NCBI GenBank assembly: GCA_031841125.1
Contig: CM063113.1
Coordinates: 57,157,211-57,221,210, forward strand
DNA: 64,000 bases
Origin: Acanthococcus lagerstroemiae
Lineage: Eukaryota; Arthropoda; Insecta; Hemiptera; Eriococcidae
Reading direction: 5' to 3'
Shown here one piece after another: positions 1 through 64,000 of the stretch. The position numbers and the translations under genes were made by a program. Every line of letters starts with the position of its first letter. The stretch's first letter is position 1. The notes beneath the pieces were generated by a model. The model was not told the origin of the DNA. It saw only the letters and a list, made by a program, of their open reading frames with translations, and searched no databases.

Positions 1-2720
1 GTTCCATTTTTATCATTTTCTATTTTTATTATTTTCTCTCCTATTATGATTTATTTTCAATTTTATCAATTTAGAATACACGTATTTTGTGCTGTTTGAC
101 GTGATCTCATAATTTCAGTGAGGTGAATTTGAAACAACTTTATCTTTCTAGTTTATTTATCAAAAGTGCATGGACGTCCCACCATGCTAAGTGTTTGATT
201 AATGGTACGTGGCATCCCTGGACTCTTTTTCTAAATTAATTTTCCCTTTGGTGGACCTCTTTTCATTCAGGGACATGAAGAGTGGGTTCCCAAGTAGTTA
301 CGTCCCTTCTGTTGGCTCAGGTCTTTCAGCCCTACTTCGTTAATGAAGTACACTGGGGACAGGGGTCATCGTGGACTCGCCCAGACTCCCGTGGGGCTTG
401 GTGGTAGTCTGCGGTTAAACATCTATGAGTATGGTGATAGTAGGCTGAACGTTCGTTATTACGAGTTATTAGCCACCTCAGTCGGCAATCTACTATCGGC
501 AATTTCCTACAGGTGAGATCCCTGGGAGAAGTTTATTTTTCCAGGGTTCTTATTCCGAAATTTGGGCGGGACATCTGGCTTTCGGAAAATCTTGCTACAC
601 CACTTTTCTGTTTGGGAAGAAAGCTTTGGGAAAATAGTTTTCGAGAACCAGTTGTTCGTGAAAAACGTTTTCGGAACAAAGATCATTTGGGAAAGTAGTA
701 TTGGGAAATTGGCGGGGAACGGTACACGCAGAAACTAAACGAAATGACTTCTCAGGGAGGAAAAGAAATCAGAAGAATACCTCCGGGTACCACCAGTTCT
801 ATTAGCTCGCGAAACTCAACTTTAAGAGGGAAGATTCCTCCCTCTTCGATGCGTCCCAAATATTGTAAAATAGATCGTCTTACATTTTTGCGCGCATCTT
901 CTTATTCACTGGCAATGCCTATAGCGATTGGCTAATATTCTGTTTTCATGCAGTCTAACCTGCATTAGAGTCGGTAAAAGTAATCCTCTGTAGTGGAAGT
1001 TCTCCTCAGTCTCCTCGCCCTCCTCCCTTCCCTTGCTCCTCTCATTCGGCGTCTACTTTATTTTTATATTTTTTCTTTACGAGAACAGGAAGCTATTGCC
1101 CTCCGGAGGGTCCCCTATTGGCTGGCGTACTCTCGTTTATCGGTCGATTTGTACTTCGAGTAATCGCTAATCAAAATTTTACAACTTTTTTTTTCTTCTC
1201 GCTTTTTCGCGTCGCATGCACTCGTAGAGGTTCCGATTCGAACAGTAAATCGCAATTTATCGTCTTCCTTTTCGTGTCCCGTTAGCACCGTTCCGAATGT
1301 ATGTTTTCGTTGTGTGTATCTAGAGTACGAAACAAATATATGGTAATAAATTTTCAGCCTTTTCTCGCTCGTAGATACCGAAATACGAGGTCGACAACTG
1401 CATATAAGTTCTCGAGCCTATACGATGATAATCCGTTCTCTGGCACACGGTTGTCGGTATAATTTTCAGAAAACTGTAAACGTACTCCGAAGGACTCTCT
1501 CTCTCTGTGTCCTTGTAATTCACGCGTACAGCAGACTGTCACGCCAGTCAGCATTATCGCCGCGTTAAATCTAATCGCCGTTGTCGCTTATGAATTTTAC
1601 ACGCCCCGTATAATCTGATATTTTGTATCTAGGCCGACTGAATCTCTATCTGATCTCTATCCGACTGGAAATGCTTCGCGCGTATGTGCCGTTTGTATCC
1701 GGTGCGTACATCTATCTATATACGATACACCAGATCTTTCGGAAAAAGAAAAACAAAAAAAAAACGGCGAGGAACAACCTCCTCCGGCTGGTAATCGTAT
1801 GAAATATTAATGACGCGAAAACGAGCGAAGCGTCAGCGTAAAAGCTTTTGCACACCTTTGGGTCGTCGACGTCGTCATCGACGGTGACGGCGCGCGTGCA
1901 CGGCGCGGGAGAGGCGACGAAATCGAGCCGTCACCGTATAGACCCGGGTGTCATTCGGATGCTAAAATATTCTGATTTCCCCGGAGTGCTTCGCCTCGCT
2001 GCTTCTGAGAACGCGCGTTCTATCCGCGACCGGCACGCCGCCTCGGGCGCCCTCCGCCGCTTTCCACGGCGTCCCACGCGGAACGCGGCGTCGTCAATCG
2101 CGTTCTCGGGGATATCGCTCGCAGATTTGCACGTTGGTGTGCGACGAATAGTCAAGCTGCTCGGAACCGATGTCGAAGGGGGAGGAGGTTCAAGGGGAAT
2201 AATACGAGTACAAGTAATAATGATCTAATAAGTATTTAGACTCAAATTCGATTATATCTAGTCCGTGAACAGACGGCAGGCGTGATCACACGGGGAAGGG
2301 AAAGAGAGCTGTCGCCCCCTCCGTAGCGAAACATTTTTATTGGAAATGCCCCGAGAAGGTACTTTTATTGCTAGGCACTTACGAATTGTTAGTTTTGTAA
2401 CCGTTGTCACGATATCATCAAGAAATCGACACTCACCTGAAACATATAAGAACATAGTACGTTAGAATATTGAAAGTGTACTTCAGATAGCGAAACGCAA
2501 GTACATTAGTTTTGAGCCCCCTGGATTCACGGGAAGGGCAGTGCGGCCAACTACACTTCCGCAGTGAAATCCTTCATCGAAACTGTCTCATGAACAGTAA
2601 GATATTACAATGAATTCGAACAATTCGAATAGCGGGTGTAGCGAATGCTACACATGGGAAATTTCATGTGTAGCGTCGTTACACAGAGCAACACCGGGGA
2701 AATTATTGGTACAATTGGAA
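1..2720. other. Non-coding stretch, no gene recognised
   Basis: I see no open reading frame with protein-like composition and no familiar transposon end here. The stretch at about 1830-2180 is clearly richer in G+C and CpG than its surroundings. It gives overlapping frames on both strands (plus 1848-2228, minus 1931-2155) that are arginine/alanine/serine-rich and look like a composition effect. Positions 530-700 hold loose repeats of a TTYGGGAAA-like motif. The rest looks unique. Confidence 0.5.
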
Positions 2721-2723
2721 GTA

Positions 2724-2938
2724 AAACTGTTTGGCCGAGTGGATAGCGCGTTGGTCTCAGAATCCGGAGGTCTCGGGTTCAAGCCCACGTAGCAACTCAC
2801 CAGATTTCGACCTAGCCGGTTCTTCGGTCAGAAGAGAAAAGGGTTAAGACTGCCCTAATAGTCTCCCCGATGTCTCTGAGGTAATGCTCGAAAGGGTGAA
2901 TTCCAGGGCTGGGGTTGAAAGCAAATTAGAAAAAAAAA
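2724..2938 (+). mobile_element. tRNA-derived SINE (SINE-A), copy 1
   Basis: The head contains an RNA polymerase III A box (TGGCCGAGTGG, near 2731) and a B box (GGGTTCAAGCCC, near 2775), spaced as in a tRNA gene. It is followed by a non-tRNA body that includes the motif ATGCTCGAAAGGGTGAA near 2881. The same head and body occur inverted at 17724-17926, and the head recurs at 63958-64000, which shows a dispersed family. The tail is an A-rich run (GCAAATTAGAAAAAAAA). No clean TSD is visible here. It is not a functional tRNA, because the acceptor stem does not close. Confidence 0.85.
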
Positions 2939-3159
2939 GCTTCAGCTTTCACTTCGCAAAAATGAAGTGCGAGCTGTAGAGTGTATGCATAAAAAAAGTG
3001 AAGAGGAAGCTTGTGCTTAGGAGTGAGAGCGTTTGCTTCGGGAAAAAGGTTTCCCTTCGAGTTGTATGCATAGAGAGGAGTGTTAACTTCAAAAGTGAGG
3101 CTTTAAATGCATCTAGTCCTGATGAGTAGACTTCTTTTCGAAAAACACATGCAGTTATC

Positions 3160-5162
3160 ATTCATATTCGAGAAGATTCCTTTGATTTCTGAAGATAATT
3201 TCCGAGGACTTTTATGGAAAATATTAAGCTAAAATTTCCCGATTATTTTCGAAGGATTTCATCGGACATCACTGAGAAAAATCTTCGATGATTTCAGGAG
3301 AATTTTGCTGAAAATTTTAAGGAAAATCTCCAACGATATCAAAGGATTTTATTGAAAATCATCGAGAAACATTACTGATCATTCTTGAAGCATTTCTTCA
3401 GAAGAAAGGTTCGATGATATCCAGAGATTTTCATCGGAAATGTTTGGGATAAATTACCGATGACTTCCGAAGAATTCCATTAGAAATGTTCGGGGAAAAT
3501 CTCCGATGATCTCCAAGGAACTTTATCAGAAATCTTTGAGAACAATCTCCGATAATTTCTGGAGAATTTCATCGGAAATCTTCCGATAATTTAAGAAGAA
3601 TTTCATCGGAAATATTTGGGGGAAAACTCCGACGATTTTTGGAAGAATTTTATCGAAAATCTTCAGGAAGAATCTCCGATATGATTTTCAGAAAATAATT
3701 TCATTGGAAATCTTCGAGAAAAATCTCCGATGATTTTTAAGGAATTTCATCGGAAATTTTTTGGGGAAAAAATCTGATAATCTCCGAAGAATTGAGACTA
3801 TTTTCCACTCATGCGATGGGATCAGAGATTTTTCCTGAAGATTTCTGATGAAATTCTTCGGAAATCAGCCCACAGTTTCCGAAGAATTTTATCGAAAATA
3901 ATTAGAGAAAAATCTCCGATAATTTAAAAAAAATATCATTGGAAATGTTCGAATATAATCTCCACTAATTTTCGGAGAATATCTTCAGAAAAAATTTCCA
4001 ACGATTTCCGAAAATTTTTATGAAAAATCTTCAGGGAAAATCTCTGATTCCATCGCATAAGTGGGAAATAGTCTCAATTCTTCGGGAATCTGAATTTGTT
4101 CGCAAAAATTCCCGATGAAATTCCTTAAAAATCATCGAAGATTCTTCTCGAAGATTTCCGATGCAATTCTTCGAAGATCGTCGAACATTTTCCCGGAAGA
4201 TTTGGATGATTTTTGATAAAATTCTTCGCACTTCTCCCCCCTCCCTCCTCCGAATATTTCCCATAAGATTCTTCAAAAGTTATCAGAAAATTTTCTCAAT
4301 GAATTTTGATGAAATTTTTTGGAAAACAATTTTTTGCAAAGACTTCCGATGATACTCTTGGTTAGTTACCGGAATTTTTTTCCCCAAAAATATCCAATGA
4401 AATTCCTTTAAAATCATCGGAGATTCTTCTTGATTTCCTATGAAATTATTTTTTGGAAATCATCGAAGATTTTTCCTGAAGATGTTCAATGAAATTCATC
4501 AAAAACTACTGGAGTTTTTCTACGAAAGTTTCCTATTCGAAAATTATTGGAAAATTTTCTCGGAGAATTCTGATAATATTTTTTGGAAAACATGGGAAAT
4601 TCTTTTGAAAGATTTCCAATGGGATTCCTTAGGAATTTTGTGCATTTTTTTCTAAAAATTTTCAATGAGATTCGTTTAAAATCATCGGAGGTTCTCGAAG
4701 ATTTCCAATGAAATTATTCTTTGGAAATCGTCAGGGATTTTCCCGATGATTTTCGATGAAATTGTTTAAAAACTATCAAATATTTTTGATAAAAGTCTGT
4801 AAAAATTATCGGAAGATTTTTGAAGAAATTCTTCGGAAAGCATTGGAAATTTTCTCTAAAAATTTTCCTGAAGATTTTTGAAGAAATTCTTTGGAAAGCA
4901 TTGGCAATTTTTTCTGAAGATTTCCGATGAAATTTCTCAATGATGTCCGATGAAACTCCTTGAAAATGATCGGAAACTTTTCCACAATATTTTCGATAAA
5001 ATTCTTAGGAAATTATCTTCGGAAATCAAAGGAATCTTCACGAAGATTTCTGATGAAATTCTTTGGAAATCATTAAATCATTGGAGATTTTCCCCGAAGA
5101 TTTTCGATGAAATTCTTCGGAAATCATCACAGGTTTTCCCTGAAAATTACATATTTCATCAT
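3160..5162. repeat. 2-kb palindromic minisatellite, unit about 46 bp
   Basis: The left half (about 3160-3935) is a degenerate tandem array built on ATTTCATCGGAAATCTTCG followed by AAAATCTCCGATGATTTCC. The right half (about 3935-5160) is the same array in reverse orientation, reading TTCTTCGGAAATCATCGG and GAAGATTTCCGATGAAATT. The centre is marked by a 70-bp inverted pair, near 3790-3860 and 4012-4082, sharing TTGAGACTATTTTCCACT-like sequence. The two halves could fold into a hairpin of roughly 1 kb per arm. Short phenylalanine/lysine-rich frames in this region are by-products of the repeat. Confidence 0.85.
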
Positions 5163-5775
5163 TTTGTACGTTAAGTGCGTTTTCCACCGTACACCACCAC
5201 CATCTTTGTCTCCGCTTCTTTGAATGATTTTCGATTTAGAAGTTCCTTGGACACATACATCGGCTGATAACAATTTAAACAAACATTGTTATCTTTGAAG
5301 CACTCGCTTTATTTTGTGCTCCTTCGCTTTGAAGAGAAAAAGAAAACTTATGCATACAGATTGGACAAAACTTAAACTTCTATCTGTCCCTTCGGAGCGA
5401 AGGCTCTCCGGCCGCTCTTTTGCTTCGATTTTAAAGCTTAATTTTTATATGCATACGGCCTAATGATACGATAATAAAACGTTAATGTGTAAAATCAGTT
5501 TTGTTTTCTTCGCTACACATGGGATTATGAAAACTTGCCGACCCTGGTTTCATGAATAGGTCTCTCGCCCCCCCCCCTCCTTCTTTTTTTTAATGCGAAA
5601 TCGGATAAGCTGGAACAGACGGTTATCGTTGAAGATTAAGATCTAGTTTATTTCAGAGTGAAACAATTTTTGCTTTTATCCTCAAAGGAAGAGTGAGATG
5701 TACCACTAACTTGGGATTTAAAAAAAAAATTCTTATCGAGTCACGGGCTACACTCTCGGGCTATGGACTCGGAAA
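5163..5775. other. Non-coding flank with dispersed-repeat segment
   Basis: No gene is seen. ATGCATA-containing sequence at 5350-5460 resembles, in inverted form, the sequence at 2980-3080 on the other side of the palindromic minisatellite. This suggests that both flanks are arms of one foldback element. Positions 5620-5740 contain a segment (TAGTTTATTTCAGAGTGAAA) that recurs near 16275, and a related block (GGAACGTACTACCA) occurs near 16320 and 61570. These mark an uncharacterised interspersed repeat. A C10 tract lies near 5568. Confidence 0.45.
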
Positions 5776-5779
5776 AGGT

Positions 5780-6250
5780 TGTTGTCTATAAGTCGCAGAG
5801 GTATCCAGAAGCAGATTGGTAGGTGAGGGTGTTGTTTATGTGCTTGCGGGAGTTGGAGAGGGCCAAAATTCGATTATGGAGGACGTGGTGAGAGTTACGA
5901 AGGCAGGTGAGGGAGGGGCATGGTGAGAGGGTCTTCATCTTCACAGTGTGGGCAGTTGAAGGGATAAAGGTTAGTGAGAAGATACGTACGTGTAAGGCGA
6001 GTACGTCCAATCCTGAGGCGGGTGATGATAACTTCCTCGGGCGGGAGGAACGTTGGAACGTTGAGCAGGGGACAGGTGTGAGCTTGAATTGTGCGAGTTT
6101 GTTGTGTCAAGAGGCTTGATGCCGCCACTCTTTGAACCACATACGCAAAATGGTCTGGCGGATGGCGAAAGTGAGATCTGTTGCTGAGATAGGGAGGTGA
6201 CGAGTGGTATATGGGATCGCTGTGTAGCTTGCTGTGCTGCTTGATCAACT
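5780..6250 (-). pseudogene. LINE C-terminal fragment (RNase H-distal region)
   Basis: On the minus strand a 117-codon frame (6248-5895) contains the run EEVIITRLRIGRTRLTRTYL followed by a CPHC cysteine pair. This matches the well-known C-terminal block of arthropod non-LTR retrotransposons, where a conserved RLRIGHTRLT motif precedes a Cys-rich module. The frame then breaks, and the homologous tail seems to continue in another frame to about 5786. It is a 5'-truncated, decayed copy with no reverse transcriptase left. The assignment to non-LTR elements is firm. The clade (Jockey- or I-like) is inferred and uncertain. Confidence 0.75.
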
Positions 6251-6299
6251 GCCAAATTTGAATTTGGAGTACAAAATAGTGATGAAATCATAAATGTTA

Positions 6300-9140
6300 T
6301 TAGATTCGTGCCAAATTAACGATCTGAATAACTTTTTTTCAACACTTCGATTTTGTGTCGAAGTTGTATTAGCTCATTTAAAGAGGGCAAAATCAAATTT
6401 TTGGCCCCAGTCGCAATTGAGTCGACCCCCCCCCCTTTCCTACTCCAGGGTTCATTAGATTTTCCGAAAAGAGTCAATCGGAAAAGCACAATTGTTTTCT
6501 CCTTCCTCGAGGGAAGGATTAGAGTTATTTCTATTTTGAAAACAAAAAAAGTCTTTTTTTTTCTGTTTTTGAGGAACACCCTTAAATTGGCCTTTTGGAT
6601 GCGAAACAATCAAATATGTGGCCCAAACTGCGATCGGATTAAGATTTTGATTGAATTTTTGAACTCAGTATACCGATACGTAGTTGAATTTTCCAACTCG
6701 ATCAAAATTACACATTCAAGAAAGATTTTAGGACTCAAAATCTGATTTTTAAAATGAACACAAAAACCCCGTGTTCAATTCAGTTTGATTTTCTGAGTTG
6801 AATCAGCGTACTTCTACTTCAGTTTCTGTTGAAATACAAGGGTTGGCTACACTGACGCCGATCCGCCGTATGACGGCCTGTCACTATGCGTCTCGCCTCT
6901 CTCGTCTATAGCTCGTTATGCTCGCTATGTTCTTACTAGCATTCTGTACTTATACATATGTATGGTGGTGAAGGGGGAAGCAATAACTCTATGTACCTCC
7001 CCTCCTTTCTCCCTTGGTTTCGGACCTGTGACCTCCTACATAGTGACAAAGGGAGAAATTTTGATTTTTTTTTTTAATTTGTATTTAGCCTGAAACAAAT
7101 ATCCCAACTAATGGCGCCACGCCGGCACGGAGGTCGATTACATTTACATCTTTACCCCTCCCCCTCTGAGAATTAGCGCTTTACAGTAAATAATTCGCAA
7201 TAAAGACAAAAAAAAATTATTCTATGTTCAGTTTACCTATTTAAAATTTTTCACTCACTGAACTCATAAATCAACTACTTTTCCTCTTAGATTCACGTTC
7301 TTCACCGAGAGTAACCGACCTAAAAGTGGGAGGATGGCTCACGGGAGCTGGAGGTGTAGTAAAACTAAGACTTCTTTCAGTCTTATAATTTTTCAGTTTT
7401 TTTATTTTCTTCCCGAGAAAAGAGACTCGATGATTTGGGAGCCAGGTCCTCAACTCCTGTTGGCGCAGCGCTTGTCAATATACCGTTTCACCAACTTTTA
7501 GGTCCAGTTTAAGGACGAAATCAACCCCCATCCCTGTTTAAATATAGAAAACTCAAAAATTGGCATTACAAAATAAAGTCAGAATTTTCAATTTTACGCA
7601 CTCTTCCCACTTCCCCTTCGAAAGAATACATCGCTCCGGCCTTTAGTTCTGTCTTTTTTTCTTTCTTCTTTCATATTTCGCGAAGAACAAGAAAACGTAG
7701 AATTCTTACATAACTTGGATGCAGTTCTCTCTACCAGCAGAATCTCTCGAGTAATCCTTCACACTGAAGAATTCGGGAGCAAGTTCCCGAATGACCCCGT
7801 TTGCTGTTCCTCGTGTTTGTCCCGTGGACTCGGTCGCGAGTTCTCGTTTCGTTTTTCAATCTGACGATATTTTCTGACGACCTGCACAGAAAAACCATCG
7901 AAAGGGATCCTCGCGATTTCCGCCGAATGTACTCTCTTTTTTTTCATCTACGACTCGAGGATACCAGCGCAGGAAAACGAAATTTCAATTCAGATTCGTG
8001 GAGTGACTGCATGAAACGTTGAAGGCTCCATCGAGATTCTGGAATCCCGACAAGTGTAAAGAAACGTGACCACGATGCACACAAATTCAACTTACCCCCG
8101 CCGTCCGACGGACGTCTTTATCCTCTAACAATGAGACGATCTGCTCTTATCGATGGACCCGCTCAAAACGGAAGCCGTACGAGTATTATTATGTCGGAGA
8201 GACCTCGCCTGCGACGGGATAAAAATTCTCTCGTGTTTATTCTTTTTCTTCGTTTTTCGTAATAAGTGGCTTAAGCTCAACCATTACGTAGTCCAAGTTA
8301 CCTTCTTTTTGGTTTTGGGGAGAAAAAAGAACTTTTTAAATCCTTCTTCTCTCCTCTCCTTTAATTTAATCCATTCGAGCTCTCCCCCCTCTTCCCCCGC
8401 GCATCTCATCAACTCGAGCAGATCTACTTGCTGAGGTTGTGACGTCACGTAATATTACTACGGTCGGGGCTGCGTTTTTGTAATTCATAACGCGAAGACG
8501 ACGAGCAAACAGCGAAAAGTCGATTTTTTGTTTTTTCATCCCGCCTGAACTTAGTCGGGGGTGAGATTAGTTTTGTAATGTCGCCAATTCGGTTCTTATT
8601 TATTTATTTTCTTAGTTACCAAAAAAGAATTAGGTGTTACTGTTGTTTTTCCTTTTTATTTTTCCGTTCACGGTTCGTGTAGCATCAGCCGATCGAGCGG
8701 AAAAAGCTGAATTGTGTTCGGTGCCGAGCCAATTCGATGTCCCGCGAGAGGAACTGCCACGCTGAACGGGGCGTAGGGGGGGGGGGATCTCGACAAACGC
8801 TCTTTTACGAGCAGATTTCGAGACATCGGAACTTCATATTTCGCGAACAGAACTCGACGCGGTTGCCGCTCTCCGTTCAGTTGTACCGAGTGAAATTTTT
8901 AGCTTTGTGGGGATTCTACTTTGCAGCAATTCATTTTGAAACGAGTGAAAAAGCTTGGTACACATGTGCTCGCTGCTTCGGAATTCGAGACCGAATGAAA
9001 TGTTTTAGGAGACCTCGGAAGGACTAGTTTCCGAGTGCAAGCCCTTCTCTATCTTGTTCATTCCGCGTGGTAGTGACGTGTAAAAACAGTTCCCTTTTTT
9101 TAAATTTCCACTCATGCTGAAGTCCGCTCCCGCAAGGTGA
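6300..9140. other. Non-coding stretch with dispersed repeat and GC-richer blocks
   Basis: No gene is recognised. Positions 7480-7570 (an ACGAAATCAACCCC-like block, then CTCAAAAATTGGCATTA) resemble 21160-21260, so this is another copy of an old interspersed repeat. Segments at 7780-8450 and 8690-9060 look unique and are less AT-rich. Short frames there have no recognisable domain. G/C mononucleotide tracts of 10 or more lie near 6427 and 8772. Confidence 0.45.
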
Positions 9141-9239
9141 TGTTTAACAGAGTGTCCATTCATGTTCGGAAATGATTTTCCCTGACTTTTCCAGATTTTC
9201 CAGGCCAATTTTTCCAGTTTTCCAGACCCTTCAAATACA

Positions 9240-10367
9240 AATTACACATGCAAAAAAAGGGGGGGGGAGTCAAATTATTTCGAACATCGTGAGCGGCGAG
9301 TGTCGTCAATAACTTCACAGACTTTTTTTTTTTACTACCGTGTGCCTATGAAGCTGTGGCAGAGAGGGTGTAAAAATTTAATGATGGAAATGAAAACGCG
9401 CTCTATGGGGTGCAGTGTGGTGCGATGTCAACTAACAACTTCATAGATTTTTTCTCGTGTGACTTAATGCCGACCGTGAATGGGGGGGGGGAAGAATAAA
9501 ATTCGAAAATCGGTTTATAGGTTTTGGAAGTCGCTGCATTCGATTTTAGGGGTAATATTTGGATCCTGTCCCTCCTGGTGCGACCCATGAAGCAGCAAGT
9601 ACCCATGAGGTAGCAAGAGCGTAGGACAAGCAACGGTTGACTCGGAATTCACTATTTTAAATTTGTGGCATGGGAACATGTGAATACGCTCCACAATTCA
9701 ACGTCGCGGAGTTCTGCAGGCATTAGTACGTCCTCTCCTCTCTCCTTTCCCGCAAACTGATTTTCCACCTTTCCTCTCTGTCCATCCAGCGATTTCTCTG
9801 TGCTCCACATACAAACGTTTATCTTCCTGCATGAAAACTCTTGCAGTTTTTCTCCCTCTACCCCTCCCGCACTTCTGGTATCGGCTGCTAATTGCAACCA
9901 AGGCAGTGTACTGCATAGTGAATCTGTCTTATGACAGCATAACTTCTTTTTTTACATTTTTTTTTCTCTAAGACAGAGCTTTTCTTGTCGTTCTGATTTT
10001 CATTTTTTTTTTTTACCTTTCTTTACCTTTTAAAGAGCGTTCTGGGTGTGTAGACTTTTTCCCGCCCGACACCGCGACCGGCAGTGTGATTTTTGTGCGA
10101 TTTTCCGCGGCCTGCCGAGCTCCGCGACTTTTCTCTTTTCTTCAGCCCGGGACCTGACCGCGTGTTCGCGAACTTTCTCGTGCGGCTCTTTTAGCCGCAG
10201 TTCCGTGACCGCCACCGCGTCCGTGGAGTTTTTTTGGTTTCTTTACGAATAAATGTCTGTCCACGATGTGTAACTTGCGTTATTCTTTTTTGTTTTTATG
10301 GTGCACCGCGTGAACCACATGATGTCGTAAGTACCCTTTTGTAAGAGAGAATGTAAGGGATTATGGC

Positions 10368-10369
<2 letters not shown>
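9240..10369. other. Non-coding interior, degenerate duplication
   Basis: Two related blocks, about 9285-9335 and 9420-9465 (GTGTCGTCAATAACTTCACA versus a GATGTCAACTAACAACTTCA-like run), suggest an old tandem duplication of about 130 bp. The block near 9530 (CGATTTTAGGGGTAAT) resembles one near 41428. A GC-rich patch at 10050-10230 gives a short frame on each strand with no recognisable domain. No gene is called. Confidence 0.4.

Positions 10370-10432
<63 letters not shown>
10370..10432. repeat. (GA)n microsatellite
   Basis: This is an uninterrupted GA dinucleotide run of about 62 bp. It produces an artificial leucine/serine-rich frame on the minus strand. Confidence 0.98.
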
Positions 10433-10434
<2 letters not shown>

Positions 10435-10779
10435 TCTTAGCTTTTATTTTTATTTTTCTTGCTTCTGGCCCCGGAACTATAGAATATTCAACATGTGTTC
10501 TGGGTAACCACCTTCCAAAGCCGTGGCACCTCCCGCTCCCTGGGCGAGTCTCGTATGAGCTAGTCGTGGCTTTTCCCAGGCCCTTTCGGATGCCTGCATT
10601 TTTTGAGCGTTGACGCCGATTTTCTGACTTAAGCACGTACCCGCTGATACACGGAAGGTATCCGCAGTACAATGTGCGCATGTTTGTAAGCGATCGAAAT
10701 ACCTTGGTTTTTCTTTGGTTGGTCGTTCATAAAAATGCCACAAATTAAAGCCACCGAATGAGGTAAAAATACAGTCTTA

Positions 10780-11285
10780 TTTATTCAAAGTGTTGCTAAT
10801 AGAAAATAACGTCGTAAATCAACCGAAAAAGCACAGGAGCTTGAATTTAGTCCAGATTAAAAATCGGAAGCAATATTCGAAATCAGCGACACAAAACCAC
10901 CCCTATTTCGATACTTCGTGCAATTTTTCGCCGGAGAAGCTGAATTCGTATTACGACAGTGCTCTAGAAAGGGTCGGATAAAAATATCTGAGGCGATATC
11001 CGAAATCAGCGACTCAGAGCTTGGTTGGCTATCCTGTCCAAAAATTTGCCTTTAGAATCTCGTATAGAATTTGGAGCTTGAGGAAAACTAGAGTAACCGG
11101 AATTAGCCCCTTCCTCGTGGAACCTGAATGGTATAAGGGGAGGGAAAATACCTATAAAAATGAATTCTGGAACCCAGGTGAAAAAGCTCCAGCATATCTA
11201 ACGACAAATGCTATGAAAGTAAACAGGTGGTCAAGATCTGGGAAATTATGGCACCAGGAGAGGCGGAAGAGGCTTCAATTTGAGA
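10780..11285. repeat. Uncharacterised interspersed repeat (AAATCAGCGAC modules)
   Basis: The motif GAAATCAGCGAC occurs near 10879 and 11001, and related forms occur near 13430, 13632 and 14035. Blocks of similar style lie at 16380-16640 and 61640-61700. The modules look like pieces of one old, highly diverged repeat family without coding capacity. The boundaries are approximate. Confidence 0.35.
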
Positions 11286-11518
11286 GTATCAACCATGGGC
11301 GTAGTTAGAACTTTTTCCGGGGGGGGGGGCAAAAAGTAGAATTAAATATACTTATTTGCGGTATCAACTGGCAAACGTATAGATATGATGCAGTCTGGCA
11401 GCCACCATTCTACACCGTGTATATTGTATACAGGAAGAGGTGAAATTGGCGTTAGTACATTTAGAGCATGAGTTGGAGACATGAAGGTTCCTCAAAGGTA
11501 CAAATTGGCAGCCTACAT

Positions 11519-12852
11519 TAGGGTGGCCCTCTGTTATAGATGACGAAAATTTTTTTTTATATTTCGCTCTCCCACCCCCTAGAATTGTTCCTTCATATGA
11601 AAAAACATTCCCTTAAAAATTTCAGCTCAATTGATCTCTTTTAAGGTGGCCCGAATGAGAGATTTCATTAAAATGAAGGTAACGTGCCGACTATTCTTGC
11701 ATGTCCGTTGCGACCCGCGAAAAAACTCGGGCATCAACGGTCCCTGAGATACGCCGTATAAATTTGATGACTAAAATTCAGTTTTTGCATTTCTGACTTA
11801 AAAAATGAATAATAATTTTTCTTTTTCTTCTGTTCTACTCAGTGTATTCTAGTTTATTGATTTAATTATGTCAAGTATTTGTTGGTTGGATTTTTATTTA
11901 TTGTTTAAACTGTGAATTACGAGCGAAGGGAGCAAACGAAATTGTGAATTGTCCCTCGCCGTCAAAAATTTTAAAATAAGCAACAATGAAGAACAAAAAC
12001 AATTTTTAATATAAGGTATGACGGAATACAGAATACAGTACCCAAATTCTGAAAAATCAACACTTAGTTTAATATGACTGAAATAATGAAATGTTACGAA
12101 TATTTAATGTTTGTTTTTATTCCTAATATGTATAAATTAAAAAAATTCAATGAATGTTTAATGTTATTTGTTTATACTTTCTAAAAGAAATCGAATTTCG
12201 AAAATAAATGACCTTTAAATGACCTCCCCCAATTTGCTACGAAAGCGCTAAAATAATAAACTATTAATATGGATATCATTTTAATGAAAAAATTAAGTTG
12301 GATATACTAATACAGTGTTTATCTATTTTCAAAATGATCTAGCCAAGTATTTACCTAAGAAGCCCAATCTTCTTTTTAATAGGAGATGCACCCAGGAGAT
12401 ATTGCTCCTATTCATAATTTCTTGATGACTGATGTATGTGATGAGGGCAAGAGAAAAGGCATCTCACATGCAAAAGAACAAAAGGTTTTCTGCGATGCAT
12501 TAATCACTAAGTCTTCTCAAATTTTTTTTTGACTTGGGAATTATTTTTAGTAGGTATTTTTTAAATAAAAAACTAGAAAAGTCACTATCTGCGGTGAAAA
12601 AATTTGAAACGCCATCTGTACTTTTACAAGCGTATGCTTACCGTGCAAAGCATCGTTCTTCACCCGGCACTGTAACGTATGAGTAGCGCCCTCGACCGCG
12701 CAACCTCCATTTTAATGAAATCCCTCATTCGGGCCGCTTTAAAATTAATTAATCGAGTTTAAATTTTTAGGGGATCATTTTTTCATATGAAGTAACAGTT
12801 CTAGGGGGTGGGAGCTGAGATTTTCGAAATTTGATTTTTAAGGGCCACCCTG
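11519..12852. mobile_element. Nested DNA transposon, about 170-bp TIRs, perfect 9-bp TSD
   Basis: The left arm (about 11519-11690) and right arm (about 12688-12852) are inverted copies. Both begin with AGGGTGGCCC and share a CTCCCACCCCCTAGAA-like core, TTCATATGAAAAAA, and a GGCCCGAATGAGRGATTTCA-like block. The flanks AGCCTACAT (11510-11518) and AGCCTACAT (12853-12861) are identical. A 9-bp TSD with long TIRs is the pattern of Mutator-like elements, but this is inference because no transposase remains. The roughly 1-kb interior is AT-rich and holds no long frame. Confidence 0.85.
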
Positions 12853-12861
12853 AGCCTACAT

Positions 12862-14271
12862 AGTTGCCAGTAAGTAATATTCGCTGGTCCAAGCGACGAG
12901 GATAAGATGCAGTCGAGGCCATTGTACTGTCTCACCAGAAGGTGATGTTTTTCTTTTCAACAGACTTTAAAAGAGTACATGCGATACAGGATTACAACAC
13001 AGGTTCATCACTGAGTCGCTTTTTATTTATTTTTGCAAATGGTACCAACTCTCGCCGGAAATTATAGGTACCAAAACCCCGCAAGATTACGAGGTATTTT
13101 TTTTTTCTTTTCATTCTCCTATACTGGCTCATCATGAATTTTTCCTAGTTTTGTATTTTCTCTTTCTTCCCCCGATACACTGATAATTTTTAAATCATTC
13201 ACCCATCTGTTTTTCTCCTTCAATATTTCCACTAACTTTTGCCCTATTTTCAACCAGGAACGAAGTAATAATTTTAATCTTCGAAGTACACCCAGCCAAA
13301 ATATTGATAACAGCATATTCCTATTTTCATCGAATACCATGAGTTTATCAGAAATTTCTCTTATGCTAGAGTGTTAGCAATTTGTATCCAGGGGTCCGAA
13401 TCCGGGTTGGACCAAAAATCTATACAACACGAAATTAGCGATCGAAAAATCCTCATTCCGGTACATTATCCACTTTTTTTGGTATAGTTAAATTGACTCC
13501 TTTAGAGAGGAAAAAATTAGAAATTGGCATGCCAACACAGGTCACATCGAAATCTGATTGATGTATGTTATTTGATCTTCTGAGTTACCTAGGTTAATTC
13601 TGTCTATTGGAAAACTGTTAAGAGTTTTCCAAATCAGCGATGAAAAAATGATTACGTCAAATTAGCCTATTTGAAGGGGCTAAATTAGGATTCGGCGGCC
13701 TAAATCGAAATTGGCGGATTAAAAATTTGACACTCTTTTCGAACTCAACGATGCAAGACACTCCTATACCTCTTTTACATACTGATCTTTTTTTTTTTAA
13801 GCAACATCCGAATGGCATCTTAGACTGAAAAAAAAATTGAATTTCGGGGCCCACATTAGGATCTGATGGAAAATCTAACGCTGTACGTGAATCGATGATC
13901 TAAAAACTCCAGTTTCCATACTTCGTCCAATTTTTAATGCCAAGTTAGTTTCATCTGATTCGGATCGTCTAAAATTTAGATATTTGGTTTTAAATCAAGG
14001 CTATACTAAAGGACTGATGCAATCAGTATTCGAATTCAGCGACTACTGATACTTTTCTCGGTATGCGTACAGAGTCAGACACAATCAAAAACAAACAATA
14101 CTTCATTTCTCATGGGACGCAACATGCAGAATGCCTGTTAATAAGTCAACTGAAGCTGCCAAAACACTGAGACTGAGAATGCTTGCCTCGCCGCCAATGA
14201 CTAGACCTACTCTACTGCGCTCCGCTGCTCACCGCAATCTCACTCAAGATTCAACTCGTCGGGAAGATATG
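12862..14271. other. Interior of the 11294-14731 element, non-coding
   Basis: This is AT-rich sequence with AATCAGCGAT-like motifs near 13430, 13630 and 13890 that resemble those at 10780-11030. The short frames at 13119-13340 and 13657-13854 (minus) show no family motif. No gene is called. Confidence 0.4.
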
Positions 14272-14530
14272 ATATGGACGCTGTTAAGCGTAAGGGAACC
14301 AACCAGCAAAATCTTTTTTTTTTGAGAACACGTGATTCGAAGTTCAAGAGCCATGTAGAAACTATATGACACAGCGTTTACTGATAAGCTTTTTTCAACG
14401 TGAGTACACATTTTTGAATCGGGGGCACAATTTTAAAAAATTCTACTTTTTACGCTCTTTCCAACGATACTAATAACTCATTTTATTTACACATGTTGAT
14501 TGGTTCCCTTACGTTTAACAGCGTCCATAT
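14272..14530. mobile_element. MITE-like inverted repeat, 34-bp arms
   Basis: The left arm 14272-14305 begins ATATGGACGCTGTTAAGCG. The right arm 14497-14530 is its reverse complement with two or three mismatches and ends CAGCGTCCATAT. The arms are 191 bp apart. No obvious TSD is visible. It lies inside the right part of the 11294-14731 element. Confidence 0.7.
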
Positions 14531-15166
14531 GTGAACGCGTTTGTGCAGGTGCAAGTCGCTGCTTTGCTATCAGGGTGGGGCCCGTCACACATTTTCGACA
14601 TCCTATTTTCTGCGAATTTTATTCAGTTGACTTTAAATATTCGAAAATAATCTTGAGAGCACTGGAACATAATTTTTTTCAAAAGCCGGAGGAGGGGGGG
14701 GGGTAGTTCCCCTTTGCCGACTACGCCTATGGTATCGACAGATACAATATAAGGTCATACATTTGAAAGCACTGGACTGTGGAGTCTTCCGTAACGCGAT
14801 AATAATTATTATGTGGTCTTTAGATTTTCTTCAAATGTTTAGATTAGTTACTCTTTCCTCAAAATCTCGGTTGCGAAGGAGAGGGGAGCCGAAGAAAACC
14901 CCGATGGCAGGATCTTCCAGAAGGTGGACTCATTCGTTTTCAAGTTTTCATTTCATTACGACTTTCTCAAAAAATTTTTTACACTGGGGAGAGGAGCTAG
15001 ACTGAATATTTTTTCATTTTCGCGTCTTTTCGCGCCGATTTTCAGATTCTCGCGAGCAAGATGAGATGAAAACACGAAACATGATATTGGGAGAAATGTA
15101 TAGGGACTGGTTCGCGTTTCGTCATATGTTTCGTGAAATGGTTCGTGAAAAGTCACGAAATACGTT

Positions 15167-15427
15167 CATAGACGCCGACTTGGCACTTTTTGGAGGGGCG
15201 ACGCCCCCTCAATATTTTAAACTCAAAAATGGAAAAAGTGCAACAAATTTCATCAGCAATGTTTAAATTTAACAAAAATGAAAAAAAGAAAAAAGAGAAA
15301 ACGAATAAGAATAAAATCGATAATACCGAAATATCAGACGCATCTCAATAAAATAATTATTAAGAAAAAAACGCGCTCCGACCGATTCGCCCCCCCCCCC
15401 AATATTTTCCAGAAGTCGGCGCCTATG
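15167..15427. mobile_element. MITE with CATAGRCGCCGACTT ends, perfect 8-bp TSD
   Basis: The left end reads CATAGACGCCGACTT and the reverse complement of the right end reads CATAGGCGCCGACTT. The flanks are AATACGTT (15159-15166) and AATACGTT (15428-15435), identical. The element is 261 bp, AT-rich inside, with a C11 tract near its right end. The terminal CATRGRCG and the 8-bp TSD link it to the larger element at 11294-14731, so the two are probably members of one superfamily. Confidence 0.88.
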
Positions 15428-15799
15428 AATACGTTCAGTGTATAGCCGCCTTCGTAGAAAGATGTAGATGCAAAACGAATACCATGAAAACGATTTCATC
15501 ACACCAACACACTCTGTACTCTACTGTGATAGGAGAGGGGCGTTGTATTACCCACGTCCTTTTCCTGTGAAAGAAAAAAGATGAGAAAATTGCCTGAGCG
15601 AAGCGAAGGAGATTTTTTTTAAATAACAAATAGGGTAAAATAATCTGTTTGAAATACTACAGAATTTCGCAGTCGATTTTTTTTTTTTTACAAAATTCCC
15701 TGACTTGTAGGTGAAAAATGCTGAAATTTTGAAAATTTCCTGACTTTTCCCTGACTTTTCCAGGTTTTTCTGAGAATGGACACCCTGTTTAACATGAAA

Positions 15800-16734
15800 T
15801 TTACAACCGGCTTTGGGCTTAAACCGGTGAAAATTGAATACTGAAGAGAAAAATGTTGGTGAAAATATCTCTAGTATGGTTCATGGCGGAGAGGGACGGA
15901 AAATTTTCCAGATGCGATTTGTTTTGCAGGTTTTAACGATTGCCAGCCGGACTCGACAGTTGAATTCAACTTTCAGCCTTACATTGAACTTGAAATTTAA
16001 GATACGTGTGGAACCTAGAAGGGAGTAAGAGGGAGTGAGAGGAGCCAAATTTCTCATAAAGTACAATATGGATCTCATTTCATATAGGTTAAAAGAGTCA
16101 CTTAACTTGAAAAAAATTGACGCATGATGGTTCATTTCCAGAGAAATAGACGAGTAAAATTACCAACCAAAATTTTGAATAAGGGTGTTTCACAATTCCC
16201 CCACTTTTTTATTTTCGAGTCCAATCAAGATAGGATAAACTGTTATCTCTAAATGCTAACCACTAAGTTCTAGTTTATTTCAGGGTGAAAAAATTCTCCT
16301 TCGCTTAAGTGGGGACAGGAACGTACTACCAATTTTGGAATTTTAAAAGAGACATACGTAGAGGAGTATTATGAGTCGCTAAACTTGAAAATGCAACCAG
16401 ATATTCAATCAGACCCCGGCTCGAGCCTTAACGACTTTTTCTCTTCTGAGGGATTAGTTTGAATTTGCCGAGAAAGTTGAACACGGTATCAAAATAAGAT
16501 GTTTCTTCGTCGCCGTGTACGAAAATTTTATCAAATTTTTTATCCAACTCCAATTTTTGCCATAAAATCTAAATTTGAATTCTTCAAATTGGCCCCGATA
16601 ATTTTGTTGAAAAAATTGAACAAGTATCGGGGTAAGTACGTGTTTTTAGGTCTTCAACTTCGAAAACTCAATTGAAATTCTTAATCCGATTCTGATTCGG
16701 CTTCCGAAATCCAAATTTATCTTCCTCAAATAAG
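15800..16734. other. Non-coding, interspersed-repeat sequence
   Basis: No gene is seen. Positions 16220-16360 contain the TAGTTTATTTCAGGGTGAAA and GGAACGTACTACCA blocks, shared respectively with about 5650 and 61570. Confidence 0.4.
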
Positions 16735-16915
16735 AAAAGTAGAGGCTTGGACGCCGTACGAGAGAAAAAATTCGCGTGGCAGACCGATGACGAGATGGGG
16801 AGACGAATTCATGAAGGTAACTGGGATCGGCTAGGGCAGAATGCTTAACAACCGTTGAAAATGGAGAGCTTGCGGAGAGGTCTATGCCCAAACTTGGGCT
16901 TGGTTGCTGTGTCAG
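16735..16915 (+). pseudogene. RTE-type LINE C-terminal fragment
   Basis: One plus-strand frame reads RKNSRGRPMTRWGDEFMKVT and, after two in-frame stops, WRACGEVYAQTWAW. This matches the C-terminal tail of RTE-like non-LTR retrotransposons, where an RSRGRPKTRW block is followed by W..LGEAFAQQW. The copy is 5'-truncated to its last 60 codons or so and is followed by an A-rich stretch near 16965 that may be the 3' tail. The stops show it is dead. Confidence 0.78.
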
Positions 16916-16949
16916 GGAGGGGGCACATTTACCCCTGGTATCAACATCG

Positions 16950-17710
16950 ACTGCGGCTTGTAAATAATAAAAAAATTACACTGGCATCTTTCTGAGATAT
17001 ACGCGAGTTGTTCCCTCCAGTTTTATTCATTTTGGAGGAGCCAAGGTCAAAAACTGTTCGAACTGATGTGGCATAATTCCCAAAAAATTCGTACGCTAGC
17101 CAAGTTTCATTGTTCCACCGAAGTAAGCTTCTGGGTCGAAGCGAAGAAAATCTTTTTTCATTTCTATCTCGTCTCCAAACGTTCGCCCGAACTTTTTGGT
17201 GGTATTTATAGAAAGCTAAATCAAACCCCCGTCACGCTAATCCGATGTACGAGTAAACGGTCCGCCGTAAAAAAAAAAGCTCAAAAGCATTACAATCAAC
17301 ACAACCGCTGGGAAATTTTTTCCACCCCGGGTCAGACGTCGCGTCGCTGACCCGTAATTATCTCCGCCGAAGTTCCGTTTGCTGCGAACGTGTAGATTTC
17401 AAAAGCGTCGAGATGTGTATACAGGGTGGGCGAAGCAAGATGGGGATGATATCGCGTAAATTCACTTTTCTATATTATATACGAGTACGTATAACTGCGT
17501 GCGGAAAGTTAATAGCACACATTCCTCGTTTTCAGCTTTCTCCGCTCTCTTCACGTCGTACATAGTCAACTTACACTCGCGATACCAAAACATACTCGTA
17601 GTCTCCTCTGTACATCGTTCTGTTCGCCAACTCTCTGATTTATAGGGTAACGGATGTATCAGGGTGCCCAGAATTTGTTCGGATCAGCCATTTTCCGCGA
17701 AAATCACGCC
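16950..17710. other. Non-coding stretch
   Basis: A 94-codon plus frame at 17066-17350 has no recognisable domain and starts within ordinary AT-rich DNA, so I do not call it a gene. No transposon ends were found. Confidence 0.4.
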
Positions 17711-17723
17711 CTTACGTAGGAGT

Positions 17724-17926
17724 CACTTTCTAATTTTGTTCTCAACCTGAGCCGTGGAGTTCACCCTTCCGAGCATTACCTCAGAGACGTCGGGGAGGCT
17801 GCTAGGGTTGTCTTAGTCCTTTTCTCTTCTTGCCGAAAAACCGGCCTAGGCTGAAATTTAGCGATTTGCTACCGTGGGCTCGATTCCGAGACCAGCGCGC
17901 TATTCACTCGGCCAACCAGACCACTA
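17724..17926 (-). mobile_element. tRNA-derived SINE-A, copy 2, with 13-bp TSD
   Basis: This is the reverse complement of the SINE-A head (B box GGCTCGATTCCGAG near 17878, A box GGCCGAGTGAATAG near 17912 when read on the minus strand) with the same body and TTGAGAACAAAATTAGAAA tail. It is flanked by CTTACGTAGGAGT at 17711-17723 and again at 17927-17939, a perfect 13-bp TSD. This proves retroposition of a complete unit of about 203 bp. Confidence 0.93.
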
Positions 17927-18111
17927 CTTACGTAGGAGTACGAGGGAGATTAATAAATTAATGAGTAGCTACGTAATCATGAGTGCAAATAGCTAACATT
18001 GAGGGGTATGACCTCACAGGGGGTTGATCGGTAGCAGAATTATGATAAAAATTCCTTCAGTTGTAAATTTTTCAGTTTTTTTAATGTAGGAAAATTAGAA
18101 AGATATAAAAA

Positions 18112-18573
18112 AAAAAAAGTGCAAAGTGTGCGGGCAAAGGTCTAATTGCTGAAAGTGGCGTAGAATGGTGTCCGAACCAACATACTAAAAATCCCACAAA
18201 ACACCCCGGTGCTTTTTTTTTTTTTTTTCTTTCTTTAATGAGGGTTTAGACTCACCAAAAAACAGTTTTTCGCAAATATCTCGCTGAGTATGCACTTTTA
18301 TAGAAAAACACATCAGTCAAGAATTGTTCCTCGGAAAATTTCCTATCGAATCATGTATTCAACACTTAGCCTAGACCTCATGGTCAGCCTACAAAGTTGT
18401 CCGAGATGGGCCTATTTTGCAACAAAAAAAACCTGTTTCTCACAAATAGCCTGCTCAATTCGCATTTTCAGGCAAAAATGCATCAGACAAGAATTATTCC
18501 TCATAAAATTTCCTATCGAATGATTTATTCAGCATTTAGTCTAGACCTCATACTCAGCCTACAAAGTCATCAA
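18112..18573 (+). repeat. Left TIR of the nuclease/CXC element
   Basis: This arm is the inverted counterpart of 20609-21085. It holds two tandem modules (about 18280-18415 and 18440-18573), each with TTTCCTATCGAATSATKTAT followed by a CTAGACCTCATRSTCAGCCT-type block. Each module ends in GCCTACAAAG. The arm runs straight into the pseudogene. Confidence 0.88.
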
Positions 18574-20429
18574 AAGTACGCCTGCTCCAAGAAAATGAGC
18601 GTATTACGGACAGTATCACCCGCTTTAACCGCGACTCACACGACATTCAGAAATTGTATGTGTGGTTGCAGGATCGCAATCCATTCTCCTCTGTGCCTCA
18701 TTTAGTGTCCCTGTCGACTGGCATTACAGGCAATGAAAATATCGACTATTATGAAGCTTTCAATGTCGGCAGAGACATAGAGACATGATGGAAAAATGTA
18801 TCGGTCAAAATTTCGCCAAGATTATTTTTAAACGTTCAGAGACCGTCAAAACATTGGCTAGTATGTCATCCAAGGTGAAGATTCGGGAAGATAAAAGTTT
18901 TGACGGACCTCGTACTCCTATTCCAACGAATTTCGTTGCTCAAGGAGAACAACGACCAACTTCGAGAGTACTTCAGTTATGAGTTGTCACCATTCCCTTC
19001 ATCCCTCTTTTATGTAGTCGGTATGAAGAAAACGGCAAAATCATCGCTGTACTCTTTCTTCACTACCACTGAAACTAGAGGAGACGTCAGCGATGACGTA
19101 TACTATGTCATAGATGGTGGATTTGTGCTACATAAAGTCATTTGGTCCAAAGACGTTACATATGGATCCATACGTGAAGACTGAAGGGACAAATGTGACG
19201 GTCATTTTTGACGGCTATGGAGAGAATGTGAACAACACCAAAGTTTGCAAACGCAAGAGAGGAAGTTTGAAGACCTGGGGAATGGATGTACAGTGTACAG
19301 AAATGGCAACAATCACACAGAAACAGTCATTATTTTTGTTAAGAAACAAAAATAAAGGAAGTTTGATCCGCATTCTTACACAGAAGTTCATTGAACATAA
19401 GTATTCTGTGGGCGCAGCAGAGTCCGATGCCGATACTTTGATTGTTGTGACCGCAATAGATAAAGCAAAGAACAGTCCGACCATTGTCGTTGGAGAGAAT
19501 ATAGATCTGTTGCTATTATTAGTCTCACTAACACCGACAACGGCGGAGATCTATTTCTTGAAACCAGCAATCGGCAAACAGCCAGAGAAATTATATACAA
19601 TAAGTGATGTGCAGAATATCGCAAATGTCCGGGATAGTGTTCTGATAGCCCACGCAATGACTGGGTCAGACACTACTTCCTGTATTTATCGTCAAAGCAA
19701 GACCAAAGCTTTAAAACTTTTATGTGAGCCGGAATTTGACGACATAAGAAGTACTTTCTTGGACCCTGCATCTACACCAGAAGCTGTCTTTGAAGAAGGT
19801 TGCAAGTACATAGCAGCACGGTACCGTATATCCACCACAAAATTCACGAGGCTGAACGACGTACGATTTCAGTGCTTTGCTAAAAGTGTCCGCAACAAAG
19901 TTAACCTACCTTCCCTTCCGCCCACAGAGGACGCAGCTAGGTATCACATCTATCGTGCCTACCACCAAGTACAAATGTGGCTTCAAAATCACAAAGGTCC
20001 CACCAACTGGGGGTGGAAAAAAATGAAGGAATGCTGGAGCCAGTTATTATGAGTCAACTTTGAGCTCCAGCTACTGTTCTACAGCTTATTTTTTGTGGCT
20101 GTAAAAAAGGGTGTAAAAATGCCTGCACCTGTCGGAAAGTGGGTAAGAAGCGGTACCCAGACAGTAGTATTTAAGTACCCACTAGTCTTTGAATAATAAT
20201 AATTTGTGAAATACTTCCATTTTTGGTTTTGTGTTTAGACCAAAAGTGTTTGACATTGTGCATGTCTTGTTTGGGACCAAGTTGCCTGAACGCTCGTTCC
20301 ATAGTTATATCGGAAGAACATGAAGAAGATGTAGACGATGCTTTAGAGGTGCGAGAGCAGAGCGACAATGAAGACGAGGACGTGGCCATGTGGTCAATAA
20401 CACATGATGAAGACGACGAGGACGATTAA
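18574..20429 (+). pseudogene. Decayed XPG/FEN-like nuclease with C-terminal CXC cluster
   Basis: The longest intact piece (19114-20052, 312 codons) shows, in order, IFDGYG (residues 31-36), ESDADTLI (103-110), VVGENIDLL (125-133), MTGSDTT (172-178), SLPPTEDAAR (257-266) and a WGW motif near 300. The order VFDG, acidic E/D block, GEDIDLL, TG.DT fits the FEN/XPG nuclease fold. It also matches a multicopy invertebrate family usually annotated as uncharacterised. Upstream pieces continue the family: 18588-18782 (LYVWLQDRNPF) and 18900-19150 (LLFQRISLL, YELSPFPSSLF). Downstream, beyond a frameshift near 20020 and a TGA at 20061, lies CGCKKGCKNACTCRK, then an intron, then CMSCLGPSC and an acidic tail to the TAA at 20427. 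At least four frame changes and one stop make it dead. The second acidic residue of the canonical GEDIDLL is Asn here. Confidence 0.87.
20143..20238 (+). other. Inferred 96-bp GT-AG intron splitting the CXC cluster
   Basis: The donor GTGG|GTAAGA and the acceptor TTTTGTGTTTAG|AC (AG at 20237-20238, after a T-rich stretch) join CTCRKV to a DQKCLTLC-type continuation in the same frame. This restores the expected CXC spacing. Without splicing the frame runs off. The join is inferred from sequence only. Confidence 0.75.
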
Positions 20430-20608
20430 AACCTATTATTATTATAATACTGCTATAATTAATGTAATTGTCCAATGAAATTGTGTGTATATAATTATGA
20501 TATTATATATAGAAAGTTCCTACCGCCTTCCCTTGATTCATTTCACTTGAAAAGGTTTTAGATAATCATACCTACATGTAGCATTTGAATATTAGTGCAA
20601 AAATTTGG

Positions 20609-21085
20609 ACTTTCACGACATTGTAGGCTAAGTATGAGGTCCAGGCTAAATGTTGAATAAATCATTCGATAGGAAATTTTACGCGGAATAATTCTTATCT
20701 GATGTATTTTTGTCTGAAAATGCGAATTGAGCAGGTTATTTGTGAGAAACAGTTTTTTTTTTTTGTTTTTTTTTTGTTTTTTTTTTGCAAAATAGGCCCA
20801 TTTTGGACCACTTTGTAGGTTAACTATGAGGTCTAGGCTAGGTGATGAATACATGATTCGATAGGAAATTTTTCGAGGAACAATTCTTAACTAATGTGTT
20901 TTTCCATAAAATGCATGCTCAGCAAAATGTTTGCGAAAACTGTTTTATGGGAGGGGGTGTCAAACCCCCATAAAAAGCACCGGAGGGGATTTTGTGGGAT
21001 TTTAGTATGTTGTTTCGGACACCATTCCATGCCACTTTCAGCAATCAGACCTTTGCTCTCACGCTTTGCACTTTTTTTTCCTTAT
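20609..21085 (-). repeat. Right TIR of the nuclease/CXC element
   Basis: This arm is the inverted copy of 18112-18573. It contains the same two modules (each with an ATTCGATAGGAAATTT block), an extended T-run near 20753-20786, and an extra CCCCCATAAAAAGCACCGG segment near 20965. Similarity fades outside AGCGTGCAAAG-type sequence around 21055-21085. No convincing TSD was found at either edge. Confidence 0.87.
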
Positions 21086-21159
21086 TTGCCTCCACTATTT
21101 GGGAGTTGGGGGACTTTTAGAAGATTTGGGGGTAAGCCCCCATTTGGGCCTGTGCATAC

Positions 21160-21294
21160 CGATAGATCTTTTTACCAATTTTCACGCCCTGTTTGAGAAC
21201 GAAGTCAACCTTTCCCCTCTTGCAAATGGGAAAACTCAAGAATTGGCATTAATAGGTATCTTGTTTTAAATTTCTGAGAATTTTGTTCTATCAT
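21160..21294. repeat. Interspersed repeat fragment
   Basis: The blocks CCCTGTTTGAGAACGAAGTC and CTCAAGAATTGGCATTA match, imperfectly, 7500-7565. The family is not recognised. Confidence 0.4.
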
Positions 21295-22050
21295 TCAATT
21301 CAATTCCTAATATCGACCTTTCCATGGAGTTTTGAGTTACTGCTAGTTCCTTTTCTTCTTTTCTTGTTAGGGTCAAGTCTGTGATCCGTAAGTGAGAGTG
21401 AGTAAAATACAGTCATTAAGTTCTTGCTCTTCTGAAGCAGTTTGTAAGATCCGTTCATAATATGCTTTAGACTCCACAATTTTTTCCATCCCATTGCCTT
21501 TCTTCTTTTTATTTCTTTTTGAGATTGTTCTTTTAATTATATAATTGGTCCTAAGTAGTTATATTCATGAACTTGTCTATTACGATTTTGGATGCGGAGT
21601 TTTCCTATTGCTAAGGATTTTTGTTTTAATCATGTTTATTTTTAATTCTCCGTATTTTAGACTTGAGCTATACCATTTTTTTAGCATTAGCTCGAGCTCT
21701 TCCCTGCGTTTGGATATTAGTGCTACATCATCTTCGAATCTTAGATTGCTCAAGTATTCCCCATCAATTAGTGTCCCTTTGTCTTCCCGTTCTGATTTCC
21801 TGAGTATTTCTTTCAGAGCAAGATTAAATTGTATCATAGGTGATGATGAATCTCCTTACTTGATTCTTTTCTTCACCTTAAGATATTCTCTTATTTTGTC
21901 GCGTATCATCCTTGCCTCTAGATTATGACACATGTTCTGAATTAACTGAACTAGAGCAAGTGGGTGTCCTTGGTTTTTCATAGCTTCTATCATGAAGTCA
22001 TGTCATGTTTTAAGGAGTCAAAGGCTTTTTTGGAAGTCTACAAAAGCTGT
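21295..22050 (-). pseudogene. RTE-type LINE reverse transcriptase remnant
   Basis: Read on the minus strand, the order is TAFVDFQK then AFDSLKHD (palm domain A, broken by a frameshift near 22030), MIEAMKNQGHP, and MIQFNLALKEILRKSE. Then comes YLSNLRFEDDVALIS (domain C; the usual FADD is FEDD here) and KINMIKTKILSN (domain D). Further frames give MGWKKLWSLKHIM and a tail ending near 21298. These blocks match RTE-clade reverse transcriptases. Several frameshifts and stops show a dead, 5'-truncated copy without endonuclease. Its strand is opposite to that of the RTE fragment at 16735-16915. Confidence 0.85.
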
Positions 22051-22059
22051 TATTTTAAG

Positions 22060-22264
22060 ACTGTCGTATCTTTACTACGCGCGAAATTACAAGAAAATAT
22101 GTAAGGACATCTTTTGTAGATAATTTTGTGACGAATATTTCTTGTTAGGTAATATTTTCAGATTACACGTGTTCTTTCTGAGAAAAAAGGTTAAAACCTA
22201 AATTTCCAGCAATAACATTTTATGTAGCAGTTTTTCCGTTTCAACCTTCATTTATGACCAATAT
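22060..22264. other. Non-coding, nothing recognised
   Basis: AT-rich sequence between the RTE remnant and the next inverted-repeat element. No feature can be supported. Confidence 0.4.
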
Positions 22265-22468
22265 TGTGTAATTCACGCGCTCGTCAGCTCATTTCACAAA
22301 ATTGGCAGAAAAATGCCCGCTTAGTTCATGAAATACGCGAACAAATCCGGTAAATAAGCAGACATATTGCGTATTTCTCGTAATTGACAAGGGCCTTGCG
22401 CATTTCATGAAATGAGCAATTTTCTGCCCATTACACGGAATGAGCAATTTCACAAATTGCGCCTAACA
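22265..22468. mobile_element. Possible small Ginger-like MITE (inverted GCGCAATTT style repeats)
   Basis: GCTCATTTCACAAAATTGGC and a following GCAGAAAAATG block near 22290 are inverted near 22400-22450 as AATTTTCTGCCCATT and CATGAAATGAGCAATTT. The right end reads GCGCCTAACA, close to the GCGTAACA end of the Ginger-like element at 27480-28595. The left end TGTGTAATTCACGCGC is only roughly equivalent. The assignment is tentative. Confidence 0.4.
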
Positions 22469-22577
22469 TATATATAATAATAAGAGAAACTTTAAACCTA
22501 TATTGACATATTTTCATAGGTTCTAAAGTGTTATACTTAAATACTTGCAAAGTACATAATATTTTGAACATCTATAG

Positions 22578-22932
22578 GTGACCTGGAATCATAAAATGTG
22601 CCTCTTGTGCGAAAACAGGTTTTTGAGATAAACAAGAGTAAAGATGGGATGGTGGTAGTGGCGCGTGGTGGTGCGTTTACGCGTTGCTATGACAACCGCG
22701 TTCCGAATTCTTGTTCTCTGTCATTCCTGTAGGCCCGTTTCACACAACGTCATGTAAACATATGATTTTAAACTTTGACATAATTTTTAAATGCAATTTG
22801 TGGAAAAACTAATGAAGATAGGAAACTGCAATTCATTTCATTCTAAAGAGCGTGATTTTTTCTATAAGAATTGTTAAGAAAGTGAAAAACGAATTTTTGA
22901 CACCAGAGGCACATTTCATGATTCCAGGTCAC
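22578..22932. mobile_element. MITE with GTGACCTGGAATCAT TIRs
   Basis: The left end (22578-22612) begins GTGACCTGGAATCATAAAAT. The reverse complement of the right end (about 22898-22932) begins GTGACCTGGAATCATGAAAT and continues GTGCCTCTGGTG. The element is 355 bp with no coding. The TSD is uncertain. Confidence 0.8.
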
Positions 22933-22939
22933 ATATGTG

Positions 22940-23539
22940 TAGCATTAGCTAGCCATGTAATAAAAAACAATAATAATAATAAATTAAGGTTCTTAACTGC
23001 ATATGAGCCAAGTGGCACCTTTATACGAAGTAAATCCAGTGTTTCCTCCATATTATGCAACCAGTATCCCGTCAGCATCTTGCTAATGCACCCAGGTCAT
23101 GTTACAACAGAACGAAATGAATTTAAAGCAAACGATATTACAGATAAAAAGGGAGGAAAAGACACATTGCGAAAGTGCAAGTAGACAATAAAAAGCCGCG
23201 CTTCGCGACTAACGCCGTTAATGCTCGTTACCAGATCGAGTATCCTTTAAGAGGTACGCACGTATAAATATTTTTTGGTAAAAACTACGAGCGTATAAAA
23301 TTTATGTTCATTGAACAAGAACCGCAGACTGGATTACGATAGGAGTGAAGAAGAAACAGACTTACGAGCGACGAAGAAGACATATAGCGCATCGAACGTA
23401 AAAACAGCATTAATATAATAGAATTTTTCTATCCGGCAAAATTTTTATCGCTCATAACACGTGGATATGTGTGGATATGCGAGTCTGACGGAAAAGAAAA
23501 GAATAAGAAAGAACAAACAAAAGACAGAGAGAGCTGATT
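22940..23539. other. Non-coding stretch
   Basis: No gene or transposon end was recognised. A plus-strand frame that starts inside the preceding MITE runs into this region (22852-23184) and has no family signature. Confidence 0.4.
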
Positions 23540-24830
23540 GGCCGACAACACCCTTCTCCTTGTACAGGAGATGTCGGAGCAGGAAGAGTTCGCAGCAGGT
23601 ACATACTCATTACCGGGATGGTATTGGCTAGATTCAGGCGAATGGCTTACAAGTGGCTGCCCAGAAGACAGAAGCCATCAAAGGATGTTGGCCACAACCA
23701 TTTGACTAAACGGCACTGAGCAAACCGGTACCCCTACAGCTCCGGACGGTGTACCTGGGGATGATGGAGGACAACGAACTCTGTTGGAAACCGCATCTTC
23801 AGGCAACAACGGAGAAAGCAGAACGGACGCTGAAAGGGTTGCGTCAGCTTATGCCGAACCTCCGAGGGCCGAATGAGAGCTGAGAGCCGAAGAAGGCTGT
23901 ACGTATTCGACAGTAATCCATTCGGTTCTTCTCAACGGGGAGCTCAACTGGACGCCAACCACGGCACTCCGTGAGAACAGAGAAGATATAGAAAGGGTCT
24001 AGCGCTATGGCACTACGCATAATCTGCGCGTATAGAACCGTTGCATAGAAGGTGGCTCTAGTACTAGCTCGAATGTCTCCTATTGATCTGCTGGCCAGGA
24101 GAAGCGCGGCTATGCTCCATCAGTGCTTCCAGAAGCTCATTCCGGCTGATAGAAGAAAGAAAGACGCAGAAGATCAAGAAGGAAGTACAGTGGCAAATAG
24201 TTAAAGAGTAGATGGCTCACCTCTAAGAGCCCGGCTACAGGCGCTGGACCTTGAAACTAGAACATGACCTCGATGCATGGTTTTTGCGGTGGTTCGGTGA
24301 GCTGATGTACCATTTTACGCAAATGCCCGCCGGGCATGGATGCTTCAACGGTTATCTTGACCATTGGAACAAGGTACCGAGCCGGATCTTTTGCTGCATT
24401 GCGTGGATCGACGCGACGTACGAGTAGCGTTCGTGGCGTCTATAGGCAGCCGCATTGTTTCCCGGGATGATAGCTGAAATGATGCTGGCCAGCCCGCAGA
24501 ACTGGTCAGCGGTGATCCAATTTGCCGGCACAGTGATGGGGGCTGAAGAGGATGCCGAGTGTGTGAAACAGGGGACAGCATCCGGGCAGCTAATGAACGA
24601 CGACCCCACATAAGTAAGGAAGGCTCCCCCACCGCACGGTCAGCTCTGCAGGCTGAAGTCCGTCGCTGTGCTAGAACAGAATACCGAAAAGTGACACCGG
24701 GGTACTGCTCGGCAGTAAGGGCGAAGAGAACGGACATTACGACGGAGATAACGGGCTATAATAATACCTTTATTATGGCATACGCCGGCCAGCGACATTA
24801 CGTTATTTTCGATTGGTACGAGTAGAGTTT
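23540..24830 (+). pseudogene. R1-like LINE reverse transcriptase C-terminal remnant
   Basis: In shifting plus frames I read ADNTLLLVQEM (domain C, ADD changed to ADN) and QANGLQVAAQKTEA (domain D, the GL.LA..KTEA hallmark). Further on come TVYLGMM, TTEKAERTLKGLRQLMPNLR and GP. A C-terminal part follows: WFLRWFGELMYHFTQMPAGH then GCFNGYL, and ENWSAV-like QNWSAVIQF near 24500. These match the R1 clade. More than five stops and frame changes are present. It is much more decayed than the related copy at 43953-45510. No TSD was identified. Confidence 0.8.
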
Positions 24831-25120
24831 TACTACCTTAAAAATTGACGGCGTGTCCCTGAATGTACCTCTGGCCCATAGAATGCAAAGATGCACCTCA
24901 CCCTCTTCCATTCATTCCTATTTAAGGCAGTTCTTTGAAACTGTTCGTTACGTAAAAACCTGTCGATTTCATCCCCTCCACTTAGTTTTAGATTTGCCTT
25001 TTGATCTTGTTTCGTACTCAAGGAACCCGAAGGTCGCTTGGTAGGCCCGACCCAATTTTCATTTTTTCTTGAGACCTAATTTTTGTAACAGAACTGAGTA
25101 AGTCTCTTACCTCTCCCATT

Positions 25121-25228
25121 TCCTCTCGGCACTGATGCGATGCCCGAAAGGGTAGCTTCCGGTGCTGGGGGTGCGGTATCTTAGGGACCACTTTGGCATG
25201 GTTGCATCGCCATACGTCCCACCACACC
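25121..25228 (+). mobile_element. Solo 3' end of an R1-like LINE (108 bp) with 12-bp TSD
   Basis: The sequence contains ATGCCCGAAAGGGTAGCTTC and ends CATACGTCCCACCACACC, identical in its last 18 bases to the 3' end of the LINE at 43953-45510. It is flanked by ACCTCTCCCATT at 25109-25120 and 25229-25240, a perfect 12-bp TSD. It is therefore an extremely 5'-truncated insertion containing only 3' untranslated sequence. There is no poly-A tail. Confidence 0.92.
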
Positions 25229-25240
25229 ACCTCTCCCATT

Positions 25241-25314
25241 CCGTTTGCCACAGTTGTAAGTACCCATCAAGTGTCTTTCATCGGCACTACTTCGACAACG
25301 GGCTGCTGTGGTGT

Positions 25315-25345
<31 letters not shown>

Positions 25346-25883
25346 AAGAGAGAGAGAAAGAGAAGGAGTCGCGGGACGTTTATTTTGCTGATGGTTTGCT
25401 CGGTGCATTGCCGGAGCCTCGACAACCAAACGATCTCATGCACGCGAAAGCATCGCCGAAGTCGTAAAATTCTTCAGAAAACTTAGTCTCGCATGTCAAA
25501 TTATTTCAAATCTGGCCACGTGATCTGAGACGATAGGATCCGGGGGACTGATACTCGTACAACTGCGTGCGTTATGGCGAGCGGCGACGATCGAAAACCG
25601 GTATACACAACAGTCGGTATACGATTTACAAAACAAAAATAAATAAAAACACCAAATGCCGAGTTTTATAGTCGATTTGATAAAATAGTTATAACCGAAT
25701 TCGAAAAGCCACAGAATTACTTCGAAACTATTCGTAGAGTACATTCGAGATCGCATGAAACACGTTTCACGCTGAAGCGACGGAACGCGCGGCATCTTTT
25801 AGCAGCGGAAATTCGACAGCGTGGCGCTATTTTCGAGGAACCTTTCAAAATACAGCCACGCCAGAAGTGAGAATACGAAGCTA

Positions 25884-25914
<31 letters not shown>

Positions 25915-26650
25915 TATTTTATTTTTTTCGAGAATGAAAGGCCTCATTCACAAAATGCCTTTAGTTCAAAATTACCAAAGTCGGTTTTTTGGCGCCATCT
26001 AGTGGAGTAGAGGGTTATTACGCATTTCCCAAATGTTACTGATTATTTTTTTTCGCACGTGGAACAAGATAAAACTCAAATTTATGAGTATGTACTATGT
26101 ACGTTCTAAGGAGTGCTGATAAAAGAGAAACAGCACTGTTTATGTTTACCAAGCTAGATACTGTAGATCCACGTGCATTACCCGGACCGAGAAGAAAATT
26201 TGCCACTGTTGTGATGGTTTCGGAACGACAATATAGAATTTTAACTAAGAGCTCACGTGTCTTCCTCATAAACTGACCTTAGTCCACGACTTTCCCCACT
26301 TTGCGACCCAACAGCTCAATTATTATAAAGCCAATAGTTTTCAAACTTTGACAGACTTGACTTCTCACTAAAACCATCAAATCAATGTTACCCACCTCAC
26401 ATAAGAAATGGGAAGGTATTTTTGATTTCCCGAACTTTGCTGTTTCGGATTAAGGACACTTTGTGAATCAGATCATCAATTGCTTATGTAGTTCGTACGT
26501 ACCCTAATCGGCTCACTGTGATTTTCTCGATACAGATATCCGTATTTTGAGGGGTCAAAATCACCAAACCGATACGAAAACGTGGCGTTAGTTAAAGGTT
26601 TGATAATTATCAAGTTAAAGTATATTACGACATCTGCAATTAAAATATAA
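25241..26650. other. Non-coding stretch with A-run and (TTA)n
   Basis: An A-rich run lies at 25316-25346, followed by GAGA-type sequence. A TTA trinucleotide microsatellite lies at about 25886-25914. No gene is recognised, and the several short frames lack motifs. Confidence 0.5.
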
Positions 26651-26657
26651 AACATTT

Positions 26658-26889
26658 GAAGGGTAAAGAATCGAAACTCGCATTTGTCATTTTACTTTAA
26701 TGGCGGAAATAGGCAACAGTTGTACACGGGTGCAGGAATATCTTTGCTGCGCCTATGAATGTGTAGTATGTTATACAGATCGCACATTCACAGGCGCAGC
26801 AAACATATTCCTGCACCCGTGTACAGTATTTTGTCTATTTGCGCCCATGAAATAAAATAGCAAATGTGAGTTTCGATTCTTTACTCTTC
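26658..26889. mobile_element. Foldback/MITE with 106-bp arms and 19-bp loop
   Basis: The left arm 26658-26763 starts GAAGGGTAAAGAATCGAAAC. The right arm 26783-26889 is its near-perfect reverse complement, ending GTTTCGATTCTTTACTCTTC. Both contain a TGTACACGGGTGCAGGAATA block and GCTGCGCCTRTGAATGTG. The flanking ATTT (26654-26657 and 26890-26893) could be a 4-bp TSD. If transcribed, it would make a microRNA-like long hairpin. Confidence 0.9.
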
Positions 26890-26899
26890 ATTTATTTTC

Positions 26900-27475
26900 A
26901 TCGGATTCAGAAATTTCAGAGCAGTTTCACCGGGAAAAGAGAATGTAAGCTGGGGTGTCTTATTAGAGTACTTAGTTCTTATTTTGCCGACATTCATATC
27001 TTTTTGCTTACCCTTCTACTAGTTCTGTACTAGTATGGGGCATTGATGCAAAATTCCATAAGAATTTAACCTTTGGTCATAAAAACATGGAATTTAGTCC
27101 GTTGATTCTGAAAGACATCTCTGGGTCCACAACTGCAGAGAAAGAGATAGTCACAGTCAGAGTCTAGCCTGTTTATAACTGGCCTAGTATGATCTACAAC
27201 GTAAAATGGAATTTACAAAATCTGAATATCTTAGAATTCTTTACAAAAAACCCTGCGCAATTTTTTCGTAAATTCCGTAAAAGAGTTCAAAATATTCTGT
27301 ATACTGCCATCCATTAACCTAAGCTTTACGGGAAAAAGTGTAAGATTTCCGACTATCCAATACAATGTCGTCCTGACCCTCCCTAGGGGCTACAATTTTC
27401 AACTTAGGACTAAGCTGATATCGAAAATGAGTTTTGCAAATTTGAAAACGCATTATTCGGTGTGCATTTAAGGTG
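26900..27475. other. Non-coding, interspersed-repeat sequence
   Basis: No gene. The block near 27390 (GGCTACAATTTTCAACTTAG) recurs near 30382 in similar context, marking an uncharacterised interspersed repeat. Confidence 0.4.
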
Positions 27476-27479
27476 CATA

Positions 27480-28595
27480 TGTTACGCTTAATTTGCGCAA
27501 TTGACGAATGCGCGCAGTAAGCAAACATTTTGCCGAAAGCGCGCATTCTGCACCCATTCTGCTGGCAGCGCGCAATCTGCATCACGATTGCTGAATGCGC
27601 GCAATCAACTGATAGTAATTGTTTTTTGAGATGGATTCGGCAATAATTTTCTGCCGAATGCATGCATTTAGCAAGCAACAATAAACAAATAAATGAACCA
27701 GATGGGTTTCTGTTGAAACCTGTAGAATATGGAAAAAATTATCATGATTAAGCCGTAGACTTGCTGCATGTAATTTAAAGAAACAGGCAGAGAGAATGAT
27801 TACACGCGGAAAGGGCATGCTTCCAGCTTTAAAAGTGGGAGACAATGCTCTACTTAGGATTCCGGAAGTTGACCAGGGCCACGCTGGCCCAAAGAACCTA
27901 GTAGTAGTTATATTGAATACAGAACATAGTAAATTTCTTGTAGGCACAAAATATGGCCGCTTAGATCGTCACTTAGAACGGAACACTCTGGACGCAACGA
28001 CATGTAAAGCATTGGCCATCTCTGACGCGCCAAACAGTTCATATTCTCTTCGAGAATTAGTGCAATCGGATTCTATGGGTACAGGACAAGGATATCGCTG
28101 TTGTAACTGTCGCCAGAATTTTTCTTCAAAAAGATGCGCATGTTTAAGAGCAGGCCTGGAATGTAACTCAGCTTGTCACCCAAGCAGAGGGTGCAACAAT
28201 GTAGAGAATCTCAGAAGCCCAAAATCAACCACTCAGAATTCATAATTATTATGTTCATAATTTAAATGTGGAGTTATATTTCTGAACTTTTAGCTGTACT
28301 CACTCAAGTTTTATAATTAGACAAAATATAGGGCATGAATTGGGCAAAATTTCTGCTTACTGCACGCACTTGACGACTGCACAAATTGAGGGTAACAGTG
28401 TTTATGTTCAGTTGCTGAATGCGCGCAATGTATTTAGATGTGTTGCCTATTCCACGCATTCGGCAATTTTTTGCACAAATTCAGCAATCTTGGTGCAGAT
28501 TGCACGCAGCCGGCAGAGTGGGTGCAGAGTGCGTGCTTTCAGCAGAATGTTTGCTTACTGCGCGCATTCGTCGATTGCGCGATTTGAGCGTAACA
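27480..28595 (+). mobile_element. Ginger-like DNA transposon, 1116 bp, CATA TSD
   Basis: The left end reads TGTTACGCTTAATTTGCGCA and the reverse complement of the right end reads TGTTACGCTCAAATCGCGCA. The TIRs extend about 120 bp, sharing GACGAATGCGCGCAGTAAGC and CTGCACCCAYTCTGC. The flanks are CATA at 27476-27479 and 28596-28599, a perfect 4-bp TSD. TGT...ACA ends and a 4-bp TSD fit the Ginger superfamily, DNA transposons with a retrovirus-like integrase. The element is internally deleted: only the C-terminal end of the protein is left (27736-28245). Confidence 0.85.
27736..28245 (+). pseudogene. C-terminal fragment of KRBA2-like integrase protein with CXC cluster
   Basis: The open frame 27796-28245 (149 codons) contains LKVGDNALLRIPEVDQG near residues 15-31, then PKNLVVVILN, then KFLVGTKYGRLDRHLERNTL. 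It ends with YRCCNCRQNFSSKRCACLRA followed by GLECNSACHPSRGCNN, a Cys-rich CXC (tesmin-type) cluster. This order matches the C-terminal end of the invertebrate KRAB-A domain-containing protein 2-like family, thought to derive from Ginger-type integrases. Homology seems to continue upstream through a frameshift (LAACNLKKQAERM). The integrase core is missing. The frame is open, so it could be translated, but the truncated context argues for a non-autonomous remnant. Confidence 0.78.
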
Positions 28596-28599
28596 CATA

Positions 28600-29079
28600 T
28601 AAAAACAAATTTAGTTTAAAAATCCAATCTCTGGAATTAGCACTCTGTCAGATAAATACAATACATTACGAGTATAGAAGAAACGTGTTCCGAAGGCCTA
28701 AAAGTTTTTTGTGGGAAAGTGTGGGGAAAATAAATTATTTTTTGCCGTAAAATTTTCGATGAATTATAAAAGTTATTTGAGTCCAAGTTTCGTTTGATTT
28801 CATGACAGAGATGTGTCAGATGAGAGACAGCTGGAAAGGGGGTAAATGAACCATTTTTCTCTCCTCCAGCAATTCCTATAAATGCATACTTACAGAAAAC
28901 ATATGAAGACACGATTTCTTCTTCTAAAAATAGGTGTTGTTACGTATCTCAAACCTCCCCCTCCTCTCCTTTTACCACCCTTCCCTATTTTCTCCCTCTC
29001 ATGGATTAAAAAACAAAGTATTTAAAAAGAAATAAAAAATGCTCCTATCTCTTACAAGTACTTAACCTCCCCCTCGCCC
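28600..29079. other. Non-coding stretch
   Basis: AT-rich with pyrimidine-rich patches (near 28960 and 29070). No gene recognised. Confidence 0.4.
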
Positions 29080-29995
29080 CCCAATCAATCTACCGCCTTC
29101 ATCTCCTCCTTTGCTCTTACTGTTCTGTTCATTCCTCGTGAATTCTCAAACTTTTTCTTTTTTCTTTCTTATTAAATACGTGTTTTTAAAAAACCATGAG
29201 GATGAAAAGAGAAATAGGGTAAGCTATATACAAGATGTAACAATAATTTTTTCCACGTACAAACGGTTTTTAAAAAAAATTTATGGGAGAAGGTGATTGA
29301 AGGAGGACTGATGGAAAGAAAGGTGCTGAGGAGTGGAATGGAGCGGGGAAAGAGTATGGTGCGTCCAAGAGATAGCAAGACAGACCGGTATCAAGAAAAG
29401 AAATCGTGCCTCCGTATGTTTTTTGTACATATTTTTCCCCGATCAATTTACTCCCTTCATCTGCTACTACTCCTTCTCCATGAAATTTCAAGCATTTTTT
29501 ACTTTTTAAATGCGCGTTTTTGTAAACATCCGTGAGGATGAAAAGGGTAATAGTGTAAGCTATAATCCAGAGATAGTGAGTGAAGAGGCAGCACGTCCGG
29601 CCGTGGGGACCTGAATTCCAGGCGAACGGACCTCGGTCAGTAGGGAACCCCATAGTGACCCTAGTAGGACGCGTGCGGCACGCAGAAACGGGGCCTCAAG
29701 CCTGGCCTCAAGGTGTCCCTCCGGTCACTGATGCGATACTCAAAAGGGTAGTTTCCGGACCGGGGGTGCGGTGTCATAGGGGCCACTTTGGCATGCGTGA
29801 ATCGCCATACGTCCCACCACACTATATCCCAGAGATAACAATCATACGTTTTTTCTTTAAATTTATGTGTGAGGGAGTAATTGGAAGAGAGGTGGGTAAG
29901 GAAAAGCGATAAGGGATGGAAAGGGGCCGAGGAAAAGTACGGTTCGTCCAAGAGGTAGCAAGGCTTGTTCCAAGAAGAAATCGTGCCTTCGTATG
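29080..29995. repeat. Degenerate tandem duplication (about 360 bp) split by a LINE 3' end
   Basis: Unit 1 (about 29080-29435) and unit 2 (about 29440-29998, minus the insertion at 29576-29822) share CGTGAGGATGAAAAG and GTAAGCTAT. They also share GGAAAGAGTAYGGTKCGTCC, an AAGARRTAGCAAG block and TTCGTATGTTTTTTGTA. Without the insertion, unit 2 has nearly the same length as unit 1. Confidence 0.7.
29576..29822 (+). mobile_element. Solo 3' end of an R1-like LINE (247 bp) with about 15-bp TSD
   Basis: The sequence from GTGAGTGAAGAGGCAGCACG to CCACCACAC is collinear with the final 270 bp of the LINE at 43953-45510. It is flanked by TATAATCCAGAGATA (29561-29575) and TATATCCCAGAGATA (29823-29837), which match at 13 of 15 positions. 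It carries only 3' untranslated sequence. It splits a pre-existing tandem repeat, which gives the order of events. Confidence 0.9.
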
Positions 29996-29999
29996 TTTT

Positions 30000-30443
30000 T
30001 TGTAAATTTCTAGAGAACCCCTGGGGGATGGTTCATGTACCCCTTTGCCAACTATCTTTCATGTGACACGTCTCCTTTATTATCAAACGGAATTCAAGCT
30101 CAGAAATACTTTAAATGACTTTTTATACTTCGTGGAATATTATTGAATGGCAAAAAATGATGCATTTTACGTACATGCATCTTCAAATTGCAGATTTTGA
30201 GGCCTTTGGACCACCTTGAATGTTTTTTCGAAATCCTTCAAGACGTATAATTTTTATCCGACTGATCACCGATTCCCAGGGCGGGATATTAAAAAGTCAA
30301 ATCCCCCCCCCCCATATTTTCAAGATACGTCCATTGTGCATATTGTATTTTTTACGAAATTATGTTCTACCTCCCTCGATGCTACAATTTTCAACTTGGG
30401 GTCAGATTCATGTCAAAAATGAATTCAGAAGACTTCACAAACT
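30000..30443. other. Non-coding, interspersed-repeat sequence
   Basis: Positions 30375-30430 (GCTACAATTTTCAACTTGGG and neighbours) resemble 27388-27440. A C11 tract lies at 30303. No gene. Confidence 0.4.
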
Positions 30444-32126
30444 AGCGCGTATGTGAAACCAGACCACGGATTGGGAGCGGATCAGATCGGATCGCATGGG
30501 AGGAGGAGTTGCTGGTCCTTGTTTCGTGCACTGAAGAGCGAATGGAGAGCGAATGAAAGGGAATTTGTTTACCAAGAAGGAATCAAGGAGCGAATGAATC
30601 AAGCTAATGAACATTGGAAAGAGCGAAACGTAATTCCAGTTCAGTTCATAATCATGTTCAGTCGGGCGTATCAGTCTGATTTAGCTCTTCATGGTCACAA
30701 TTCAGTTCAGTGTTCCCCATCTCCATGGAAATTATTTTCCCTTCCAGCCATGTGCTCACTGATCTTAATTATTGCTACGCGACTGCACTCTACAGCCGAT
30801 TAATTAGCAATGCTTAAAAGTTTGACATATCTTACAGCCATGGATATACTTGAGCGAATTTATTACCTCGTCGGGTCAGTGTCATTTGGAGCTAAATCCA
30901 GTTGTTTTTTTTTCGACAATGAGATTTTGATATCATTGGAAAGGTGATTCCATGCTGCATCGAATAAAACACTGTATTTAATGTTGCTTTCAATAATTTT
31001 CTTTTAAATTAAAAAAAAAAGTAAAGGTGTCATATCCAGCTCTTTTCAATAAATTTGGGCGAAAAGGTGCTATATCCAATAATTTGAAATTTGGTGAAAA
31101 TATAATAATCTCACAGATGAAGGTTCGTACTTCGTACAAAGTAATACCACAGCATTTTGTTGGTCAGTTCTACTTTTGTCAGTAAACTCTTGATGTTAAA
31201 ACTTCTTTTACCTCTGTAGCAAAATTTGTTATTTTGGATATAGCTCCAAATTGCACTGACCCGACGGCCTCTGCTTCAGAAAGACAAAAAAGATGCGAGG
31301 TATTGGGGGACACCTTACAGAGCGAAGCTTCTTTCCCACTGTGTGAGTTGTTAGATCAGTCAGTAGGCGCATGCGTACTGAACGTTATCTGACAGAAACC
31401 TGTTAACGGAGGTGTGAAGAGGAAGCGGTCTGGTTCAGGGATTGGGAGTGCATCATTTTTGATTACAATCCGATCCTATTAAATCTTCAAACTGTAATAA
31501 ATCTTGATATGATCCGATTCGTTCTTTGGAAGACGTGTAATACAATTCATTTGCTCTCTCAATTCATTTTGTCGTCTTACACTTCATTCAATCGCTCTCA
31601 TTCGCTCTCTAAGGCAGTGTGTATATATTCGATCCGATCCCATTCACTCTTTTAGGAAACTAATTCAATTCAATGGCTCATTCGCTCCCTTCGGCTTTTC
31701 CACATTATTTAGAAATTCAGATAAAATCGTCCATTTTTTTAAGCAGATGCATTATCAACTTAATAAGGGAATAAAAGCCACATTAGGATTATGTTTTTTT
31801 GTTGTTGTTTTTTTTTTAAATAAAAAGAGATTTTATCTGAATTAAGAATTCGCTCTTCATCACTTCGCTCTTTGTTTTCAGAGATTTCATTAATTCATTC
31901 ATTGATTCACTCCTGCTGAACAATGTTTCACCAAACTCCTCATTCGCTCTTTCCAATGTTCATTAGCTTGATTCATTCGCTCCTTGATTCCTTCTCGGTA
32001 AACAAATTCCCTTTCATTCGCTCTCCATTCGCTCTTCAGTGCACGAAACAAGGACCAGCAACTCCTCCTCCCATGCGATCCGATCTGATCCGCTCCCAAT
32101 CCCTGGTCTGTTTTCACATACGCGCT
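30444..32126. mobile_element. Foldback-type element with near-identical ~190-bp arms
   Basis: The left arm (30444-30630) and right arm (about 31940-32126) are inverted copies differing at only a handful of positions. Both start AGCGCGTATGTGAAA and carry GATCAGATCGGATCGCATGG and repeated GAGCGAATGRA units. More diverged ATTCGCTCT-type units continue inward at 31540-31930. The high arm identity suggests recent insertion or gene conversion. A frame of about 60 codons appears on both arms because they are the same sequence. No transposase and no clear TSD were found. Confidence 0.85.
30870..31265. mobile_element. Nested MITE with GTCGGGTCAGTG ends
   Basis: The left end reads GTCGGGTCAGTGTCATTTGG and continues AGCTAAATCC. 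The reverse complement of the right end reads GTCGGGTCAGTGCAATTTGG and continues AGCTATATCC. The 396-bp element sits between the arms of the 30444-32126 foldback. The motif TATATCCA also recurs inside it. No coding. Confidence 0.82.
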
Positions 32127-32129
32127 CTC

Positions 32130-34500
32130 TCATTTTCGCTCTGCGTCACACTAAATGTGGGCGGGGTGTTGCTACGTCACTTCCGTTGCATGTTTTCGCG
32201 TTCGTTTCACGTTTTCTACATTAACTATCCATCCTGAACCTGCGTAAAGAAGCTTCGCTTCAAAAACTCTCCCTTTCTTTCTTCTTTTTTTGCTTGTCGA
32301 CTTCTTGAATTTTAGTTTTCGTACCCCCTAAAAACCTTTCGACGCCACTGTAGACTAGGCAGACTCTCTCTATAGTATTCCAGCATTGCAGCGAAGATTT
32401 TTACCGACTGCTTGTTGCTCGGACGTTTACGAGTACCTGGACAACAATGCAATGTTTGACGCCGTGTATCATGTGTCTGGACTTCACGTACATGCCCATC
32501 TCATTATATTCCGGCAATAATCCACGATAATCGAGCACACCAATCCATTTAACGGCCACTCTACTCACAATCCAACAATTACGAGGACGTAACTTCGAAA
32601 TATTAATACCCTGTAACGAATGGCTCGAATAGGAAAGATCGGATTACGCGATTAGCATAATCATATCGGGCAACCGTGAGCGACCAGTTGGTCGTTTATT
32701 AAGTGACAATTACTACACACCGTTACAAGGGGGCTGGGGGTAGCAATGGTCATTTCTTTCTCTCCCTTCTCGAGGTTCGAAACGCGTGCCCAGCTCGATC
32801 GTTAATAACTTTTGGTAAAATTCGGCGGTCTAATAAAGCGAGCGTAAAATGGTAGAACCATCAGATTAATAATCGAGAGCTGCTTCTTTCAGACTTTTCA
32901 CAGGTGTACGCCAGCGAATGGATAGAATACCCTAAGGTGAATCCGACGAGATATCTTCTGGCTGTCAGAATTCGTTTTCATAATATATAAACCGTCTAAT
33001 GGATTTTCGATGTTGCATCTGCATTAATCGTTCTCGGCTTCGCTCGCCGGTCTCATCTTCTCACTCTTGCCGCTATAGGCACTTTTGTAGTTTCTTCTTT
33101 TTTTTTTTTTTTTTCGTCCACATTTAGCAGGGCGTTAGGAAAATTGATGACGACTCTTTAACCATATTTTATTAATAGTCGTTTCAGACGCGTGCTCGCT
33201 CACGTCATACACGGCGGATGATTCAATAACAGATACATATCGTGAATATTGAAAGCAACATCACAGTTCTTAGCCGGAGAATCGGCTTTGGATAAAGGAC
33301 AGTCTGATCTGCGGGAGCTGCGCGCTGCAGGCTTCGAAACCTATCGAGTTTGACATTTGATTTGCTGCGAATGCTACAAGTCGCCATCTCCGGGGTCTAA
33401 ATTCTCTTGTTTTCCCGCGATATATTCTTCAATTTTCTCCTCCCTTACCAGGTCAGAAAAGGTAGATTAGGTCTAGAGGTTCCATTCTTGTTATACGTCT
33501 TACAAGAATTACGCCACACCTGTAGCTAAATGCGCCGCACCCGTGGAAATTTCATTCATTATTTCGTATTTCTGCTGATTTCTCAGGACGTGGATAGTAT
33601 CATGTTAGTATAAAATATAACTGTAGCGATTATCCCTTTCTTATGGAGCCACCACCTTAATGTGAGAGCTGCTAGAAACCGCTGACAGTTCAGAACACGG
33701 TCACAACCAGTCAGAAATACAGACAAGCCGGAGTATCAATCCTGGGAGACACACACGTAGAAATGAAGTTCATCCTCAAAGACAGTGAAGTGCAAATACA
33801 CAGACTAGTCGAGTATCTCTGAGTCGCTGATTCAAACACCAAGTATAATCTCTTATTCTTTCCAGCAAACCTTATCAATTTCTCATGTTAATTAGCGTTT
33901 ATAGTCACATTCCTTTTCCCATTGTTGTTGATCATTGATTATCATCGTAACACCAACAATAACTTCAAATTTCTTAAGAACTACCTACTGTTCGTACTGA
34001 TTCTAAGCCCGTCGGCTGACTTCTCCCAGTGCCCTACGTTTTGCCGTTAATGTCATCAAAAAGCTCAATGAAACATTTTCGGGATTCCTTAAGTTCATTT
34101 CCAAATTATGTACAAACTTAAAAGGAACTGAAAAAATATGCACAACTCGAAGCCAATTTCTCGTATTTTGATTTCAAATGTGATCTTTGATATTGGATAC
34201 AAGTCTTTCTTCTCTGATAAAATGGCAAGATGTCTACAAGTCACGGAAGTCAAGGGAAAAGTCACATTATTTCAAAATATATCATCATGGAAGTCGCAGA
34301 AAAGTTACGTATTTTCTCAAATATCACGCAGTCATGTTATAAACGTATTTGTGACTATCCAGAAAAAAAAATCAGGTGACTGAAAAATTAAAGAAAAAAA
34401 TCATTAACTTAGGTACCACTGATTCTAAAGCCCGACTGATTCGAATTGAATGTTTTGGGACAGTCTAATTTGGTTATCAGACCCGATGTGCAAAATAGCG
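32130..34500. other. Non-coding stretch, largely unique-looking
   Basis: No long frame, tRNA or transposon end was supported. The block at 32320-32355 (TTTCGACGCCACTGTAG) resembles 41850-41870 (TTTCGACACCACTGCAAG), which suggests a shared repeat terminus. Positions 32640-33060 look unique and less AT-rich. Confidence 0.4.
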
Positions 34501-34738
34501 CCAGTTACCTAGAGGTAACTAAAGGGGAACCGAGGGTAACTGACGGGTTTCTGGGTAATCTGAGGGTAACTGGGGGTTGAAAATGGGTAACTTTGCAACG
34601 GTTAATCAGAGGGTAACTAAATCCCGCCAGTTACGCGGGTAACTAAAGGGGAACCAAGGGTAACTAACGGGTTTCTGGGTAATCTGAGGGTAACTGAGGG
34701 TTGCAAATGGGTAACTTATCCGCGAGTAACTAGGGTAC
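34501..34738. repeat. Minisatellite of GGGTAAC-type units, two 120-bp higher-order copies
   Basis: GGTAACT-like heptamers recur many times, for example GAGGTAACT, GAGGGTAACTG and TGGGTAAC. The block CCAGTTAC...GGTAACTAAAGGGGAACC occurs at 34501 and again at 34627, so a 126-bp higher-order unit was duplicated. Weak inverted flanks (GATGTGCA near 34480, TGTGCATC near 34744) hint that it sits inside a small transposon. Confidence 0.75.
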
Positions 34739-34739
34739 C

Positions 34740-36470
34740 TGATTGTGCATCGATTAGGATTGCGATGTTTTAAACAAAATTGTTTTAAACACTGGAATTT
34801 TGAAATAAAACGTTTTGAACATTTTCACTATTATACACGTTTAAAACAGTTTTAAACATGTATTTGTTTTTTCAAAGTCGTTTTCTGGACCAAAAAAATG
34901 CTATTTCGTCACGAATTTTCATGATTATTGCAAATTTTTATAGGATACCCAGCCTGTCAGAAACGTAATGCGCAAAATGTAACGTTTTTTTCCTTTTGGG
35001 TGCCCAAGTAAAGACATGAAAATGTCAATGAGAAAAAAGTCAGTCAGTCAATAAGTCTGCCAGCCAACATAGCCCCTAACGCGATTTTCGTAACGCTGTT
35101 TTTTCGTCACGCTCTAAAGTAACAAACAAAATAAAATAAATAAATAAAAAAAAAAAAAAAAAAAACTATAATAAATTATAAAACAAAAATTACAAATATA
35201 CAGATTTACATAGTGCGTTTTCGTGGGATCAGTTCTCGGTTCTTCGTACGCTTTGATAATTCGGAGCATGGCTAGTGTTTCAATAATAATGGACCAAGAA
35301 ATGCCACTGCAGCAGATATTTTCTCGATAAGTTGACTGAAGAATTTTTGCGAAGCAGTCTTCAATATGAACGGCCTTTTCGGTTACCCTGTATATGATAG
35401 AAATCTTTCAAATGGCGTACTTATTTCTTCTGTTATATTCCTTGTCTATTTTTCTATCTGTTTCTTTCCTTTTTTCATTTATTTTTTTGTTGTATTTTTT
35501 TCTTTATCTTTTTTTTTAATTTGGTCTGAAAATTCAAAATTTTACCCGCCATAAAATTTTGCCTCTCTAGGCAGCTGCCTCGGATGCCTAACGGTAAAAA
35601 CGCTTCTGTAGGTAAAACGTATACATATTTAGGTATTTTTACTTCAGAAAAAATATTCAAATCAGAAACGCCTAGTATACAAAAAATTTGAAAAAATTCC
35701 CAACTGTATAGCGCTATTGGCGTAGTAGTTAGAACAAAAAAAAATGTGAGCCTCCTAGTCCAAACGGGAAATGAACTTGGAGTTTCTCAAGAACTGTTAT
35801 GACATTGAAGTAGCTTGAGGAATAAATCAAAAAACTTTTTGGTCCTGAAAACTCAATTTTTTTTCTTTCTTTTTTTCAGATTTTTTTGTAATACTGCTGG
35901 CAACTGCATTAAAATAATAAAAAAGGTTGTAAATCGAGACTACTTCATGCTGTAAAACAGCTCAGGGTAGTAATATTACAATTTGCAATAAACTTGAAAG
36001 GGATGGTAGCACTGCTACAGAAATTTCTCAAGAAATCAATGAAAATAATATATTTTTAACGATCAAAAAATATCTGTATATCTGTTTGATTCACTGTTCA
36101 GGCCAATGGATGAGCAATTTCGATTCCATAGACATTGTGTGAGGCGCAATGCAGCTAGTAGCACTGTAATGAATTTTTAAAATTCATCGAAATTCATTCG
36201 TAACAATTTAAAAAAAAAAAAGTATCCTCAATTTTGAGCTGATTGATAAATTCATGCTCAAAAGTGAATTATGTAAGTAAGTTAGTCTAGGTACATATGA
36301 AACAAACTTCGGCAAAATAATTGAGTTAATAACAGAAACAACTTTTCTATCGCATTCCCTTATTGCTCACATACGTTCTGCCAACTACTTAATTTTCAGG
36401 CAAACCTGATATGTATCCTACTATACGACAAAGAGCCCCCTCTCGATGGGTCGATGGGGTATAGGAGATT
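34740..36470. other. Non-coding stretch, AT-rich
   Basis: A run of A lies near 35148-35165. No gene or clear transposon termini were seen. Confidence 0.4.
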
Positions 36471-36478
36471 ATGGATGG

Positions 36479-36900
36479 CAGCACAAACCAGAACAAACAG
36501 AACACAAACGATTGCATCCACTTCTCCCTTTTCAATCCTTTGTCTAACCCCTTTTTCAAAGACCATTTCTTCAGCCCCCCAAAAATAAACTTCAATATCT
36601 CGGGAAGGGGGCAGCACAAACGACGGGGTCTTCAGCACAAACCAGCACAAATGTAGCACAAACGATTGACACCATTTTAAATCCCGTAGGTGAAAGTGGA
36701 GGGATTCCCATTTCTACCGCCCCTCTCTCAAAGAAAAGTTTTCTCGGGTTTCTCAGGAAGGGGAGCAGCACAAACGACGGGGTTTTTAGCACAAACCAGC
36801 ACAAACGTAGCACAAACGATTGACACAATTTTTGATTCCCTAGGAGAAAGTGGGGGGCTCCCGTTTCTACAGGAGGAAATGCACCTGTTATAACTGATTT
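36479..36900. repeat. Tandem repeat, 154-bp period, about 2.7 copies
   Basis: The block CAGCACAAACCAG or its near equivalent starts at 36479, 36633 and 36787, exactly 154 bp apart. Each is followed by GTAGCACAAACGATTGACAC (or a variant), a hydrophobic AT-rich spacer and GGGAAGGGGGCAGCACAAAC. The smaller motif AGCACAAAC repeats within each unit. Confidence 0.9.
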
Positions 36901-36904
36901 TTTT

Positions 36905-39262
36905 CCCCCTACTCGAACGATAGTCTTCACTATAACGTTTTATTTTCATTTTGGTGTAAAAGTAACCTACTGAAAATTTCATTAAAAAATACCAACATTC
37001 AGATTTTTTCCAATAAACTGTAAATTTGGGAAGATTTAAATGCAAAACATCTTTACGCCGGAAGATGCTCTACTAGGTGGTAGAGACGTTCTCCTATTCT
37101 TAGAGGGCTGAACGTGTGCCCCTGAAGATAAGCTCGGTGTATTCGAGTAAAACCAGAAGTTGCGGATACAAAGTTCATTGATATCCAAATGAATATTACT
37201 AACATGATTTAACAGGCACATAAGGCGTTATTCAATTAATTAATTTATATTTTTGAAAAATAATAAAATTCTATGAATTGGAGGAGCATGGTATGCTTTT
37301 TCAGCAGACTTGTAAATTTGCGTAAAATTGTTAAGTGCGTTAACAAAAATATAAGAAATACGTAGATGAGTTCAAGACTCCACATTTCCGAACAAGTTGA
37401 AAGTCTATTCAAAGATTCTTTGAGACTGTTTTAAACCGCTTTTGGTGTCCACACGAGTCATCCCTGTAGATGTTCATCTGCATGTCGGCGTCGCGATGTT
37501 GAATTATTTTCTGTACTGAAAGTAATTTCGGTTACGCCGAGCGTAATTTCGCTTTCAACTTTTTTAATCGTTCGGGAAAATTCCGCTGAAATAGTTCTCG
37601 TCAACAATTCAGCGACTGCTGCAGATATTTTCGAGCTATAAGTACATTTACTTTCATCTCTCGTCTGCGAATAAAAAATGCATGAGGTAGAATTCGTTCT
37701 GACTTTTCAACACTGTCACAGGGATTCGAAGTGAAATAATGAGTTTTTTCAGCCAGTATCGCCGCGCCGTGGCAGTTACTGCATCCTTGAGACGAAGCTT
37801 TTAAATTACTGAATTTGAAGATACCTATAATATAACGTAATTGACAGTAATTCGGAGATGACGTGTTTCATGAAAAACCAATTTTTTCAACAGTTATGTA
37901 AAACAGAACGTACTCCATCTGCTAAGCTGAAAAAATGACGTGGCGCATCTCAGTCTGGGACCTCAAGGACGCAATAACATTATCAGAATAATCTATATTA
38001 GAATTTTACAAAAACCACTTCATAATTTTTCCATTTCACCCGAATTTTCCCGCTAATTCTGGCGATCGGAGGTCCCGAACCACTGTACGACACTTCATTA
38101 CGTGGTTATGTGATAAAAAAAATTTACCACCCTGTCACTTCGTTTTATTATCATCATTTTGTTTTCTGTATCTGGGATAACGAAGCATAATAAACACCGT
38201 CGTGAGTTGTAAGACGGATTTATATCCTGCTTGAGAAACTTTACGATATCATTGACCGATGGAAATAACTGAAAAATTTTCAATTTTTCAATCGCATATA
38301 AGACTGCCACACGGTATCTCATATTGATCGTAATTTCACATTTTTGTTCGCAGATGAAAGTCGTAAATTAATTTTGTCGTAAAAAATTTGGTAGGAAGTT
38401 TTTGAACGTTCTAGGATCATCGTCCACAAAATTATTGATATTTGAAGCATGTAATTCCACGACGGCTAAAACGGTAGCTCGACAGATCTAATTCGAATTT
38501 AAACCCCTCCCCGAGCGATTCTTGCACGAACTAGGGGTCATCACTGTAGCTACTTCGTGCCCCCTGTAACTCGCTCGTACCCTGCTCGACTCTTCACGCC
38601 CTCAGCTGTTTATCTAGATGTTTGACTGGCTAGTTGGTGGCCACTTCGCCCGTCTATAATTTTCTCACGTTTCGGAGTTTGTTTTCTTCCACCGAGCACG
38701 TGTAGCGCTAAGTTTGAGGAAGCAGGGGAAAAGGAGGTAAAACTAGGGATAAAAGCTCTGAGCTGTACGCTCGGTGCAAGGCTGTTTTCTTATAGTCAGA
38801 TATCAAATTTACAATATCGTAAACCGTTCGAACAGGAACAGTGTCTTACAGAGTCTTCATGCGTTTTAAGAGAGTTTAAGTCAGTCACGAAGGGTCTTAA
38901 GAGAGAGTTAACGATTATTACTCAGTTCAGGTAGAATTGTAAGGAGGGGAACACGTTTCATCGAAGTCTGATGAGTCTTCAAGAGTTTTAATTGAGCTTA
39001 AACAGGATGTAAAGTAACTTAACGAGTTTCATTAATAGGGTCGTGGCTAATTTTAACAGGTTTCAATGAATCTTCACGGAGTCTGAGTGAGTTTGAGTGG
39101 AAGAGAAAGTGTCAAGTCAATCTGCCTGCGTGATGAAGACCTACGGATAATGGATAATACATATTTTAGATTTGTTCTTCGACAGCTGTTTAATACGTGA
39201 CGTCACACCTTTCTTGATCTACAGCTGACAGCCAACAGCAAATCATTCCCCCCCCCCCCCGG
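36905..39262. other. Non-coding stretch with cryptic GAGTTT repeats
   Basis: Positions 38850-39115 are built from loose repeats of GAGTTTAAGT and GAGTCTTCA. The rest looks unique. No gene was recognised. A C12 tract lies at 39249, directly before SINE-B copy 1. Confidence 0.4.
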
Positions 39263-39275
39263 TACGACAGAGATT

Positions 39276-39747
39276 GAGTCGCTGTGTGGCCGAGTGGTTA
39301 ACCGGTCCGCTTCGCAATCCTTGCGTCTAGGGTTCGATTCCCACCAACGCCGGAAAGCTGGTGACATTCGAATACCCCCACTATCATCCTAGCGAACACA
39401 GCGACCACAGTATCGATCTAGGTGGGAAGATAACGCGTCCTGTAACCCCGCCAGTTTCGAACGAACAAGGCATTACAATCACAGGGCGAGTTACCACTGA
39501 AAGGATTGGGACTGTCGGGTGCACGTCGTGGCTAGCTTACTCAACGTTGTGAAACACGTGGCTAGTAAGCGAACTGCGGCTGCACACTCTTTGGCATAGA
39601 GACGGAAAACTCTAACGCAACAGACCGAGAGGAAAGCAATGGCAAACTTACTCCGACTAACCCTGCCCAGGAAAGTCGGGCGTCAGAAACCGCGATCGCC
39701 AACATCCGGCGACGGGTACGGCACCTGAATGAATTTGAATGAATGAG
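39276..39747 (+). mobile_element. tRNA-Ser-like SINE (SINE-B), copy 1, with 10-bp TSD
   Basis: The head has A box TGGCCGAGTGG and B box GGTTCGATTCC. The body is about 380 bp (landmarks ACGCCGGAAAGCT, ACAATCACAGGGCG, GTGCACGTCGTGGCTAGCTT, GTACGGCACCTG), ending in a TGAATGAA microsatellite tail. The flanks are GACAGAGATT at 39266-39275 and 39748-39757. The GTGGCCGAGTGGTTAA start resembles serine tRNAs. Related copies lie at 49815-50256, 58586-59046 and, inverted, 60737-61168. Confidence 0.93.
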
Positions 39748-39759
39748 GACAGAGATTAC

Positions 39760-40140
39760 TAAACAAAGTGAAAAGTTTGCAAGCATTAATACATATATGC
39801 TTGTTTGATCTGTAAAAGCCAAAAACAGTGATATTATTCACACATGTTTAGGAGTCGTGATCAGTAAAACAAACAGCAAGAGCCCTAAGTCCACGATGTG
39901 AATGAGATATTAAGTACATTTTTTCGCAACAAACAAAAAAGTGGTTGATGAATAACCAGTTTGGTAGCCTAAAAACGTCTAATGTCATCTTTTTTTTAGG
40001 GGGTGGGGTGAAATATTTTGCTGTGTAAAAGGGCAGCAAGCATTCCCCTCTTTCCAACATCCAGCAGTTATAGATTTATGACTAAGCTTCAGAACTGCAA
40101 TAGCTTTTTTTGTTTCGCCAAGATTCATAAATATGGCGCA
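39760..40140. other. Non-coding stretch
   Basis: No supported feature. Confidence 0.4.
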
Positions 40141-40143
40141 CGA

Positions 40144-40374
40144 TGACCGGCTCCCAAGAAAGGGGGCTGATAGGTAAAATCACCGATCACGTCGTTTCAC
40201 TCGTGCGTGTTTGGTTGTGTTTGTATTTCATAGTTACCGTGTACCCAAAGCAATGAGCCACGTATCTCTCATATACTCAGGCACAGAATACACGAACAGT
40301 GTTGCACAACTTTAAACGCGTTTTTCTCGAGAATTAGTTTTTACCTATCAGCCCCCTTTCTTCGGAGCCGGTCA
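40144..40374. mobile_element. MITE with TGACCGGCTCC TIRs
   Basis: The left end reads TGACCGGCTCCCAAGAAAGG, then GGGCTGATAGGTAAAA. The right end is its reverse complement with one mismatch in the first 35 bp. The element is 231 bp with an AT-rich interior. The TSD is not clear. Confidence 0.88.
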
Positions 40375-40379
40375 CATTA

Positions 40380-43225
40380 AGGCAGATTTATAGGAGACAG
40401 TCATGTATTACTGGATGCCAGAGGTATCCTTATTTTTGACGTTTCACTTTATAATGTGGCACCCTTCCCTCTTCCCCACCATATCAGTTCCATGCAATAT
40501 TGAGAGATATTTTTTATCAAGTTCCAGAAAAATCGATCACGGGTAATTCATATCTCCCCGGGGCTGAAGTTTTCATGGAAATTAACATTGATTTCGAGAA
40601 TCGGAAATTCTTCAGTAGCTGTAGCCCTTCCCACATCAGCCTAAGAATTATTTTCATTCTAAGAATTCTAGTTTAAGAGTCACTAAATCCATTTATTGGG
40701 TTCTTCACCCGTTCCTTTGAACTATATAGGCTTCAAAGGGGTTCGGAAATCGGCCTATAGTGAAACAAAAAAAATTGAGGAAAAGGGTGAACGGACCCCA
40801 ACATGGGTTCACGAATTTCAGAAACCTATATTTCAAGAATAAAATAATTTTTCGGCTCACATGATGCGTCTATAGCTGCCAAAGGATTTCAGGTTGTGAA
40901 AGTTCAACTCTTTTGAGGTTCGAGTTACCCTCGATTGATCTTGATTAAATGTTGCGCCAAAATTTTAATACCGGAAATAGATTTTTTGGAGGGGGGGGGC
41001 GCACAATAGAAAACATAGGTAATAGGGAGGTCGTTATTTATTCTTGGTGGATTTTTGTTCAAATTTTTGCGGGTTCCATTCCTAAATAGATTCCAATAAA
41101 ATAAATAAAATAAAAAAATCCTGCAAAGTTTCAGGTTTGGATTAGGGGAACCCGTGCTATGTGCCCCCTCCAATTTTTATGGGAGAAACCTATAGTGAGA
41201 CTTTCCAAACTAAAAATTATTCTTCTCAGTCCCTAAAAATGTTAAGAATTTATGCTCCAAGTCTCGAACAAATAATCATTTGTAGGTAATCCCATATAAA
41301 ACAGTATGATTCCACGATTTGAGATGGTTGTCCCACGGACCCACAGAGAGGCTTCAAAATAAGGCGGGGACAAAAGAAAAATCAAGGTACGAGTCGGTTT
41401 GAAAATGTTTTAAGTCACTGAATTCGATTTTGGGGGTAATTCATACTATATTCGTACTATTAATCGATGAGAAGGCAGTAGCGTCCGAGGGAAGGAGGGG
41501 CGGTACAATGGTGTATTTTATTCCCCACCCCAAAAAATTGAGGGGGTAAAAAGTGTTTTTGTACTCCTCCCTCTTACTCCCCCCCCCAAAAAAAATAAAT
41601 AATAATAATAATAAAATAAATTGAGAAACTATATAGCAAGTTGATACGAAAAGCCTTCACAGATTTCAAAGGTAAAATATTCATGAATTATAGGAAATTT
41701 ACAAATTTTTTTCAAGATTTGTTGCCCTGTTACTTTCGCTTTTAGAAGATACCTTTTTTTCTTTCTTTCTTTTTCTTTCTTTTCTATTTTTTCTTTTTTC
41801 TTATTAACTTGAACTTTGAACTTTTGTACCCTAAAAAGAAGAAAAATCTTTCGACACCACTGCAAGAGCGTACTGAGACCCATAAAATTATCGATTCGTT
41901 TCCAAGTTCGTACACCAAATCTCTCGCGCCAACATTCGATCCAGCACTTCCGATTCCTCCACATCCCCTCCACCCCCCACACACACCTAATCGTACTTCA
42001 CTCTCAGCTCTACCAGTCCAAAACGATATCGACGAGGTCTTCGCCACTTTCCTTCATTCGCACTCCGGGTTGGTTCACGGGGTAGCCGAATTCTCACAAA
42101 GCCCGATAATTTGGAAACGATTTTCACCGTTAGAGACGAATAATACACGCATAAATGAGTTCATATCGTGCTCGCTGCTATCGCACCCAACCTTCAGCCG
42201 CAAATCATTACCTATACTCACTTCCTTTAACGACCGATTTACATGTGAGCCTTTTATTCGACGTAACGCTCGTGTTAAAAATTTTTCACCACTTGAACAC
42301 GGTGTCTCCAGAAAGGCGCGAGAGTGACTAGGCCTATCTCTGACGAATATCGATGAGGAGCACCGAAGACATCTCAGACCTTGTCGCAGCCGCGAGTCTG
42401 GCTTGTTTCTTGTCATATGAGACACGTATCGAAAAGGTGGATCACGAGGACATCGGCGTTGTAAACGCGAGGGTGCCGGTAATTATTTTTCGACCGGGGA
42501 ATTCTCGGTGGAGGAACGCCTTGTAAGCAATGTACGATCTCGATTAAATGTTGGAACAAGATTGGAATTCGTTTGGTATTAACTTTTTAAAATTAAAACA
42601 GTCTCCGAAGTACCAAAAACTAACGCGTTCATTGTGTTCGGACTGGGAAACTATCACCGACAAACGGGATCAACGTGCTTAATATTCCGGTTTAACGATT
42701 TCTAGATACACAGTTTTTTTTCACTGTTGTTTTTGGTAAAAACGAAGATGAATGATGCAGTTCGTTCTGCCCGAGCACTACTCTTCGGCGGCCAGGCCAG
42801 AAAAGGTTCATAAATTCTTGCTTTAGACACTTTCAAGCGCAATAAAATAAGAATTTAGACGAAATCTGAGAGGCCTGCAATAAGTAATCGTAATAATAAA
42901 CAAAAAGAAAGAAAAAAAAGTAGGTGCTTACCTTCTACGAATCATTGAGAAGTTTCGATTCCATTATATCGATAGATGTGATAGAACGCATGTAAGGTAC
43001 TTCGGCAAGCAGACGAAAGCTATTAGATTTTCGAGGTTTGAAAGAACGTTCGCCTCTCTGTATGTACCACGAATCTCGACTGTTTTGGTTTTGAGCCGTC
43101 TGAAACATAATATTCACACAATAGTTAAAAACATTGTTAGTAACTGAAACGTGTGCAAGCAGGATGATCTTCTTGATATTTTATGTCTGCATGGATATGT
43201 CTTATCGCTGGCCATCACCACAATT
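40380..43225. other. Non-coding stretch including one unrecognised frame
   Basis: A 172-codon plus-strand frame (41809-42327) is the longest here. It is proline- and serine-rich, matches no family I know, and starts inside a polypyrimidine repeat block (AATCTTTCGACACCACTGC) shared with 32330. I therefore regard it as chance. G/C tracts lie near 40992 and 41579. Positions 41601-41625 are (TAA)n-like. Confidence 0.4.
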
Positions 43226-43231
43226 GTGCAT

Positions 43232-43892
43232 CACGTACGACTAAAACTAAGGCCAAGACTGACACCGAGACCAACACCAAAACCGACACTAAGACAACAC
43301 CAAGATGACATAGAGGCTCATACTGAGACCAACATCAAGATGGAGGACACTGAGACCCACATTGAGACTACACCAAGACCAGCACTGAAATTGACACTGA
43401 AACCAACACGAAGCCCACACAGAGACTGACAATGAGACCCACACCAAAACCGACAGCAAGATTGACACCGAGACCAATACCATAATAAACACCGAGATCC
43501 ACATTGAGACTGACACCAAGACCAATTTTGAGACTGACACTGAGACAACGCCAAGGTTAACACTGAGACTCACGCTGAGCACAACACAGAGACCAATGCT
43601 GAGACTGACACTAAGGCCCACACCAAGATCGACACCGAGCTCAACACCAGACGGACACTGAGACTGACATTCAGACATCACCAAAATATCACCAAAGCCA
43701 ATACTGAGATCAACACCGAAACAACACCAAGACATCACTGAGACCCACACCAAAACCGACATCAAGACTAACACCAAGATTGGCACTGAGACAACACCAA
43801 GATGACATCAAGACACATACTGACACTAAAATCGAGACTGACACCAAGACCAACACCAAAACCTACACCGAGACTGACACCGAGAATGGACG
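43232..43892. repeat. 12-bp minisatellite (ACYRACACYRAG), about 55 units
   Basis: Units such as ACTGACACCAAG, ACCAACACCAAA and ACCGACACTGAG follow one another with few indels. The complementary strand gives an artificial valine/serine/leucine frame (43786-43289). At its right edge the array runs into GAGAATGGACGACTAGTATG and ATGACGTCATC, the same sequence as the right subterminal part of the MITE at 53553-53927. The array may therefore be an expansion of that MITE's subterminal repeats. Confidence 0.9.
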
Positions 43893-43982
43893 ACTAGTAT
43901 GATGACGTCATCAAGGCATCTGCTGCTTCATAATATTCCCTATCGTTCTCAGCACGGGGCTGTGCTTAGCGGTTCAGAAGAC

Positions 43983-45110
43983 AGAAGCGGTTTTGTTTAC
44001 GACGCGACGTAAGTACAGCCCAGAGCCCACCCACCTTTGTCCTAAAAGGTGTGGCGATCGGGCTCTGTACAGCCCTGAAGTACCTGGGGCTGTGGTTCGA
44101 CGGGAAGTTGCATTTCCGAGAGCACTTCCGACGGGCAGCTGAGAAGGCGGATCAAGTAGCGGGCCAGCTGTCTCGTCTGATGTCGAACCTAGGGGGGCCG
44201 ATAGAGCAGCGACGAAGGATGTATGTGAACATCATCATGTCGGTCCTCCTATACGGGACGCTGGTATTAGCCGACGCCATCGATATACAATACAAGAGAG
44301 CGCAGATGGAGAAGATCCCGTGAAAAGCCGCGATGAGGTGTGTCAGTGCGTACCGCACTGTTTCTTTGGATGCAGTAGGCGTGTTAGCGCGTATACCGCC
44401 GATCGAACTCAAAGTCGGCGAACCTGCGGCGGTATACGGTGCGAAGAAGAAAGCGAAGACGAAACGGGAGGCACTTCGGGTCAAGCGAGTCATCCAGCAG
44501 GACACGCTTCGGAAGTTGAAGGACGCGCTCGCCCATTCGACCAAGAGCGAGTGAACCCGAGCGCTGGAAGACGAAACGGGAGGCACTTCGGGTCAAACGA
44601 GTCATCTAGCAGGACACGCTTCGGAAGTCGAAGGACGCGCTCGCCCATTCGACCAAGGGCGAGTGAACCCGAGCGCTGATACGCGACCTCAACGGATGGG
44701 TAGGAAGAACACACGGAGACCTGAACTTCCACCTTACCCAAGTACTGAGCGGACACGAGTGCTTCGGCACGTACCTACATCGGATGTCGATAGCGCCGAA
44801 CCACGTGTGCGCCCACTGTGATCGAGGGGCGGAGGACACACCTTGGGACACCCTGTTCGAGTGTGAGGCCTGGGAGCAGGAGAGGCGCGGGACGGCCACT
44901 ACAGCGATCGATCCCGGCGGAAAAAGCGATGAAGACGACAGCGTGATCAGCCGTCTCGCGCCGGACACCCGGGTTCCAGAGATGATGAAGAAGGAAGGAG
45001 TTGAACCGGGTGTCGGCCTTTGTCTCGGCCATCATGAAAAAGAAGATGCAGACGGAGTGGTCGAGACAGAGGGCCGGCGATTCACCAAGCTCGGCCCACA
45101 CCATCGAACA
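43983..45110 (+). pseudogene. R1-clade reverse transcriptase C-terminus, broken
   Basis: QKTEAVLFTTRR (domain D) is followed, after a frameshift near 44040, by ALKYLGLWFDGKLHFREHF, AEKADQVAGQLSRLMSNLGG and VLLYGTLVLADAI. After a TGA at 44321 come KAAMRCVSAYRTVSLDA and GVLARIPPIELKVGEPA. After the tandem duplication at 44455-44678 come RDLNGWVGRTHGDLNFHLTQ and VLSGHECFGTYL. The terminal zinc-knuckle region is CAHCDRGAEDTPWDTLFECE, then a frame change to VSAFVSAIMKKKMQTEW. The motif order and the final C..C...H/C module are those of R1-like elements. The TGA at 44321 sits where the family has Arg and may derive from CGA by CpG decay. Confidence 0.88.
44455..44678 (+). repeat. 112-bp tandem duplication within the LINE coding region
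   Basis: Copy 1 (44455-44566) and copy 2 (44567-44678) both begin GAAGACGAAACGGGAGGCAC and end GAACCCGAGCGCTG, with four substitutions between them. Because 112 is not a multiple of 3, the duplication shifts the frame, and copy 1 already ends in a TGA. Confidence 0.93.
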
Positions 45111-45539
45111 GGAAGAGAACTCTGTACCATCCTAGAGAAGAGCTGCTGTGCAGCTGCACTGCGGACCCACCGGCAGGGCTCACCCGTCATCACCACCTGC
45201 CTGCGTCGACACACGGACCAAGACGAGGAGGTGAGGGGTGAGTGAAGAGAGGCAGCGCGTCCGGTCGTGGGGAACCTGAAATTTCCAGGCGAGCGCTCAG
45301 GGAGTGCGGACCTTGGTCAGTAGGGAATCCCATGGTGGCCCTGGTAGGACGCGCGCACCGTTGCAGGAAGGAGAAATGATGGCTCGGGCCGGTCTCAAAG
45401 CGTTCCATCGGTCACTGATCCGATACTCGAAAGGGTAGTTCCGGGGCCGGGGGTGCGGTCTCATAGGGGCCACTTTGGCATGCGTGCATCGCCATACGTC
45501 CCACCACACCATCGTTCTCAGTAGTGTGCGCAAATTCGT

Positions 45540-45945
45540 TCCTTGCGACATATTTTACTCGTTCCTGTTGTGCGTCGACTGAATGCGTGGAACGTGCTCG
45601 GTATCCATAAGACATATCCATGCACCGATGTATCAGCATGCAGTGTGGATACTCGTCATCAATTTATTGATGATAAACTACCAGATAGTAGGATAAAAAT
45701 ATAGTTAGTGCGTATCAAACTTAAGAAATTATGGTTTCATTGACCTAATAGTTTTTTCGATTCAGTGAAAATTTACCTGCGAATATTTGCTCTACGAAAA
45801 TTTTCCTGAGAAAATTAACCATAGGTAAAAATTTGCCAGATGGAAAAATTCACCTGAGAAAATTTTCCTCCCAAAAATTCGTCCGAGAGACCACAAGCGA
45901 ATGTAAGCCTCTTACCCAGAAGACACTATGATAAGGTCGGCATAA
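45540..45945. repeat. Dispersed-repeat flank and AAAATTTTCCT-type cryptic repeats
   Basis: Positions 45559-45620 (GCGTCGACTGAATGCGTGGAA, ATAAGACATATCCATGC) are homologous, inverted, to 56260-56312. Positions 45775-45890 hold imperfect repeats of GAAAATTTTCCTGAGAAAAT, loosely echoed in inverted form at 46840-46930. Confidence 0.5.
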
Positions 45946-46132
45946 ATGGTCTTTCAAAAAAATGTGTACATTTGTATACCTAACAAACGGATGAGCGGAG
46001 GTGATTTTAACGTTAAAAACCCCCACTGGGGCTCAGGGACCACTTACAAAAGGGGCAGAGAACTCCTTAAAGCTATTAAGGGCTGTAACTGCTCAGCTAT
46101 AGCGGTCATCCAACTTACTGGCCTGCAGATGT
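45946..46132 (+). pseudogene. Jockey-type LINE endonuclease, part 1 (upstream of a LINE insertion)
   Basis: The plus strand reads GGDFNVKNPHWGSGTTYKRG then RELLKAIKGCNCSAI. This is the apurinic-like endonuclease block GDFNAKH..WGS that precedes a conserved TYWPAD. The TYWPADVNKI segment is present in a second frame at about 46117-46142. It is interrupted by the insertion at 46144-46697 and resumes at 46698. Confidence 0.85.
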
Positions 46133-46143
46133 AAATAAGATAC

Positions 46144-46697
46144 ACGTAGATCCATTTCTTACAAGGAACTCACCATAGGGTATGGAATTCTGAGTATAGC
46201 AAACCGTAAGATGATATTATCAATGAAATTTCTATACAACCTACTTCACGGCAAGATTGACTCTCCCACCTTACTATCCACACTTAAATTCAAAGTACCC
46301 GCACGACAAGGTAGAATAGGAGATACATTCGCCCTCCCGAGAGCACGCACAAATATATTGCTTCAAAATTCCCCAATGAATCGATTTATGGACACCTACA
46401 ATGGAATGTTAGCACACAACAGAGGGATAGATATTTTCTTCGACGGAAAAAAACAATTCGAAGAAAAAGTAATGGAGGCGGTCCTCGCTCGCACATGAAC
46501 GTTCAAAGACTAGTACTTTACGAGTGGAAGTGGAAGGGGCCGAGGGGCGCGCTTTTTTGTGTCTATATTATGTATAATTAGGTATAATCATAAGTAATTA
46601 CGAAGTCATTATATCTACTACCGATACTGGTGCTCCCATATAATTGGCCCTACTTGGCTGTATAGGGACACCTTAATCCCAGAATGAATAAATAAAT
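46144..46697 (+). mobile_element. 5'-truncated Jockey/CR1-like LINE inserted into another LINE, 11-bp TSD
   Basis: AAATAAGATAC at 46133-46143 and 46698-46708 flanks the insertion perfectly. The insert encodes a C-terminal LINE segment: MKFLYNLLHGKIDSPTLLS, FALPRARTNILLQNSPMNRF (a reverse-transcriptase-distal block of CR1/Jockey relatives), ending at a TGA at 46496. A 3' untranslated region of about 190 bp and an AATAAATAAATA tail follow. Its frame 46211-46498 is intact, so this insertion is younger than its host LINE. Confidence 0.9.
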
Positions 46698-46832
46698 AAA
46701 TAAGATACTAGACGTTTTAGATTTCTTTGTTGCGAAAGGCTTGTCGCCAAACTACATTGATGTGAGAAGTCAAAGTGATCTCTTCTCTGACCATTCACCA
46801 GTACCCATAACTATCAACTCAATGATCTTATG
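46698..46832 (+). pseudogene. Jockey-type LINE endonuclease, part 2
   Basis: KILDVLDFFVAKGLSPNYID followed by VRSQSDLFSDHSPVPITINS is the C-terminal half of the endonuclease, including the SDHSP catalytic histidine motif. The frame continues directly from the TYWPADVNKI segment before the insertion and ends at a TGA near 46831. No reverse transcriptase follows, so the host copy is itself a fragment. Confidence 0.88.
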
Positions 46833-47087
46833 AAAGACTTCGTCCGAATTTTCGACTCTGCCGAATTTTCACTTCTTGCAAATTTTTTTCTGTGGCAAAT
46901 TTTTGTGAAGCAAACTTCCTCAGAAAAACTTTGTTGTCACAGTTTCTTCGTTATTATTGTTCATAGTTTCTGTTTATTTTATTCTATTATGTACTATTTC
47001 TTAAATTCTTTTTTATATTGTGATTTTTAAGCTCTACCCACAGACGAGCACTGCCACTTTGACGTGATAATAACGTGAAATTCCAAA

Positions 47088-47530
47088 AATCGCTTTTTGG
47101 GGGTAGAAAGAGGCTCCGAATTGGGCCCATTTCTCAGTAAACTCCCAAAACTTAAACCCTGATGGTCGAGGGTAATTTTGGGCTGTAGTGTCATATGGTG
47201 CGGTTTAAATTGCCTTAAACTCCTTTAGAGTGCCTTTAAGGTAGAAACGGAGGCTCTTGGGAGCAAAAATCAATTTTAAGGGCTTAGTAGTTCCCGGAGA
47301 TATTACGGCGCAGTTTTATGTGTCAATAATGAAAAATCCCAAAACATGTTAGTTGGAACTGTGCTGTACAGAGGTCCCAAATTGGGCTAAAATTAAAAAT
47401 TCTCACTAAAATCTAAAACACAGTGGCTAATCTATGGTAACTAGGTAACTAGGGGTCGTAGTTTCACACGGTGCTGTCCAAATTACCTGAAAACCCGAAA
47501 GTCGTTACTAAACTCGAATTTATAGGCGTT
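47088..47530. repeat. Old tandem duplication, period about 265 bp
   Basis: Blocks GAGGCTCCGAATTGGGC (47110) and GAGGTCCCAAATTGGGC (47371) match. So do GTAGTGTCATATGGTGC (47185) and GTAGTTTCACACGGTGC (47458), each followed by AAATTRCC. The copies are strongly diverged. Confidence 0.6.
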
Positions 47531-47539
47531 CTATGGGCG

Positions 47540-49566
47540 AATTACTGGCAAAATCAATAGAATTTTAGTACTGTTAGTTTACTTTCAGATGAAATGAACA
47601 TGTTATACATACACTTCGTTGTCATTTCAACGCAAAATAAACAGAATACAGTAAAATTCCCGTCGAATATCACAACTTATCTGAATTTCTTCCTGAAGAA
47701 TCATGCTTAATTCATTATGAGAGTTCGGAAAAGTGATATTAACTGAACTAGCTTATTATGTACTGTGGATTAATGAAACTATCATGGAAGCTAGGAGCTG
47801 GAGGCTGGCAGAGTAATCTCCGAAAAAGTTAACAGAATCTGACTAACGCTTGCCGAGAATGAGCAGAGCGAAATTTTCCCGCTGTATCCGCAAAACTCGT
47901 TTTTAGTGCTGAGGAGCCTTTTCTTCTCCGAGGTCACATATATGTACCAAATAAACATACCCCCTGTCCCCATAGCGAGAAAAAACTGCCACCAAGACAG
48001 GTCACTAAAGAGACTAATTGGTCATCGACGTGAGCGAGTAGAGTGAGCGAAAAGGCTGGACCCGGAAGCAACCAGGGTAGCAAAGCCATTCTTGGTTTCT
48101 AAATAAAAGGAATATTACCATTACTGGTTAAAATATTTTTGATTTGAAAGAATTTTATGTGAGCCGCTTTCCCCTTCTTTTCTTTTTTGAAAGGGGAGTT
48201 CGAAAGTCATAACTGTCACACTGGTCAATGAATTAAACTGGTCTTCTTTACAATTTAATTCCGGCGATCTCTGAATTGCTTGGATTAGAACTTCTAAGAT
48301 TGGCGCTTATTGGGCGTTGACATTGGAATCAAAACGGTTACACCACCTGAACGCATAAGAACACTAATTGTGAAACCAATTTTACGAGCTTAGAACAAAT
48401 TCGGGTCTCAAAAGTATGACAAGATAGAGGAAACCAGATGAGAGTATTGCGTTCAGCGTTGGAAAGTACATGGAAATCACGTATTATAATACGTACATAA
48501 TACAAAATAGTCGTTGCATAGTGTTATTTGTGTATCAGTTAATAATGATTGATACGTAAAAGAGCGGTGGAGGAGGGAGTGAAAAAGCTTTGGTGGGTAA
48601 GCTGATAGATTTCGAATTACAAGTTTTTTCTCTCATATAATAACCGAAAAATTAAAGCAATGTCCGAAACAACAGCATTCAGTATTTCCTTGTATTCTTT
48701 AAAAAAAAGTTATCATTTTGACCCCAAGCAAATATTATACCTACGGTTTTTGGTTTCATTAGAAAGGCCCCACACGAATTTGCTTGGCCATCCCCCTCAC
48801 AAGTTATTTTCTGCTTACGTCCCTAGCTATAACTGCCATTTCTTTCCAGACCACCTCAATCTCCAAAGTCGGGTCGGCTCGCAAGCTGCTCAACAAAAGG
48901 TCAACTCACGAGTTGCGATATTCATCGACCGCAGTCGTAGCAGCCTAATCAAAATACGGAAACTTTTTGGTCGCGTTTGACGAAAGTAGGCCATCAGCGA
49001 ATGAATCGTATTCAACGTCCGTCCGTTTTTAGGTATTAATGACCGAAAGCAAAAAAAAGTTTTATCGCGTCGGCGGGCGAACAACACGGGCACGCACGCT
49101 CGAATACCGACGGCGGCAGCTCGACTTCGCTTCGGTCGTAGACGGTAAGGATATCATTAATTTTCGACGATTGCCGGCATTACCCTTATCTAGATGCAGG
49201 AGCCGGGAGAGGGTCATCGGTCCTTTGAGTGAAAACTTCGATATAGTGACCCACCGACTGCATAGTCCAGTCAAGTCAGTATTAGGCTTAAAAGGGGGGG
49301 GGGTAATAAAAAGTTACTCTGCAGGATCGTGCTCCTATTGTCCTACCGTCCGCGTCCACAGGGGGCAATGACCTCCTAAATCACGTTTTTAGCTGTATCT
49401 CGAGACTGAATAGCGATACGAAAAAATTGTTCATGACAAAATTAATCTGAATAAAATAAACCTTGTCAAAGTTTCAACTGTTACTTCCTTCCCAGTAGAT
49501 TGTTAAAAAAGTAATCACTTTCTCCCCTCGGGAAGAAAATCGCTATTTTCCTCCCTGACTCGGAAC
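47540..49566. other. Non-coding stretch
   Basis: No gene recognised. The two longest frames (48660-48980 and 49039-49371, both plus) have no motif and unconvincing composition. A G10 tract lies near 49295. Confidence 0.4.
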
Positions 49567-49574
49567 CTTTAGAG

Positions 49575-49793
49575 CAGCGATTCTCAAATTTTTTTGGTGA
49601 CGGACCCCTTTTCAACAGCAATGTATGTTATGGAAGCCTTCACTAAACTTTATTTAATATACTTTTGGTTTCGGTATGAAGATAAATAGTATACAACACA
49701 CGGCCAGAATTTTGGATGCCCTGGTGCGGCGGACCCCTACCAGAGCCTCTGCGGAGCCCCGGGGTTCCGCGGAGCATACTTTAAGTAACGCTG
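49575..49793. mobile_element. hAT-type MITE, 219 bp, 8-bp TSD
   Basis: The left end reads CAGCGATTCTCAAATT and the reverse complement of the right end reads CAGCGTTACTTAAAGTATG, both variants of the classical hAT terminus CAGNGNTTCTCAAA. The flanks CTTTAGAG (49567-49574) and CTTAAGAG (49794-49801) match at 7 of 8 positions. The interior contains GACGGACCCCTTTT and GCGGACCCCTA, inward-facing subterminal repeats. Confidence 0.87.
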
Positions 49794-49814
49794 CTTAAGA
49801 GCATCTGTACACTA

Positions 49815-50256
49815 TGACCGTCACTATGTGGCCGAGTGGTTAACGGGTCCGCTTCGCAGTGCTTGCGTCTCGGGTTCGATTCCCACCAATGCCGGAAAGC
49901 TAGTGATATTCGAATACCCCCACTATCATCCTAGCGAACACAGCGACTACAGTATCAATCCAGGTGGGAAGATAAGTGTCCTGTAACCCCGCCAGTTCGA
50001 ACGAACAAGGCATTACAATCACAGGGCGTGTTACCACCGAAAGGATTGGGACTGCCAGGTGCACGTCGTGGCTAGCTTTACTCGACGTTGTAAAACACGT
50101 GGCTAGTAAGCGAACTGCGGCTGCACAAAACTCTGACGCAACAAACCGTAGGGAAAGCAGCGGCAAACTACCCCAACTAACCTTCTCAGGAAAGTCGCGC
50201 GTCAGAAACCGCGACCGTCAACGTCCGGTATCGGATACGGCACCTGATGATGATGA
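49815..50256 (+). mobile_element. SINE-B, copy 2, with 9-bp TSD
   Basis: Same head (GTGGCCGAGTGGTTAAC, GGGTTCGATTCC) and body as 39276-39747, with a TGATGATGATGA tail. The flanks TGTACACTA (49806-49814) and TGTACACTA (50257-50265) are identical. It lies only 13 bp from the end of the preceding hAT MITE's TSD. Confidence 0.93.
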
Positions 50257-50269
50257 TGTACACTAAGAA

Positions 50270-53200
50270 GCCGTCTACGAAGATCGCGTTTTTGACACCA
50301 GTTTTTCGCAATTCGTTTTTGATAATGCGGATTTCAAAGGCCGCTACGCTAAATGGTCTCATGTCATGAAGAAGTTGTGGATATGCTGAGAAGTAATGAT
50401 TTGTCTTACGAGTCTCTGAAGGAGCCAATAGTGTTGACGACCATTACCAAAAAGCTATGAAATACTTCGCTGAAATTATCCGGAGGATCTACAGCTGATG
50501 TACCACTTTCTCTATCCCATGGCCGACATCTTGCTTTTTCTCCGTGTGGTGAAGATTTTTTTCTCACAAATCAAATAGGTAAACATTTTTTTTATTCTTC
50601 CTTTTAAAGGTCCAAAAAGAGGAGAGAGGAAGAACTTGAAATGAATTTTCACAATTTATGTAGAATAAAATTTGTTGGATTTTTTTGAAGATTAAAATTA
50701 CTATTGCAAACATGAAGAAGCCAATATGACTATTTATAGCTTTTTTTCCTTTTTTTTTTTTTCCTATATGGTACAGAGCACCACACAAATGGCTCTGTGT
50801 GGTGTATTTTGTGTACTGCACCTCAATGCCGACCTTGCCTATTCCCTCCTCTCAGACTCATAATACTACGTTAATACTCTATCAAGACCAGTGACATCGG
50901 AACAGGTGCGGATGAAGAGTATCATTTGTATTCTCCCCCATCCCCTTCGACCTCCAAGAAAAAAGTGGGAAAATGTTTGAAAACTGTTTAATAAAAAAAA
51001 ATATACGCACGCGAGCAAAGAGAGCGAAAAATCATTACATTTCCATAGTGATAATTCGTTGTAAACTCTTATATTGGGGCCCTTGCTTTTGCAAGGTCCG
51101 CAGAAAATTTCTCCAGATGTTCCTTTTCTATAGTTAACTCACTAATCTTCTCACATTTTTTTACATTTGCTGACAATCTGGACAACTGAACAACTTCAAA
51201 GGAATTTAAATTAAGAATATGTTTTTATTTCAGAAACAACGAACTTTGGACTGGCAATTCCCATAGATTTTTTCTTTATGGTCTAAACTGTTACCTGTTT
51301 TCTTCAGATTTTTTGAAAAAAATGAACAGGACCCTATTGGACTCTGAATTCCAATACAGGATTTATCTATGTGTTTTCTAAGGAATTGCTTATTGCCCAA
51401 GAATTCCTCCACAAAGAACTATGAGGAACTCACTACTAACAAGTCTAATGAGTACATAACAACATTTCGAACACTTTAATTAAAAAAAAAAACAACAATC
51501 ATTTCTAAGGTGAAAATTGAACTTTTGAGACAGTTTTGAACAAAGGGTATAAAAAAACAGAAATGTGAACTTTTGGTTTTTGAAAAAAAAAAAAGGGGGA
51601 AGGAATATTGATTAGATTCTTAGTGCTGATTCCAACCTCCGCCTAGAATGAAAACGGGTTCGCCACTAACGTTTCTAAGAAACAACTGAAATTTCATATA
51701 TTTTCAAGTAAAAAAATTGTTCAGAATTTTATAATTTAATTTTTAAGAAATTTTTAAGATTAAGGTGTGAATAACTGGGGTCCAAAAAAGTTCTGTTCTT
51801 TCAAAACTGCAAATTTCGTAAGAGTGGAGGGGAGGGGGGGGAGAATAAACCCGTTATTTCTCGTTGAACTTGGAACGACTGTCAGTACGGGGGCTAATAT
51901 TATTCAAAAATCTGAAAAATTCTAAAATTTAATTTTAGTGATGTGGGATGAAATTTTTGGCGATAGCCCACTAAACGTTCAAAAATAATCCTCTACATTG
52001 AATTGAATACATAACTAAAGATCAGTAGGGACCGCACAGATTCGACAAGCTGGCGAGTGCTTTCCTAATGCGGGCTCACAGCTAGGGGACCTCTTAGTCT
52101 TCAAAATAAAGTTTTTATTTCCTAAATTTCACATTAAAAGAGAAAAAAAGAAAAACAACTCTATTCATCGGATTTATTATTGATGGAAACAACGCCTCTC
52201 TTATTTGAGAAATTGTGGAACTCTTTTGCCATTAGAGTTACACAAAAAAACTATCGGTATATCGATACACAATCTAAAATACCATCGATAATAAATTTGG
52301 TTGGCTATTGAAACAATTGATATTAAGAAGCATCAATATTTGGCATCTCTATTTACTCGAGTGAGTATTCTGCACTGACTTACGCTGTTTCATAGAAGAC
52401 CATTTTCGTGAATATTCTGGCTCTGGGGCTTAAAGAACCCATGCAGTAAAGTGGTTTCCCTTGGAACTATCGTCTCACAAAATTTGACGTAACCGCGGCT
52501 TTCGTATTTAGAAGAGTGTATTTCACAAAACGTGTTGCGTCAAAAGAAAAAAAGTTGTTTTTTTCCCGAAAAATTTTGCTCTTTCGTGTTTAGTGCGAAC
52601 ACACCTTCGGAGCTTTTAAGTAATGACAGCCGGCAAATTTGTCATTAACAAATAGGGCTAGAAAGCGAAGAAATGGTCGAGAAAATGTTTTGTACCGTTA
52701 AAGGCCGCAGGCTGGGCTCGGTTCCAGTAGCCGAAAGCTCCGGCGTGCCGTACCCGCGATAAAAGACACTCGTTGAGAAAGGGAAAAGGAAAGGAAAGAG
52801 TGGAAAGGAAAACTTTTGGAAAAGTAATTCATCAATTTTTCGCGCACGGCAACGTAACATGTAATGGAACGTGCCGAAAGAGCGCTATTTTATTTAAAGA
52901 GCTGTACGACGTAAGTGATTGCTGAGAGGTTGTTTTCGTGCGTGTGCTGACAGCTCGGATATCCATCGTATATCGTCCTCGTCATTTTCGTTCCTCGTTT
53001 CCGTTTTCGATACTCGGAGTAGCACTCGCAATATTTTCGAAACCAGAGCAGCGCACAAGGGTGCCGACGTTCGCGTATAAGCAGAACTCGTACACTGACG
53101 TCAAAGAGGCGATCATATTCGACATCTTGCTAACAGAACTGCCACGAGAATCAGCTAACATTTAGGTCCCTTTCCAGTGCCTTTTGCTCTGTGGTTTAGC

Positions 53201-53550
53201 TGTTCTGCCGGTAGGCTGCCCATATGTTGTGCAATAGCCCATGAACCCCAGGAAAGTCCTTTCGGTCACTCCGCAGGTGACAACGAAGCTCTCTCTCGTC
53301 ACTCGTTTGCAAGATTTGAGCTTGACTCTTTATGAGCGGATTGGTGACCCTTAAAGTACGCAAAAATTCACGGCCGCGAGCTTCAGTCATCGGCTAGCTT
53401 ACGAAAACTTGTGAATGGTGATTCTAAAGCAGCTCAAACCTTGGTTCCAAAATACTTTTTCGAACCTGGCGAAGCGATGTATTTTCATATTGGTGTTCAA
53501 AAAATAAAAAAATACAGAATGATAGCGAATATCATAAGGCAATAATTGCC
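50270..53550. other. Non-coding stretch
   Basis: AT-rich with poly-T and poly-A runs (50745-50765, 51480-51490, 51583-51594). Positions 52830-53160 are less AT-rich and look unique. A 75-codon frame there (52938-53165) has no recognised domain. No transposon end could be supported. Confidence 0.4.
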
Positions 53551-53552
53551 AT

Positions 53553-53927
53553 GATGACGTCATCCTAATAAAATTCTCGGTGTTAGTCGGCTATTCTCGG
53601 TTTCAGTTGGTCGAAACGTGACATTCGTTTTTCGTTGAGGGCCAGCAAAAAGACATTATCTATATCAAAAATGTAATCTAAGGTTTCTCTGCAAGATCGT
53701 GTTCCGATTTGCCCACGAATATTAGGAGAAATTGCTTCTCACCCACATATCTGCAACCATACAAGGCAGTGATTTCCTCAGTCATGTTTTGACATGGATA
53801 TGTCTTTTGGGCTAGCTTCAACGAAAAATGTGTGTAATGTTTCGTGTTTCGATTGACCGACACCAAGAATGCCGACCAATACCGAGAATGGCCGACTGTC
53901 ACCGTGAATTCTAACGATGACGTCATC
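53553..53927. mobile_element. MITE with GATGACGTCATC ends
   Basis: The left end reads GATGACGTCATCCTAATAAA, then ATTCTCGGTGTTAGTCGGC. The reverse complement of the right end reads GATGACGTCATCGTTAGAAT, then TCACGGTGACAGTCGGC. Subterminal ACCGACACCAAGAATGCCG motifs repeat at about 12-bp spacing. It contains GACATGGATATGTCT (near 53791), a motif shared with 43190, 45608, 56014 and 56190. No coding. Confidence 0.82.
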
Positions 53928-53964
53928 CGACGGATAAGAATTATTTAAGCTTAGTCTTCTACAC

Positions 53965-54903
53965 CAGAGTTGGGTGTGATTCGAATAAGACGTTATTCGA
54001 ATAATAATCATGAATGACAGTTCAATCATTATTCGTTATTCATTATTCGTAAACATGTAAAGTTATTCATCAATCATTATTCAGTAAAATGAAGATGTGA
54101 ATAATATTCTCAATTATCGTTATTCGTTATTCATTGCGGACGTTATAACAAAACAAAAAATTTAACGAAGATCAGTGGCGTAGCCAGGATTTTTCCAAAG
54201 GCGGCCGGGTAGCAAAATACGATTTTCAAGGGAGAAAATATCGAAAATTGAAGTATTATTTTAAAAAAAATAACCGATATTAGAGGACTATTGGGAGGGG
54301 AAATTTTTTTAAGGGGTGTAAAAAATATTTTTTTGGGATTTGTTTTTGTGGGGGGGGGGGGGGGGGGTAAAATATTTTTGTTAGGAAAGAGGGTGTAAAA
54401 ATATATTTCTTAGGATTGTTTTTGGGATTTTTTGGGGGGAGGGGTAGAAATATTTTTGTTGTGAGGGAGGGTGTCCAAATATATATTTTTTGGGAAAAAA
54501 TTTTGTTGGGGGATAAAAATATTTTTTGGGGTGGGATATTTTTCTCCCTAATCTTACTGGGGTAATTAGAAAGTAAATAAAGTTTTTCCGATTTTCTCGG
54601 AGGGGGTGGGGGCAAATGACTGCGCCAGTAGAGGGCAACGCCCCCTGGCCCCACTTTGGTTACGAGTCTGATTTCATTATTCGCGTGACTGATGTTACTG
54701 AATACTGATTACTGAATAATGAATGACTATTCGTTATTCATACTTACAACTAACAAATAAACTATTCGTTATTCGTTATTCATGCGCTTATGCATAACAA
54801 ATAAATTATTGAATAACGAATAAAGGTTGCGTTATTCATGAATAACGAATAAAGGTTGCGTTATTCATTATTCAGTATTCTAATATTATTCTGCCCAACT
54901 CTG
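53965..54903. mobile_element. hAT-like element with CAGAGTTGGG ends and ATTCGTTATTCATT repeats
   Basis: It starts CAGAGTTGGGTG and ends CTGCCCAACTCTG. The interior is packed with repeats of TTATTCGTTATTCATTATTC on both sides of a later insertion (about 54176-54660). The ends match those of the element at 58502. A clean 8-bp TSD is not visible; TTCTACAC before the left end recurs as ATCTACAC about 6 bp beyond the right end. Confidence 0.75.
54176..54665. mobile_element. Insertion with CAGTGGCGTAGCCAGG end and G-rich minisatellite
   Basis: CAGTGGCGTAGCCAGGATTT begins at about 54174, and a related inverted sequence (GGCCCCACTTTGGTTACG) occurs near 54648-54665. Outside these points the ATTCGTTATTC repeats of the host element resume. 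The inside is a tandem array of GGGGTAAAAATATTTTTGTT-like units of roughly 45 bp (54290-54540), including an 18-base G tract at 54350. The boundaries are approximate. Confidence 0.6.
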
Positions 54904-54909
54904 TACTTA

Positions 54910-55535
54910 TCTACACTTGCTTGGCTTAATGACATCGCACTTTACTAGGTCTGCAAATCCATAGCCAACAATAAATCGGATTTTTTATTCGATAAAGATC
55001 GTTAATCCAACTAAATATAAGATAGAAAAGGAAATGACTTAATGTCACACTTGATTTAATGTATCATCAGCAGCAAACGTCAAGTCAGTTCTTTTGATAA
55101 GCCGGAGACTGTCCAGGAAAATGAAAGAATTTCACGTATGTCGGTTTGATAGTTAGAAATCGATATTCATTTTGAGGAAAAGTGATAATCGAGGGAAATG
55201 AAAAGGTCTCTAGAGTCCTTAAGGCGGCTGTACATTACGCTGACGTCGTCATATGACGTGTTAACACAAAAACGTCAGCATAGTGTGCATCTAGCTTTAA
55301 TGTTAACCAGGTATCAGATACATTTCTTCTTAGCAAACAGAAAGGTGACGAGGAAAAGAAAAGCAATTTGAATCAGGTATTCATTAATATGAACTGGTTC
55401 TCACTTGAAATATAGTTAACCAGGAAAAATTAAATTTATCAAGGGTAAAGACAAAGCGAGACGTCGACTTATAGGAGTAACCCCCATTTTCCTCGTCACC
55501 CAGAAACAAGCAATCAAGTTCAAGTTGAACATTTC
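54910..55535. other. Non-coding stretch
   Basis: No supported feature. A short inverted motif, TGACGTCGTCATATGACGT, lies near 55240. Confidence 0.4.
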
Positions 55536-55539
55536 AAGT

Positions 55540-55788
55540 GTCTCATGCACACTTGACCTAAGTGACTTTTTGATGTAAAATGAGTTTAATACATATTCTT
55601 ATAGATCTTGATGCCCTATATCGGGCTACACTCGCAAATGACCAATTACTTCCTTTTTTAGCCCGCTAGATGACGTAAACCATTTAGCCACGTATATAAC
55701 ACAAAGTTTTTTATAATTTTCAAATGGCTCTCCTGAAAAAAAAAAAAAAAAAAAAAAATTCGTCACTTAGGTCAATTGTGCATGAGAC
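55540..55788. mobile_element. MITE with GTCTCATGCACA TIRs
   Basis: The left TIR 55540-55566 begins GTCTCATGCACACTTGACCT. The right TIR 55762-55788 is its reverse complement with one mismatch over 27 bp. An A-run (55737-55758) precedes the right TIR. The element is 249 bp with no coding. Confidence 0.9.
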
Positions 55789-55799
55789 TCTCGATTTGA

Positions 55800-56580
55800 T
55801 TGCTAGACTGATCATTTTCTTTGATGTGTCTGAACTCTCCTGCCCCATCCCATTTGTCTATATCGCTCCGAGGTGTCAATAAAGTTGATCCAGCGTAATT
55901 AGTATATGAACTGGTCGGGACATTGCCTAGGACACGTGAGAAATCATTTCCTACAACCCCCCCCCCCCAAAAAAAAAAACAACCTCGGACTGCTGCGCGG
56001 AAAGACATTTGATACATGGATATGTCGTCCAGTCGAGGCGACTGCGTAGACACGCCCAGCCCACATTCCAATGCCTTCTCTAGTTGTCCATTCTCGACTT
56101 CGCTCGGCATTCTTCGTGCTGGCCGGTGATGGAATGAATGATCGCGTAAAATGCGGATTTTTTTTTTTCTATCACCTGCCAAGCCATTAGACATATCCAT
56201 GTCAAAGGAAAGAATCAGTCAACGGATGACGAGTCTCCACTGCACGCAGATACCTCAGTACATGATATGTCTCATGGCTACCGAACACGTTCCACGCATT
56301 CAGTCGACGCACAATTTGGGCAAGTATTGCCCCGAGTTATTCTCAATAGTCAACAAAATTAGAGTTGAAATGATCAATACGAGTACATATCGATCAAAAT
56401 ATTTTGAATTCTGAGTAGAATTCCATTCGGTCTAGTTGGTTTTTTGAGGCTCGAATATTCACCCGAGAGGGCCGATTTCACCTTCGTGCAAAACAAACTC
56501 ATTCCCTCCTTTTCGTTATATTCTCACACGGACGACAAATGTTGAATTAGTTTTTGTTGTTAGGTCCGGGGTTTACCAAC
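55800..56580. repeat. Dispersed repeat with CATGGATATGTC motifs
   Basis: CATGGATATGTC at 56013 is inverted as GACATATCCATG at 56189, about 165 bp away, suggesting a small foldback element. Positions 56260-56312 match, inverted, the sequence at 45559-45640. A C11 tract lies near 55960. No gene. Confidence 0.5.
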
Positions 56581-56584
56581 TACA

Positions 56585-56665
56585 CAGTAGACTCCCGATT
56601 ATCTGTCCTAATTTGGGGCTGAAAATAAGGCGGTAAACGAAAAGGGCGGATAATCGGAAAACATG
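56585..56665 (+). mobile_element. Partial pogo/Tigger-type transposon end
   Basis: CAGTAGACTCCCGATTATCT matches the pogo/Tigger terminal consensus style (CAGTAGAC...TTATCCG). GGGCGGATAATCGG follows at about 56645 in inverted orientation. No second outer end was found, so it is a fragment. Confidence 0.55.
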
Positions 56666-56669
56666 TAAT

Positions 56670-57279
56670 TCTGATCCAAAAACATTGAGACATGGGGAAA
56701 ATAATTTTTATTGAATCAGGTACGTCAGGTGGTAAGTTATTTTACGCAAAAAAAGAAAAGCTTCGGGCCAAGACAACGCAGAGAAGACGGGGACAATGTT
56801 ACTCAGATTTGTAACTTCACAACATATGTAAAATTTTCAATTTTCTCCGGGTCATGTTTTCCATAATAGGTAGGTCAAAATTTGGGAAGGGTCTTTTCCC
56901 TTTAGTACTCATGTAAGTCCCCCTAGGTTTAAATGATCCAACATTCTCGATATTTTACGTGATTCGCGATCATTCGACCAGAAGATATTTATGAGGAAAC
57001 TATAAGGTGAAACTCGCAGACTCCACCCGTCGACGTTCGTATTCTCCTGCCGACCTGTTCGGTGAAAGTTAAAATTCAGACAACGGACGGCGAAAGTTCG
57101 GATGTAAGTTAGCCGGTTAAAATAACGAGAATTAAGCGACACCATCACTCGTCCTGGAAGGCGAATGTGTGTCAACCGAGTTTTCCGGCTCGATTACGCC
57201 GAGTGAATAAATTTCGGGCGGGTGGTCGGTGGTGCACCCGCGTGCTCCACCGGCGTACGCGCGCGGCTGTACGCCTCGA

Positions 57280-57334
<55 letters not shown>

Positions 57335-57868
57335 AAGTAAAAAAAAAACAAAAAACGAAGCCACCACCCGCAGTTGGTATAAACATGTCATTGTCAAATT
57401 GACAAGTTCTGTGCGAAATTACAGAAGCACGCGAGAAGCCTAACTCATCGTCGCGTCGCGTCCAACCCGGAACGGAGGCGTTTTCCGCGTGTCGCAATTC
57501 GCGCGATGTTTTTCACGTAAACTTTTCCACTGTCGGCAGAAATTTTCTCGCTTTCTACCGTCAGTTTTGCCTACGTCCGGATGCTGGAATTGCGGCGCGG
57601 AATCTTTTATTAGGCGGCGAAGGCCTTGTAAAACAACATCTGTGCCCCGATAATCAGCTCGGCCTCCGTTGTTTACACGAGGAAGCGACGCTCGTATACG
57701 TGGTCGCCGCCGATGAGGTATCAGGCAGTCCGCGAAATCAGAGGGTTCGTGCGTTTGTCTTTCCAACTTGGTTCTTGCGGCGTGGGTAGATGAAAGGGTA
57801 CGGGTTCGAATCCCAACTCAATTTCGAACATCGCTGTGGAGGAAGTTACAATAGTTAAACATTGCAAC
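56670..57868. other. Non-coding stretch, unique-looking and GC-richer
   Basis: Contains the GA microsatellite at 57283-57330. A B-box-like GGGTTCGAATCCC occurs at 57801 without a credible A box, so no tRNA or SINE is called. The frame at 57440-57766 (minus, 108 codons) has no recognised domain. Confidence 0.4.
57283..57330. repeat. (GA)n microsatellite
   Basis: GA dinucleotide run of about 48 bp followed by A-rich sequence. Confidence 0.98.
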
Positions 57869-57871
57869 AAT

Positions 57872-58031
57872 TTGTATTACTGTCAACCAATCATTTCAAA
57901 GGACCAAAAATGCCGAATCCGTATTGAGCTTTTTTAAATTAATACAAAAACCTGCACTACAGTCAAATGATCATTTCAAAGGAAAGAAAAAGCTAAATCC
58001 GTATCGAGTTTTTTCAAATTAACACAAAGGT
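57872..58031. repeat. 80-bp tandem duplication
   Basis: ATCATTTCAAAGGA occurs at 57890 and 57970. AATCCGTATYGAGYTTTTT follows at 57917 and 57997. The two copies are about 85 percent identical. Confidence 0.85.
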
Positions 58032-58209
58032 GATGGCCATCATCGAATGAAACACAGTTACATCAAATTAAGAAATCACATAGATCACTCAGCGATGCCG
58101 GAGTCGAGGGGACAGGAGAGCAGTTACCTCCACCATTCTGAAACTGGAGAGGTAGTAGCATCAACGAAGGGGAGAATGAAACTTCGTTACAAGTCTGCAG
58201 TGCATAATA

Positions 58210-58453
58210 CAGTAGACTTCCAGTTATCCGCCTTTTGAATATCCGCCTCCAAAACTAATTACGTATATTATTTTTGTATTATTCTCACCCATTAGCAATG
58301 ATACTGATGTAAGCACATTTTGTATGTAATAATACATCATTTTTGCTCGTTTAAATACATTTTAACCATAATTTTGCATAATTTGGATTGTCCGCCTTTT
58401 TGGGTATCCGCCCTACTTTCCGCTAACTTGGGCGGATAACTGAAGGTCTACTG
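58210..58453. mobile_element. pogo/Tigger-type MITE with TA TSD
   Basis: It starts CAGTAGACTTCCAGTTATCC and ends with the reverse complement of CAGTAGACCTTCAGTTATCC. It is flanked on both sides by TA (58208-58209 and 58454-58455). Subterminal GGCGGAT/ATCCGCC motifs repeat inside. The length is 244 bp with no coding. The termini and TA target are diagnostic of pogo/Tigger elements in the Tc1/mariner superfamily. Confidence 0.94.
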
Positions 58454-58501
58454 TATAAAGATTCTGTTTATTAAAAAAACAAAAACAGAGAATGAAAATA
58501 A

Positions 58502-59371
58502 CAGAGTTGGGCATTTTTCAATCGACTAATTAATCATGATTGATGATTAGTTCACGCACGTTTTAGTCATGATTAATGACTACTAGGTCGCTGGGTGGCC
58601 GAGTGGTTCGCGGGTCCGCTTCGCAGTCCTTGCGTCTCTGGTTCAATTCCTACCAACGCCGGAAAAGTTAGTGATATTCGAATACCCCACTATCATCCTA
58701 GGGAACACAGCGAATACATTATCAATCGAGATGGAAAGATAACGCGTTCTGTAACCCCACCAGATCGAACGAACCAGACATTACAATCACAGGGCGTATT
58801 GCCATCGGATCTAAAAAACTGGGACTGTCGGGTGCACGTCGTGGCTAGCTTATTCAACATCGTGAAACACGTGGTTAGTAAGCAAACTGCGACTGCACAC
58901 CTCCGGCATAGAGAAGAAAAACTCTAACGCAACAAACCGTGGGGAAAGCAACGACAAACTACTCCGAGTAACCTGCTCAGGAAAGTCGCGCGTCAGAAAT
59001 CGCGACTGCCAACGTCCGGCATTGGATACGACACCTGATGAAGAAGAATGACTATACTAATCACTTCGAATGTGCATACATATGACTATCGACTAAACAG
59101 TTGTCAGTCTTTAGTCATGACTAATTAGTTTACGAGTAATCAGGAATAATTGAAAGTAAATAGCTTAATTACGAAATATGAGAGGGTACGCGGTACAGTA
59201 ATAATGTAGTCATGGCTGAATTAGTCATGTCTAAATTAGTCCTCACGCTAATGTAGCCACGACTAAATTAGTCATAACCTTTAGTCACGACTAATGTAGT
59301 CATTCCAATCATTCCATTTTAGTTGTAATCATACACTTTAGTTGACTACTGGCCAACTGTGCAAAACAACC
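58502..59371. mobile_element. hAT-like element with TTAGTCATGACTAA repeats, interrupted by SINE-B
   Basis: The left end reads CAGAGTTGGGCA and the right end reads TGGCCAACTGTG, a degenerate inverse. The flanks GAAAATAA and CAAAACAA match at 6 of 8 positions. The interior is dense in TTAGTCATGACTAA-type palindromes. SINE-B copy 3 (58586-59046) lies inside. Confidence 0.7.
58586..59046 (+). mobile_element. SINE-B, copy 3, inside the hAT-like element
   Basis: Same family as 39276-39747, starting GGTCGCTGGGTGGCCGAGTG and ending GACACCTGATGAAGAAG. The flanks AATGACTACTA (58575-58585) and AATGACTATACTA (59047-59059) form the TSD, which consists of the host element's own TTAGTCAT-style repeat. Confidence 0.9.
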
Positions 59372-59664
59372 AGTTTTGAGTATAACTTATTATTAGTTTT
59401 CAATGTATAGTGCAAGAGGGTATGAGTGAGCAGTATTAGCTTAAATGGTCCACAACATTGAAAGCTCCGTGCTATGCATTCATTTATTTATTTGTTCGTT
59501 CATTTATTCATATTAGCCTTCTATATGTATAGTAGTGAGGTATACAGATGATGTACTTATAATTGGAGTTGGGCAGTAGTAAACTATAATGTATGATTAC
59601 TACTAAAATGGAATGACTACATTAGTCGTGACTAAAAGTTATCACTAATTCAATCATGACTCCA

Positions 59665-59920
59665 TCAATGGTGACATGTACAAAATGTCTAAGTGACCTT
59701 TTATTCATTTTTCAGGAGACCAGTTCAAAAGTTTAAGCTACCGTTTTCAACGTACTTAACACATTCGTGTACTACTACCTGGGGGGGGGGGTGAAATGGT
59801 GAACTGTTTCGTTCTGTTATCAATGCAGGCTGATAGTCTGCCTGCTTATCTCCTGGCTTCTGTATTCAACTAATTTTCGATAAAAATATTACTTAGGCAT
59901 TTTGTGCATGTCACCATTGA
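59665..59920. mobile_element. MITE with TCAATGGTGACATG TIRs
   Basis: The left TIR 59665-59694 reads TCAATGGTGACATGTACAAA, then ATGTCTAAGT. The right TIR 59891-59920 is its reverse complement with two mismatches. The empty site is preserved in the left arm (near 59257), and comparison suggests a 2-bp CA duplication. A G11 tract lies near 59779. Confidence 0.88.
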
Positions 59921-60082
59921 CATTAGCCGTGACTAAAGGTTATGACTAATTTAGTCATGACTACATTATTACTGTACCACGTACCCTCTCATACTTCTTA
60001 ACTACCCTATTTACTTTCAGTTATTCCTTATCACTCATTGTAAACTAATTAGTCATGACTAAAGACTGACGACTGTTTAGTC

Positions 60083-60687
60083 CAGTGATTCTCAAACTCT
60101 GTTTCACGGCACCTAGGGGTGCCGCGAAAGTTCTGGGGGGGTGTCGCGAGATTTCCAGCAAAATAGGAAAATAAATGTCGGGGAAAAAATAAAAAAGTAC
60201 AGTTACTGGCATTGTAGTGTAGGTACTTAACTTGTCTATACCATTTCGTGTTATTACTTACACTTTTTCATAACGTCTACGTCTACCTTCTGTTTTCTTT
60301 CTTTCTTTCGTTCTTTCTTTCTTTCATTCTCCTACTGTAGTTCATCTTTGTAGTCAGTGCATGTTTACATCAGCTTGACTCAGGTTGTTATTATTCACTA
60401 TCGACTATCAGCTGTTATTATTATTCTCTACATAGCAGTGGATAAATTTTCAAGTGTAAAAAAACGTAAATTGAGTTTCAACTTCATTGATTCGCCCCCA
60501 AATCACATCACTCTGTAATGTACACCAAGCGCACCCCTCTTACTAACGTTAATAATTAGTATTATAACAATTAACCATTAACGTGTTTCATAAATTTTTT
60601 AAATAAAATTTTTTATGACGACGGGTGCCGCCAAAATTTTGTTGCTCATTCAAAGTGCAGCGAGCGAAGAAAGTTTGAGAACCACTG
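60083..60687. mobile_element. hAT-type non-autonomous element, 605 bp, 8-bp TSD
   Basis: The left end reads CAGTGATTCTCAAACTCTG and the reverse complement of the right end reads CAGTGGTTCTCAAACTTTC, the classical hAT terminus. The flanks GTTTAGTC (60075-60082) and GTTCAGTC (60688-60695) match at 7 of 8 positions. The empty site is seen in the left arm. It contains (TTTC)n near 60296-60330. No transposase. Confidence 0.95.
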
Positions 60688-60736
60688 GTTCAGTCAATAG
60701 TCATATATGCACATTCGAAGTGATTAAGTAGTCATT

Positions 60737-61168
60737 CTTCTTCATCAGGTGCCGTATCTGATGCCAGACGTTGGTGGTCGCGGTTCCTGACGCGCGACTT
60801 TCCTCAGCAGGTTATTCAGGGTAGTTTGTCGTTGCTTTCCCCACAGATTGTTGTGTCAGAATTCTCCTTCTCTATGCCGGCGGTATGCAGCCGCAGTTCG
60901 CTTACTAGCCACGTGTTTCACGATGTTGAGTTAGCTAGTAGCCACGACGTGCACCCGACAGTCCCAGTCTTTTAGATCCGATGGTAACACGCCCTGTGAT
61001 TGTAATGTTATTTGTTCGATCTGGTGGGGTTAAAGGACGCGTTATTTTTTCACCTCAATTGATAATGTAGTCGCTGTGTTTGCTAGGATGATAGCGGGGG
61101 TTTTCGAATATCACTAACTTTTCCGGCGTTGGTAGGAATCGAACCGGAGACGCAAGGATTGCGAAGCG
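60737..61168 (-). mobile_element. SINE-B, copy 4, truncated head
   Basis: This is the reverse complement of the SINE-B body with the same GAAGAAG tail and the same AATGACTA flank as copy 3. It therefore descends from the same insertion event rather than a new one. The A-box part of the head is missing. Confidence 0.9.
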
Positions 61169-61214
61169 GACCCATTACTCACGTTTTGTACACTAATTAT
61201 TCATGACGCTGCGC

Positions 61215-61500
61215 TCTACCTCGCTAGGCCCTGACTTTGGGTGAAGGCCTCCCTCAATCTATTCCATTCCATTCGATCCCACACTATCCTATTGGAACGT
61301 TTTGCTATATAAAAATCTAGTTACATCATCGTTCCAGTTGCGCTTTTGACTACCCCTTCTTCTTTTCCCGTACAGTTGCCAAACTGTTAATTTGTATGTC
61401 CATCTATTGCCGGTCCTCCTCGCGACGTAGTACCCTATCCAGTCCCACTTTAGTAGTTTACCGTTGGGGAGATAATTGCATCGACTTGCGATAAACATTG
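61215..61500 (-). pseudogene. RTE-type LINE C-terminal fragment
   Basis: The minus strand reads NRWTYKLTVWQLYGKRRRGS then QKRNWNDDVTRFL. After a frame change it reads WDRMEWNRLREAFTQSQGLA followed by a stop. This is the RTE C-terminal tail (NRWT.KVT.W.P...R.RGRPK.RW.D, then W...REAF). It resembles 16735-16915 in function but differs in sequence, so it belongs to another subfamily. Confidence 0.82.
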
Positions 61501-61509
61501 ACGAATCTT

Positions 61510-62380
61510 ATTTAAGAGGGTAACGCATCTTTTGAGGCAAAAAATTTATTATGCTAACGAAAACTGGAACGTACTACCAGCTTTGGAATCTTAAACAGAA
61601 ACTATCGAGTAAAACATCGAAATAAGGGGTTATTTGGATCACTGATTTCGAATATTGCATCAGATTTCAGATCTGGCCTCCCCCCTGGGCCCCAAAATTT
61701 GAAAAAATCGGCAAAACTAATTTGGCAGGTTTCTTGTTCTAAAAGAGAAAAAAGTCAAGTTCCAATTACGATGATTTTCCTCGCTTTTATTGAGAAGAGG
61801 AAGAAGTACTGTTCCTGAAAGAGAGGGGACGTAAGTTCTTTACTTTCATGAAAAGAAGAAATATGTTCGCTTCCCTCAAGAAAAAAACACGTTTTTCTTT
61901 AAGGAAAAAAAAATTGAATTTGTTTTATTCACAACCGGAAAATGACAATTCATTTCTCCTACCGTAAAGAGGAAATCCTGCTCACCGAAGACAGAAATCA
62001 GTTTCTGTCTCCTTCTTACAGAAATACCCTGTTTTTCATTTTAAAGAAAAGGAAAAACTTTTCTGAGTATTGCTCCAATAAAAGTATCAACTTCTTTTAA
62101 TTCAGGAAACGGAGGGGTCGATATTCTTCTATTTTCTCAAATTGTTTTTCTTTGCAATAGATGTACTTGTTCTTCAAAAAAATGGAACAAGTTATTTTCC
62201 ATGCTTCAAAAAGAGGAACGAAATTTTAGTCAATCGAGAAAGATGAGAGGCGATTCTCTTCTTCTTCTTCTTTATAAAAAAAAACAAAACTATTTTTTCC
62301 TCCAAACAAATTTTTTCTTTTTCCTCTAGAACAGCAATAGGTTTCTCTTTATTTCGTAATTTCGATAATTTATCTCATCA
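61510..62380. other. Non-coding, AT-rich, TTCTTTTT-type cryptic repeats
   Basis: Positions 61560-61660 share GGAACGTACTACCA with 16320. Positions 61740-62340 contain many loosely repeated AAAGAGGAAR/TTCTCCTTTTT motifs. No gene. Confidence 0.4.
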
Positions 62381-62384
62381 GAAT

Positions 62385-62760
62385 AAACCAATACGATCTA
62401 GCTTTATTAGTAAGATTCGGTAGTCAACTCTGGCGAAGGCTTTTGGGAAGTCAGTGTACACGACGTCCGTTTGCTGCCTGTTGTCGATGAAAAATTCCCT
62501 ACAGGCTTCGAAGATGAGCGGTACTACACCGTCAAGCCCGACGGTTACTTAAGACGGTAGCTGCTGGAGTGCTAAGCTGACATCTTTTGCATTAATAAAT
62601 GAAAGATCAACAGATACACCATGGGACTTATGTATTATATTGGCGGGACAGTCGGTAGACTTGGAATAGATGGAGGAAAAATGTCTGAAAGCCTCTGTAA
62701 TCTCTTCGGGGTCAGTTAGAAGCTGGTCACCATCCAGATTTGCTGTTTCCTAAGCTAAGG
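62385..62760 (-). pseudogene. LINE reverse transcriptase fragment with internal deletion
   Basis: One minus-strand frame with a single stop (TAA at 62549-62551) reads NLDGDQLLTDPEEITEAFRH, then FSSIYSKS. It continues VTVGLDGVVPLIFEAC, then directly QQTDVVYTDFPKAFARVDYR. The first part is the finger region, and the last part is palm domain A (TDVIYTDFSKAFDRVDH in relatives; here the second conserved Asp is Ala). The region normally between them, roughly 90-100 residues, is missing without loss of frame. The clade is CR1/Jockey-like by inference. Confidence 0.83.
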
Positions 62761-62764
62761 TCGA

Positions 62765-63955
62765 GCCTAATGGGAAAACGAATGCGAAGTGCGAACTTCT
62801 CGTCAAACACGAGCAGAAGTTGAAACGGCGCGATCGACGTGTTCCGTGCTCCCTGTTACTGCGGTGTGGACATTGGGCGCCAATGTGACACTGCAGCCTA
62901 ATATGGCACTTTGCAAATTGCCTCCCACCCCGAAGTTGACACCACTCTGTCGTAACGCCCGATTACTCGTGTTGTAATGTACGATATAGGTACATAGAAC
63001 GAATAATAAACGACGACGACGATTTTGTAAACAAGCACGCTTACGAAGCGTAACCGTAAACGATTTAATAATTCTGACGACTGGAGTGGATTCGACGAGC
63101 AGAGGTAGCTGGTGAATGGGAACGAGAGAGGACGCGTATAAGGGTTGAGGGAGAGCGCACCGTCACCGGCACCGTCGTTATTCTCGTTAGTCCTTTCGCA
63201 CTCGTCTCTGAAAATGATAATTACTCTGCTTTTCTAAAACTATACGCCGCGTGTGTGCTCGTTTTATTATACTCGCACATTGGGAAAAATGCTGTCGCCG
63301 TTGTTATTGTTCTCGTATATCCCGCCCGCGTCCGTACCCCGGCCCCCGCAATTCGTAATTAATGAACCAAAAGTTGATTAAATCATGCTAAAGAATGTAG
63401 CAAACGGTTTCGTCGCTTTCGTATTTACACGAGCGATTAAATGGAAACTTTTTGGCGGAGCGAGAAAAGATATATAAAACGCGAGTCGAGTTTTGGAGGG
63501 CTTAGGAGTGAGCCATTTTTTCTTCTTTTTTTTCTCTCTCTCTCTTTCTCTCAGTTCACGTGTTCGTTTGAGGCGCGCCGGTATTTTCGAATTAATATCG
63601 CGGCTGTAAATTCGGTTTATAGATATGTGCGACCCACCCGTGTCAAATATAAGACGAATGAGAGGAAATTTCGAATCGATCTACGCGGCAGTAATTGAAG
63701 CTGTTTCAATTTGGTAACAAATTTCGCCGGGTCGAACCGAGGGTGTCTCGCGCCCATTTTGACAGCCGAACAGCCACCTCGGAGTACGGTGCCCTCCTAA
63801 TCGGCAGAGCTTTCGGAGCAAGCCGTAGAGTGATCATCGCGTGCACTAATAACCGGAATAGAGACTTTCGAGAAAGATTTGGGATAACTGAGGTCGAGTT
63901 TGGTTCTCAAGTTTGTGACAGCAATTCAAACAAAATGAAGGTCGCCTATCAATGT
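62765..63955. other. Non-coding stretch, unique-looking and GC-richer
   Basis: No gene or transposon end is supported. Many CpG dinucleotides occur around 63000-63360 and 63560-63840. (CT)n lies at 63533-63552. The two short frames (62789-62977, 63441-63698) show no domain. Confidence 0.4.
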
Positions 63956-63957
63956 GG

Positions 63958-64000
63958 GGTCTGGTTGACCGAGTGGATAGCGCGCTGGTCTCAGAATCCC
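63958..64000 (+). mobile_element. SINE-A, copy 3, cut by the window end
   Basis: GGTCTGGTTGACCGAGTGGA and the following TAGCGCGCTGGTCTCAGAAT match the head of the copies at 2724 and 17926. The body lies beyond the window. Confidence 0.88.

Follow-up and report, generated by a model that had tools for sequence, protein, structure and literature searches.

What is a gene for an XPG/FEN-like nuclease with a tesmin-type CXC tail doing alone between two long inverted arms, with no transposase in sight? The locus that raises this question lies in Acanthococcus lagerstroemiae (GCA_031841125.1), in a 64,000-nucleotide stretch of contig CM063113.1 that was analysed whole and is here called the window. 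An earlier note, made from the letters alone, had read it as a transposon bounded by terminal inverted repeats (TIRs), its gene being a cargo or a transposition protein, with the Academ group as its best home. We assign to it the following features (positions are those of the window):

18082..21097, plus strand: whole element, TIR to TIR, 3016 bp, with termini TAATGTAGG at 18082 and TAGTGGAGG (minus strand) at 21097, aligned with other copies
18079..18081: left target-site duplication, TTT, in a run of T and weak taken alone
21098..21100: right target-site duplication, TTT
18082..18574, plus strand: left TIR, the arm match extended to the terminus
20611..21097, minus strand: right TIR, the arm match extended to the terminus
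18327..18345, plus strand: subterminal box, left, outer
18497..18515, plus strand: subterminal box, left, duplicated inner
20670..20688, minus strand: subterminal box, right, duplicated inner
20862..20880, minus strand: subterminal box, right, outer
18585..18904, plus strand: first remnants of the pseudogene in two frames (18585-18782, 18785-18904), found by tblastn of protein P0011 from residue 346
18903..19172, plus strand: pseudogene frame with the FEN motif VIDGG at 19107
19183..20049, plus strand: pseudogene, main FEN/XPG part (FDGY 19201, ESDADTL 19420, VGENIDL 19489, TGSDTTS 19660), with a stop at 20050-20052
20064..20142, plus strand: CXC cysteine cluster, first half
20143..20238, plus strand: putative GT...AG intron of 96 bp within the CXC cluster
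20239..20426, plus strand: CXC second half and acidic tail, with a stop at 20427-20429

The inverted arms of the earlier note are real (18105-18574 against the reverse complement of 20611-21085; 80.3% identity over 498 columns), and the true termini, which it had misplaced, lie just outside them. The inverted ends measure about 490 bp, terminate in TA(A/G)TG and are flanked on each side by TTT. Comparison of the window element with 20 other loci gave family termini of TAG-TGTAGGCAAATAAGG at one end and TAA-TGTAGGCAAATTAG at the other; here the first type stands at 21097 and the second at 18082. The left arm holds two modules of about 140 bp (18257-18397 and 18427-18567, 79% alike) and the right arm two more, and this pairing is visible also in the arms of other family copies.

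Between the arms the coding remnant begins just inside the left one and is read in three frames, with shifts at about 18783, 18904 and 19173-19183; its first part (18585..18904) corresponds to what links the DDE part to the nuclease in full-length relatives. Five FEN/XPG motifs are recognisable. The motif order originally reported is thus borne out and gains a member, IDGG at 19107, which is absent from the 312-codon open reading frame taken as the gene start, since the first 23 codons of that frame do not follow the reading used by the relatives. In VGENIDL a conserved acidic D has become N, a change found also in two (L016 and L025) of the 13 other copies that cover the position. The spliced tail, CGCKKGCKNACTCRKVDQKCLTLCMSCLGPSC, has a complete cysteine cluster, confirming the proposed CXC tail, and the intron is supported by a break in the match to P0011 at the same residue (about 862) in L029 and L040. 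A Pfam scan of three window open reading frames matched no family, and a PDB search with the window frame gave no match. The single gene first described is a pseudogene, showing frameshifts, a stop and the putative intron.

The genome (658 Mb, 438 contigs) was searched with the arms, as the earlier note had suggested, and a repeat family was found: the left arm has at least 46 matches, itself counted, the others being 80-93% identical. An arm was present in all 20 fetched loci, both arms lay inverted within the fetched stretch in 15, and a gene match was found by tblastn in 15, which is evidence against arms unrelated to the gene; L013, L015, L018, L019 and L021 gave no gene match by tblastn. 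Neither outcome named beforehand as fatal to a transposon (armless genes at single-copy positions, or arms occurring without relation to the gene) was seen. None of 14 gene-bearing loci (L022, cut by the fetched stretch, was left out) extends upstream of P0011 residue 289, and all therefore stop short of the second presumed catalytic D (residue 75).

These copies also bear on the target site. With the element starting TA(G/A)TG, the 3-bp flanks are identical in 6 of 12 pairs, against a shuffled mean of 1.06; elements of other TIR types, which start TAGTC, have identical flanks in 7 of 8 cases (shuffled mean 1.10). The window-type test used the window and the 11 of 20 fetched loci with both termini, leaving out L015 and L016 (one terminus unreliable) and L019, L022, L023 and L025-L028 (a single terminus). 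The sister set comprised 8 of 9 loci (the ends of L042 lie outside the fetched stretch), and in L033 and L041 the element was made to start TAGTC by moving its flanks a single base, by eye. Rules of 4 or 5 bp did no better than 3 bp. A 2-bp TA duplication, seen in 10 of 12 pairs at one offset, was rejected in favour of 3 bp as its shuffled mean is 8.42, a high value that arises because TA belongs to the terminus. The claim of a TIR-bounded transposon is accordingly upheld by inverted arms, a repeat family, conserved TA(A/G)TG ends and 3-bp target-site duplications across copies.

Where, then, is the transposase? Protein searches run in turn gave 4 matches, then 53 (the joined pieces together with those four as queries), then 782 (residues 1-480 of P0018); we analysed the best 120 of the 782, of which 68 have at least 1300 aa. 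The best-scoring named relatives are mostly from insects (Cotesia, Vollenhovia, Aquatica, Lasius); among the matches listed, named relatives of at least 1300 aa come from a mussel, a periwinkle and a stony coral, and shorter ones from a sponge, a sea urchin and a sea spider. No relative was confirmed among viral or GTDB contigs. Full-length relatives have about 1480-1530 aa, many of those listed lying on contigs of about 4.8-6.5 kb, and share a domain order: an N-terminal part, a DUF6589-type region with a predicted DDE fold, a FEN/EXO1/XPG nuclease and a CXC cluster. In the 68 listed relatives of at least 1300 aa, with patterns matched anywhere within a protein, the transposase-type motifs DN(V)DxN, FDQP and EQ occur in 66, 68 and 67, respectively; the nuclease motifs IDGG, FDG and DAD in all 68, GDDTDL in 56 and GCDTT in 63; and CXC in 62, all nine patterns being present in 45. 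Spacing in 59 listed relatives is 154-158 residues from the first D to the second and 250-394 from the second D to E.

The domain assignments draw on predicted folds as well as motifs. In two modelled relatives the transposase fold is predicted within the very polypeptide that carries the nuclease, and the nuclease is of the EXO1/FEN1/XPG type by predicted fold, match and order of acidic motifs, in agreement with the FEN/XPG assignment first made for the window copy. Foldseek with the transposase half alone found nothing at E 0.001. Pfam placed DUF6589 below its cut-off in four of six full-length relatives (best 26.4 bits against 27), and in those six no nuclease family rose above cut-off; DUF6589 was matched, again below cut-off, in two of eight other relatives and appears as a precomputed domain in two listed matches. 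In the divergent P0047, NYN is matched below threshold and TCR above its Pfam cut-off. By way of the predicted fold, DUF6589 can be linked weakly to DDE transposases. The loss from the window copy of the N-terminal transposase half, which relatives keep, explains the missing transposase; the CXC fusion, thought an oddity, is common to the family. The nuclease is thus no cargo beside a missing transposase: full-length relatives have it as the C-terminal half of a transposase polypeptide. A large group of animal proteins, now called "uncharacterized" or "Tesmin/TSO1-like CXC domain-containing" (and in one case "Constitutive coactivator of peroxiso..."), thereby gains a home, and since these look like transposon proteins such gene models can be masked.

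In its own genome no intact full-length copy, TIR to TIR, was found. A near-complete copy on C4 spans P0059 residues 390-1519, with stops; its 8.8 kb show no inverted repeats and one box-like site (3 mismatches) lies beyond its end. L034 (C10:1420657-1424994) retains the N-terminal and DDE parts with a portion of the stretch that follows, and has a 629-aa open frame; neither nuclease nor CXC is matched, and in place of long inverted repeats there are two pairs of 27-30 bp. It is either debris or a candidate domesticated transposase. Fragments of the transposase part are present elsewhere, and L041 retains that part.

How short forms arise is shown by a sister family in which L029 (3872 bp) differs from L030, L032, L033, L037 and L038 (2979-2995 bp) by a single 874-bp deletion whose position is identical in all five; identity to L029 is 97.8-98.7% in the longer piece and 94.7-96.9% in the shorter. 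L029 is truncated too, nothing ahead of about residue 503 of P0059 being left in it. As a separate observation, 14 matches in the genome start at P0011 residues 492-507, just ahead of the first nuclease motif (for example C8:31866197-31867249, C5:21250960-21251856 and C9:39857886-39858911), 12 of them containing at least one in-frame TAG; perhaps these are another amplified nuclease-only derivative.

The ends share one further feature. Four TIR types have in common the box TTCCTCGTAAAATTTCCTA, exactly or with at least 15 of its 19 bases matching, and at each of the 8 ends compared (the query was taken from one of them) it starts 218-246 bp from the terminus; simulation with matched dinucleotide composition reached the box score 0 to 2 times per 3000. 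Genome-wide, at up to two mismatches, the box occurs 929 times against 24 for the pattern read backwards, and several of the matches listed form facing pairs. The agreement may come partly from common descent of the TIRs; the arms of the window element and L041 are 71% alike over 144 columns. The box copies of the window element are spaced 170 bp apart (left) and 192 bp apart (right), and the tandem modules that had seemed unexplained are a duplication of the TIR segment with the box, the other TIR types examined having one box. LIN54-type CXC domains recognise TTYGAA; we considered this as a conserved part of the box and rejected it, for it is in the L040 box and absent from those of the window, L029 and L041. 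Two exact boxes also face each other about 300 bp apart at C2:4406877 (+) and C2:4407184 (-), perhaps a MITE-sized derivative.

Other repeats occur in the window. A second CXC cluster at 27997-28240 (CCNCRQNFSSKRCACLRAGLECNSACHPSRGCNN), weakly similar to the family tail (E 0.002), lies between two inverted repeats of 128 bp that are 86% alike (27477-27604, 28471-28598); no box was found there and no TAGT terminus by eye, and it is probably a CXC-tailed mobile element of another kind. Inverted arms of 490 bp (58612-59098 and 60688-61173, 88% identity), with related copies at 39278-39728 and 49820-50247, enclose a region whose sole open reading frame of at least 90 aa is at the left edge. Inverted copies at 17727-17919 and 2727-2932 (77% identity) with a tRNA-like stretch (GGCTCGATTCCGAGACC...) look like a tRNA-derived SINE, and a minus-strand fragment at 21580-21855 (LRFEDDVALIS...) like a non-LTR retrotransposon reverse transcriptase.

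We propose, with high confidence, that the window contains a non-autonomous copy, old and no longer mobile, of an AcademX-like cut-and-paste transposon, descended through an ancestral deletion from a transposase-nuclease-CXC parent and mobilised in trans. The autonomous parent would have encoded one protein of about 1500 aa, joining an N-terminal part, a DDE domain of predicted P-element/hAT-like RNase H fold (with a weak Pfam DUF6589 match), a flap nuclease and CXC. An internal deletion in an ancestor would have removed the transposase half while keeping both inverted repeats, and the derivative would then have moved with transposase encoded at other genomic sites. The parent protein would recognise the termini and perhaps bind the subterminal box; its DDE domain would cut and join with a 3-bp stagger, and the nuclease may trim flaps or hairpins during excision or insertion.

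It might be argued that the shortened gene is functional, a helper or repressor kept by selection on short elements, given that shortening has retained the 3′ nuclease-CXC part in several TIR types (the window; L030, L032, L033, L037 and L038; L040) and that the 14 further matches starting before the first nuclease motif, judged by the matched stretch alone, do likewise. However, L041 retains the transposase part instead, the reading frame of the window copy is broken several times and contains a stop and the D to N change, and substitutions fall equally on the three codon positions: window-type singletons number 174/170/167 and shared changes 55/49/61 at positions 1/2/3, over 472/471/473 sites. 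This comparison, run without a positive control, examined 18 loci and used 14 and the window (15 rows), dropping L013, L015, L026 and L027 (under 600 bases of gene) and skipping sites with fewer than 8 rows. In L029 and its five sisters (singletons 17/14/18, shared 1/1/4) a third-position excess is not clear. The truncated frame therefore looks like an unselected passenger, and we consider a selected function improbable.

Still less probable is a captured host nuclease, carried as cargo by an unrelated transposon with the same TIRs. The window gene does stand alone between its arms, and no transposase frame is seen in that copy, but most listed full-length relatives have transposase-type motifs in the same polypeptide, two modelled ones have the predicted fold, and several TIR types have the gene enclosed between their arms. 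That a conserved single-copy gene came to be flanked by inverted repeats through chance is hardly credible, contradicted as it is by the number of arm matches, the gene remnants in most fetched loci and the target-site duplications. Within the preferred reading, a deleted AcademX-like copy, we also entertain, as a tentative and rather doubtful extension, that the protein reads a fixed subterminal box about 220-250 bp from the ends, possibly via CXC, and that trimming by the flap nuclease is obligatory. If so, this would be a two-nuclease transposase (DDE and FEN) in a single chain, directed chiefly by the box, and the duplicated box would have aided the spread of the window's non-autonomous family. 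With the box, one can test how the ends are located by a transposase that is joined to a flap nuclease.

Turning to known systems, the open-licence literature covered, outside which the main Academ paper lies, gave nothing pairing Academ with XPG and nothing on DUF6589; on this basis novelty can be claimed, though weakly, for the fusion to CXC, the link to DUF6589 and the box. Academ nucleases are XPG-like, and P and hAT elements make 8-bp target-site duplications, against 3 bp here. In the covered part of a further source, P and hAT have a common C/DxxH signature between the second D and E (PMC9587614), in whose place our relatives have a nearly invariant GGxH. Kojima's division, as far as the covered part of its source goes, gives AcademH a helicase and a 9- or 10-bp duplication and AcademX a nuclease and 3- or 4-bp duplications (PMC10045372); against AcademH stand the 3-bp duplication, the nuclease fold and 14 relatives with no helicase family by Pfam. 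The relatives resemble FEN1, EXO1 and XPG in predicted fold and in the order of catalytic acidic motifs, and differ in that sequence similarity is distant and that the nuclease here follows a transposase-type domain and precedes CXC. Tesmin/TSO1 proteins have the same kind of cysteine cluster (P0047 scores above the TCR cut-off), which here is single and closes a transposase-type protein. To AcademX the likeness extends to a nuclease encoded with a transposase (in the relatives, by predicted fold), TIRs and 3-bp duplications; curated bivalve Academ elements, by the covered part of their survey, average 5565 bp (PMC10294476), compatible with relatives of about 1480-1530 aa, whereas the window copy has 3.0 kb and is without the transposase half. 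The transposase-nuclease architecture of the relatives and the 3-bp duplications thus fit AcademX, so that Academ was a home of the right kind, and by comparison with published description the window element is very probably an AcademX transposon derivative.
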